NCBI RefSeq assembly: GCF_016863135.1
Contig: NZ_BOOH01000074.1
Coordinates: 1 to 44,727 of the forward strand
Direction of reading: 5' to 3'
Source of the DNA: Planobispora longispora
GTDB taxonomy: Bacteria > Actinomycetota > Actinomycetes > Streptosporangiales > Streptosporangiaceae
Length of the DNA stretch: 44,727 bases
Numbering within the stretch: the first letter of the stretch is position 1; every line of letters begins with the position of its first letter. Positions 1-44,727 of this stretch are shown one piece after another. The notes under the pieces are model-generated. The model was not told the DNA's origin, made no database searches, and was given only the letters and a program-made list of their open reading frames with translations. A program made the translations under genes and the position numbers.

Positions 1-50
1 AGCAGATCGACAACCTTCTGCACACCCGGCTGACCACCGAGGCCGCCTGA
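1..50 (+). CDS. 3' end of an upstream gene (partial)
   Basis: Only the last 15 codons are inside the window. They read QIDNLLHTRLTTEAA and end at a TGA at 48-50. This is the only frame that stays open from the window edge and ends exactly in the stem of a strong terminator-like hairpin, which is why I accept it. Nothing can be said about function from so little sequence. Confidence 0.45.
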   Translation, partial: QIDNLLHTRLTTEAA

Positions 51-75
51 GCCCCGCTCCCGGATCGCGGGGCTC
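49..75. terminator. Bidirectional terminator-like hairpin
   Basis: GAGCCCCGC at 49-57 and GCGGGGCTC at 67-75 form a perfect 9-bp stem with a 9-nt loop. It overlaps the stop codon of the upstream plus-strand gene and the stop codon of the convergent minus-strand gene that ends at 74, so it can serve both. There is no U tract, as is common in high-GC actinomycetes. Confidence 0.7.
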
Positions 76-286
76 AACCGTCGTCGGGGGATCTCAGCAG
101 GGCGTCGCGCCGCGCCTCCAGCTCGATGATCAGAGTCTGCTGCTCGTCGGCCATATTGATCATCTGTGCCCGCTCGACGGCGTCGGTGGCTCCCAGGTCT
201 CCGACCTGGTCACGCATGACGGCGACCTCGGAGCGCAACCGCTCCAGGTCCGCCTCCACCTGACGGAGTTCCTCTTGCTTGTCCAT
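74..286 (-). CDS. Small coiled-coil protein, function unknown
   Basis: A 70-residue protein starting MDKQEELRQVEADLERLR. Almost the whole chain is heptad-like, charged and Leu/Val rich, so it should form a coiled coil; there is no signal peptide, membrane helix or Cys. A longer reading frame starts 19 codons upstream, but those residues are Arg/Gly rich and look like untranslated leader, so I take the internal ATG. It converges on the upstream gene and is followed upstream by a separate minus-strand protease gene. I do not recognise the family; a role as a small structural or regulatory partner is only a guess. Confidence 0.6.
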   Translation of the reverse strand: MDKQEELRQVEADLERLRSEVAVMRDQVGDLGATDAVERAQMINMADEQQTLIIELEARRDALLRSPDDG

Positions 287-397
287 CTGCTGTCCATACC
301 CTGAGATCGCGCCTCGACGCGGATCACCGCGCCCGGAGATCACCCCGCTCGGAGATCGCCGCGGGCCGGCCCACAGCGCCGGGGACGGCCCGCGGCG

Positions 398-1282
398 TCA
401 CGCCGCCGGGGCGCTCACCCCCGCGCTGCGCAGGATCTCCGCGCCGGACAGCACGGTGCTCTCCGCCACGGTCAGGCCGGAGGCGGCCAGGTGCGCGTCC
501 ACGATGCGCAGGCCCACGCCGTACCCCGCCATGTCCGGGACGCCGACGGGCTCCTGGCCGAACCTGCGCGCGGCCGAGTCGCCCAGCACGTAGGCCGGGG
601 TGCGGGCCATCCCGGCCAGGCCCGCGTCCGCGGTGATCTTCTCGTAGGCGCGGTCGAACTCGGATCCGGTCACCATCGCCGACCACGGCCCCATGGCCTC
701 CGGGCCGGACAGCTCGCGCACGAACGCCTCGGCCAGCCCTTCGGCCACGACGTGCTCGCCCACCGTCACCGTCACCGGGTTCCACTCGACGTTGTGGTAG
801 CGCACCTGGTGGTGGAACTCGTGCACCGCGCAGTGCGCGATCCGGCCGATCACGTCGTCGGAGGGCCAGGCCAGCAGGTAGAGCCAGCCCGGCGAGCCGC
901 CCATTCCGTAGTAGCCCCCGGTGATCTCCGTCAAGTAGCTGTTGTCGGGATCGCCGAGCACGAACATCACCTGCAGGCTGTCCGGTCCCTTGATTCCGGG
1001 GACCGCGCCGGACAGGTGGCTCCACGCGGCGTGGAGGGCGCGCTCGATCTGGCCGCGGACGTCCTCCCCGACCAGGCGGCGCAGGGCGGGCAGGTAGCGG
1101 TCGTCGTCCCGGTCGACCCGGAAGCCGCCGCCCTGGTGGTGGATGTCGACGAGGTCGCCGGGCATGGGGATGGCCTCGCGCATCGGGGCCAGCATGTCGC
1201 GCAGCGCGCCGGCGCGCCGCTCGAGCGGGAGCTCCGCCAGGTCCAGCATGACCCGCGGGGTGTCGTGAACGATGAATTCCAT
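398..1282 (-). CDS. DUF2268-type putative Zn-dependent protease
   Basis: A 294-residue cytoplasmic protein. Residues 154-158 are HEFHH, the HExxH zinc-binding and catalytic motif, and E181 in VAEGLAEAF is placed correctly for the third zinc ligand of a gluzincin. The surrounding sequence (aromatic Gly-rich stretch before the motif, GxA-type segment after it) fits the DUF2268 / YjaZ-like family of putative metalloproteases, seen as stand-alone proteins or fused to regulators. No signal peptide is visible, so the substrate is probably intracellular; it is unknown. The start ATG at 1282 gives the conserved N-terminus MEFIVHDTPRVMLDL. The gene stands alone: its upstream neighbour on the same strand ends at 1388. 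Confidence 0.85.
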   Translation of the reverse strand: MEFIVHDTPRVMLDLAELPLERRAGALRDMLAPMREAIPMPGDLVDIHHQGGGFRVDRDDDRYLPALRRLVGEDVRGQIERALHAAWSHLSGAVPGIKGPDSLQVMFVLGDPDNSYLTEITGGYYGMGGSPGWLYLLAWPSDDVIGRIAHCAVHEFHHQVRYHNVEWNPVTVTVGEHVVAEGLAEAFVRELSGPEAMGPWSAMVTGSEFDRAYEKITADAGLAGMARTPAYVLGDSAARRFGQEPVGVPDMAGYGVGLRIVDAHLAASGLTVAESTVLSGAEILRSAGVSAPAA

Positions 1283-1387
1283 GGGGCCGACGCTAGAGAC
1301 TCACGTCACGTGAGGTTCAAGCCCTTGTCCGCGGGCGTTCCCGGGCGGGAGCGTCCCCGGGGCGCGGGCGCTCCGGCCCGCGGGTGT

Positions 1388-2149
1388 TCAGATCGCGCCG
1401 TTCGCGTCGTCACCGTCCTCCTCCGGGCCGGGCGTCTGCGACCCGCTCTCGGAGGGCGACGGGGAGGGGGTGGGCTGCCGCGGTTCCGGCGTCGCCGGGA
1501 CCGGCGGCGGGGTGGGCACGAACACCGTCGACGGCGGCGGGGGAGGGAACCGGTCGTCCTCCTCCTCGACGCGGAACAGCAGCCAGATCATCGAGGCCAG
1601 CAGCGACAGCAGGACCGCCAGCACCACGGCGGCGATGATCACCGACATGCGGGTCTCGACGGCCGGCGGGGCGACTCTGGGCGCGGGCAGCGCGGGCATG
1701 CGGTCACCCAGCCAGTGCGGCGCGAAGTCCGGGCCGTGCCGCTCGCCGATCAGGGTGCCGCGCACCAGCACCGGCTCCAGGAACCGCTCGGCCCCCACCC
1801 GGTCCGGCTCGTACGGCGTGGCGACCCACGGGGCGGTCCCGCCCCCCATCGCGAGCACCTGCGGGGCCGCGTCGATCACCGCGGTACGGCTGCGCGACGC
1901 CCTGGTCATCCACCCCCGCACCCCGTTCCGGCCCGCGGCGGCCTCCCGGATCGCGGTGACGAAGCGGTCGCGGGCCGCCGGGTCCTGCGCGGCGCCCTTG
2001 GTCAGCACCGCGACCGAGACCGCCCGCCCGTCCGGTCCCTGCCCCAGGTAGACCAGCCCGGCGGGTCCCACCCGCAGGCGCGCCTGCAGGACGAAGGGCC
2101 CGAGCAGGGGCGGGTCACCGTACTGGAGCGGAGTGGCCACGTCTGCCAT
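1388..2149 (-). CDS. Membrane-anchored degenerate kinase N-lobe with Pro-rich tail
   Basis: A 253-residue protein. Residues 10-115 follow the N-lobe of actinomycete Hanks-type Ser/Thr kinases: LGPF at the start of the lobe, RVGPAGLVYLG in place of the usual GAGGMGxVYLG loop, then GRAVSVAV where active kinases have the VAxK lysine, and VATPYEP where the hinge should be. The chain then leaves the kinase pattern: there is no HRD or DFG region. A membrane helix spans about 168-192, followed by an acidic patch and a Pro/Ser/Thr-rich tail that should lie outside. So it should be a catalytically dead, truncated kinase domain tethered to the membrane. It is divergent from the MoxR-DUF58-VWA operon, 128 bp away. 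The kinase relation is by eye and the function unknown. Confidence 0.75.
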   Translation of the reverse strand: MADVATPLQYGDPPLLGPFVLQARLRVGPAGLVYLGQGPDGRAVSVAVLTKGAAQDPAARDRFVTAIREAAAGRNGVRGWMTRASRSRTAVIDAAPQVLAMGGGTAPWVATPYEPDRVGAERFLEPVLVRGTLIGERHGPDFAPHWLGDRMPALPAPRVAPPAVETRMSVIIAAVVLAVLLSLLASMIWLLFRVEEEDDRFPPPPPSTVFVPTPPPVPATPEPRQPTPSPSPSESGSQTPGPEEDGDDANGAI

Positions 2150-2277
2150 GAAAGCACACGGGGGAAAACACAGCGAAAGACCCGAGAGTGATCACACCAC
2201 GCGCCAGTGGGTATTGACAGGAAATCCGGATCCGATCAGCCGTGTCAGGCGGCGTCTCGTTTGGTGGAATATTCAAC

Positions 2278-3282
2278 ATGACCGTCGCCGAAGAACTGCC
2301 GGGCGAGACCGACGCCGGACTGCTGCGCGAGACGCTGACCGAGGTCCGGCGCGTCATCGTGGGCCAGGAGCACATGGTGGAGCGGTTGCTCGTGGCGCTG
2401 CTCGCGCGGGGCCACTGCCTGCTGGAGGGCGTGCCCGGGGTCGCCAAGACCCTGGCCGCCTCCACTTTGGCCACCGTGGTGGGCGGCAGTTTCGCCCGCA
2501 TCCAGTTCACCCCCGACCTGGTGCCCAGCGACATCGTCGGGACCCGGGTCTACCACCCCTCGCGGGAGGAGTTCGACGTCGAGCTGGGGCCGGTGTTCGT
2601 CAACTTCCTGCTCGCCGACGAGATCAACCGGGCCCCGGCCAAGGTGCAGTCGGCGCTGCTGGAGGTCATGGCCGAGCGCCAGGTGTCGCTGGCCGGACGG
2701 ACCCACCCGCTGCCCAAGCCGTTCGTCGTGCTGGCCACCCAGAACCCGATCGAGTCCGAGGGGGTGTACCCGCTCCCGGAGGTCCAGCGCGACCGGTTCC
2801 TGTTCAGGGTCCGCGTCACGCACCCCAGCGCCCATGAGGAGCTGGAGATCCTGCACCGGATGAGCGTCTCCCCGCCGGTGCCCCGGCCCGTCCTCGATCC
2901 CGTACGGCTGGCGGCCCTGCAGGATCTGGCCGACCAGGTCTCGGTGCACCAGCTCGTCGCCGACTACGTCGTCCGCCTGGTGATGGCCACCCGTTCCCCG
3001 GCCGAGTACGGCATGGTCGAGCTGGAGGACAGCATCGAGATCGGCGTCAGCCCCCGCGCCACCCTCGGCCTGGTCGCCGCCGGCCGCGCCCTGGCCCTGA
3101 TCCGGGGCCGCGACTACCTGCTCCCCGACGACGTCCGCGACGTGGCCGTGGACGTGATGTCCCACCGGCTGATGCTGACCTTCGACGCCGTCGCCGACGG
3201 GCTCGACCCCGACGAGGTGGTCCGGCGGGTCCTCGCCGCCGTGCCGCCGCCCGTGGTCGTGTGGAACCAGGGCCCGCGGTGA
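2278..3282 (+). CDS. moxR: MoxR-family AAA+ ATPase (module 1)
   Basis: A 334-residue AAA+ ATPase of the MoxR class, thought to act as a chaperone that activates or assembles partner VWA proteins. The Walker A motif is GVPGVAKT and Walker B is LLADEIN; sensor 1 is ATQNPIE and the arginine-finger region LPEVQRDRF is present. A C-terminal lid follows. I prefer the ATG at 2278 (MTVAEELPG); a GTG 12 codons upstream would add a low-complexity extension. The next two genes encode DUF58 and VWA proteins, the standard MoxR partners. A second MoxR copy lies at 12676-13662. Confidence 0.93.
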   Translation: MTVAEELPGETDAGLLRETLTEVRRVIVGQEHMVERLLVALLARGHCLLEGVPGVAKTLAASTLATVVGGSFARIQFTPDLVPSDIVGTRVYHPSREEFDVELGPVFVNFLLADEINRAPAKVQSALLEVMAERQVSLAGRTHPLPKPFVVLATQNPIESEGVYPLPEVQRDRFLFRVRVTHPSAHEELEILHRMSVSPPVPRPVLDPVRLAALQDLADQVSVHQLVADYVVRLVMATRSPAEYGMVELEDSIEIGVSPRATLGLVAAGRALALIRGRDYLLPDDVRDVAVDVMSHRLMLTFDAVADGLDPDEVVRRVLAAVPPPVVVWNQGPR

Positions 3283-3302
3283 GCCCGCGCCGCCGGGAGA
3301 CG

Positions 3303-3449
3303 CCCCGAGCCGCGACGCGCAGCGGCGCCATGAGCCCGCGAGGGGGCGCCGGTGCGCTGGACTGAGGAGCGAAGGAGCGCAGCGGATGAGCGACGAGGGA
3401 AGGCACCGGTCACCAGCCCCCGAGCCGCGACGCGCAGCGGTGCCATGAG
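3303..3449. repeat. Direct repeat duplicating the DUF58 translation-start region
   Basis: A 32-nt sequence at 3303-3334 is repeated at 3418-3449 with a single C/T difference. Each copy ends in an ATGAG. The downstream ATG (3445) starts the DUF58 gene; the upstream ATG (3330) opens an 11-codon reading frame that stops at 3363-3365. Between the copies lies further repetitive sequence with AGGAGCG and GGATGAGCGACGAGG words. The 162-nt space between the MoxR stop and the DUF58 start is otherwise empty. Confidence 0.75.
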
Positions 3450-4398
3450 TACGGCGGAGCAGGCGCTCCGGCGGCTGGAGCTGACCGTCGTGCGGCGGCT
3501 CGACGGGCTGCTGCAGGGCTCGTACCAGGGCCTGATGCCGGGGCCGGGCAGCGAGGCCGGCGACAGCCGGATCTACGTCCCCGGTGAGGACGACGTCCGG
3601 CGGATGGACTGGGCGGTGACCGCCCGCACGTCCGTCCCCCACGTCAAGGACCTGATCGCCGACCGGGAGCTGGAGACCTGGGTGCTGGCCGACCTGTCCC
3701 CCAGCATGGACTTCGGCACCGCCGCCGTGGAGAAGCGCGACCTGGTGGTGGCGGCGGTCGGCGCGATCGGTTTCCTGACCGCCCGGGTCGGCAACCGGTT
3801 CGGCGCCTACGTCCTGCACGACGAGTACATCCACCGGATGCCCGCCCGGGGAGGCCGCGCGGCCCTGTACGGCCTGCTCAACTCGCTGGCGCAGGCCCCC
3901 CGCGGCCGGGCGGTGCCCGACGCCCCCGACCTGGCCGAGGCGGTCGAGGCGCTGGCCTCGGCCCGGCGGCGGCGCGGCCTGAGGGTGATCGTCTCGGACT
4001 TCCTGGACGCCCGGCCCAGCCTGGATCCCGGTCTGGAGCCGCCCTGGGAGCGGCCGATCCGCCGCCTGTCCGCCCGCCACCAGGTGCTGGCCGTCGAGGT
4101 GCTCGACCCGCGCGAGCTGGAGCTGCCGCCGGTGGGGCTGGTCAGCCTGACCGATCCCGAGTCCGGCCGGAGCCGCCAGGTCCGGCTCACCGCGAAGGTC
4201 CGCGCGGCCTACGCGGAGGCGGCGGCTCTCCAGCGGGAGATCACCCGCACGGCGCTGCGCCGCTGCGGCGTCGAGCACCTGGTGTTGCGCACCGACCGCG
4301 ACTGGGTGGCCGACATCGCGCAGTTCGTGCTGAAGCAGCGCCGTACGGCGCACATCGCGCACCGGCACCCGGCCGCGGGGGCGGGGGCGATCCGATGA
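3445..4398 (+). CDS. DUF58 protein (module 1)
   Basis: A 317-residue soluble DUF58 protein. The conserved core YVPGEDDVRRMDWAVTAR (about 42-59) is the DUF58 signature, and a VWA-like fold follows with LADLSPSMDF, a MIDAS-like DxSxS. Proteins of this family are found with MoxR ATPases and are presumed partners in assembling or maturing envelope or redox complexes. I chose ATG 3445 because residues upstream are low-complexity and the ATG lies in a duplicated start region. The stop overlaps the next start as ATGA, so translation is probably coupled to the VWA gene. No signal peptide or membrane helix is seen. Confidence 0.92.
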   Translation: MSTAEQALRRLELTVVRRLDGLLQGSYQGLMPGPGSEAGDSRIYVPGEDDVRRMDWAVTARTSVPHVKDLIADRELETWVLADLSPSMDFGTAAVEKRDLVVAAVGAIGFLTARVGNRFGAYVLHDEYIHRMPARGGRAALYGLLNSLAQAPRGRAVPDAPDLAEAVEALASARRRRGLRVIVSDFLDARPSLDPGLEPPWERPIRRLSARHQVLAVEVLDPRELELPPVGLVSLTDPESGRSRQVRLTAKVRAAYAEAAALQREITRTALRRCGVEHLVLRTDRDWVADIAQFVLKQRRTAHIAHRHPAAGAGAIR

Positions 4399-5342
4399 CC
4401 TTCCTCTCCCCCGCCTGGTTGTGGTTGTTCGCCGCGCTCGCGGCCGTGGTGGCCGGTTACGTGGCCGCCCAGTTCGCGCGGCGCCGCCACGCGGTGCGCT
4501 TCACGAACCTGCCCCTGCTCGACCTGGTGGCCCCGGCGGGGCCGGGCTGGCGCCGTCACATCGCCCCGGTGCTGTTCTTCCTGATGATGAGCCTGCTGAT
4601 CGTCGGGGCCGCCCGCCCGGCCGACTCGGTGCGGGTCCCCAGGGACCGGGCGACCATCATCATCGCGCTGGACGTCTCGCTGTCGATGGAGGCCGCCGAC
4701 GTCCCGCCGAACCGGCTCGCCGCGGCCAAGGACGCCGCCCAGAAGTTCGTCGCCGACCTGCCGGAACGGTTCAACGTCGGCCTGGTGGCCTTCGCGCGCT
4801 CCGCGGGGGTCGTCGTCTCCCCCACCACGGATCACCAGGCCGTCGTCACCTCGCTCAGCAACCTGAACACCCGGGCGGGCACCGCCATCGGCGAGGCGGT
4901 CTTCAGCTCCCTCGACTCCGTCCGCTCCTTCGACCAGCAGGCCGTGACCAACCCGCCGCCCGCCGCGATCATCCTGCTGTCCGACGGCGACAACACCTCG
5001 GGCCGCTCGGTGGCCGAGGCGATCGAGTCGGCGGTCAGCGCCCGCGTGCCGGTCTCCACGATCGCCTACGGCACCCAGGAGGGCACCGTCTCCATCGACG
5101 GCCGCGACGTGAACGTCCCGGTGAACAAGGCCACGCTGCAGGCCCTGTCGGAGGGCACCGGGGGCCGCGCCTACGAGGCGGAGTCGGGCAGCGAGCTGCG
5201 GTCGGTCTACGAGCAGATCGGCACGTCCCTCGGTTACCGGACGGTCAACCAGGAGATCAGCCAGCGGTTCATCGTGGCGGCGGTCGTGGCGGGGCTGCTG
5301 TTCGCCGTCTTCGCCATGGTGCTGGGAACCCGCCTGCCCTGA
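4395..5342 (+). CDS. VWA-domain membrane protein, BatA-like (module 1)
   Basis: A 315-residue protein with two N-terminal membrane helices (about 5-25 and 55-73), a von Willebrand A domain and a C-terminal membrane helix (about 291-311). The MIDAS motif is complete: DVSLS at about 93-97, a Thr in the TAIGEA segment, and LLSDGDN. The layout matches aerotolerance proteins of the BatA type: the VWA domain sits between membrane anchors. It overlaps the DUF58 gene by four bases and closes the MoxR-DUF58-VWA operon. The function in actinomycetes is not settled; MoxR-dependent maturation of a membrane or cell-wall complex is the usual proposal. Confidence 0.92.
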
Positions 5343-5408
5343 GCCGGGCGCGGAAGCTCTGCTCGCGCTCGCCCGCCTGGCCGTACGGCTGCGCGTCATA
5401 CGGCGGTG

Positions 5409-7004
<1,596 letters not shown>

Positions 7005-7102
7005 TACGGTTACGCTCCGTAGCTGGCTGAAGACACAGGGGTGATGTGAGACCTGGTCTTCCGGCTAGGAAGTGCGGGGCGTAGCCATGACGCCGATGCT
7101 AG
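7005..7102 (-). promoter_or_regulatory. ABC-F leader with short uORF and competing hairpins
   Basis: On the minus strand an ATG at 7088 opens a seven-codon reading frame, MATPRTS, that stops at 7065. Downstream of it two stems compete for the same bases: AGACC/GGTCT (7049-7059) and GAAGAC (7029-7034) with GTCTTC (7056-7061). A third stem, TACGG/CCGTA, lies just before the ABC-F start. Leader peptides with exclusive stems are a known way to control ABC-F resistance genes by ribosome stalling; that this one works so is inference. Confidence 0.35.
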
Positions 7103-8522
7103 TACTCCAGTGACACTTCGCGATCTGCCTGATGCGGGGTCGCATGGAGACGGCCACCACGTGATCATTCGGAGTTTGTGAAGACATCTGAAGATCGCGT
7201 GATGGCCGCAGCCGACAGCGTAGACCCCAACGGCTGGCTGGTCACCTTCAACGACCTGATGGGCCGCATCGCCCACTGCTTCGGCCGCATCGAGCCCCGC
7301 CGTACCGCCACCGCCTACGTGCGCGGCCTGCTGGCCGATCTGGAACGCAAGAACTGCTGGACCCTGGCCGAGCACGCCGCCCTGCCCGGCCCGCAGACCA
7401 TGCAGCGCCTGCTGCGCACCGCACGCTGGGACGCCGAAGCCGTGCGCGATGAGGTACGCGCCTACGCCGTCGACCAGCTCGGCCCGCGCGGCGTGCTGAT
7501 CGTCGATGAGACCGGGTTCATCAAGAAGGGCGCCTGCTCGGCCGGGGTGCAGCGTCAATACACCGGCACCGCAGGAAAGATCGAAAACAGCCAGGTCGGC
7601 GTGTTCTTGGCCTACGCCACCCCCCCACGGGCGCGCGCTCATCGACCGGCGCCTGTATCTGCCCGCCCGCACCTGGCTGGCCGAGGCCGCCCGCTGCCGA
7701 CGCGCCAAGATCCCTGAGCGGGCCGCCTTCGCCACCAAGCCCGTCCTGGCTGCGCAGATGATCGACGCCGCCCTGACCGCCGGGGTCCAGGCCTGCTGGG
7801 TCACCGCCGACGAGGTCTACGGTCAAGCCCCGGACCTGCGCGCCTTCCTGCAAGCCCGCCGCCTGGGCTATGTGCTGGCCATCGCCGCCAACCGGCGCGT
7901 CACTGTCGAGGGCATCGCGCGCACGGCCGCTGAGGCCGCCGCCCTGGCCGCCGATCGGCACTGGCACCGCTACAGCGCCGGCCCCGGGGCCAAGGGTCCG
8001 CGCTTTTACCTGTGGGCCTGGGCCCGCATCGATGCCGAGGAGACCGAGCTCGTCGGCGGGCACCGGTGGCTGCTGATCCGCCGCCACCCGGCCTCCGGTG
8101 AGCTGGCCTTCTACCGCTGCTATGCGCCCGCACCGGTGCCGCTGCTGCGCCTGGTGCGCATCGCGGGCATCCGCTGGGCGGTGGAGGAGTCCTTCCAGGC
8201 GGCCAAGGGCCAGGTCGGGCTGGACCACTACCAGGTGCGCACCTGGAGCGGTTGGTATCGGCACATCACCTTGGCCATGCTCGCGCTGGCGTTTTTGGCC
8301 GCCGTGGCCGCCGTGGTCGCCCAGCAGACCAGCAGCGGTGGCGAGCTCATCGCGTTGACACTGCCCGAGATCCGCCGTCTGCTGGCCGTCCTTTGGGCCC
8401 GGCCCCGCGAACTCGACGAGGTCCTGCGCTGGTCGCGGTGGCGTCGCCGTCATCAGGCCATCGCCCGGCAGTGCCACTACCAGCGCAGATCCCAGCCATG
8501 ATCTCGAAATGTCACTGGAGTA
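7103..8522 (+). mobile_element. IS701-family insertion sequence, 1420 bp
   Basis: Inverted ends of 23 bp begin TACTCCAGTGACA on both sides (7103-7125 and the complement of 8500-8522) with two mismatches. The element is flanked by CTAG at 7099-7102 and 8523-8526, a 4-bp target duplication that fits the YTAR target preference I recall for the IS701 family. One transposase gene fills the element, but it is frameshifted. The element separates the ABC-F gene and its leader from whatever lay upstream; the next gene on the far side is an unrelated methyltransferase. Confidence 0.9.
7178..8501 (+). pseudogene. IS701-family DDE transposase, frameshifted
   Basis: Two overlapping frames together give a full IS701-type transposase of about 430-440 residues. 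The N-terminal part (from GTG 7178 or ATG 7202) carries the first catalytic Asp in VLIVDETGF and the conserved GVQRQYTGTAG; the C-terminal part (to 8501) carries the second Asp in WVTADEVYG and the Glu in WAVEESFQ. The frames join at a run of seven C at 7620-7626: removing one C gives the continuous reading ATPHGRALIDRRLYLP. So there is one extra base, from mutation, from a sequencing error or, less likely, for slippage. The stop codon lies in the right inverted repeat. Confidence 0.88.
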
Positions 8523-8636
8523 CTAGGCGCCTTCGCGGGGCGCGCGCATCCGGTTTTCCCGCGGCCGGGCGTCCCCGGAGGCGGCACGGGGGCCGTGGCG
8601 TGCGGAGCGGCGCACCGGAGACGCGACAATAGGCGG

Positions 8637-9251
8637 GTGGCACATTACTTCGAGGAGCACCCCGCGACCGCCGGCCGTCCCGGCTCGGTCACGCTCGTGC
8701 TCCCCGACCTGCACCTGAAACTCGAGACCGACAGCGGGGTGTTCTCCCCCGAGCGGGTCGACCAGGGCACGCGGATCCTGCTGGAGAGCGTGCCCCCTCC
8801 CCCGCCGGAGGGCGACCTGCTGGATCTGGGGTGCGGTTACGGCCCGATCGCGCTGACCATGGCCTCGCGGGCTCCCCGGGCGACCGTCTGGGCGGTGGAC
8901 GTCAACCGCCGGTCCGTGGATCTGTGCGCGAGGAATGCCCGGAGCGCCGGCCTTGACAAAGTAAGGTCACTGCACGTCGACGAGGTCCCGCCGGACGTCA
9001 GGTTCCGCGCCATCTGGTCCAATCCCGCCATCCGCATCGGCAAGGCCGCCCTGCACGAGATGCTCACCCGGTGGCTGTCGCGCCTCACCCCGGACGGCGT
9101 CGCCTATCTGGTGGTGCAGAAGCACCTGGGTTCCGACTCCCTGCAGCGCTGGCTGAACGAGCGGGGATGGCCCGCCGACCGCACGGCCTCCCGGTCCTCC
9201 TACCGGATCCTCGAGGTCAGGTCGCGCGAGGCGGCGGAAGCGGCCCCGTGA
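8637..9251 (+). CDS. Class I SAM-dependent methyltransferase, RsmC-like
   Basis: A 204-residue protein. LLDLGCGYGPIAL (about 60-72) is motif I, the SAM-binding loop, and VDVNRRSVDLC is motif II. The catalytic motif of N-methyltransferases of this type (16S rRNA G1207 methyltransferase RsmC and relatives) is usually NPPIRxGK; here it reads SNPAIRIGK, so the second Pro is Ala. The GTG at 8637 gives the N-terminus VAHYFEEHP, which fits the family; longer frames upstream are Arg-rich. It lies just upstream of a TrmH-type RNA methyltransferase on the same strand, which suits an rRNA or tRNA modification role. The substrate cannot be told from sequence. Confidence 0.85.
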   Translation: MAHYFEEHPATAGRPGSVTLVLPDLHLKLETDSGVFSPERVDQGTRILLESVPPPPPEGDLLDLGCGYGPIALTMASRAPRATVWAVDVNRRSVDLCARNARSAGLDKVRSLHVDEVPPDVRFRAIWSNPAIRIGKAALHEMLTRWLSRLTPDGVAYLVVQKHLGSDSLQRWLNERGWPADRTASRSSYRILEVRSREAAEAAP

Positions 9252-9351
9252 TCCGGGCGGATCGGTCGCCGCCGCCGCGGCGGCCGGCCGGTCCCCGGCG
9301 GGGAGCCGTGCACAGATCCAGGAAGAACGAACGAGGAGCGCTGAGGCACCG

Positions 9352-9921
9352 ATGACCACCAACCCGCGCAGGCAGCTGCGGCCGACCGACGTCAAGCGGC
9401 TCAACCGCACCTGGCGCCGGAACACCGAGGGCCGGCTGGCTCTGATCGTGGAGTCGGTGACCGGGCCGTTCAACATCGGCTCCGTCTTCCGTACGGCCGC
9501 CGCCTTCGGCGTGGAGCACATCTGGCTGGCCGGCAACGCCACTCCCCCGACCAATCCCAAGGCGCAGAAGACCGCCCTGGGCACCGACCGGCTGGTCACC
9601 TGGGACGAGCCGGTCCCGGTGGTGGAGGCCGTCCGGGCCGCCAAGGCGGCCGGCTTCCGCGTGGTCGCGGTGGAGCTGACCGGCGACGCCGTGCCGCTGC
9701 ACGAGGCGGACCTCTCCGGCGACGTGTGCCTGGTGGTCGGCGGCGAGGACCACGGCTGCTCGCCCGCCCTGCTGGAGGCCGCCGACGCCGTCTGCTACAT
9801 CCCGCAGGTCGGTCGGGTCGGGTCCTTCAACGTCTCGGTGGCGGCCGCCATCGTCGTGGCCGAGGCGCGCCGTCAGGAGTGGGCGGCGCTGGAGCCGGTC
9901 CACGCCCTGCACGGAGAGTGA
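9352..9921 (+). CDS. TrmH/SpoU-family RNA 2'-O-methyltransferase
   Basis: A 189-residue SPOUT enzyme. All three SpoU motifs are visible: NIGSVFRTAAAFG (motif 1), VVGGEDHGCSP (motif 2) and IPQVGRVGSFNVSVAAAIV (motif 3), the last two forming the knotted SAM site. The protein is only the catalytic domain, the length of TrmL/TrmH-type tRNA methyltransferases without the substrate-binding extension of RlmB. The likely reaction is 2'-O-methylation of a ribose in tRNA or rRNA. A perfect terminator-like hairpin follows 12 nt after the stop. The upstream methyltransferase gene is 100 bp away and may share transcription. Confidence 0.9.
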   Translation: MTTNPRRQLRPTDVKRLNRTWRRNTEGRLALIVESVTGPFNIGSVFRTAAAFGVEHIWLAGNATPPTNPKAQKTALGTDRLVTWDEPVPVVEAVRAAKAAGFRVVAVELTGDAVPLHEADLSGDVCLVVGGEDHGCSPALLEAADAVCYIPQVGRVGSFNVSVAAAIVVAEARRQEWAALEPVHALHGE

Positions 9922-9933
9922 CCCCGCCCCGAT

Positions 9934-9968
9934 CCGGCAGGGTCTCCCCGCGGAGGGGACCCTGCCGG
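9934..9968 (+). terminator. Terminator-like hairpin after the TrmH gene
   Basis: CCGGCAGGGT at 9934-9943 pairs with ACCCTGCCGG at 9959-9968, and a few inner pairs (one G-U) extend the stem to about 14 bp. No U tract follows. Confidence 0.7.
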
Positions 9969-10005
9969 AAGGCGCCCCCGAGCGGCGCCCCGGCCGCGGA
10001 CGGAC

Positions 10006-10090
10006 GCGGACGCGCCGGTCGCGGACACCTCGGTCACAGACGCCTCGGTCACAGACGCCTCAGTCGCGGACGCCTCAGTCGCGGACGCGG
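10006..10090. repeat. 15-bp tandem repeat array
   Basis: About five copies of a 15-bp unit close to GCGGACGCCTCAGTC run from 10006, with the last partial unit ending near 10090. Units alternate at a few fixed positions (GCGG/ACAG, CTCG/CTCA). The array extends into the stop codon and last codons of the minus-strand membrane protein gene (stop at 10075-10077), so unit number may set the C-terminus of that protein. Confidence 0.8.
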
Positions 10091-10248
10091 GAAGACCCGC
10101 GGAAGAGCTTGGCGGCGAACATGACGACCACGGCCACCAGGCCGATGATCAAAGCCCACTTGAGCAGGCCGAACAGGAAGCCCAGCACCGAGCCGAGCAG
10201 CATGAAGGCGACTATCACGGCCGCCACGATCAGCAGAATTCGTCCCAT
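10075..10248 (-). CDS. 57-residue membrane protein, function unknown
   Basis: Starts MGRILLIVAAVIVAFMLLG and ends KLFRGSSRVRD. Two hydrophobic helices (about 4-25 and 30-47) are separated by a short GLLKW turn and followed by a positively charged tail, so both ends should be cytoplasmic. The length, clean hydrophobic pattern and high third-position GC argue for a real gene. Its 3' end merges into a 15-bp tandem repeat. I know of no characterised family; small two-helix proteins of this kind are often partners or stress-induced membrane proteins, which here is only a possibility. Confidence 0.65.
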   Translation of the reverse strand: MGRILLIVAAVIVAFMLLGSVLGFLFGLLKWALIIGLVAVVVMFAAKLFRGSSRVRD

Positions 10249-10793
10249 GTGTCCACGGTATGTCCCCGCCGGGCCGTACGGCAGGCGCGCGGGCCCACAT
10301 CAGGGACAAGCCAGGGTCACCCCTCAGGGTCGTCCCCACCCGGACATGAGCACGAGCCGTCGCGATCAGTACCAAATCGTCGAGGTTCCCGAGATCCACC
10401 CTCCAAGGGCGTCATGGGTCACCTGAGTGACGCTGACGGTCCCTACACGACCATCGCTGGTGCGTATGCAGAGCGTCAGGCCGGGCTTCACCATGCCGGT
10501 TTTGATCAGCGAAACACCCTCGCCGGCGACGTGGTTCTGGCAGACCTGTTCCGATAGGGAGCAGAACCCCCGAACCACCGGTTCCTATACGTGTGGTTTT
10601 CCGTGATTGATCAATGTCGCCTCCGGCGATCGCCGAATTCTTCATCGGATGCGAATGTGGCCACATCGCGACGGTTCTTCGATAGCCAGTGCACCAGTTT
10701 CACCTGCCTCGCTGTACGTGGTTGGACGCGTACCGCAGGTGCGTGGTTGGCGTGCGCTCGTTGATCCTCCAATCATCGGGACGGCCGACGCCG
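10249..10793. other. Lower-GC intergenic stretch
   Basis: About 545 bp between the small membrane protein and the end of the second MoxR module. From about 10370 to 10790 the GC content falls visibly below the neighbours (I estimate 55-58%). Apart from the gene remnant at 10366-10578 I see no gene, repeat or RNA. Confidence 0.5.
10366..10578 (-). pseudogene. Possible remnant of a small secreted or regulatory protein gene
   Basis: A 70-codon minus-strand frame whose second half (KPGLTLCIRTSDGRVGTVSV, then a threonine-rich end) resembles a beta-rich C-terminal segment I associate with actinomycete proteins of unknown function reading CVRTxxGR. The N-terminal part has no start signal, signal peptide or clear homology, codon usage is unlike the neighbours, and the GC is low. 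I read it as the tail of a degraded or horizontally acquired gene, but a short intact gene cannot be excluded. Confidence 0.3.
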
Positions 10794-11432
10794 TCAGCGG
10801 CCGGCGTTGCGCAGCACGCGGGCCAGGACCAGCGCCCCGGCGGCTCCCAGGACCACCGCCGCCGCGGCCGGCACCGCGGCGGCCGCCGCGCCGGTGATCA
10901 CGGTCAGGGCCAGGCAGACGGCGGCCGAGGCGAGGGTCACCGTCCCGGTCCTGGTCAGCCAGGGGACCAGGAGCGCCGCCGGGATGCGGGCCGAGGCCGG
11001 CACCTGGGCCGCGATCGCGGCCATGCCGTGGTGGAGGTAGAGCAGCAGGCCGATGAGCAGGCCCATGGCCGGTGACGGACTGTAGCCGTACAGCATGGTC
11101 GTCAGCAGCCATGCCGCCACCGCGACCGCCTGCGTCGCCGAGACCCACCCGCCGTCCGGGTCGGCGGCGGTGAGCAGGCTGATCAGGACCGCCAGCAGCG
11201 GCATCACCGGCCCGGCCCGGTAGTCCGGCGGCATGGCGACGAGCAGGGCGGCCGTCCCCGCCGCCCACACCAGCGCCCGCCAGGCCAGCGAGTGCAGCAG
11301 CAGGCGCCCCGCCGTGCCGCCCTCCCGGCCGGAGGCGGCGGGACCGCCCTGGTCGGTGGAGGCGGGACCGCCGCCGCCCTGCCGGGAGGGAACGCCACCC
11401 TGCCAGGAGCGAGCGTCGCCGGGGCCGTTCAT
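10794..11432 (-). CDS. Membrane protein closing the second MoxR module
   Basis: A 212-residue integral membrane protein. The first ~50 residues are Gly/Ser/Gln rich and cytoplasmic-looking (from MNGPGDARSW), followed by about five or six hydrophobic helices, including segments LVWAAGTAALLVA, MPLLAVLISLLTA and AMGLLIGLLLYLH. The start overlaps the stop of the DUF58 gene as ATGA, so it is the last cistron of the operon DUF4129 - small membrane protein - MoxR - DUF58 - this gene. I recognise no domain; its constant place in the module suggests a membrane partner of the DUF58/MoxR pair. Confidence 0.85.
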   Translation of the reverse strand: MNGPGDARSWQGGVPSRQGGGGPASTDQGGPAASGREGGTAGRLLLHSLAWRALVWAAGTAALLVAMPPDYRAGPVMPLLAVLISLLTAADPDGGWVSATQAVAVAAWLLTTMLYGYSPSPAMGLLIGLLLYLHHGMAAIAAQVPASARIPAALLVPWLTRTGTVTLASAAVCLALTVITGAAAAAVPAAAAVVLGAAGALVLARVLRNAGR

Positions 11433-12675
11433 CGCATCGCCGCCGCGGCGCGGGCCACATCGCGCAGGACCGCGTCCAGGCTCCCCGAACCGCGCCAGGC
11501 TTCGACGGGCACGCCGGCCTCCCGCAGACGGCCGACGGTGTTGTCGCGCTCCAGCCGCCAGATGCGCTCGGCCAGTTCCGACCACTCGCCGGCGGATCGC
11601 AGCGGCAGCCCTTCCGGCAGGGTGTCGACCGCGACGACCGCGCGCCGGGCCCGGGCGAGGACGGCCAGCGCGGTGGCGCTGCGCGCGTCCAGCAGCGGGG
11701 TGAGCATGACGACCAGGGCCCCGGGAGGGAGCATCCCGGTGGCCAGCAGCCGGTCGCCGAGGGTCTCCTGCCCGCCGGGCCCGACCTTGATCTCGGCCAG
11801 CCAGGCGAGCTGGGCCAGGTGGTGCCTGCGTCCGGTGCCGGGGCGCAGCCTCCGCAGCCGGGGGCCGAACTCCACCAGCGAGACCCGGTCCCCCTGGTGC
11901 GTGTAGTGCCCGGCGATCGCCGCGGCGGCCCGGACCGCGGCGTCCAGCGCACCGGGGCCGTCCGGCCCGCCGCCCGCGTCGCGCAGCACGTCGAGGAGGA
12001 TCACGATCTCGGCGTCGCGGTCGGGCTGGGTGGCGTTCACGTACGGCTCGCGGGCGCGCAGCGTGACCCGCCAGTCGATGCGGCGCAGCCGGTCCCCCGG
12101 CCGGTAGGGCCGGACCCCGGCCAGCTCTCCCCCGTCGCCCGCCCGCCGGGAGCGGTGGATGCCGGATATCCCGCCGGGGCGGGGCACCGGGGTGCGGGAG
12201 GAGTACGGCTCGGCGGCGGGCAGCGCCCGCACAGGCTTCGGCGCCAGCGCCCGCTCGGGGAACTCCAGGAGCCCGTCGCAGGCGAACACCCGGACGCGGA
12301 CCGGCCCGAAGGTGTGCACCCCCCAGCGCAGGGCGGTGGCGGACAGCGGCACCGTGGCGGGGGCCCCGGTCACCGCGGGCCTGGTCTCCAGGTCGAGCGC
12401 GGGGCCGGCCGCCGGGACGACCACGCAGATCGCCGCCGGGTCGGCGGCGACGGTGACCGTCCCGGTGAGCGTGCCGCCCTCGGTGACGGTGTTCCCGGTC
12501 AGGACCAGCTCGGCCTGCGGGGCGCCCGCGGGCCGGGAGCGCAGTGACAGGAGGGTGCCCAGCGCGAACGGCACGGCGACGGCCAGCAGGTCCGGCCGGC
12601 CCAGGGCCACCCCCAGCAGGCACAGCCCGGCCGGAAGGACGGTCGCGCGGCGGAAGGCCCGTGTCGTGACCCACG

Positions 12676-12679
<4 letters not shown>
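11429..12679 (-). CDS. DUF58 membrane protein (module 2)
   Basis: A 416-residue DUF58 protein. Two N-terminal hydrophobic segments (about 12-27 and 30-46) anchor it, an immunoglobulin-like beta region follows, and the DUF58 core YRPGDRLRRIDWRVTLR lies near 230. The last third is a VWA-like fold with IVILLDVLRDA in place of a full MIDAS DxSxS, so metal binding is doubtful. It differs from the module 1 DUF58, which has no membrane segments. ATGA overlaps link it to MoxR upstream and to the membrane protein downstream, which argues for coupled translation and a fixed stoichiometry. I start at the ATG at 12679, inside the MoxR stop; a longer frame is Arg-rich noise. Confidence 0.9.
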
Positions 12680-13658
<979 letters not shown>

Positions 13659-13662
<4 letters not shown>

Positions 13663-14108
13663 ATCTCCTCGATTCGCGCGACCAGGCGGGCCAGCTCGGC
13701 GCGGGTCGGGATCTCCGCGCGGGGGGCGGTGATCAGGGCGTGCAGGTCGTCTCCGAGGATGTCCCGGGCCCGTTGCGGGCCGGTCGCCCCGTGCCGCAGG
13801 CGCAGCCGTTCGGCGGCCAGGTCGGCGAGCCGGTCGCGGACGAGCGAGGGATACTTGGCGGGGTCGTCGTAGGCGAAGGCGAGCCGCCGTTCCCACCAGC
13901 GGAGCTCGCGGATCTCGTGGTGCTCGCGGAGCTCGCGGAGCTCGCGGAGCTCGGTGAACTCCTGCCCGGACGGTTCCGGTGTCCCCGGCCCGGCCGCGGG
14001 GCGGCGGGGCGCGCCCGCCGGGATCCGGCGCAGCAGGAGGAAGGCCGCCACCCCGGCGACCGCGAGCACGCAGGCGTGCCACACCAGCCCGGTCACGATC
14101 TCCTCCAC
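13659..14108 (-). CDS. Small single-pass membrane protein of the MoxR module
   Basis: A 149-residue protein with an N-terminal membrane helix (about 7-27) and a long charged cytoplasmic part. Residues 52-68 contain ELRELRELREHHEIREL, a short in-frame repeat encoded by repeats of GCGGAGCTC and likely a helical spacer. The C-terminal part (from about 80, DDPAKYPSLVRDRLADLAAERLRL) recurs in proteins encoded beside actinomycete MoxR genes. The start is GTG 14108 with the reading GTG GAG GAG ATC GTG. Exactly this start region is tandemly duplicated upstream. The stop overlaps the MoxR start. Confidence 0.82.
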
Positions 14109-14220
14109 GGATCCGGCCCCATCACGATCTCCTCCACGGATCCGGCCCCATCACGATTCCTCCCGGGTCCGCCCCGATCGCGTTCCCCGCCGCCGCCCCG
14201 ATCGCGTTCCCCGCCGCCGG
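14093..14220. repeat. Tandem duplication of a translation-start region
   Basis: A 29-nt unit at 14093-14121 is repeated exactly at 14122-14150, with a third, decayed start of the unit at 14151. The unit contains the GTG start and first codons of the 149-residue protein gene. Further upstream, CGCGTTCCCCGCCGCC with short flanks occurs twice (about 14168-14220). The whole 117-nt spacer between the DUF4129 stop and this start is therefore repeat-derived. Confidence 0.8.
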
Positions 14221-14225
14221 CCCGA

Positions 14226-14918
14226 TCACGTCGCCAGCTCCGCGTCCACCTCGGCCAGCGCCCGCCGGGCCGTCTCCCGCAGGGGGTCGTCCACCTCGTG
14301 CGGGCTGTAGCGGGCCCGGCGGTAGGCGGCCGCGAGCCGCTCCAGCGCCGCCTCTCCCACCCGGTGCGCCGCCAGCAGCCGGGCGACCAGGTCGGCGGGG
14401 GTGTCGGCGAGCGCGCGAGGGGTTCCCGCCCTGGCCGCGGCGTGTTCGAGCCGGAGCCAGCAGGCGATCACGGCGCGGCGCGGGTCGCCCGCGGAGTCGA
14501 GGTCGGCCAGCCCGGCCCGGAGCGCCTCGCGCACCCGCAGCACCGTCTCCTCCGGCTCGTCCGGGAGCGGTGGCGGCGCGGGCGCCGGGAAGCCGTCCCC
14601 GGCGCGGAGGATCATCCTGATCAGCATGACGATCACCGGTGCGGCCAGCACGGCCCCCAGGACGACCACGGCCCAGAAGCCGAACTCCCCCATCGCCTCG
14701 TCCCCGGCGGGCCGGGGATCGCCGGAGCGGGAGGCGGCCGGGAGCGGGCCGGGGCGCCCGAGGTCGATTTCGAGGCCCAGCCCGTCCCCGAGCGCGAGCC
14801 CGCCTCCGTGACGGACCCAGCCCGCGGCGAGCCCGGCCGCGAGCAGGGCGGCGACGGCCAGGGCGAGCGATCCCCGGCGGCGCCGTCGCTCCGTCTTCCA
14901 GCTCCCTGAACGGCGCAT
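14226..14918 (-). CDS. DUF4129 membrane protein (first gene of MoxR module 2)
   Basis: A 230-residue protein with two membrane helices (about 16-33 and 78-100) enclosing a short Pro/Gly-rich outer loop, and a cytoplasmic helical C-terminal domain from about 115. The C-terminal domain, with RRAVIACWLRLEHAAARAG and YRRARYSPHEV, is the DUF4129 signature, also found at the end of TgpA-type transglutaminase proteins encoded in MoxR clusters. It is the first gene of the module and probably sets its transcription. The start at ATG 14918 (MRRSGSWKTE) was chosen because the 36 preceding codons are Pro/Ala-rich and unlike the family. Confidence 0.88.
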   Translation of the reverse strand: MRRSGSWKTERRRRRGSLALAVAALLAAGLAAGWVRHGGGLALGDGLGLEIDLGRPGPLPAASRSGDPRPAGDEAMGEFGFWAVVVLGAVLAAPVIVMLIRMILRAGDGFPAPAPPPLPDEPEETVLRVREALRAGLADLDSAGDPRRAVIACWLRLEHAAARAGTPRALADTPADLVARLLAAHRVGEAALERLAAAYRRARYSPHEVDDPLRETARRALAEVDAELAT

Positions 14919-14975
14919 ATCGCAGCCACTACACCAGCGTGCCGGGCGGCAGTCAAGATCCGGAGCCGCCGGGGC

Positions 14976-14995
14976 GGCCGCCGGCGCCGGCGGCC
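14976..14995. terminator. GC-rich palindrome after the peptidase gene
   Basis: GGCCGCCGGC and GCCGGCGGCC make a perfect 20-nt palindrome between the end of the secreted peptidase gene and the DUF4129 start. It could end peptidase transcription, but there is no loop or U tract and it might also be an operator for the module. Confidence 0.35.
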
Positions 14996-15059
14996 CCGCG
15001 GCGTCCCCGGCACGCTGCGGGGACACCGCCGGACCCCGGTCCGGGCCTCGCCGTCCGCG

Positions 15060-17060
15060 TCAGCCGAGGGCCGAGCGCCCGCCGACGAGCGGGAGCGTCA
15101 CCGAGCTCCTGGCCGGCTCGACCGAGACGTTGGTCCCGGCGGGCAGGCGGAGGGTGAAGTCGCGGTCGGTGGAGATGAGCACGACGCCGATCCGGTGCCC
15201 GGCCTTGACGACGTAGTCGTTGGGCTGGAGGTCGAAGTCGAAGTCATAGAAGCGGCCCTCGCGCAGCAGCTCGGTGCGGGAGTCCGAGTGGCGGTTGCGC
15301 ACGTCGAGCCAGCCCCTGGTGATGATCTTGTAGGGAGCGGTGACGGTGACGTGCTCGGCCAGCCGGGCGCAGCCGGTGTCGCCGGGGATGCCCTGGCCGT
15401 AGCAGACCGGGGTGGGCCCGTAGACGACTTGGCCGTAGGCGCGGGCGTCGGTGCCGTAGTCGACCAGCAGCGCCGTCAGGTACGGCGAGCGCCCGCCGGA
15501 GAAGGCCGCCCTGATCCCGACCTTCGGGGTGCCGGACAGGCGGACGTCCCTGGTCAGCGGGGCCGACAGGTAGGCCAGGCGGTTGGGGTCGGTGGCGGCG
15601 ACGTTCTCGGCGAGCTGCTCGGCGGTGCGCGCGTTCTGGTCGGTGAAGGACTCCACCGCGCGGCCGCGGCCGCGGTCCGGGGTCAGGGCGCCGTTCTGCC
15701 CGCCGGAGCCCGCGGTCAGGCCGAGCCGCACGTCACGGGTGCCGGGCAGCGGCCAGTCGGGGTGCTGGGCCCACTGGCCGGGACCGTGCTCCACGTCGGC
15801 CCGCGGCTCGCCGAGGATGCCGTTGCGCAGGCCGTACAGGTGGAAGTCGAACCAGCGGTGCAGCTGGCGCAGCCACTCGGCGTTGCGCTGGGCGAAGTTG
15901 AAGGGGTTGAAGTGCGCGCCCTGGTGCAGCCAGATCTTGCGCGGCACGCCCCGCTCGGCCAGCGCGTCCCACCACTGGACGGCCTGCTTGGTCTTGACGT
16001 TCCAGTCGTTGAGGCCGTGCACGAGGAACACGCTGGCCCGGACCTTGCGCACGTCGGGCAGGTAGTTGCGCTCGTGCCAGAAGCGTGAGTAGTCACCGGT
16101 GACGCGGTCCTGGTCGCGCTCGATCGCGTCCATCAGCGCACCGCAGACTTCCTGACCGTTCTCCCTGGTCAGGACGTAACGGGCGAGCACGTCGGCGTCC
16201 TCGCCCTGGAACCCGCCGGGGGCCACCACACCGCCGTTGGCCCGGTAGTAGTCGTACCAGGAGGAGATGGCGGCGATCGGCACGATGGTCTTCAGGCCCT
16301 GGACCCCGGTGGCGGCGACGGCGTTGGGCAGGGTGCCGTTGTAGGAGACGCCGATCATGCCGACGTTCCCGGTGGACCAGCCGGCCCGCACCTCGCCGCC
16401 CGCCGCGTCGAAGCCCTTGGCGCGGCCGTTGAGCCAGTCGATCGCGGCCTTGGGCCCGGCGGTCTCGTTCGGCAGGCCGGTGGTCGGGCAGCCGGTGGCG
16501 CGGCCCGAGCCGACGTTCTCCACCAGCACGACCGCGTAGCCGCGCGGTACGAAGTAGTTGTCGTAGTAGCCGCGGAACGGCGCGGAGGCGGCGCGGGCGG
16601 CCGAATCCTCGTCCAGGCCGAACATCTCGTCGTTCAGCTCGCGGAACTTGTTGCGGCGGTACTCCATGCCGGCCGGGTCGGAGCCGTCGAGGTCGACGAC
16701 GTGGTTGTCCACGTCGTTGCCGCCCGCGTAGTAGGGGCTGGACTCCATGACGACCGGGACCTTCAGCCCGGCGGCGGTCTCCTTGGGCCGGATGATGTCG
16801 ACCGCGACCCGGTCCGGGCGGCCGTCGGCGTCGCTGTCGGTCCCGGCGACCTCCACGAACACGGTCTCGATCAGAGCCTCGGCGCGGGAGTAGACCGGCT
16901 GGGTCTCGTTGTCCTCGATCGGCCCGGAGGGCGTGGGCGACGGGGTCGGGGGTGGCTGGGGCGGGGAGGCCGCGGACGCGGCGGGGACGGTCGCCATGGG
17001 CAGTGCGCTCAGGGGTACGGCCACCGCCACGGCGAGCAGAAGGCTCTTCCATCTGTTCAT
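15060..17060 (-). CDS. Secreted Xaa-Pro dipeptidyl-peptidase (S15 / CocE-NonD family)
   Basis: A 666-residue secreted serine peptidase. A signal peptide (MNRWKSLLLAVAVAVPLSAL..., cleavage near the ASAAS at 28-32) is followed by a Pro-rich linker. The alpha/beta-hydrolase domain carries the catalytic triad: S239 in GVSYNG, D352 in HGLNDWNV and H383 in HQGAHFNP. The C-terminal third is the beta-rich X-Pro dipeptidyl-peptidase domain (PepX_C type). The full length matches actinomycete members, so it is probably active and releases X-Pro dipeptides outside the cell. It is a single gene with a 183-nt upstream region containing two inverted repeats. Confidence 0.92.
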   Translation of the reverse strand: MNRWKSLLLAVAVAVPLSALPMATVPAASAASPPQPPPTPSPTPSGPIEDNETQPVYSRAEALIETVFVEVAGTDSDADGRPDRVAVDIIRPKETAAGLKVPVVMESSPYYAGGNDVDNHVVDLDGSDPAGMEYRRNKFRELNDEMFGLDEDSAARAASAPFRGYYDNYFVPRGYAVVLVENVGSGRATGCPTTGLPNETAGPKAAIDWLNGRAKGFDAAGGEVRAGWSTGNVGMIGVSYNGTLPNAVAATGVQGLKTIVPIAAISSWYDYYRANGGVVAPGGFQGEDADVLARYVLTRENGQEVCGALMDAIERDQDRVTGDYSRFWHERNYLPDVRKVRASVFLVHGLNDWNVKTKQAVQWWDALAERGVPRKIWLHQGAHFNPFNFAQRNAEWLRQLHRWFDFHLYGLRNGILGEPRADVEHGPGQWAQHPDWPLPGTRDVRLGLTAGSGGQNGALTPDRGRGRAVESFTDQNARTAEQLAENVAATDPNRLAYLSAPLTRDVRLSGTPKVGIRAAFSGGRSPYLTALLVDYGTDARAYGQVVYGPTPVCYGQGIPGDTGCARLAEHVTVTAPYKIITRGWLDVRNRHSDSRTELLREGRFYDFDFDLQPNDYVVKAGHRIGVVLISTDRDFTLRLPAGTNVSVEPARSSVTLPLVGGRSALG

Positions 17061-17085
17061 TGAGGGTCGCTCCGAAAGCCGATGG

Positions 17086-17138
17086 AGATTTGACAGCTGC
17101 CGTCAATCTCTTCCAAGGGATCTTCTCCCGCAAGATCC
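17086..17138 (-). promoter_or_regulatory. Two inverted repeats upstream of the peptidase gene
   Basis: A 24-nt imperfect inverted repeat at 17086-17109 (TTGAC/GTCAA arms) includes, on the minus strand, a TTGACG that could be a -35 element. A second repeat, GGATCTT/AAGATCC, lies at 17118-17138. Both sit 25-80 nt upstream of the start codon, where operator or leader structure would act. Confidence 0.35.
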
Positions 17139-17243
17139 TGGATGTAACGAATCGGCGGCTGCGCGGCGCCGCGGGCGGGTGATCGGGCGATCGTCCGGCT
17201 TCTGCCCCGGCCCGCTGTCGCCGGCGACGGCCCGGTCGCCCCT

Positions 17244-17912
17244 TCACCCGGCGTACGGCGTCCGCAGGAGCGCGGCCGCGTGCTCGACGACGGCGTCCAG
17301 ATCGTCGCCGAGACCGCCGGTCAGCCACTGCTGGGCGAGCTCCACCATCGCGCCGGTGAACATCGCGGCGCCCACCCGCGCCAGGCGTGGATCGGCGGCG
17401 GGGCGCGTCCGGGTCTCCTGCCGCAGGACCGCGTCCATCAGCGCGGTCTGGGCGGCCTGTCGCCGGGCGATCAGCACGGGGTTGGCCCGGGCCTCGGTGA
17501 ACAGCACCCGGCCCCGGCGCGGATCGGCCGAGCTGAAGTCCAGCACGGTGCGGATGCCGGCGCGGATCCGTTCGGCCGCGTCGTCGCCGGCCGCCTCCAG
17601 GACCGCCGGCAGGAGCCCGGCCAGATCGGAGGCGACCTTGTCGTAGACCGCGCCGAGGAGCTGGCCGGTGTCGGCGAAGTTCTCGTAGAAGTAGCGGGCG
17701 TGCAGGGCGGCGGCCCGGCACACCGCGCGCACCGACACCCCGGCCTCGCCCTGGGTGCCGAACAGCTCGAACGCCGCCTCCACCAGCCGGGCCCGGCGCT
17801 CGCTGCGCCGGACGGTCAGCGGCACACCGGCCCACCGGGTCACCGCGGGCTCAGCGGGCCCCGCGAGCTCCGCGAGCTCCGCGGCTGCCACGGTCTCTGC
17901 GTCGCTCGCCAC
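17244..17912 (-). CDS. TetR-family transcriptional regulator
   Basis: A 222-residue one-component repressor. After an Ala/Glu-rich N-terminal extension of about 30 residues, the helix-turn-helix lies at about 38-85 (RARLVEAAFELFGTQGEAGV then AVCRAAALHARYFYENF, where YFYENF is the usual end of the recognition region). A helical ligand-binding domain follows. It is divergent from the MpaB-type oxygenase gene, and the 89-nt gap contains two near-identical 26-bp palindromes that are very probably its operators, so autoregulation and control of the oxygenase are likely. The ligand is unknown; a lipid or rubber-like degradation substrate would fit the neighbour. Confidence 0.92.
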   Translation of the reverse strand: MASDAETVAAAELAELAGPAEPAVTRWAGVPLTVRRSERRARLVEAAFELFGTQGEAGVSVRAVCRAAALHARYFYENFADTGQLLGAVYDKVASDLAGLLPAVLEAAGDDAAERIRAGIRTVLDFSSADPRRGRVLFTEARANPVLIARRQAAQTALMDAVLRQETRTRPAADPRLARVGAAMFTGAMVELAQQWLTGGLGDDLDAVVEHAAALLRTPYAG

Positions 17913-17932
17913 CCGCTCAGCCTATCCATCCG

Positions 17933-17990
17933 ATTCTGGCTACACATGTAGCCAGAATTCTCCTATTCTGGATACATCTGTAGCCAGATT
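17933..17990. promoter_or_regulatory. Paired TetR operators
   Basis: Site 1 (17933-17958) is a perfect inverted repeat, ATTCTGGCTACA and TGTAGCCAGAAT around CA. Site 2 (17965-17990), ATTCTGGATACA and TGTAGCCAGATT around TC, differs by two bases. The sites are in the same register 32 bp apart, about three helical turns, so two dimers would bind the same face of the DNA. They fill the space between the divergent regulator and oxygenase genes; site 2 ends 11 nt before the oxygenase ATG. Confidence 0.85.
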
Positions 17991-18001
17991 TGGGAGCCGG
18001 C

Positions 18002-19021
18002 ATGATCCCCCTGCCCCACCAGACGCTCATCCGGCACCTCGCCGGGCGGTTCGACCGGCACTTCGACACCCATGTGCGGTCCCGCTTCTTCAGGGGACTC
18101 GACTTCGCCGGCCCCGCCGGGGACCCCGGCTGGTTCGGCCCCGGCAGCGCGGTGTGGCACGTGCACTCCCACACCCCGGCCCTGTCCTTCGGGCTGGCGT
18201 GCGCGGCCTACCTGGAGGGCCTGGACCCCAGCATCCACTGGATGGGCGTCGACCACTCCCGGATCACCGCCCGGGACTCCGGGGGCGGGCCGACCGGCGA
18301 GTTCGACCCGGAGGGCGCCGCCGTGCGGTTCGGGCACTCCCTGTCGTTCTTCATCGGCACCGCCTACGGCTCCACCGAGACCGCCGAGCGCCTGGCCCGA
18401 ACGGTGCGCGCCATGCACCACACCGTCAAGGGCACCCGCCCCGACGGCCTCCCCTACGACGCCGACGACCCCGGCTGGCTGCGCTGGAACTACGCCACCG
18501 TCGTCTGGGGCCTGGCCACCGCGCACGAGCGCTACCATCCCCGCCCGCTGCGCGGGAAGGACCTGGACCGCTACTACGGCGAGTTCGTCCGCGTCGGCCA
18601 CGCGCTCGGCGGCACCGACCTACCCGCCACCAAGGCCGACACCCTCGAATGCCTCCGGTCCTACCTCCCCCGCCTGGCCGTCACGCCCGGCAAGGCGGCG
18701 CGCACCGGCGTCAACCTCCGCGGCACCCCCACCACCCCGCTCACCGGCCCGTTCATGGACTGGGCCATCCGCGACACCCTTCCCACCTGGGCCGCCCGCA
18801 TGGTCATGCACCAGCCGCTCAACCCCGTCGAGCGGCGGGCCCGCCGTACCGTCCTCCGGCTGGCCCTCAACGGCGTCCACACTCTCACCGGACCTCTTGA
18901 GGAGTTCCGCCAGGCCCAGGCCAGGGTCGCCGGCGGCATCACCGGGGCCCCCGCCGCACCCGCCTACGAACCCGGGAGCGACCCGGTCCGCAGCCGCGGC
19001 GAGGCCGAGGCCATGGCCTGA
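18002..19021 (+). CDS. MpaB-type oxygenase (DUF2236 / latex-clearing-protein-like)
   Basis: A 339-residue soluble protein of the oxygenase MpaB (DUF2236) family, heme-containing relatives of the latex-clearing protein Lcp and of mycophenolic-acid pathway oxygenase. Visible features include AVWHVHSHTPAL, the GHSLSFFIGTAYG segment, AMHHTVKG and NYATVVWGLATAHERY; conserved His residues of the family are present in the first and middle blocks. ATG 18002 with GGGAG seven bases upstream is preferred over an upstream TTG. The substrate is unknown. The gene is divergent from a TetR regulator and probably under its control through two operators. Confidence 0.85.
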   Translation: MIPLPHQTLIRHLAGRFDRHFDTHVRSRFFRGLDFAGPAGDPGWFGPGSAVWHVHSHTPALSFGLACAAYLEGLDPSIHWMGVDHSRITARDSGGGPTGEFDPEGAAVRFGHSLSFFIGTAYGSTETAERLARTVRAMHHTVKGTRPDGLPYDADDPGWLRWNYATVVWGLATAHERYHPRPLRGKDLDRYYGEFVRVGHALGGTDLPATKADTLECLRSYLPRLAVTPGKAARTGVNLRGTPTTPLTGPFMDWAIRDTLPTWAARMVMHQPLNPVERRARRTVLRLALNGVHTLTGPLEEFRQAQARVAGGITGAPAAPAYEPGSDPVRSRGEAEAMA

Positions 19022-19142
19022 GCCGGGACGGTCGCCCCGTCCGCCGGCCGGCGGAGCGGCGCCCCGGGAAGCGGCGCCCCCGGGAAGCGGCGACCCGGAA
19101 AACCCGTACCGGGCGGCGCCGTACGGCTGGCAGGCTTGACCG

Positions 19143-19802
19143 GTGGAAACATGCTTCGTCCCGGATTTCCTGATCCTGTCGGTGGTGACCGGATCCCGCG
19201 CCTACGGGTTGGAGACCGCGGCCTCCGACGTCGACCGGCGCGGTGTCTTCACCGCGCCCACGCCGCTGTTCTGGCGGCTGGACAAGCCGCCGACCCACGT
19301 CGAGGGACCCGAGGCGGAGCAGTTCTCCTGGGAGGTCGAGCGGTTCTGCGCACTGGCGCTGGAGGCCAACCCGACGGTCCTGGAATGCCTGTGGTCGCCG
19401 CTCGTCGAGCACGTCACCCCGGCGGGCGAGGACCTGCTCTCCATACGCCGGGCCTTCCTGTCCCGGCGCGCCCGCCGGACGTTCAGCGGCTACGCCGACG
19501 CCCAGTTCCGCAGGCTCGACCCCGAGCGGCCGAAGTGGAAGCAGGCCATGCACATGATCAGGCTCATGCTCAGCGGGCTCCACCTGGTCCGCGAGGGAGA
19601 GCCGCTGGTGCGCGTGGGAGAGCACCGCGACCGGCTGCTGGCGCTGCGGCGGGGTGAGATCCCGTGGGCGGAGGTGGAACGCTGGCGGGCCGGGCTGCTC
19701 GCGGACTTCGAATCCCTGGGCGAGGCCGGCGCGCTCCCGGAGACCCCCGACCGGCAGACCGTCGACGACTACCTGGCCGCCGTCAGGAGAGCCTCTTTGT
19801 GA
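19143..19802 (+). CDS. Nucleotidyltransferase-domain protein
   Basis: A 219-residue protein of the Pol beta nucleotidyltransferase superfamily. GSRAYGLETAASDVDRRGVF (17-36) holds the GSxxxG and DxD catalytic motif that binds Mg-NTP, and it is followed by a helical domain with KWKQAMHMIRLMLSGLH, typical of the YcgL/RlaP-like predicted nucleotidyltransferases. The substrate is not known; no toxin or antitoxin partner lies next to it. The GTG at 19143 has no clear ribosome-binding site and may be read from a leaderless transcript. The last codons and stop are inside a 36-bp tandem duplication. Confidence 0.85.
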   Translation: METCFVPDFLILSVVTGSRAYGLETAASDVDRRGVFTAPTPLFWRLDKPPTHVEGPEAEQFSWEVERFCALALEANPTVLECLWSPLVEHVTPAGEDLLSIRRAFLSRRARRTFSGYADAQFRRLDPERPKWKQAMHMIRLMLSGLHLVREGEPLVRVGEHRDRLLALRRGEIPWAEVERWRAGLLADFESLGEAGALPETPDRQTVDDYLAAVRRASL

Positions 19803-19849
19803 CCTCCGCCCGACGCCGTCAGGAGAGCCTCTTTGTGACCTCCGCCCGA
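19778..19849. repeat. 36-bp tandem duplication over a stop codon
   Basis: 19778-19813 is repeated exactly at 19814-19849. The unit covers the last seven sense codons (AVRRASL) and stop of the nucleotidyltransferase gene plus 15 nt after it. As 36 is a multiple of three, the second copy keeps the same frame, so readthrough of the first stop would add 12 residues and meet the same stop again. Confidence 0.9.
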
Positions 19850-19954
19850 CGCCCGCGGTCCGCGCCCTCCTCGGCGGTGTACCGCCCCGTCCCGCCGATC
19901 GCGAGGAAGATCATCCAAGCTCCGCGGCCGTCGGCGGCGTGGAAGAATCCGATC

Positions 19955-20866
19955 ATGACTTCGGAGACCATCACCGCGGCGGCCGCGGGAACCTGGAAGC
20001 TCGGCGACCTGACGGTCAACCGGATCGGGCTGGGCGCGATGCGCCTGACCCAGAAGGGCGAGGCGTTCGTCGACGGCGCTCCGAGCGATCGCGACCGGGC
20101 CGTCACCGTGCTGCGCCGCGCGGTCGAACTCGGCGTCAACCACATCGACACGGCCGCGTTCTACTTCTCCCCGCTGCGCTCCGCCAACGAACTGATCAAC
20201 CGGGCGCTGGCGCCGTACCCCGACGACCTGGTCATCGCCACCAAGGTCTGGCCGGGGCGGGATCCGTCGGGACAGTGGTGGTGGGCCGCTCCGGAGCAGC
20301 TGCGCGGCCAGGTCGAGGAGAACCTGCGCCAGCTCGGCCGCGACCACCTCGACGTGGTGAACCTGCGCGTTCCCCCCAGCCGGACGACCGGCTCGATCGC
20401 CGAGCACTTCGGCGCGCTGGCCGAGCTGCGCGAGGCCGGGCTCATCCGCCACCTGGGCCTGTCCAACGCCACCCCCGATCACCTGGCCGAGGCCCGGGCC
20501 ATCGCCCCGGTCGTCTGCGTGCAGAACGCCTACGGCATCGGCCTCCGGTCGGACGGCCGGGCGTTCCTGCGTGCCTGCGGGGAGCAGGGCATCGCGTTCG
20601 TCCCGTTCTTCGCGATCGCCGGCGCCGGCCGCGAGGCGGGCGCGAGCGGCGCCGAGGACGAGGAGGTCCTGGCCGTCGCCCGCGCGCACGGGGCGACGGC
20701 CGCGCAGGTCCGGCTGGCGTGGACGCTGCAGCAGGGGCCGAACGTGCTGGCCATCCCCGGCACCGGGAACCCGGATCACCTGGTCGACAACATGGCCGCC
20801 GGCGCGCTGCGGCTCTCCCGGGACGAGCTGGCCCGCCTCGGCTCCCCGCGCCGGGAGGGAGCCTGA
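19955..20866 (+). CDS. Aldo/keto reductase family protein, His-less
   Basis: A 303-residue NADPH-dependent oxidoreductase fold. GLGAMRLT (about 24-31) and the catalytic HIDTAAFYFSP with Asp and Tyr, and ATKVWPG with Lys, follow the aldo/keto reductase pattern; VLAIPGTGNPDHLVDN is the NADPH-binding segment. The usual catalytic His, in LHxPD, is replaced: the equivalent reads VVNLRVPPS, with Arg in its place. This VNLRV variant recurs, as I remember, in an actinomycete subgroup, so it may be a subfamily trait. ATG 19955 matches the family start. It stands alone between a nucleotidyltransferase and a convergent thioesterase gene. Confidence 0.88.
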   Translation: MTSETITAAAAGTWKLGDLTVNRIGLGAMRLTQKGEAFVDGAPSDRDRAVTVLRRAVELGVNHIDTAAFYFSPLRSANELINRALAPYPDDLVIATKVWPGRDPSGQWWWAAPEQLRGQVEENLRQLGRDHLDVVNLRVPPSRTTGSIAEHFGALAELREAGLIRHLGLSNATPDHLAEARAIAPVVCVQNAYGIGLRSDGRAFLRACGEQGIAFVPFFAIAGAGREAGASGAEDEEVLAVARAHGATAAQVRLAWTLQQGPNVLAIPGTGNPDHLVDNMAAGALRLSRDELARLGSPRREGA

Positions 20867-20924
20867 CCGGCGAGGCGGAGCACCCGCCCCGCAGCATCGG
20901 CGCGCCGCCGGAGCGGCCGGTGGT

Positions 20925-21707
20925 TCACCGCCGGCGGATGAGCAGGGGCTGGGCGACCTCCCCCAGGTAGCCGCCGGGGTCGCGGAGGGTGGCGCGGGCC
21001 AGTCCGAGGCCGTCGTCGGACAGATGGGTGCGGCAGTCCATGTGGACCCAGTCGCCGACGGGCGGGCGGAGCAGAGTGGTGGTCATGGCGGGCGGGATGG
21101 ACAGCCACTCCTGGAGGGGGAGGGCCAGCGACAGGCCGTTGGCGGAGTCGGCGACGATGAGCGTGCGGGCCAGGCCGGTGAGGTCTTCCCCGGCGATGAG
21201 GGGGATCCGCACGCGGGTCCAGACCTGGGCGGCGCCGGGGGCGCGGGGGGCCTGGTCGGTGGAGCGCCATTCGACGGCCTGGCCGTAGCCCCAATCGGAC
21301 GGGGCGGGCAGGAGGTGTTCGGCCGGGGCGGCGGGCAGGGGCGGGGGCGGGAGGGGCGGGCCGGCGGCCGGCGGGGTGGGGCCGGTGGCGATGTGCCAGG
21401 CCTGGGCGCTCACGGCGGGCCGCCCGTCGATAATCAGGTGGGCCTGGGCGAGACGGATGCGGCGGCCCGGCCGTACTTCGGTCACCTCGACGCGGGCGGG
21501 GCGGCGCGGGATGGGGCCCAGGAAGTCCACGCCGATGCGGGCCAGGCGCATTCCCGGCCCCGCGGCCGCGTCCAGGGCGTGGGCCAGCAGAGCGGTGGGC
21601 GGGCCGCCGTGCTGGGCGTCGCCGTCCCACGGGCTCTGGGTGGCACGGGTGGGTTCGTATAGATCGTCGCCGACGGGCAGGTAGAACGCCTCGGGCAGGT
21701 CGCTCAT
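20925..21707 (-). CDS. TesB-like acyl-CoA thioesterase family protein
   Basis: A 260-residue double-hotdog thioesterase. The first hotdog includes WDGDAQHGGPPTALLAHAL, with the conserved HGGP segment that covers the substrate, then RIGVDFLGPIPRRPARVEV; the second ends in HMDCRTHLSDDGLGLARATL with the Asp-Gly-Leu motif. Such proteins hydrolyse acyl-CoA in fatty-acid or polyketide metabolism, but the substrate is not evident. ATG 21707 gives the usual start MSDLPEAFY; a longer frame lies upstream in non-coding sequence. A 26-bp imperfect palindrome about 75 nt upstream may be an operator. It converges on the aldo/keto reductase gene. Confidence 0.85.
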   Translation of the reverse strand: MSDLPEAFYLPVGDDLYEPTRATQSPWDGDAQHGGPPTALLAHALDAAAGPGMRLARIGVDFLGPIPRRPARVEVTEVRPGRRIRLAQAHLIIDGRPAVSAQAWHIATGPTPPAAGPPLPPPPLPAAPAEHLLPAPSDWGYGQAVEWRSTDQAPRAPGAAQVWTRVRIPLIAGEDLTGLARTLIVADSANGLSLALPLQEWLSIPPAMTTTLLRPPVGDWVHMDCRTHLSDDGLGLARATLRDPGGYLGEVAQPLLIRRR

Positions 21708-21780
21708 GGAGCAGTCCCCGGGGCGGGGTGAGCGGTCTTCGGGATCTCCGGCATGACGTCTCCGTTCGCATGATCCCCAC

Positions 21781-21806
21781 CCGGCTATGACGACCGTCAT
21801 AACCGG
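21781..21806 (-). promoter_or_regulatory. Operator-like palindrome upstream of the thioesterase
   Basis: CCGG-C-TATGACGA-CCGTCATA-A-CCGG: the core TATGACGA/CCGTCATA pairs at seven of eight positions and the flanking CCGG on both sides also match. This ATGACNNNNGTCAT form is typical of TetR-like operators, but no regulator gene lies next to it. Confidence 0.45.
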
Positions 21807-21978
21807 AGGCGGGAGGCCAAGCTACAACGATCACCGCGACCGGAGGGAGGGCATGTGACCCAGCGCACAGGCGCGTCCCGGGAAGAGGCGTATGGATCGC
21901 GTCAACAATCCGTCCGGCGGCGTAGGGAAAGCGTCAAGATGCGGGGAAAACGCCGGCTGTCGCTATTTCATGGGTTTT

Positions 21979-21994
21979 GGCCCTCGCGAGGGCC
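21979..21994. promoter_or_regulatory. Perfect palindrome in the kdpD leader
   Basis: GGCCCTCGCGAGGGCC is a perfect 16-nt palindrome 26 nt before the kdpD start, in an intergenic region of about 300 bp. It could be an operator, such as a KdpE site for autoregulation, or fold as a hairpin near the start. The rest of the intergenic region shows two GCGTCAA words about 32 bp apart (near 21899 and 21931) but no clear promoter. Confidence 0.35.
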
Positions 21995-22019
21995 TCGGTA
22001 GGTTTCCGGGATCTGGGAA

Positions 22020-24593
22020 ATGGTGATCGGCGTGCCACGGGGGCGGCTGCGGATTTACCTGGGCGCGGCCCCGGGGGTCGGCAAGACCTTCGCCATGCTG
22101 AGCGAGGGGCGGCGCGGCGTGGAACGCGGCCGGGACGTGGTCGTGGGCCTGGCGGAGACCCACGGCCGGGCCCGCACCGCCGCGCTCCTGGACGGCATGG
22201 AGATCGTCCCCCGCAAGACCCTGATCCATCGGGGCGAGGTCGTCACCGAGCTGGACACCGCGGCGGTCATCGCCCGCCGGCCGGAAGCCGCCCTGATCGA
22301 CGAGCTCGCCCACACCAACGCCCCCGGCTCGGGGAACGCCAAGCGCTGGCAGGACATCGAGGAGATCCTCGACGCCGGCGTCGATGTGGTCTCCACGCTC
22401 AACATCCAGCACCTGGAGTCGCTCACCGACGTGGTGCGGCAGATCACCGGGGTGGCCCAGCACGAGACCGTGCCGGACGAGGTCGTACGGCGGGCGGAGC
22501 AGGTCCAGCTGGTCGACATGGCCCCCCAGGCGCTGCGCCGCCGTCTGGCGCACGGCAACATCTACGCCCCGGAGGAGATCGACGCGGCGCTGTCGAGCTA
22601 CTTCCGGGAGGGGAACCTGACCGCGCTGCGGCAGCTGGCGCTGTTGTGGGTGGCGGGCAAGGTCGACGAGCAGCTGGAGCGCTACCGCGCCGAGCACGGC
22701 ATCGCCGGGACCTGGGGGGTGCGCGAGCGGATCGTGGTCGCGCTGACCGGCGGTCCGGAGGGCGACACGCTGATCCGGCGGGCGGCCCGCATCGCCGGTC
22801 GCAGCAGGGGCGCCGACCTGCTGGCGGTGCACGTCACCCGGGCGGGCGGCGGCCTGAGCGGCGCCAGCCCTGCGCATCTGGCCCGCCAGCGCACTCTGGT
22901 CGAAGCCCTGGGCGGCTCCTACCACCAGGTGGTGGGCCGGGACATCGCACGCGCGCTGCTGGACTTCGCCCGCGGCGTCAACGCCACCCAGCTGGTGCTG
23001 GGCGCGTCGCGTCGCGGCCGGCTGGCCCGGCTGCGCTCTCGCGGCGTCGGCGTGGAAACCATCGCGATGTCCGGTTCCATCGATGTGCACATGGTCACCC
23101 ACGAGGAGACCGCCACCGGCCGGCGGCGCCCGTGGCGCTCGCGTGCCGGGCTCTCCCGGATCCGGCGGCTGGCCGGGTGGGCTCTGACCGCGTCCGGCCT
23201 GCCCGCCCTGGCCTCGCTGCTGGTCCTGCTGGGCGGGGCGGTGAGCATGTCCAGCCGGATCCTGCTGTTCCTGCTGCTGGTCGCCGGTGTGGCGCTGGTC
23301 GGCGGCAGGTGGCCGGCGATCACCGCCGCCGTGGGCGGGTCCGCCCTGCTCAACTGGTTCTTCACGCCGCCCCTGCACACCCTGTTCGTGGCCGATGCCG
23401 ACAACCTGCTCGCGCTCATCGTGTTCGTGCTGGTCGCGGTCACCGTCAGCGCCGTCGTCGACCTGGCCGCCCGCCGTACCGCCGAGGCCGCCCGCGCCGG
23501 CGCCGAGGCCGAGGTGCTGTCCACCCTGGCCGGGCACGTGCTGCGCGGCCAGGCCGCGCTGGCCTCCCTGCTGGCCCGGCTGCGCGAGACCTTCGCCCTG
23601 ACCTCGGTCACCCTCCTGGAGCGCGTCGGCGAGCCGGGCCTGGAGGACCGCGGCGATCCCGAGGCCTGGCGCATCCTGGCCACCTCCGGCGGTCCGCCCT
23701 GCACCCACCCGGCCGCCGCCGACACCGACGTGGCCGTCGACGCCTCCCTGGTGCTGGCGGTGCGCGGGCGACTGCTGGCGGCCTCCGACCGCCGGGTGCT
23801 GGAGGCGTTCGCCACCGAGGCCGCCGTCGCCCTGCGCCAGGAGCGCCTCCAGTACGAGGCCGCGCAGGCCAGGCCGCTGGCCGAGGCCGACAGGATGCGC
23901 ACCGCCCTGCTGGCCGCCGTCAGCCACGACCTGCGCACCCCGCTCGCCTCGGCCAAGGCCGCCGTCGACAGCCTGCGCAGTACCGAGATCGACTGGTCGG
24001 CGCAGGACCGCGCCGAACTGCTGGCCACCGCCGCCGAGTCCCTGGCCATGCTGGACCGCCTGGTGGCCAACCTGCTCGACATGAGCCGCCTGCAGGCCGG
24101 CGTGCTCGGCCTGGCCCTGCATCCCGTGGCGCTGGAGGAGGTCGTGCCGCGCTCCATCGACGCCCTGGGCCCGCTGCGCGACCGCGTCGAGGGCGACATC
24201 CCGCTGGAGCTGCCCGAGATCGTCGCCGATGCGGCCCTGCTGGAACGCGTGCTGGTCAACCTGATGTCGAACGCGGCCCGCCACAGTCCGCCCGGCCAGA
24301 AGGCCCTGATCACCGCCAGCCGGCACGGCGGCCGCGTGGAGATCCGCGTGATCGACCGCGGTCCCGGCATCCCGCACGCCGCCCGCGAGCAGGTCTTCCT
24401 GCCCTTCCAGCGGCTGGGCGACCGTGACAGCCACACCGGCGTCGGACTGGGTCTGGCGCTCGCGCGCGGGCTCACCGAAGCCATGGGCGGCACCCTGGTC
24501 CCCGACGAGACCCCCGGCGGCGGACTCACCATGATCGTTTCCATGCGCGTCCTCTCCCCGGCCGAGGACGAGCCCATCGGGGAGGGCCCGTGA
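22020..24593 (+). CDS. kdpD: Sensor histidine kinase KdpD
   Basis: An 857-residue sensor kinase, close to the 894 of E. coli KdpD. The N-terminal KdpD domain carries Walker [10 protein letters not shown] (15-23) and [11 protein letters not shown] (about 94-104); a Usp-like domain follows (about 240-370), then four membrane helices of DUF4118 (about 385-480), a GAF-like region, the HisKA H-box [11 protein letters not shown] with H636, and an HATPase domain with [18 protein letters not shown] and [11 protein letters not shown]. It senses potassium limitation and phosphorylates KdpE. Its stop overlaps the kdpE start (GTGA). No kdpFABC pump genes are nearby. Confidence 0.95.
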
Positions 24594-25258
24594 CCCGCGT
24601 CCTGATCGTCGACGACGAGCCGCAGCTGCTGCGGGCGCTTCGCATCAATCTGGTCGCCCGCCACTACGAGGTCGCCATGGCCGACGACGGCGGCTCCGCT
24701 CTGCGCCAGGCCGCGCAGTTCCACCCCGATCTGGTCGTGCTGGATCTGGGTCTGCCCGACATCGACGGGGTGGAGGTGGTCCACGGCCTGCGCGGCTGGA
24801 CGTCCGTGCCGATCGTGGTGCTGTCGGGCCGGGCGGGCAGCCAGGACAAGATCGACGCCCTGGACGCCGGCGCCGACGACTACGTCACCAAACCGTTCGA
24901 CATCGAGGAGCTCCTGGCCCGCATCCGGGCCGTGACCCGGCGCGCCTCACCGCACGACGCGCAGCCGGCGCAGATCCGGATCGGCGACCGCACGGTCGAC
25001 CTGGCCGCCAAGACGGTCTCCGGCGACGTGCGGCTGACCCCCACCGAGTGGCGTCTGCTGGAGCTGCTGCTGCGCAACCCGGGCAAGCTGATCAGCCAGC
25101 GCCAGATGCTCACCGAGGTGTGGGGCGCCGGCTACGACAGAGAGACCCACTACCTGCGCCAGTACATGGCCCAGCTGCGCCGGAAGCTGGAGCCCGACCC
25201 CGCCCGCCCGGCCCATCTGATCACCGAGCCCGGCATGGGCTACCGGTTCGCGCCCTGA
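24590..25258 (+). CDS. kdpE: Response regulator KdpE (OmpR family)
   Basis: A 222-residue two-component regulator. The receiver has the acidic pair DDE at 8-10, the phosphorylation site D52 in [12 protein letters not shown], and K in VTKPF (about 101). A winged-helix DNA-binding domain fills the C-terminus, with [20 protein letters not shown] and the recognition region [14 protein letters not shown]. The GTG start overlaps the kdpD stop, so the two are translationally coupled. Normally KdpE turns on the kdpFABC potassium pump; here the next gene downstream is an APC-type permease, a plausible target. Confidence 0.95.
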
Positions 25259-25362
25259 AGACCCGGCATCCGCCGCAGTCCCGGGAGGAAGCGCGCCGTG
25301 CGCACCACACGCACCACACGACCGCACCGACGAGTGACATCGACCACGGGGGGTGGACCGGG

Positions 25363-27300
25363 GTGAACACATCGACCCCGCCGAGAACCGGATCCGCGCC
25401 CGGTGAATCCGCGCTGCGCGGCTGGCTGCTGCACGGCCTGCCGCGCAGCGACGCCAGGACCACCGGCCCGCACCACGAGGAGGCCCCCGGCCATCAGCAC
25501 TCCTGGTGGCAGGTGATGTGCCTGACCGGTGTGGACTACTTCTCCACCCTGGGCTACCAGCCCGGCATCGCCGCGCTGGCCGCCGGGGCCCTCAGCCCGG
25601 TCGCCACCCTGCTGCTGGTCGCGCTCACCCTGCTGGGGGCGCTTCCCACCTACCGGGCCGTGGCCGAGCAGAGCCCGCACGGCCTGGGCTCGCTGTCGAT
25701 GCTGGAGAGCCTGCTGCCCGGCTGGCGCGGCAAGCTGCTGGTCCTGTTCCTGCTCGGGTTCGTCGCCACCGCGTTCATCGTGACGATCACCCTGTCGGCC
25801 GCCGACGCCACCGCGCACGTGCTGCACAACCCGTTCGTTCCCGGGTTCCTCTCCGGCCGGCAGGTGCCGGTCACCCTGGTGCTGATCGCGGCTCTGGGCG
25901 GGGTGTTCCTGCTCGGTTTCAGCGAGGCGATCTCCATCGCCGTGGTGCTGGTCGCCGTCTACCTGACGCTGAACGTCGTCGTCGTCGGCGTCGCGGTCGA
26001 GCACGTGCTCGTCGAGCCCGGCCTGGTCGGCGACTGGCGGGCCGCGCTGACCGCCGAGCACTCCAGCCCGATCGGCATGATCGCCGTCGCGCTGTACGTC
26101 ATGCCGAAACTCGCCCTGGGCCTGTCGGGTTTCGAGACCGGTGTAGCGGTCATGCCGCTGGTCCGGGGCGACCTGGCCCGGCGCGTCAAGGGCGCGCGCA
26201 AGCTGCTGACCACCGCCGCGCTCATCATGAGCGTCTTCCTGATCGCCTCCAGCTTCGCCACCACCGTGCTCATCCCCGCCGAGGAGTTCGCCGAGGGCGG
26301 CAGCGCCAACGGCCGCGCCCTGGCGTATCTGGCCCACGCCTATCTGGGCGACTGGTTCGGCACCGCCTACGACGTCTCCACCATCGCGATCCTGTGGTTC
26401 GCCGGCGCCTCGGCCCTCGCGGGACTGCTCAACATCGTCCCGCGCTACCTGCCCCGCTACGGCATGGCCCCGGACTGGTCCCGCGCCACCCGGCCGATGG
26501 TCCTGGTCTTCACCGCCATCTCGTTCGCCATCACGCTGGTCTTCGACGCCGACGTCGAATCCCAGGGCGGCGCCTACGCCACCGGCGTGCTCGCGCTGAT
26601 CCTGTCGGCGGCCATCGCGGTGACCCTGTCGGCCGCCAGGAAGCGGCGGATCGGAGCGGCCGCCGGGTTCGGCTCCGTCACGGTCGTCTTCGTCTACGCC
26701 ACCATCGCCAACATCATCGAACGCCCCGACGGACTGGTGATCGCCGCGTTCTTCGTCGCGTTCATCGTGGTGACCTCCCTGGTCTCCCGCGCCACCCGCT
26801 CCACCGAGCTGCGCGTCACCCGTATCAGCATGGACGACACCGCCCGGCGCTACATCAACGAGGCCGGGGAGATCCACCTGATCGCCAACGAGCCCGACGC
26901 GCGCGACTGCGCCGAGTACGTCGGCAAGACCCGCGAGGCCTGGGAGCTGCACCGGCTGCGCACGAAAGAAGGGGCGCTGTTCCTGGAGGTCACCGTCCCC
27001 GACGCCTCCGAGTTCGAAAGCGAGCTGCGGGTGATCGGAGAAGAGCGCCACGGCTTCCGCATCCTGCGCATGGAGAGCACCACGGTCGCCAACGCGATCG
27101 CCGCGGTGCTGCTGTATCTCCGTGACGAGACCGGCAAGACGCCCCACGTCTACTTCCACTGGGCCGCCGAGGGCAACCCGATCGGCGCGCTGCTGCGCTA
27201 TCTGGTCTTCGGCGGCGGCGACATCCCGCCGCTGACCCGCGAGGTGCTGCGGCAGGCCGAGCCGGACCCGGCCCGCCGCCCTCTCGTCCACGTCGGCTGA
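25363..27300 (+). CDS. APC-superfamily permease with soluble C-terminal domain
   Basis: A 645-residue membrane transporter. After a cytoplasmic N-terminus of about 50 residues, about 12 membrane helices run from [15 protein letters not shown] (helix 1, with the unwound Gly-rich stretch of APC transporters) to about residue 480, and a soluble domain of about 165 residues follows. This plan, APC core plus cytosolic tail, matches the potassium importer KimA, but overall sequence identity cannot be judged here; database names would be amino-acid or APC permease. GTG 25363 has a G-rich site before it. It directly follows kdpDE on the same strand, 104 bp away, suggesting a potassium-related job. 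Confidence 0.85.
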
Positions 27301-27331
27301 GCAGCCGCCGCGGAGCGGGCCCGCGCCGGGA

Positions 27332-28222
27332 TCAGAGCAGTCCGGCCAGGACCTCCTCGACCGGCGTGGCCGTGACGCCGAGCAGTTTCTCCGTCTCGGT
27401 GAAGTCGGAGACGTACGGCCTGCCCGGCGTCTCCAGCACCTCGGTCAGCTCCGCCCAGAACGGGCCGGTGAGCGACAGCAGCGCCAGGTCCCGCTCGGTC
27501 AGCTCCTCCAGGCGGGGCTCGGGCGCCCCGGCCAGCCCGGCGAGCCGCGCGGCCAGTTCGCGCACCGAGGGCGTGACCACCGGCACGTGCCAGGCCCGTC
27601 CCCAGGAGCTCGCGTCGCGACCGGCGGCGACCAGCGTGCGGGCCGTGTCGCCGATCGAGGAGTAGCTGTGCGGCAGGTCCAGCTCCTGCGGCACCAGGGC
27701 GAGCGCGCCCGCCAGCACTTTCGGCTGGACCATGAGGCTGAAGACCGACACGGCGCCGGCGCCGTAGAACTGCGCGGCCCGCACCTCGGTGACCCGCGCG
27801 CCCGAGGCGGCGGCCTCCTCCCACAGGCGCGCCCGCAGGCGGCCCTTGGGTCCGGCGGCCCGCAGCGGCAGGCCCGGGTGGACCGGGCCGTCGACGAGGC
27901 CGTAGCCGTACAGGTTGCCCAGCATGACGTAGGGCACGCCGGTGCGCGACGCGGCGGTCAGCAGGCCGGCCGCCAGCGCGGGGAACTCCTGCGGCCAGAG
28001 GTGGTAGGGCGGCGCGGCGCAGCCGAACAGCGTGGTCGCGCCCTCCAGCAGCCGGGTGAGCAGGTCGGCGTCGGCGGCGTCCGCGGCCGTCTTCTCCACC
28101 AGGGGGTGCTCGGGCCCCGCGCCGCTTCTGCTGACGATCTTGACGCGCTCGCCGTCGGCGGCGAGCAGCAGGGCGGTGCGGGAGGCGGCGGCACCGGCGC
28201 CGATGATCACGTGGAAGGTCAT
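27332..28222 (-). CDS. NAD(P)-binding epimerase/dehydratase-like protein
   Basis: A 296-residue Rossmann-fold protein. MTFHVIIGAGAAASRTALLL has a GxGxxxS variant of the NAD(P)-binding loop, and VRAAQFYGAGA and YSSIGDTARTLVAAG follow the pattern of atypical SDR, NmrA/epimerase-type proteins. The usual YxxxK catalytic pair of SDR enzymes is not evident, so it could be a redox sensor or act on a small-molecule substrate. The ATG at 28222 gives the usual start. It converges on the permease gene and is divergent from a GlxA-type regulator 71 bp away, which may control it. Confidence 0.8.
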   Translation of the reverse strand: MTFHVIIGAGAAASRTALLLAADGERVKIVSRSGAGPEHPLVEKTAADAADADLLTRLLEGATTLFGCAAPPYHLWPQEFPALAAGLLTAASRTGVPYVMLGNLYGYGLVDGPVHPGLPLRAAGPKGRLRARLWEEAAASGARVTEVRAAQFYGAGAVSVFSLMVQPKVLAGALALVPQELDLPHSYSSIGDTARTLVAAGRDASSWGRAWHVPVVTPSVRELAARLAGLAGAPEPRLEELTERDLALLSLTGPFWAELTEVLETPGRPYVSDFTETEKLLGVTATPVEEVLAGLL

Positions 28223-28248
28223 GGACCTACCGTCCCTCACGCCCTTAG

Positions 28249-28275
28249 GCTGGCGGCAGTGGCCAGAATGCCAGC
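28249..28275. promoter_or_regulatory. Inverted repeat between the epimerase and GlxA-type regulator genes
   Basis: GCTGGC (28249-28254) and GCCAGC (28270-28275) enclose a second copy of GGCCAG, so two overlapping arms of CTGGC/GCCAG exist. They lie in the 71-nt gap between divergent genes, where an AraC-type regulator would bind. Confidence 0.3.
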
Positions 28276-28293
28276 TATCCGGAGGATCCGGCC

Positions 28294-29238
28294 ATGCACC
28301 GAATCGTGCTCGTCGTCGTGACGCCCGTCATGAGCTTCGACGTGTCCATCCCCTACATGGTCTTCGGCGGCGTCGAGACCGACGGCGGTCCCGGCTACGC
28401 CATCCGGGCGTGCACCGCCGAGCCGGGCATCGTGCCCACGGCCGGCGGCCCCGACCTGTTCGTCCCGGACGGCCTGGAGGCGGTGCGGGGGGCCGGAACC
28501 GTGATCGCGGTCGGCAGCGGCGGCGAGCCCGCCCACCCGGAGGCGCTGCGGGCGGTGCGGGAGGCGGCGGCCGCCGGGGCGCGCATCGCCTCGCTGTGCA
28601 CCGGAGCCTTCGTGCTGGCGCAGGCGGGCCTGCTGGACGGCCGCCCGGCGACCACCCACTGGGCCCTGGCCGACGCGCTGGCCGCCCGCCACCCCGCCGT
28701 CGAGGTCCGCCCCGACGTGCTCTACGTCGACGACGGCCGGGTGCTGACCTCGGCGGGCGCGGCCGCCGCCATCGACCTGTGCCTGCACCTGGTCCGGCTC
28801 GACCACGGGGCGGCGGTCGCCAACGCCGTGGCCCGGGCCGCGGTCGTCTCCCCCGTCCGGCCCGGCGGCCAGGCCCAGTTCATCGACACGCCGCTGCCGC
28901 CCGAGCGCGGCGCGTGGCTGGCCGCGACCCGGGCCTGGGCGCTGGAGCGGCTGGACCGCCCGCTGACCCTCGGAGACCTGGCCGGCCACGCCGGCACCAG
29001 CGTGCGCACGCTGACCCGCCGCTTCCATGCCGAGACCGGGCTCAGCCCTCTGCAGTGGCTGCTGCACCGGCGCATCGACCGGGCGCGGGAGCTGCTGGAG
29101 ACCACCGACCTGCCGATGGGCGAGATCGCCTGGAGAAGCGGGCTGGGCAGCGCCGACTCCCTGCGCAAGCACCTGGTCGGCCGGGCGGGGATCACGCCCA
29201 GCGCCTACCGCGCGGGATTCCGCCGTACCGGGCGCTAG
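28294..29238 (+). CDS. GlxA-type AraC-family transcriptional regulator
   Basis: A 314-residue regulator made of an N-terminal DJ-1/PfpI-like class I glutamine amidotransferase domain (about 1-165; SLCTGAFVLAQAG contains the nucleophile-elbow Cys) and a C-terminal AraC double helix-turn-helix (about 210-310; LAGHAGTSVRTLTRRF and MGEIAWRSGLGSADSLRKH). Such proteins sense a small metabolite with the DJ-1-like domain and activate neighbouring genes. The divergent epimerase-like gene is the most likely local target. Ribosome site GGAGG lies upstream of the ATG at 28294. Confidence 0.92.
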   Translation: MHRIVLVVVTPVMSFDVSIPYMVFGGVETDGGPGYAIRACTAEPGIVPTAGGPDLFVPDGLEAVRGAGTVIAVGSGGEPAHPEALRAVREAAAAGARIASLCTGAFVLAQAGLLDGRPATTHWALADALAARHPAVEVRPDVLYVDDGRVLTSAGAAAAIDLCLHLVRLDHGAAVANAVARAAVVSPVRPGGQAQFIDTPLPPERGAWLAATRAWALERLDRPLTLGDLAGHAGTSVRTLTRRFHAETGLSPLQWLLHRRIDRARELLETTDLPMGEIAWRSGLGSADSLRKHLVGRAGITPSAYRAGFRRTGR

Positions 29239-29302
29239 GCGGTCCGGAGCCTCCGGCGTCACCGGTGGGCATCGTGGACGCGGGGCTTGAGCGGCAGCCG
29301 TA

Positions 29303-29353
29303 CGGCCGGTGGCGTCAGCGGGCCGCCGGAGCCCGGCTCACCGCCACCGGCCG
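29303..29353. terminator. Convergent-gene hairpin
   Basis: A 12-bp perfect stem, CGGCCGGTGGCG with its complement (29303-29314 and 29342-29353), and a 27-nt loop, lie between the GlxA-type gene and the end of the ECF42 gene. The placement suits a shared terminator. Confidence 0.4.
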
Positions 29354-29368
29354 GCTGCGCCGGAGAGG

Positions 29369-30583
29369 TCAGCCCAGCGCAGCCGCCTTGCGCAGCAGCA
29401 CCGAGCGTTCGCGCCGGTTGGCGCAGAGCCGGGCCGCCAGCTCCAGCTCGGCGCGCGCTTCCGATCGCCGTCCGAGCCGGGCCAGCAGTTCACCGCGTAC
29501 GGTCGGGACCAGATGCGAACCGGGGAGCCGGTCCGAGGCGATCAGCTCGTCCACGATGGCCAGGGCCCGCGCCGGGCCCGAGGCCATGGCGACGGCCACG
29601 GCCCGGTTGAGCTCGACCACCGGCGAGGGCGCGACCCGGCCGAGGGCCTCGTAGAGCAGCACGATCCGGTCCCAGTCGGTCGCCTCGACCGAGGGCGCCG
29701 ACACGTGGGCGGCGGCGATCGCGGCCTGCAGGCCGTAGGGGCCGAGACCGCGAGCCGACGCCCTGGCCAGCGCGGCCAGCCCGCGGCGGATCGCCGAGAC
29801 GTCCCACCGCCGCCGGTCCTGGTCCTCGAGCAGGACCGGCGAGCCGTCCGGGCCGGTACGGGCCGGGAAGCGCGCGGCTGTCAGCTCGCACAACGCGAGC
29901 AGGCCGTGCACCTCCGGCTCGGCCGGTTGCAGCGCGGCCAGCGTGCGGGCCAGCCGGATCGCCTCGTAGGCGACGTCGGGGCGGAGCAGCCGGTCGCCCG
30001 ACGTGGCCGTCGACCCCTCGGTGAAGATCACGTAGATGACGCTGAGCACGCCGCCCAGCCGCTCCCGGCGCTCGGCGGCCGACGGCAGCTCGAACGGCAC
30101 CCCGGCCGCCGCGATCGTCTTCTTGCCCCGCGTGATGCGGGCCTGCACGGTCGGCACGGGCACGAGGAACGCGCGGGCGATCTCCTCGCTGGACAGGCCG
30201 CCGACCACGCGCAGGGTCAGCGCCACCCGGGCCTCGGGGGAGAGCACCGGATGGCAGCTGATGAACATCAGCGCCAGCACGTCGTCATCGATCTTGTCGG
30301 GATCGATTTCCTCGTCGGCCGCCGAGCCGGCCACCAGCAGGGCGTACCGGTCCTGAAGGGCGGTCCGGCGGCGGATCGCGTCGATCGCCCGCCGCCGGGC
30401 CGTGGCCATCAGCCAGCCGGCCGGATTGGCCGGAGAGGCGAGCGGCCACGACGCCAGCGCCTCGGCCACCGCCTCCTGGGCCGCGTCCTCGGCCAGCTCG
30501 AAATCGCCGGTGAGCCGGGTCAGCGCCGAGACCATCCGCGCCGACTCGATCCGCCAGACGGCCTCGACATCGGCCGTGCCCAT
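29369..30583 (-). CDS. ECF42-group RNA polymerase sigma factor with C-terminal extension
   Basis: A 404-residue sigma factor. Sigma region 2 is at about 10-75 (LTGDFELAEDAAQEAVAEAL and NPAGWLMATARRRAIDAIRR), region 4 at about 115-170 (LTLRVVGGLSSEEIARAFLV), followed by a C-terminal extension of about 230 residues of TPR-like helices. Length, extension and the adjacent DGPF-protein gene all identify group ECF42, whose extension is thought to regulate activity instead of an anti-sigma factor. No anti-sigma gene is present. It lies 43 bp after the DGPF gene, in the same operon, whose upstream region has the matching promoter motif. Confidence 0.92.
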   Translation of the reverse strand: MGTADVEAVWRIESARMVSALTRLTGDFELAEDAAQEAVAEALASWPLASPANPAGWLMATARRRAIDAIRRRTALQDRYALLVAGSAADEEIDPDKIDDDVLALMFISCHPVLSPEARVALTLRVVGGLSSEEIARAFLVPVPTVQARITRGKKTIAAAGVPFELPSAAERRERLGGVLSVIYVIFTEGSTATSGDRLLRPDVAYEAIRLARTLAALQPAEPEVHGLLALCELTAARFPARTGPDGSPVLLEDQDRRRWDVSAIRRGLAALARASARGLGPYGLQAAIAAAHVSAPSVEATDWDRIVLLYEALGRVAPSPVVELNRAVAVAMASGPARALAIVDELIASDRLPGSHLVPTVRGELLARLGRRSEARAELELAARLCANRRERSVLLRKAAALG

Positions 30584-30626
30584 CAGGTCCGGCCGTCGCT
30601 CTCGCGCCCGGCCCGGTCCTCGACGA

Positions 30627-30998
30627 TCACTTGTCGACCTGCGGGACCTCGTCGCTCCCGGGCACCCGCCGGATCTCGATCTTGGCCCCGGGTGCCGCCG
30701 GGACCCGCTTGGCCCACTCGACCGCCTCCTGCTTCGAGGCGACGTCGAGCAGGAAGAAGCCCCCGAACAGTTCCTTGGTCTCGCCGTACGGCCCGTCCGT
30801 GACCACCGGGGCCTGGCCGCTGAAGTCGACCACGGCGCCCTGGCCCGGATCGTCCAGCCCCTCGGCCGCGAGGAGAACGCCGGCCTTGACCATCTCCTCG
30901 ATGAACTGGTGGGTCCTGGTCATCATCTCGTCGATGTCGGCCATCATGGCCGCGTTCGACTCGTCGGTGCCCCGCATGATCAGCAGGTACTTCGACAT
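30627..30998 (-). CDS. YciI/DGPF-domain protein
   Basis: A 123-residue protein of the YCII-related (DGPF) family, a small alpha/beta fold. The name-giving motif reads DGPYGETKELFGGFFLLDV, with Tyr in place of Phe. MSKYLLIMRGTDES is the conserved N-terminus; ATG 30998 has AGGAG about eight bases upstream. DGPF proteins are constant genomic partners and targets of ECF42 sigma factors and their biochemical role is unknown. Here it is the first gene of an operon with the sigma factor gene. Confidence 0.92.
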   Translation of the reverse strand: MSKYLLIMRGTDESNAAMMADIDEMMTRTHQFIEEMVKAGVLLAAEGLDDPGQGAVVDFSGQAPVVTDGPYGETKELFGGFFLLDVASKQEAVEWAKRVPAAPGAKIEIRRVPGSDEVPQVDK

Positions 30999-31049
30999 CG
31001 TGTTCTCCTCGTTTCGTCCGGCGGGGCCGCCTCTCGGCTCTCGCACCCT

Positions 31050-31079
31050 TACGTCGAACGAGCGGCCCGCGGATCGACA
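31050..31079 (-). promoter_or_regulatory. ECF42-type promoter of the DGPF-sigma operon
   Basis: On the minus strand TGTCGA (31079-31074) is followed after 17 nt by CGA (31056-31054), then about 55 nt to the DGPF start codon. TGTCGA at -35 and CGA at -10 is the ECF42 target motif as I remember it from work on Streptomyces ECF42 factors. The position is right for a promoter of this operon, which implies control by its own sigma factor or a paralogue. Confidence 0.6.
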
Positions 31080-31314
31080 CGGCCCCGGAGAAATCTCTCG
31101 CCGCGACGGATCGCTCCGAGCCGCGCTTCGCCCGCCGGAGCGGTTTCTGAGCGGTGACCGGTGCGGACGCCCCGCCGATCGGAAAGCCTATCGCCGCGTC
31201 TCCGGAAAGCGGCGACGCTCACACAGACCTGGGGAAAGCATTCGGGGCGCGCCCGGTGTTCTCCCCGCTACGGGCCCGCGGAGAGGGCCCCCGAATCGCC
31301 GGCCCGGACCCGGC
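31080..31314. other. Intergenic spacer upstream of the ECF42 operon
   Basis: About 235 bp between the ECF42 promoter and the end of the next minus-strand gene. I see only short reading frames without family resemblance and no repeat or strong hairpin. Confidence 0.4.
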
Positions 31315-32040
31315 TCAAGGGTCGTCGGTTGATCCGGCGCTCCCGCCCGGGCCCGCTTCCCGGGTTTCACGATCCAGCCGACCCACCCTGGCCAGCAAGA
31401 ACATGGCGGCGGCCGGCAGCAGGCCCGCCAGCACGACGAGCGCGAGCATCGCCGGTGGCTGCCAGCCGGGGTTATGCGCGATGAACCCGCTCTGGTCGTC
31501 GGCGGACACGGCGCTCGTCATCGCGTTGAACCGCGTGACGAAGGCGAATCCCAGCAGATGGAACACGCCGCCGATTCCGGTGACGGTGGCGTACCCCGGT
31601 TCGGCGCCGTGGCGTAACACCCTTCGGCCGAGCAGCGCCAGCAGGACCGCGACCGGCAGCGTGAACACGGCTCCTCCCCACGTCCAGACGCGAGCGGAGT
31701 ACGCCATCCATCCAACGGAGCCCAGAGACCGGGACGTCCGCGGGCCGCCGGAGATGCCCATCGGGTCGGCCGGGTGCTCGGCATACCGGATGGCCACCAG
31801 CTGGACCACGAGGAACGCAACCGTGATCAGCGGGGTGAGCAGCAGGACGAGCCCGCCCGCCCGGGCGTGCGCCCGTGCGTCGGTGCGGGACTCCCCGGCT
31901 GCAGCCACCGGCGCGGCGACCTCCACGGCTTCGGCTCCGGCTCGGCGAGCGCCCGAACAGGAGGCGGCACCACCGCGGGTCGCCGCCCCGGGCGACGGCC
32001 GCGGCACCGACAGCGCCGCATGTCGGACACGACACACCAT
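31315..32040 (-). CDS. Four-helix membrane protein, function unknown
   Basis: A membrane protein of about 240 residues. The first 55-60 residues are Arg/Ala-rich and probably cytoplasmic; helices lie at about 63-84 (GLVLLLTPLITVAFLVVQLV), 121-138, 150-166 and 198-219. Between helices 1 and 2 is a polar loop with RSLGSVGWMAYSARVWTW. The start is uncertain: MVCRVRHAALSV at 32040 is given, though an in-frame ATG lies 14 codons further up and the true start may be later. I do not recognise the family. It is in the same direction as the gene upstream, which ends 135 bp before this start. Confidence 0.65.
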   Translation of the reverse strand: MVCRVRHAALSVPRPSPGAATRGGAASCSGARRAGAEAVEVAAPVAAAGESRTDARAHARAGGLVLLLTPLITVAFLVVQLVAIRYAEHPADPMGISGGPRTSRSLGSVGWMAYSARVWTWGGAVFTLPVAVLLALLGRRVLRHGAEPGYATVTGIGGVFHLLGFAFVTRFNAMTSAVSADDQSGFIAHNPGWQPPAMLALVVLAGLLPAAAMFLLARVGRLDRETREAGPGGSAGSTDDP

Positions 32041-32175
32041 TATGGCGGGTGCCTGCTCGGCTGAGCCGAACGACGCGAGCACGGGGTTCGAAGACCCCGG
32101 TCGCAGCCGCGGACACCGGGAGGGCCAGGACCGGCACGCGGCATCATCGAGACAGGCGATGTCCGATCGCCGGCC

Positions 32176-33948
32176 TCAGTAGATGATGAGCACGGGCCTC
32201 TCGGTGATCTGGACAGGGTCCCCCGGCCGGACCGAGACGCTGGATCCATCGAGGTGCCTCACGCTTCGAGCCCCGGGGGCGGCCACGGAAGCCGTCCCCG
32301 TGACTGTCCACCGCAGGACGGCCTCATGCGCACCGCGCGATCCGGTGAGGGTGAGCTCGCACTGCCAGACGTTTGCCGGCAACGCGATGGCCAGACCCTG
32401 CCCGCAGGAGCGGAGGCGGGTGTGGGCAAGCCAGCGCTGCAACTGCTCGACGGCCAAGGCGGCCCTGGTCGGGGCGCCGCCCTCAGCCTGCAGCACGATG
32501 GGCAGGGAACTGCCGCCCCAGTTATAGAAATACATGCGCTCCAGCTTGAAATCGGCGGCGTACAGGCCCAGCAGGTAGAAGCGCACCGCGTAGTCGGTGG
32601 CTCGCCGCTCATCCAGTGAGCCCTGCAGCGGGATGTCATAGGTCGTCCCGGTATTCCACAACGGCGGATGCACGCCGATCCGATGGAAAACCCGGTCGAT
32701 CAGGACCAGAAGCTCCAGCATCGTCTCAGGCGGATCCGCGGCGCGGCGCTGGTGCAGCTTGATGCCCGCGACATCGCAGTGCCGGTAGCCGCCCAACTCG
32801 GCGAAGCGTTCCAGGACCCGCCGGGCAGCCGGTTCCCACAGCCGTCCCATGCCCGGGCACACGACGATGGCGCGCGGATCGGCACGCCGGATAATCCGGG
32901 AGGCGCGGCGCGTCATCTCCACCAAGACGGTGACGTCACCGGTGAAGAACCGCTCGTCGTTGCCCATCACCCAGAGTTCGTAGGCCTCAAGGCGCCCCCG
33001 GTAGCGAGTGACCAGCGCGCGCACCAGCGCCTCCCAATCGGCGAGGTCCTCGGGCGGCCCAGCTCGGGACTGGTCGCCGTAGGGGGTGAGCGGGGCCTGC
33101 GGCGCCGCCCACGAGGGGGTCCCGCCCAAGACGAACAGAGCGGGCAATCTGGCCCGCTCGGCACCGGCCACCAGACGATCCAGCGTGCTCCAGTCGTACT
33201 CTCCCCGGCGCGGCTCGAGTGACGCCCAGCGCGTCCCGCTGTCCCAGAACCGGACAGCGCCGACCTGGAAGGCGGGCATCGTGCCCGTATTGGAGTTGAT
33301 GGTGACGCCGAACATCTCACGGCGCACCGGCATGGGCGCCCGCACCCAACTGGGGCCGGAGATCCACTGCCCCGCCCGCATGATCTCTGCGCGCGGCGCC
33401 GTCCTCGCCGGGGTGGCCGCGCTTCCCGCCATCCCGGCGAGGAGGGCGAGCGCGGCGAGGACGCCGGCAAGACGCATCCCCTGCGACCGGCCCACCGCAG
33501 CACCACCTGATCGGCCGCGGACAGGTTCCGGAAGGGGGATGGGCGCTGGAGGGCGCGGCCTCGGGTCGGGCGGTCTCGGGATCGTCGAGCACGAGACCGG
33601 CGGCTCCTGAGCCGCCTTCCTGACAGCCGGCGGCGCGGAGCGGGCATGGAGATCCCGAGAAAGCGCGGGGGGCTCGCCCTGCGCGCCCTCAGCCGCCTCG
33701 CCGACGGCGCATGTCGCCGCCGACCAGGCACGCAGTACTTGCTCCAGCTCCCGGCTCCCGGCCCCGCACTCCCTGGCGATGCGCATCACCACCCCGATGT
33801 CGGAGGGCAGGCTCTTGCCGTTGCAGTAGCGGTGCAGGGTCGACCGGCTGACGAACGACACCACGGCCAGGTCCTCGTAGCTACGTCCGCTACGTTCCTT
33901 CAGCCTCCGCAGCAGGAAGGAGAAGTCGCGCTCTTCTCGCTCGCCCAC
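32176..33948 (-). CDS. Membrane-spanning HTH protein with GH39-like pseudo-glycosidase domain
   Basis: A 590-residue fusion. Residues 9-73 are an XRE-type helix-turn-helix (VSFVSRSTLHRYCNGKSLPS is the recognition region). A Pro-rich linker (about 75-150) leads to one membrane helix at 159-176, so the remainder should be extracellular. Residues 195-500 follow GH39-like (clan GH-A) TIM barrels of actinomycetes: RWASLEPRRGEYDW, LFVLGGTPSWAA, YRGRLEAYELW. The acid/base site, normally ELWNEPN, reads ELWVMGN (324-330) and the nucleophile site, normally LWNTE, reads LWNTGTTY (430-437). Both catalytic Glu residues are gone. A beta domain with two Cys (C515, C530) ends the protein. GTG 33948 has GAGGAGG before it. 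Confidence 0.85.
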   Translation of the reverse strand: MGEREERDFSFLLRRLKERSGRSYEDLAVVSFVSRSTLHRYCNGKSLPSDIGVVMRIARECGAGSRELEQVLRAWSAATCAVGEAAEGAQGEPPALSRDLHARSAPPAVRKAAQEPPVSCSTIPRPPDPRPRPPAPIPLPEPVRGRSGGAAVGRSQGMRLAGVLAALALLAGMAGSAATPARTAPRAEIMRAGQWISGPSWVRAPMPVRREMFGVTINSNTGTMPAFQVGAVRFWDSGTRWASLEPRRGEYDWSTLDRLVAGAERARLPALFVLGGTPSWAAPQAPLTPYGDQSRAGPPEDLADWEALVRALVTRYRGRLEAYELWVMGNDERFFTGDVTVLVEMTRRASRIIRRADPRAIVVCPGMGRLWEPAARRVLERFAELGGYRHCDVAGIKLHQRRAADPPETMLELLVLIDRVFHRIGVHPPLWNTGTTYDIPLQGSLDERRATDYAVRFYLLGLYAADFKLERMYFYNWGGSSLPIVLQAEGGAPTRAALAVEQLQRWLAHTRLRSCGQGLAIALPANVWQCELTLTGSRGAHEAVLRWTVTGTASVAAPGARSVRHLDGSSVSVRPGDPVQITERPVLIIY

Positions 33949-34170
33949 CGAGCCTCCTCAGCGCTCCAGTCTTGACAGTGAAGGCTGCCAGATATCGCGC
34001 CGAAGGATCTCAAATCCTCCCAAACAGGGGATGAACTCGCAGGCCAGAACGGGCTTCCGCATCTCACGCATCCCGTTTCGCGCCGCCCCCCTTGGCAGGA
34101 GAGCGGCTCCGCGGCAACAGTTCAACCCGGCCAGTCATCCACAATCGCACCGACTTTTCAGGAGGCACTC

Positions 34171-34593
34171 ATGCCGCTCGTCCGACGCCGGACCACCGCG
34201 GTTCTCGCCGGGCTCTTCCTCGCCCTTCCCACGCTCGCGCTCACCGGCCCGTCCGCCCTCGCCGACACCAACTGCGGTAGCTGGCCCGGTAACGGGATCG
34301 CCCACCACGACGTCAAGACGCGCACGATCACCCATGGCGGCCGGACGGTGAAAGTCGCTCTGGTCAACCAGCGGCTGAGCGACCACTCCTTCGCGGCCGT
34401 GCGAAGCGGCTACCGCTCCGGCGACCAGACATGGGTCGACCGCTCCTACGACGGCGGCTCCACCTGGACCCAGTGCGGCCCGTTCAACTCGAAGTTCTCC
34501 AACGACCTGAACAACTACCGCAACAGCATGCGCGCATGCGTGCGCTTCAACGGGGAGAGCTTCTGCACCGGTTGGTACTACGACGAGGGCTGA
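34171..34593 (+). CDS. Small secreted four-cysteine protein
   Basis: A 140-residue precursor. A clear Sec signal peptide (MPLVRRRTTAVLAGLFLALP..., cleavage after the ALA at 29-31) yields a mature protein of about 109 residues beginning DTNCGSW. Four Cys (the first at residue 35, the others near the C-terminus) suggest two disulfides. WVDRSYDGGSTW resembles beta-rich tail segments in secreted actinomycete proteins, but I cannot name a family. AGGAGG lies nine bases before the ATG. It is divergent from the membrane-spanning HTH/pseudo-glycosidase gene across 222 bp, which makes it a candidate target or partner. It has no catalytic motif I can see. Confidence 0.85.
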   Translation: MPLVRRRTTAVLAGLFLALPTLALTGPSALADTNCGSWPGNGIAHHDVKTRTITHGGRTVKVALVNQRLSDHSFAAVRSGYRSGDQTWVDRSYDGGSTWTQCGPFNSKFSNDLNNYRNSMRACVRFNGESFCTGWYYDEG

Positions 34594-34624
34594 TCCGTAT
34601 CCGGACGCCGGATCGGGCGTGCGC

Positions 34625-35118
34625 TCAGCCCTGCCGCGCGAGCGGACGTATGACGGTATGCGTCGCGGTCGGATCACCCTTGCGCGGGTCCGGCCGAGCG
34701 ATGTAGACCTCGCAGGTCGGATAGGAGCGTCCCGCGAACAGCGACGGCGGCTGCTGGGGCCAGGTTCCTCTGGCCCCAGCAGGGCCTCGACGAGGTGGCC
34801 GGCACGCTCGGGGATCTCGTCGAAGACGTGAACGCGGGGACCCACCGACATGACCACCCGCAACGACATCACCGAGTCCTTCGAGGACCCCGCCGCGGTG
34901 ACCGAGCGGCGCAGCAGCGCCAGGACCGCCAGCACGGGAACGGCCAGGCCGCCCCAGGGGAGGAAGGTCTCCGGCATGCTGCCGAGATTGCCCGCGGTGT
35001 CGGGCACGAGGCCGGGGAACGCCAGCAGCGGGGCCACCAGGACGGCCGCCGCCGCGAGGATCCGGCCGCGCGTCCAGGCCGTCCGGCGTGGGGTGTCCTC
35101 GCCCCGGCGGCGCCGGCC
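34625..35118 (-). pseudogene. Remnant of a VanJ-like membrane endonuclease/exonuclease/phosphatase gene
   Basis: A minus-strand segment at about 34890-35118 reads TAWTRGRILAAAAVL, then FPGLVPDTAGNLGS and ETFLPWGGLAVPVLAVLALL. This matches the membrane-helix N-terminus typical of VanJ-like endonuclease/exonuclease/phosphatase proteins, but the catalytic domain is missing. After RRSVTA the frame continues in unrelated sequence; a coding-like stretch in another frame (from about 34770 to 34625, including SLFAGRSYPTCEVYIARPD) follows a hairpin. No intact start is seen. I read the region as a truncated, rearranged gene. Confidence 0.4.
34751..34782. terminator. 12-bp perfect hairpin
   Basis: CTGCTGGGGCCA and TGGCCCCAGCAG form a perfect 12-bp stem around an 8-nt loop inside the remnant region. 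It looks like a terminator, which may mark the end of a former gene or the seam of a rearrangement. Confidence 0.55.
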
Positions 35119-35306
35119 GATGCGACCGGGGGCCTCTCCGCGGCGCGAACTTCCCGATCTTCGATGCGCATACGTCCGACCGTACGGGCCGGCGGCTTCC
35201 CGCGCGCCGTCCGGCCGCGGACGAGCCGGGACGCCTCATCCGACCGGACCAACCAGCCCGGCCGGTCAGCCGATCCGGCCCGGACATCCCCCAACGGACC
35301 GCGTGG

Positions 35307-36425
35307 TCAGGCTCCCTTGAGCAGTTCCCACCAGGGGTCCACCGGCTGGGCGTCGCCGGCGTCGATCCGGTCCCCCGGACGCGGGATCGCGAGCCGGACG
35401 TCGCGGGCCTTGGCCTCGTACCAGAGCCGGTCGACGGGCTCGGCCCAGGGATGGAAGGCGAGGGTGAACGTCGCCCAGTGCACCGGCAGGAGCAGCTTCC
35501 CGCCCAGGTCGAGGTGGGCGGCGACCGCCTCCTCGGGGTTCATGTGGATGTCGGGCCAGCCCGGGCTGTAGGCGCCGATCGGCATGAGGGTCAGGTCGAA
35601 GGGGCCGTGGTCGGCGCCGATGCGGGCGTACCCGTCGAAGTAGCCCGAGTCGCCCGCGTAGAACACCCGCTTGTGCTCGCCCGCGACCACCCAGGATCCC
35701 CACAACGTGTCGTTGCGGGTGAGGGAGCGTCCGGAGAAGTGACGGGCCGCGGTGGCGACGAAGCGCAGGCCCGCGACGCTCGCCTCCTCCTCCCAGTCGA
35801 GCTCGATGATCCGCTCGGCGGGCACGCCCCAGCGCTCCAGGTGCGCGCCGATGCCCAGCGGGACCAGGAACGGCGCGCTCTGCCCCGCGGTGAGCGCGCG
35901 GACCGTCGCCCGGTCGAGGTGGTCGTAGTGGTCGTGCGAGATCACGACGGCGTCGATCACCGGGAGGTCCGACAGGGGCACCGGGAGCGGGTGGATGCGC
36001 CGGGGGCCGATGAAGGGGACGGGCGAGACCCGGTCGCTCCACACCGGGTCGAACAGCACCCGCCGTCCCTCGATCTCCACCAGCGTGGTGGCGTGGCCGT
36101 ACCAGACGGCGCTCAGACCGGTCTCGGACGGCCGGACCGCCGGAGAGGTCACCAGCGGGACCGGTCCGGCGGGCTTGCGTCCCTCACGGTCGGTGACGAA
36201 TTCACGCAGCATCTGGGGCGCGCTGTCCGGCGGCGGCGTGGTCGAGGAGGGCGTGGTGTTGTGGAAGACGCCGTCGCGGAACTGCGGCGACCGCACCATC
36301 CGCTCCAGCCGCTCACCCCGGGCCCGGCCGCCGAGCTCCGCCGGGACGTTCCGCAGCGACCACCCGGCGGCGGCCAGCGCCAGCCCGCCCGCGATCAGCC
36401 GCCCCACCGATCCTTTTCCCACCAT
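35307..36425 (-). CDS. MBL-fold hydrolase, NAPE-PLD/UlaG-like
   Basis: A 372-residue metallo-beta-lactamase-fold enzyme. An N-terminal hydrophobic segment (about 8-24) could be a signal anchor. The zinc motif is SHDHYDHLD (HxHxDH); further metal ligands lie in ARHFSGR, FYAGDSGYF and the late LPVHWATF. SAVWYGHATTLVEIEGRRVLFDP is the typical first strand pair of NAPE-hydrolysing phospholipase D-like members, so the substrate may be a lipid phosphodiester; this is family inference. I chose ATG 36425, with GGAG eight bases upstream, over a GTG three codons earlier. Confidence 0.88.
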   Translation of the reverse strand: MVGKGSVGRLIAGGLALAAAGWSLRNVPAELGGRARGERLERMVRSPQFRDGVFHNTTPSSTTPPPDSAPQMLREFVTDREGRKPAGPVPLVTSPAVRPSETGLSAVWYGHATTLVEIEGRRVLFDPVWSDRVSPVPFIGPRRIHPLPVPLSDLPVIDAVVISHDHYDHLDRATVRALTAGQSAPFLVPLGIGAHLERWGVPAERIIELDWEEEASVAGLRFVATAARHFSGRSLTRNDTLWGSWVVAGEHKRVFYAGDSGYFDGYARIGADHGPFDLTLMPIGAYSPGWPDIHMNPEEAVAAHLDLGGKLLLPVHWATFTLAFHPWAEPVDRLWYEAKARDVRLAIPRPGDRIDAGDAQPVDPWWELLKGA

Positions 36426-36544
36426 CCGGCACACTCCCTGAACGTTGTTCTATCCGTCCAACCGACCGCGGGCCGCCGGTGTTCCCGGGAGAGCTCGGAA
36501 GTGGAGCAGATCACCTCGGCCGGGGGCTAGGCCATCGGCCGGGG

Positions 36545-36844
36545 CTAGGCCAGATGCCGCTCCACGGTGGCGACCTTGGCGTCCAGCCGGCCGCTCCCGC
36601 CCTCGCGGATGTCGGCCTTGAGAACGAGGCTGACCCGCCCGCACCGGGCCTCGACCGCGGCGACCGCGTCCTTGACGACCCGCATCACCTGGTCCCAGTC
36701 CTCTCCCTCGATCGTCGTGAACATCGCGTCGGTGCGGTTCGGCAGCCCCGACGCCCGCACCACCCGGACGGCCTCGGCGACGAGCTCCCCCACGTCCTCA
36801 CCCGCTCCGATCGGCGTAACGCTGAACGCCACAAGGACCGACAT
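36545..36844 (-). CDS. MTH1187-family thiamine-binding protein
   Basis: A 99-residue single-domain protein of the MTH1187/YkoF-like (DUF77) family. [13 protein letters not shown] and [20 protein letters not shown] are family-typical; members form tetramers with a ferredoxin-like fold and bind thiamine. Whether it buffers thiamine or has a regulatory role is unknown. It lies 18 bp downstream of the WYL regulator gene on the same strand, so co-transcription is likely. Confidence 0.9.
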
Positions 36845-36862
36845 GCCTCTTCCCCTCTCCGA

Positions 36863-37876
36863 TCATTTCTTGGCCGTCCCCACGGTACGGGCCGCGGCGG
36901 CGTCGGCGTAGCGGCGGGCCAGCCGGGCGAAGGCGGCTCTGAGCTCGGCCGGGCCGACGACCTCGATGCCGGCGTCGAACCTGCCGACGGCGGCGGCCAG
37001 GCCGGTCCATGACCACGAGCCCAGGACGAGCCGGCAACGGTCCGGGCCGAGTTCCTCGACGGCTCCGTCGTCGATGTGGCGGGACACGACGGCGGCGGGC
37101 AGGTCGAGGATCATCTCGCCGACGCACGGCCAGTCGCCCGAGCCGCCCGCGCCCCGGAAGCGGCCGGTCACGAAGGCGGCGACCTCGCCGCCGGGCAGCA
37201 CGCGGGGGGTGAAGCGGGGCCCCGTGGGGGTGCGCGGACTGATCCGGTCCGCGCGGAAGGTACGCCAGTCCTCGCGGTCGAGATCCCAGGCCACGAGGTA
37301 CCACCGTCCGCTCCGGGTGACGAGGTGGTGGGGCTGCACCCGGCGCGGAGGGGCCTGCGCGCCGCCGTCGTCCGTCCCTCCTCCGGATGCGGGGAGGTAG
37401 TCGAAGCGCAGCACCTCACGGGCGTGGACGGCGGCGCTGAGCGCCGTGAGCACACCGCTGTCGGCCCGCGGGGCGGGCCGGATCGCGGGCCGTTCGACGG
37501 CGGTGACCCGGACCGTGTCGATCCGGCGGCGCAGCCGGGCGGGCATGACCTGACGGACGGTGTTCAGCGCGCGCGCCGCGGCTTCCTCGATGCCCGCCCC
37601 GGCGGCGGTGGCGAGCTGGAGCGCGACGGCCAGTGCCACGGCCTGCTCGTCGTCGAACAACAAGGGGGGCAGTTCCGCGCCGGCGTCCAGCCGGTAGCCG
37701 CCGTCGGGACCCTTGATCGCGATGATGGGGTAACCGAGTTCGCGCAGGCGATCGACGTCACGCCGCACGGTGCGCGGGCTGACGTCCAGCCGCTCGGCCA
37801 GCAGCGCCCCCGGCCAGTCCCGGCGCGCCTGGAGCAGCGAGAGCAGTGCCAGCAACCGCGCTGAAGTCTTCGGCAT
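36863..37876 (-). CDS. WYL-domain (YafY-type) transcriptional regulator
   Basis: A 337-residue DeoR-like regulator. The N-terminal winged helix-turn-helix (MPKTSARLLALLSLLQARRD, then LAERLDVSPRTVRRDVDRLR) is followed by a WYL domain with RRVQPHHLVTRSGRWYLVAWD, where the motif reads WYL, and a WCX C-terminal extension. WYL domains sense small ligands or nucleic acids. It is divergent from a VOC-family protein 145 bp away, a very common pairing in which the regulator controls the VOC gene. ATG 37876 is the family start; an ATG three codons upstream is also possible. Confidence 0.92.
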   Translation of the reverse strand: MPKTSARLLALLSLLQARRDWPGALLAERLDVSPRTVRRDVDRLRELGYPIIAIKGPDGGYRLDAGAELPPLLFDDEQAVALAVALQLATAAGAGIEEAAARALNTVRQVMPARLRRRIDTVRVTAVERPAIRPAPRADSGVLTALSAAVHAREVLRFDYLPASGGGTDDGGAQAPPRRVQPHHLVTRSGRWYLVAWDLDREDWRTFRADRISPRTPTGPRFTPRVLPGGEVAAFVTGRFRGAGGSGDWPCVGEMILDLPAAVVSRHIDDGAVEELGPDRCRLVLGSWSWTGLAAAVGRFDAGIEVVGPAELRAAFARLARRYADAAAARTVGTAKK

Positions 37877-38021
37877 GGCTTCCATGGTGCCCCAAGTAGC
37901 GGCCACACCCTGTCCGCTTCCCCTGTCACTGTGGTCACCGAGCAGGGGCGGGCGGGCCGCAGGACGACGGCGACCCGCAAGACCGCCCCGATGACAGGAA
38001 TCGAAAGGCGAGGACCTCATC

Positions 38022-38447
38022 ATGTCCGTCAACGTTGTGACCCACCTGAACTTCCGGGGGGACGCCCGCGCGGCACTCGCGTTCTACCAGTCCGTCTTCG
38101 GCGGAGACGTGGCCGTGGTCACGTACGGGGACGCCGGGGACGTCCGGGAGACGTCCGCGGCCGACCAGGTGATGTGGGGCCAGGTGACCGCGGGCAGCGG
38201 CTTTCGCGTGATGGCCTACGACGTGCCCTCGCACCAGCCCTGGGATCGGGGCGAGAACGCGTTCTTCGTCTCACTCCGGGGCGGGGCGGCCGAGGAGATC
38301 AGCGCGTACTGGGAGAAGCTCTCCGACGGCGCGACCGTCCTGCAACCGCTGGGGCCCGCGCAGTGGGCGCCCCTCTACGGGATGTTGAAGGACCGGTTCG
38401 GCGTCACGTGGGTCGTGGACGTCGTCAGCGAGTACGACGCATCCTGA
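38022..38447 (+). CDS. VOC-family (PhnB-like) protein
   Basis: A 141-residue vicinal-oxygen-chelate protein of the PhnB / 3-demethylubiquinone-methyltransferase-like group. VNVVTHLNFRGDARAALAFYQSVFGG is the typical first half-module; NAFFVSL and FGVTWVVDV close the fold. Metal-binding residues of glyoxalases are only partly present, and such PhnB-like proteins usually have no proven enzymatic role. It is divergent from a WYL regulator, its likely controller. Confidence 0.9.
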   Translation: MSVNVVTHLNFRGDARAALAFYQSVFGGDVAVVTYGDAGDVRETSAADQVMWGQVTAGSGFRVMAYDVPSHQPWDRGENAFFVSLRGGAAEEISAYWEKLSDGATVLQPLGPAQWAPLYGMLKDRFGVTWVVDVVSEYDAS

Positions 38448-38451
38448 CGAT

Positions 38452-38625
38452 CTACCGGGCCCGCAGCCGGTCCAGGTGGTAGGGCACGCTCGCCATGGCC
38501 TGGTCGGGGTCGCGCACGCCGAGCAGGATAAGGAGCTCGTCCGCGCCGTGGGCCTGCTGCTCGACGAGACGCGGGCGATGCTCGCGCAGTTGAGCGGGCA
38601 CCAGCGCTCCGACCTGGTGGTCCAC
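38452..38625 (-). other. Possible small ORF or gene remnant
   Basis: The 251 bp between the VOC gene and the MOSC gene hold a 57-codon minus-strand frame starting at GTG 38625 and ending LLGVRDPDQAMASVPYHLDR, which looks like the natural C-terminus of a protein. A plus-strand frame over the first half (EQDKELVRAVGLLLDETRAM) is also codon-biased. I cannot decide which was real; both may be fragments of lost genes. Confidence 0.25.
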
Positions 38626-38698
38626 GACGGCCCGATGTGCTGGTGGGGCCGGATCCCGGCCGGGCGATGTGCCCCGCGCCGGAGCGGCGACGGCCCGG

Positions 38699-39424
38699 TC
38701 AGAGATCGATCGCCGGGACGGCCGTCGCCCGGTCGCCCCGCCGCACGGTGCCGGGCCGGGTCACCCTCATGATCACACCGAACTTGTTCCCGTGCCGCTG
38801 GATGAGGTGCTTCTGCAGCTCGGGCCAGCGCTCCCGGCCGTCGGGATCCCAGCTGGGCACGGCGCACCTGATGCACGGCCCCGCGTGGTCGCCGGTCACC
38901 GTCAGCTCCACCTCGCCCACCGAGATCACGGTGCCCGCGCCCCAGTCCTGCTCGTCGAAGGCGGGGGCGTCGAGGCTGAGATGGAGGTTGGGCCGGAACC
39001 TGCGCAGGTCCACCGGACCGCCCAGCTCCTCCTCCAGCGCCGTCCGGGACGCCTCGACCGTGACCAGGACCGTCGGCCCCCGGTCCTGCTGGCCGTCGGC
39101 GGCGTGCAGGCTCAGCGGGACGCCCAGCGACTCCGACAGGGCTCCGACGAGTCCGGGGTCGTCCCACTTCCAGACGGCCCCGTCCGGCGCGGTCAGCACC
39201 GGGACGTCCCCGCCGTCGTAGCCGCTGTGCCAGTGGAGCGTCTCGGGCCGCTGCCGTACGGTCAGCCGCCTGCCCTCATGGGTCTCCCGCCCGTCGATCA
39301 GCGCGTAGGCCCGGTCTCCGGCCATCCCCCGATCGTCGAAGCGCGCCTGCTCGATCTCCTCGCCCCGCAGCGACTTCACCGGCCACCGCAGTACCCGCTG
39401 GACACTCCCCTGGTACGTCGTCAT
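38699..39424 (-). CDS. MOSC-domain protein (molybdenum cofactor sulfurase-like)
   Basis: A 241-residue protein with an N-terminal MOSC beta-barrel region (VLRWPVKSLRGEEIEQARFDDRG in two parts) and the MOSC core, in which GDHAGPCIRCAVPS carries the conserved Cys thought to handle sulfur for molybdenum cofactor. Stand-alone MOSC proteins of this kind include N-hydroxylated-compound reductase components such as YcbX/YiiM. ATG 39424 (MTTYQGSVQ) was chosen. The SDR-DUF2867 gene ends only 10 bp upstream on the same strand, so they form an operon. Confidence 0.88.
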   Translation of the reverse strand: MTTYQGSVQRVLRWPVKSLRGEEIEQARFDDRGMAGDRAYALIDGRETHEGRRLTVRQRPETLHWHSGYDGGDVPVLTAPDGAVWKWDDPGLVGALSESLGVPLSLHAADGQQDRGPTVLVTVEASRTALEEELGGPVDLRRFRPNLHLSLDAPAFDEQDWGAGTVISVGEVELTVTGDHAGPCIRCAVPSWDPDGRERWPELQKHLIQRHGNKFGVIMRVTRPGTVRRGDRATAVPAIDL

Positions 39425-39434
39425 GCCCCAAACC

Positions 39435-41024
39435 TTAGTGAGCCGCATCCCGTGCCGCGCGGGCGGTCGCGGCCCGGGCGATGTTGCGCGGCATCCGGCC
39501 GAAGATCAGGCTGTGGAAGGGCGATATGCCCCACCAGTACGCGTGTCCCAGCAGGCCGTGCGGGTGGAACACCGCGCGCTGCCGGTAGACCGCCCGCGCG
39601 GCGCCGGCCCGTGGAGCGGAGGCGCCGGTCTCCGGGAAGGCGGGATCGGCCTGCGGGGAGGCGGAGTCAGCCTGCGGGGAGGCGGAGTCAGCCTGCGGGG
39701 AGGCGGGGTCGGCCTGCGGGGAGACCGACAGCTCCAGCCAGGCGAGTCCCGGCAGCAGCATCTCGGCGCGCAGCCGGAGCAGCCGGCCGGGCTCGATCTC
39801 CTCCACCCGCCAGAAGTCCAGCGAGTCGCCCACCCTCAGCCGTTCGGGGTCGCGGCGCCCCCTGCGCAGGCCCACGCCGCCCAGCAGCCGGTCGATCAGG
39901 CCGCGTATCCGCCAGGCGACGGGCAGGGAGTACCAGCCGTTGGCCCCGCCGATCGCCTCGATCACCCGCCAGACCGCCGCCGGGGGCGCGTCCACGGCGA
40001 GTTCGCGCTCGTCGGCGTAGAGACTGCCGCCGGCCCAGTCCGGGTCGGTGGGCAGGGGGTCGCTCGGCGCTCCGGGGGTGGAGGCGGAGCACCAGCGGGT
40101 GACGACGTCGGCTTCCTTGATCCGGCGCAGCGCCAGCCGTACGGACTCGTCGAAACCGATCAGCCCGCCGGGCGGGTCGGGGACGAACCGGGCGATGTCG
40201 TTCTCGGTGCGTACGGCCTCGTGGCGTAGCGACTCCACCAGGGGCCGGGCGATTCTGGCGGGCACGGGGGTGACGAGGCCGACCCAGTGGCTGGACAGCG
40301 CGGGCGAGAGGAACGGCACCGGGATGATCACCCGTGGCGGCAGTCCCGCGACGGCGGCGTACCTTCGCATCATGTCGCCGTAGGTCAGGACGTCCGGCCC
40401 GCCGACGTCGAAGGCGCGGTTGACGTCGCCGGGGATGTCGGCCCAGGCGGCCAGGTAGCGCAGCATGTCGCGGACGGCGATGGGCTGGGTGGGGCTGCGC
40501 ACCCAGCGGGGCGTCGTCATCACCGGCAGGCGCTCGGTCAGATACCGCAGCATCTCGAACGAGGCCGATCCGGAGCCGATGACCACGGCGGCCCGCAGCA
40601 CCACGGCGGGCGTCGGCGCCTTCAGGAAGATCTCGCCCACTTCCGCGCGGGAGCGCATGTGCGGGGACAGCTCGCCCGGGGCGTGCGTCAGCCCGCCCAG
40701 GTAGACGATCCTGCGCACGCCCGCGTCGGCCGCGGCCGCGGCGAACGTCTCGGCCGCCCGCCGGTCGCGCTCGACGAAGGAGGGCCCCGCGGCCATCGAG
40801 TGGACCAGGTAGTAGGCCACGTCGACGCCGCGCATCACGCGCCGCATCGCCTCCGGGTCGTTCACGTCCCCCTCCGCGGCCCGCACCCGCCCGGCCCACG
40901 GCAGGTCCCGCAGCCGCCCCGGGTGCCGGGCCGCGCAGGTCACCTCGTGCCCCGCCTCGAGCAGCCCGGGGACCAGCCTCCCGCCGATGTATCCGGTGGC
41001 TCCCGTGACCAGAACACTCCCCAT
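39435..41024 (-). CDS. SDR-family oxidoreductase with DUF2867 domain
   Basis: A 529-residue two-domain protein. Residues 1-300 are an atypical SDR (NAD(P)-binding) domain with VTGATGYIGGRLVPGLLEAG at the start; residues about 330-520 are DUF2867, a START-like ligand-binding fold (WRVIEAIGGANGWYSLP, PFHSLIFGRMP). The pairing is common in actinomycetes and of unknown role. The DUF2867 part is interrupted by a low-complexity insert of seven-residue repeats close to SPQADSA, encoded by 21-bp tandem repeats. The start is clear (ATG 41024), and the MOSC gene follows after 10 bp. Confidence 0.88.
   Translation of the reverse strand: MGSVLVTGATGYIGGRLVPGLLEAGHEVTCAARHPGRLRDLPWAGRVRAAEGDVNDPEAMRRVMRGVDVAYYLVHSMAAGPSFVERDRRAAETFAAAAADAGVRRIVYLGGLTHAPGELSPHMRSRAEVGEIFLKAPTPAVVLRAAVVIGSGSASFEMLRYLTERLPVMTTPRWVRSPTQPIAVRDMLRYLAAWADIPGDVNRAFDVGGPDVLTYGDMMRRYAAVAGLPPRVIIPVPFLSPALSSHWVGLVTPVPARIARPLVESLRHEAVRTENDIARFVPDPPGGLIGFDESVRLALRRIKEADVVTRWCSASTPGAPSDPLPTDPDWAGGSLYADERELAVDAPPAAVWRVIEAIGGANGWYSLPVAWRIRGLIDRLLGGVGLRRGRRDPERLRVGDSLDFWRVEEIEPGRLLRLRAEMLLPGLAWLELSVSPQADPASPQADSASPQADSASPQADPAFPETGASAPRAGAARAVYRQRAVFHPHGLLGHAYWWGISPFHSLIFGRMPRNIARAATARAARDAAH
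39628..39723. repeat. 21-bp in-frame tandem repeats
   Basis: Three and a half copies of a 21-bp unit (39649-39669, 39670-39690, 39691-39711, then a partial copy), preceded by a decayed copy from 39628. Each encodes SPQADSA or SPQADPA on the minus strand. Confidence 0.9.
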
Positions 41025-41125
41025 GCCGTTACCTTCTCAGGTCACCGGCCGGGCGGTTGCATGTGAGGCGCGACCGGCGCGGCTCCCGGTCCCGCGGCGC
41101 GCCCGGCAGGCACGATCATGGGGGT

Positions 41126-41788
41126 ATGAAGGTACGCGCTCCCCGCACCGCCGCCGAGGCCGAGGCGATCCAGGACGAGCTCCGGCCGCTGCTGGACCTG
41201 ACCGGGCCGGGCCCGCTCCGGCCCGCCACGGTCGCCGGGGTGGACGTGGCCTACGACGGCGACCGGCTGGCGGCGGCCGTGGCCGTGCTCGACGGGACCA
41301 CTCTGGAGGTCGTCGAGGAGGTGACCGTCACCGGCCGGACGGCGTTCGGATACGTCCCCGGTCTGCTCGCCTTCCGCGAGCTCCCGGCCCTCCTGGACGC
41401 CCTGGACCGCCTGACCGTCGTCCCGGAGCTGGTCGTCTGCGACGGGTACGGCCTGGCCCATCCGCGCCGCTTCGGCCTGGCCTGCCACCTGGGCGTGCTC
41501 ACCGGGCTGCCCTCGATCGGCGTCGGCAAGACCGCCTTCGTCGGCGGCTGCGCCGAGCCCGGGCCGGAACGGGGCTCCTGGACGGACCTGACCCTGGACG
41601 GCGACGTCGTCGGCCGGGTGCTGCGCACCCGGGACGGCGTCAAGCCGGTCTACGTCTCCGTCGGCCACCGGGTCGACCTCGACACCGCCTGCCGCAACGT
41701 CCTGCGCCTGACCCCCGCCTACCGGCTGCCGGAGACCACCCGCGTCGCCGACCGCCTGTCCCGCGCCGCGCTCGCGGGCGCCGGATGA
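41126..41788 (+). CDS. nfi: Endonuclease V
   Basis: A 220-residue deoxyinosine 3'-endonuclease that cuts DNA near hypoxanthine. Catalytic residues are in place: the first Asp in VAGVDVAY, Glu in YVPGLLAFRELP, the second Asp in VVCDGYGLAHPRRFG and Lys/Gly-rich SIGVGKT; PRRFGLACHLGV is the family signature. ATG 41126 (MKVRAPRTAA) is chosen over an upstream start in Arg/Gly-rich sequence. It is divergent from the SDR-DUF2867 gene; a gene with zinc-finger-like motifs follows after 40 bp. Confidence 0.93.
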   Translation: MKVRAPRTAAEAEAIQDELRPLLDLTGPGPLRPATVAGVDVAYDGDRLAAAVAVLDGTTLEVVEEVTVTGRTAFGYVPGLLAFRELPALLDALDRLTVVPELVVCDGYGLAHPRRFGLACHLGVLTGLPSIGVGKTAFVGGCAEPGPERGSWTDLTLDGDVVGRVLRTRDGVKPVYVSVGHRVDLDTACRNVLRLTPAYRLPETTRVADRLSRAALAGAG

Positions 41789-41828
41789 CGCCCCGGAGGG
41801 CCGGACGCCGGATAGAGTCGCAGGAACC

Positions 41829-42380
41829 ATGAGAAACCACACGATCACCGCGCTGTGGGAGGAGATTCCCGACGACGCCGACGACCTGGTCCTGGTCAGC
41901 GGCGGCTTCCGGATCTACGTCTGCCTGTGCGGCAAGCAGCTCCCGGACCGGACGGCGGCCGAACTGCACGCCATGGAGACCGGCCAGTGCTCAACGTGCC
42001 TGGGCACCAAGGTCGAGGACATCGTGCCCGGATTCGCCCAGGACTGCACGGCCTGCGCCGGGACCGGCCGGCGTGGAACGCAGCTGCGCTGGCAGCTGGC
42101 CCACGCCGAGGCCGAGACGGTGATCACCGTCGAGCTCGTCCGGGCGGTGATCGCCCCGCTCAGCGGGCCGTTCCGGCTGTCCGAGGTCGCCGACACCGTC
42201 CGCGAATCGCTGGGCCTCCCGGTCGGCCGCCTGCCCGTCGGTCCCCGGGTCCGCGACGTCCTGCGCGGCCTGGAGGCGATGGGCGAGCTGATCATGGTCT
42301 CGGCCCCGGACAAGCTGCTCCGCGGCACCGGCGTGGTCCTCTACCGCGACCCCTCCTGGGAGCACGTGAGCGCGGGATGA
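41829..42380 (+). CDS. Zinc-finger/winged-helix-like protein, function unknown
   Basis: A 183-residue protein. The first half has three Cys pairs: YVCLCGKQ, GQCSTCLGTK and QDCTACAGTGRRG. CxxCxGT and CxxCxGTG are the repeat type of the DnaJ zinc centre, so one zinc site, perhaps two, is likely. The second half (about 98-178) is helical with FRLSEVADTVRESLGL and VRDVLRGLEAMGELIMV, then a strand pair, suggestive of a winged helix. It could bind nucleic acid. It lies 40 bp after endonuclease V on the same strand and may be in its operon. I know no characterised homologue. Confidence 0.75.
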   Translation: MRNHTITALWEEIPDDADDLVLVSGGFRIYVCLCGKQLPDRTAAELHAMETGQCSTCLGTKVEDIVPGFAQDCTACAGTGRRGTQLRWQLAHAEAETVITVELVRAVIAPLSGPFRLSEVADTVRESLGLPVGRLPVGPRVRDVLRGLEAMGELIMVSAPDKLLRGTGVVLYRDPSWEHVSAG

Positions 42381-42398
42381 CCCCCGCTCCCGGAGCCG

Positions 42399-43421
42399 TC
42401 AGCGCTCCTGGAGCACTTCCCCGACCGGCCGCCGGGTGCTCGCGCCCTCGTCGAAGGAGAAGCCCAGCCTCGTGATCATCTGCGGGTACTCGTCCGAGCA
42501 GAGCTCCTGGCGCAGGAACTCCCGCAGGTGGAACATCTCCAGCGACTGGGTGTGGAAGGCCGCGCCGACCCCGTGGGCGGAGGCGTGCAGCAGGACGCGC
42601 TGCAGCGCCTGACCGGCCGCGATCCAGTCCTCGCGGGAGTCGCCGCGCGTGGTCAGCAACGCCACCACACCGGTGGAGGTGGACATGGACTGGTCGTCGT
42701 CGTTGCCCCACGGGCGTCCCTGGGCGTAGTCGCGCTGGGCGAAGTGCGGGGTGGTGCGCCCGGGCTCGCGAGGGTAGCCCTCCGCCGGGACGCCGTCGCG
42801 CCGGGTGCCGCCCGGCGGCCGGGCCCAGCGGATCAGTTCCAGGCTGAACGTCCGGTCCCGGGACTGCACCTCCTGGGCGGCGCTGGTGAGCGCGGCGATC
42901 ACCCTGACGGCCGCCGCCGACCGGACCGGCGTCAGCCGTACCCCCTCCGCGGCCGCCTGGGAACCGAGCGCCTCGACCAGACGGTCCGGCACCGGCAGTT
43001 CGGTGAACCCGGCCCGGTGGGTACGGCGGCGCTCGATCTCGGCGTGCGTCAGCAGGGTGTGCTCGTCCGGCGCCACGCGCCGCCCGGCCCGGACGGTCGC
43101 CAGCAGGGACGGGCGGTCGGGGTCGGGCAGCACCCGCACCAGCGGCTCGTAGCCGAGCCTGCGCAACGTGAGCCGTGCGTCGAACAGGGCCGCGCCGCAA
43201 CTGATCAGGAGCTCCCGGCCGGCCGGGTCGCTGATCGTGAGTTTCCTGGAGGAGTCGGCGCGTACGCTGATCTCCCCGTTCTCGATGACGAAGGTCCACG
43301 GCTGGGTGTTGTGCACCGACGGCGCCCGCGTGGCGGCCTCCACCGCGCTACGGAGCACGAAGGCGGTCTCCTCGTCCGGGCGGGCCTCGAATTCCTTGCC
43401 CTCGAATTCCTTGCTCTTCAT
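42399..43421 (-). CDS. Acg-family FMN-binding nitroreductase-like protein
   Basis: A 340-residue protein of the Acg family (Rv2032/Rv3131-type dormancy-linked proteins). RAPSVHNTQPWTFVIENGEI (about 31-51) is the conserved FMN-binding start of the family, and LLISCGAALFDARLTLRRLGY and ITRLGFS follow. Acg proteins bind FMN but mostly do not reduce nitro compounds and are thought to sequester flavin in dormancy. The first residues, KEFEGKEFEAR, come from a short DNA duplication. GGAGG lies a few bases before ATG 43421. It is divergent from an XRE-PNPOx gene, and the space between holds DosR-box-like motifs. Confidence 0.9.
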   Translation of the reverse strand: MKSKEFEGKEFEARPDEETAFVLRSAVEAATRAPSVHNTQPWTFVIENGEISVRADSSRKLTISDPAGRELLISCGAALFDARLTLRRLGYEPLVRVLPDPDRPSLLATVRAGRRVAPDEHTLLTHAEIERRRTHRAGFTELPVPDRLVEALGSQAAAEGVRLTPVRSAAAVRVIAALTSAAQEVQSRDRTFSLELIRWARPPGGTRRDGVPAEGYPREPGRTTPHFAQRDYAQGRPWGNDDDQSMSTSTGVVALLTTRGDSREDWIAAGQALQRVLLHASAHGVGAAFHTQSLEMFHLREFLRQELCSDEYPQMITRLGFSFDEGASTRRPVGEVLQER

Positions 43422-43492
43422 GTCCGGCCTCCTTTCCTCCAGGGTTTCCCGGCGGGGCGAGGGCGGTAAGCGGGCGGAGGTCCCCCGCGGGC

Positions 43493-43607
43493 GGGTCTTA
43501 CGGCCTGCCCTCCGTGAGCCGTACGCCCTTCGCGGACCGCCCCCGCCCGATCCGTCCGCACGGCTCGCAGGGGCCGAAAGACCCTGCCGGCGGGGTCTTC
43601 CGGCCCC
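43493..43607. promoter_or_regulatory. Three DosR-box-like motifs
   Basis: Three copies of GGCCGNAAGACCC: minus strand 43505-43493 (N = T), plus strand 43572-43584 (N = A) and minus strand 43605-43593 (N = G). The last two are convergent and form an inverted repeat with 17-bp arms, one mismatch, and an 8-nt spacer (43568-43609). The motif agrees at 9-10 of 13 positions with the mycobacterial DosR box complement GGACTAAAGTCCC as I remember it. They lie 72-186 bp upstream of the Acg gene. Confidence 0.5.
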
Positions 43608-43692
43608 TGCCGGGAGATCACGGCCGATGGTGGAGTGGGAGACGGCGCCGAGCGCCGGACCCGGATGGGGCCACGCCTTCCCGGGCCCCGGC

Positions 43693-43749
43693 GCCCGGAC
43701 CACCCGGTCCCCGCTCGGCGGCCTCTGGCGGGGACCGGGTGGTCCGGGT
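43693..43749. repeat. Large inverted repeat, 20-21 bp perfect stem
   Basis: CCCGGACCACCCGGTCCCCG at 43694-43713 is exactly complementary to 43729-43748; an inner C-G pair and an outer G-T pair can extend it. Each arm is itself palindromic (GGACC-N4-GGTCC). It lies 116 bp before the XRE-PNPOx start. A hairpin terminator, an RNA structure in the leader, or a double operator are all possible. Confidence 0.75.
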
Positions 43750-43864
43750 TAGAGGCGCCCGCCCCTGGGGAGATCCGGGGGTGACCCGGATCAGGACATC
43801 GTGCGGAACAGCGGGATCTCTCTCACCTGGACCGACATTCCGCCTTTATCTAAGGAATCCACCC

Positions 43865-44530
43865 ATGACCCACGACACCACGGCCCCCGGCGACCTCGGC
43901 AGGCGGGTCGCCAGGCGGCGCGAGGAGCTCGGCCTCAGCCGGGAGGAACTGGCCGGGCGGGCCGGGATCGACGCCGGTTACCTCTCCTACCTGGAGGAGG
44001 CGCCCGCCTCCCCGACCTCCGAGACCGTACAGGGCCTGGCCAAGGCGCTGGAACTCACGCCCGAGGAGCTGCTCGGCGGTCCCGCCGGACAGCCGTCCGC
44101 ACCCGCCTCCCACGCCGAACTGGAGAAGATCGACCGGCAGGAGTGCCTGCGCCTGATCTCGCCCGGCGGCATCGGCCGGGTGGCCTTCAACGACGCCGGA
44201 GGACCGGCCATCCTGCCGGTCAACTACGCGCTGCGGGACGACAGCGTGATCTTCCGTACCGCGCCGGAGGGCCCGCTCGACAAGGAGCTGCGCACCGGCG
44301 TCGCCGGGGTCGAGCTCAAGATCGCCTTCGAGGTGGACCGCCTGGACGAGACCCGCCAGGAGGGATGGAGCGTGGTCGTCCGGGGCGGAGCCCACCTCGT
44401 CTCCTCCGCCGAGGAGCAGGCCGCCGTGGAAGGCTCGGGCGTGCAGCCGTGGGCGGGCGGCGAGCGGGGGCTCTACATCAAGATCGTTCCCGCCGAGATC
44501 ACCGGCCGTCGGATCCGGCACGGCATGTGA
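43865..44530 (+). CDS. XRE-type HTH protein with PNPOx-like flavin domain
   Basis: A 221-residue protein. An XRE helix-turn-helix at about 10-65 (LGRRVARRREELGLSREELA, then AGIDAGYLSYLEE) is joined to a pyridoxamine-5'-phosphate-oxidase-like split-barrel domain (about 85-220; CLRLISPGGIGRVAF, ILPVNYALRDDSVIFRTA), which usually binds FMN or F420. The fusion suggests a redox- or flavin-responsive regulator. AAGGA lies about nine bases before ATG 43865. It is divergent from an Acg-type flavoprotein gene; the two may be controlled together through the shared 443-bp region. Confidence 0.9.
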   Translation: MTHDTTAPGDLGRRVARRREELGLSREELAGRAGIDAGYLSYLEEAPASPTSETVQGLAKALELTPEELLGGPAGQPSAPASHAELEKIDRQECLRLISPGGIGRVAFNDAGGPAILPVNYALRDDSVIFRTAPEGPLDKELRTGVAGVELKIAFEVDRLDETRQEGWSVVVRGGAHLVSSAEEQAAVEGSGVQPWAGGERGLYIKIVPAEITGRRIRHGM

Positions 44531-44727
44531 TCTCCGCCGATCCCCGTGAGGCCGTACCGCGTCCTCAGGCCGTGCCGCATCCTCGCGAGGCCGTACCGCC
44601 CGGTGGCGCGTCCGGGACCTCGCGCATGTTTTGATGATTCATCCGGGGACGCGGCGATCGCCGTCGCCCGGAGAAGGCCGTCCGGGGGATCCGGGCGGCC
44701 GGGAGCAGGACGAGGAGGGCCGGAGCG
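44531..44727. other. Terminal intergenic sequence with short repeats
   Basis: Three copies of GAGGCCGTACCGC or a close variant occur between 44546 and 44600. From about 44634 a frame stays open to the window end (beginning MIHPGTRRSP) but is low-complexity; GAGGAGGG near 44712 could be the ribosome-binding site of a gene starting just beyond the window. Confidence 0.4.

Follow-up and report, generated by a model that had tools for sequence, protein, structure and literature searches.

A membrane-spanning HTH_31 protein with a catalytically dead PslG/GH39-like barrel: a predicted one-component regulator of a small secreted protein in Planobispora longispora

Introduction

Within the window, i.e., the whole stretch of 44,727 nucleotides analysed here (the soil bacterium Planobispora longispora, contig NZ_BOOH01000074.1), one gene joins a helix-turn-helix (HTH) domain to a glycosidase-like barrel, which raises the question of what such a protein recognizes outside the cell and which gene it addresses inside. 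The answer suggested here is that the protein is probably a transmembrane one-component regulator, whose dead PslG/GH39-derived barrel senses a ligand and whose HTH domain most likely activates the adjacent gene for a small secreted protein, hereafter the partner. Loci other than the window are given with L numbers, genomes with G numbers.

Domain plan and spread of the sensor

The frame 32176..33948 proposed by the sequence-only reading is a real reading frame which is read on the minus strand (Table 1), and the joining of HTH, membrane helix and barrel in this single frame was confirmed. HTH_31 of Pfam matches residues 9-68 (E 3.2e-10), and up to E 1 the list for the N-terminus holds only HTH_31, HTH_3, Xre-like-HTH and HTH_26. 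In the full-length AlphaFold2 model the HTH helices lie within residues 9-88, followed by a low-confidence linker (89-157), a helix (160-173), a further low-confidence stretch (175-201) and the barrel, for which a mean pLDDT of 92.6 was obtained when modelled alone. The Kyte-Doolittle maximum of the sensor (1.97 over 19 residues) starts at residue 160, and the maxima between HTH and barrel of the 35 intact relatives range from 1.54 to 2.90. The membrane segment of the window's protein is rich in Ala and Gly and is followed by a possible signal-peptidase-like site, as judged by eye; the segment presumably stays uncleaved, and the predicted topology places the HTH domain inside and the barrel outside, with a single membrane helix between them. 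With a predicted DNA-binding domain, a membrane helix and, by this predicted topology, an extracytoplasmic domain in one chain, the protein has the plan of a transmembrane one-component regulator in the broad sense.

Table 1. Positions of the sensor gene, its partner and the elements between them
Feature	Position	Strand	Remarks
Sensor/regulator gene	33948-32176	minus	590 aa, GTG start, stop codon included; 35 intact relatives
Ribosome-binding site GAGGAGG of sensor gene	33953..33959	minus	4 nt upstream of GTG, read directly
Cytoplasmic HTH domain, HTH_31 type (predicted)	33685..33924	minus	residues 9-88; Pfam and model
Membrane helix (predicted)	33430..33471	minus	residues 160-173 in model; hydropathy and AlphaFold2 model
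Extracytoplasmic PslG/GH39-like barrel with C-terminal beta domain (predicted)	32179..33345	minus	residues 202-590
ELWVMGN, acid/base Glu site lost	32959..32979	minus	residues 324-330; frame and alignments
LWNTG, nucleophile Glu site lost	32647..32661	minus	residues 430-434; frame and alignments
Operator-like composite element	34016..34079	plus	CCTCCCA (34016), GCAGGCCAGA (34039), CATCTCA (34060), CATCCC (34069)
-35-like TTGGCA of partner promoter	34092..34097	plus	23 bp after start of proximal CATCCC
-10-like AACAGT of partner promoter	34116..34121	plus	18-bp spacer
Partner gene	34171..34593	plus	140-aa protein, signal-peptide-like N-terminus; divergent from sensor

Relatives were collected by a scan with exact short peptides of the query, using one genome per species, a procedure which reaches close relatives only; 39 related loci were found, all of them actinobacterial by title. 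Homologues with HTH and barrel as separate genes had been named beforehand as an argument against the fusion; HTH, hydrophobic segment and barrel share one frame in 35 of the 39 loci, far beyond chance, and four loci were left out of the alignments (L026 without HTH in frame, L038 with a split frame, L039 and L041 being fragments). The sensor is sparse: of 394 genomes sampled in the class, five, among them that of the window, gave a match at E<=1e-80, and one of these matches is partial with an internal stop. No sensor relative was found in a scan of viral contigs. With the HTH domain alone as query, no second member was found in the window's own genome; among eight other genomes, one holds six members at E<1e-20.

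A glycosidase fold without its catalytic acids

The ectodomain is a clan GH-A barrel with a C-terminal beta domain, which is the GH39/PslG fold, and shares both as well as the motif positions with PslG of Pseudomonas aeruginosa and GH39 glycosidases, from which the sensor clade differs in the replacement of both catalytic Glu residues and in the fusion to HTH and membrane helix. Sequence identity to PslG amounts to 19%, and the profile alignment places WVLAND opposite WNEPN and WNTGT opposite WSTEW. Within the alignment of 36 barrels (window plus 35 relatives) the acid/base Glu after strand 4 (WNE) occurs in none, and the nucleophile Glu after strand 7 (TE) is likewise absent, TGT being found in 36/36 with T433, G434 and T435 invariant, so that the nucleophile position is Gly throughout. 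The claim of a GH39-like fold in which both active-site Glu residues are replaced is hence borne out by model and alignment alike, and the motif readings behind it, ELWVMGN (324-330) and LWNTG (430-434), are exact in the sensor frame. As for a Glu relocated elsewhere in the active site, the one candidate discussed is E324, which is invariant in the fused barrels and precedes the Trp of the WNE motif by two residues; its position is Gln in PslG and is occupied in intact glycosidase relatives by a Glu beside their catalytic one, hence it is not the acid/base position.

Outside the fusion, the acid/base Glu is kept in five glycosidases (L046, L115, L116, L125, L126), and the nucleophile Glu is present in L046, L116 and L126, its position being not located in L115 and L125. 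The paralogue L046 from the window's own genome reads WELWNEFD and LWNTEG with both Glu intact, two same-genus glycosidases both read WNEPD and one of them VTEG, and plasmid-borne glycosidases read WNEPN (Deinococcus) and WNEPD with LWNTEG (Eleftheria). This retention outside the fusion assigns the Glu loss to the fused clade. Two barrel copies in plasmid loci (L122, L123) have no Glu at the acid/base site, and in L122, the one of the two in which the site was seen, the nucleophile Glu is absent as well. As a separate observation, the intact paralogue (G000:C55:16182-16910; L002, L046) is an 888-aa PslG/GH39-like protein and a candidate for the type of protein from which the dead barrel arose, and the Frankia barrel fragment L039 reads LWNTDT, with Asp replacing Gly at the nucleophile position.

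Invariant residues of the barrel amount to 24 of 64 positions after the C-terminal ends of the strands and to 10 of 61 before their N-terminal ends. They are thus concentrated on the former catalytic face, which would look like a ligand cleft retained without its chemistry; the conservation does not say which ligand is bound.

The small secreted partner

A secreted partner was identified within 1.2 kb of the sensor in 27 of the 35 relatives, in addition to the window, with 26 partners within 430 bp and one (L028) at 1.1 kb; partners were picked by eye, one per locus, with a home-made signal-peptide filter which had no control of its own. They lie divergently upstream, downstream or, in L023, upstream in the same direction. 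An adjacent secreted partner is absent at six of the 35 sensors (L006, L021, L030, L031, L036, L037), L003 holds a partner remnant only, and in L018 the partner is about 2 kb away. The nearest relative, Planomonospora, retains at the same place a remnant of 44 residues of the window-type partner (E 2.3e-4).

The partners belong to several families. In the commonest set (A3, 23 rows) only the start Met and a D-x-D are invariant, and a Cys, a Gly and a Trp are nearly so; a GDxxWxDxS...CG...RAC pattern is common to the window type and L011, L012 and L014. None of five partners tested has a Pfam family above the cut-off: the only listing of the window's partner up to E 1 is BNR_2 (E 0.027, below cut-off), and the four from other loci have none up to E 1. 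Jackknife profiles, built without each partner and without sequences at least 40% identical, recovered 16 of the 23 A3 partners at E<1e-3; L017, L032, L008, L010, L022 and L033 were missed and L028 was found only at E 0.005, misses which mark the partners as several families and imply that the shared D-x-D column may partly be an alignment effect. Outside the 23 loci, the sole locus matched by these profiles was L018, which also holds a sensor, and the six control stretches gave no match. The A3 profile gave 0 to 4 matches in each of 30 sensor-bearing whole genomes, 39 in total including the 23 training rows; the remaining 16 comprise 11 at other places in the genomes, three next to HTH-nSTAND1 genes (one of them truncated), and one each next to a second sensor copy (L068) and some 2 kb away from a sensor (L069).

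Two side observations concern partner-like genes apart from the sensor. A partner paralogue of the window's genome (G000:C1:150976-151407; L044, L045; 41% identical) has neither an HTH-TM neighbour nor the element described below. The commonest small secreted type stands beside HTH-nSTAND1 genes in L058, L061 and L064, with WD40 repeats and a possible membrane helix between NTPase and repeats (by eye) in L061 and L064; as there are 0 or 1 element sites at these loci, HTH-nSTAND1 plus small secreted protein may be a related, separate pairing.

An operator-like element in the partner promoters

When the k-mers of the 420 bp upstream of 20 representative sensors were compared without bias with those elsewhere in the loci, GGGACG ranked first, occurring 43 times against an expectation of 11.2 and present in 15 of 20 loci (p 3.5e-13, uncorrected for 2048 tests). 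All 11 non-divergent partners have two or more GGGAYG sites in the 350 bp upstream of them, and since their promoters are outside the discovery region, this is an independent test of the association between motif and partner; the 16 of 17 divergent partners with at least two sites overlap the discovery region and are not independent. Control genes have at least two sites in 10/67 cases (same loci) and 16/67 cases (window's genome), so the window partner promoter, with only two sites, is matched by 16 of the 67 control genes of its genome. At least two sites were found at four (L059, L067, L068, L069) of 14 partner-type genes away from the training set, and none or one at the other 10, including three beside HTH-nSTAND1.

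Aligned in the orientation of the partner gene, the partner promoters have in common an element almost free of gaps, composed of GCGTCCCA, about 19 bp, GCAGGTCAGA, about 10 bp and CGTCCCAGCGTCCCA, of which the window holds a degenerate yet complete copy; the region 33949-34170, which the sequence-only reading had proposed for a DNA-binding test, contains it. Copies of CRTCCC are most often spaced by 8 bp or by 42 bp, each in 10 of 35 loci, 42 bp being four helical turns. Shared exact palindromes upstream of the sensors were not enriched over an in-gene control, and visual inspection showed an inverted repeat close to the start of the sensor in both the window and L003. For the alignment, 28 of 32 partner promoters were hand-anchored (L005, L015, L059 and L068 left out), and a sequence-only model of the element, R1, was trained on 26 rows, L007 and L020 being left out as well. 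As the anchors were picked by eye, the training alignment leans towards the pattern; independent of the anchors are the counts at non-divergent partners, the promoter spacing counts, the hold-out model and the hits outside the training set.

Promoter geometry

A TTG follows the CRTCCC start by 22 or 23 bp in 15 of 35 partner promoters (11 at 23, 4 at 22), the mean for TTG at any offset being 1.37 loci; the other 20 are without this exact -35 spacing. In all 15, NANNNT follows the -35 hexamer with a spacer of 18 bp (12) or 17 bp (3), and at the other 14 spacers tested it occurs a single time in total (at 11); this pattern was set after the promoters had been inspected, and two of the 15 (L025, L029) are near-copies. 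None of the 15 -10-like hexamers starts with T. From these features the partner promoter appears to be of the sigma-70 type with a poor -10 hexamer and the regulator site directly upstream of -35, which is the usual geometry of an activator; for the window, a transcription start near 34128 is predicted. The position of the operator just upstream of the promoter thus suggests that the sensor most likely activates its secreted partner.

Element models beyond the training set

In the 31 sensor genomes R1 gave 31 matches at E<1e-5, of which 23 are training rows. The eight others comprise the L015 partner promoter, three sensor starts (L036, L018 and a second sensor copy in the L020 genome), one site each before a secreted protein whose start resembles the L014 partner (L087), before an exported-looking GH25 lysozyme with peptidoglycan-binding domains (L089) and before a 358-aa frame without Pfam match (L090), and L091. 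Twenty places of model matches, strong and weak, were inspected: eight lie beside an HTH gene of the same type (L088, L092, L093, L094, L099, L102, L104, L106), seven precede an exported-looking protein in places where such an HTH gene was not seen (L087, L089, L097, L098, L100, L101, L105), three inside coding sequence (L095, L096, L103), the other two being L090 and L091. The matches at L096, L103 and L121, all in one kind of coding sequence which we take to encode an AA10-type enzyme, and those at L095 (785-aa frame) and L091 are chance matches or unclear.

Some element-bearing partner copies lie in trans. Copies of the window-type partner at L074 and L075 carry the element (E 3.8e-5 and 9.3e-5 in 50 kb) and come from the genomes of L030 and L021, whose sensors adjoin no partner; copies at L045 (own genome) and L076 have no element at the gene, and not every partner paralogue is thus a target.

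Among 41 relatives scanned, nine have a match at E<=0.002, three of which were inspected, and E<1e-5 was reached only in one class-level genome and in that of the window, which is a training row. One of the inspected matches in the other relatives lies inside coding sequence. The class-level match (L119) lies between a gene for an HTH_31 protein with another ectodomain and a membrane segment (by eye) and a divergent lipoprotein-like gene, in a genome that lacks the barrel. G043 has the sensor and no element match at E<=0.002. In three new plasmid loci the best match is just upstream of the HTH gene (L122, 1.3e-6; L123, 7.6e-4; L124, 0.0054); the glycosidase locus L126, which has no HTH gene, scores as well (0.0049), which places L124 at noise level. 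L122 has no divergent secreted gene. In the Amycolatopsis plasmid locus L123 (2309-2578), the gene divergent from the barrel sensor is annotated as a peptidase inhibitor family I36 protein, which adds another type to the exported partners. In one Streptomyces, the HTH proteins L108, L109 and L110 have no element match in promoter position, and the weak match at L111 (E 9.9e-4 in 50 kb) may be just upstream of the true start.

A hold-out model trained without the window (R2) recovered the window element at 34018-34075 (E 4e-5, 21.6 bits), and in 196 kb of the window's genome this site is the sole significant match, the next having E 0.12. R1 scores 23.5 bits inside coding sequence in the same genome (G000:C35), more than the 21.6 bits of the window's hold-out match, which means that a genome-wide model list contains false hits at that level and that it is position and geometry which carry the case of the window.

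Swapped ectodomains

Four of the eight HTH-adjacent matches belong to proteins with other ectodomains (L094, L099, L102, L104). The divergent gene encodes an M23 peptidase by Pfam at L094, and alike by eye at L102, where the membrane segment falls below the detection threshold used; at L099 the ectodomain matches PG_binding_1 and, just below cut-off, a lysozyme-like model, and the divergent protein is exported-looking; at L104 the divergent gene is lipoprotein-like. At L112, an HTH-TM protein with meaningful similarity to the window's sensor only in the HTH (39% over 90 residues) has as its divergent neighbour a protein with 78% identity to the partner of the window over 135 residues, with CATCCC-type element copies between the genes by eye and a model score of only 8.1 bits. 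Hence the outer domain can be exchanged with HTH, element and partner retained. Given the peptidoglycan-binding ectodomain at L099 and the predicted M23 (L094) and GH25 (L089) targets, an envelope polymer would be the likeliest class of signal, and presumably so in the window too.

Further observations belong to the same context. In the Amycolatopsis sensor loci L088 and L092 the element lies between the sensor and a divergent gene which is regulator-like and not secreted, the L092 protein having sub-threshold C-terminal HTH matches (L088 alike by eye) and being presumably ArsR-like. L104, L107, L109, L110, L111, L119 and L124 share an ectodomain around WYLELxWSSEGRTGT...PFRTTG (by eye), and the three scanned (L104, L111, L119) have no Pfam match beyond the HTH.

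Taken at somewhat better than even confidence, these loci would form a modular actinobacterial family of transmembrane one-component regulators, in which the HTH type and the composite operator are kept and the ectodomains are swapped (dead PslG-like glycosidase; peptidoglycan-binding plus lysozyme-like; others without Pfam match), each member controlling an exported protein (small secreted proteins, M23 peptidase, GH25 lysozyme, lipoproteins), some of them in trans. The partner gene, the shared element with its promoter geometry and this wider family were all absent from the sequence-only reading.

Proposed mechanism and alternatives

The proposed mechanism assumes that the outer barrel descended from a PslG/GH39-like glycosidase with loss of both catalytic Glu residues and that a ligand from outside the cell, most likely a polysaccharide of the cell envelope or the matrix, is bound in its old active-site cleft. 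From there the signal would pass through the one membrane helix and the flexible linker and change the oligomeric state or the position of HTH_31, which would bind the composite operator cooperatively, i.e., at phased CRTCCC repeats about four helical turns apart and a TCAGA-like core. The operator-bound sensor would then activate the neighbouring gene for the small secreted protein.

Concerning the ligand, the barrel might instead recognize the small secreted partner, or a complex of the two, in a secreted feedback loop, an idea which draws on the pairing of the genes in many lineages and on the several unrelated partner types; as the same barrel is paired with unrelated partner types, some element-bearing partners lie elsewhere in the genome and L112 keeps its partner although its sensor matches that of the window in the HTH alone, we consider a glycan the better candidate and the partner an unlikely one. 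A residual glycosidase whose catalytic residues have moved, and whose HTH fusion is incidental, would account for the invariant E324 and the conserved cleft, but the offset of E324 from the WNE Trp, the Gln of PslG at this position and the Gly at the nucleophile position of all 36 barrels leave this idea with hardly any credibility.

Concerning the HTH domain, the same regulator and operator could serve to repress the secreted partner until the ectodomain is engaged: a promoter block by a membrane HTH protein is conceivable, and at divergent loci the element is also within about 100-200 bp of the sensor start, which would permit autorepression of the sensor. Since in 15 of 35 promoters a constant distance separates the end of the element from the -35-like TTG downstream of it, and the -10-like hexamers of these 15, all without an initial T, better fit an activator-dependent promoter, repression seems quite unlikely. 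HTH domains of membrane proteins can also bind cytoskeletal partners, as is the case for RodZ and MreB, and with this precedent, and with DNA binding of the HTH being a prediction, the domain might be a protein-interaction module and the CRTCCC/TCAGA element the property of another, more widespread regulator. Yet the element tracks the HTH type, being found beside HTH genes with other ectodomains and in the blind class-level match, it reached E<1e-5 among the 41 relatives only in the two genomes named above, and partner-type genes beside HTH-nSTAND1 (L058, L061, L064) have 0 or 1 site, all of which makes an interaction module very improbable. Activation of the partner by an operator-bound sensor is therefore the reading retained here.

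Relation to known systems and significance

Regulators of the ToxR/CadC type combine a cytoplasmic DNA-binding domain, a single membrane helix and an extracytoplasmic sensor. This plan is common to the protein described here, which differs in possessing HTH_31 instead of an OmpR-type winged helix, a pseudo-glycosidase ectodomain and a secreted partner, and in being actinobacterial. The likeness to ToxR/CadC or RodZ seen earlier therefore stands for the ToxR-like plan and fails for family membership, as the Pfam listing up to E 1 holds no winged helix of the OmpR/PhoB type (Trans_reg_C) and, among its five models, neither a RodZ-type HTH nor a RodZ C-terminal model.

The ectodomains of RsgI proteins are glycoside hydrolases or carbohydrate-binding. 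RsgI of Clostridium thermocellum is described as a membrane anti-sigma factor which signals polysaccharides to transcription (PMC12203970, PMC4711584). The likeness consists in a membrane protein linking polysaccharides to transcription; RsgI acts via a sigma factor and proteolysis, whereas the inner domain of the sensor is itself predicted to bind DNA, and its N-terminus is HTH_31 and not an anti-sigma domain. The XRE-DUF397 pairs of Streptomyces consist of an XRE-type regulator and a small protein (PMC10364602, PMC6262351), and thus resemble the present pair as an XRE-type actinobacterial regulator with a small-protein partner. The window's partner, in contrast, is exported and unrelated by Pfam (its sole listing is not DUF397), and the sensor spans the membrane and carries a barrel. 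Actinobacterial HTH-nSTAND1-WD40 proteins (L061, L064) share an HTH, a possible membrane helix (by eye), a repeat domain and an adjoining gene of the commonest secreted type, but differ in architecture, with weak HTH similarity (E 1e-6 and 9e-4) and no GGGAYG site at the secreted gene. A search of the open-access literature found no paper on the fusion, the element or the pairing, a result of little weight with most subscription papers lying outside its scope.

Filamentous actinobacteria are known to signal across the membrane by two-component systems, ECF sigma factors and Ser/Thr kinases. A family which leads directly from membrane to DNA, with a predicted operator, promoter and named target, would add a transmembrane route to these, and it offers an approach to a group of small secreted proteins in which all five members tested lack a Pfam family above the cut-off. 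If true, it would also show clearly how a glycosidase fold can be turned into a receptor once both catalytic acids are lost, and, should the reading as a wider family hold as well, dead cell-wall or matrix enzymes would have become sensors which report envelope polymers straight to DNA.
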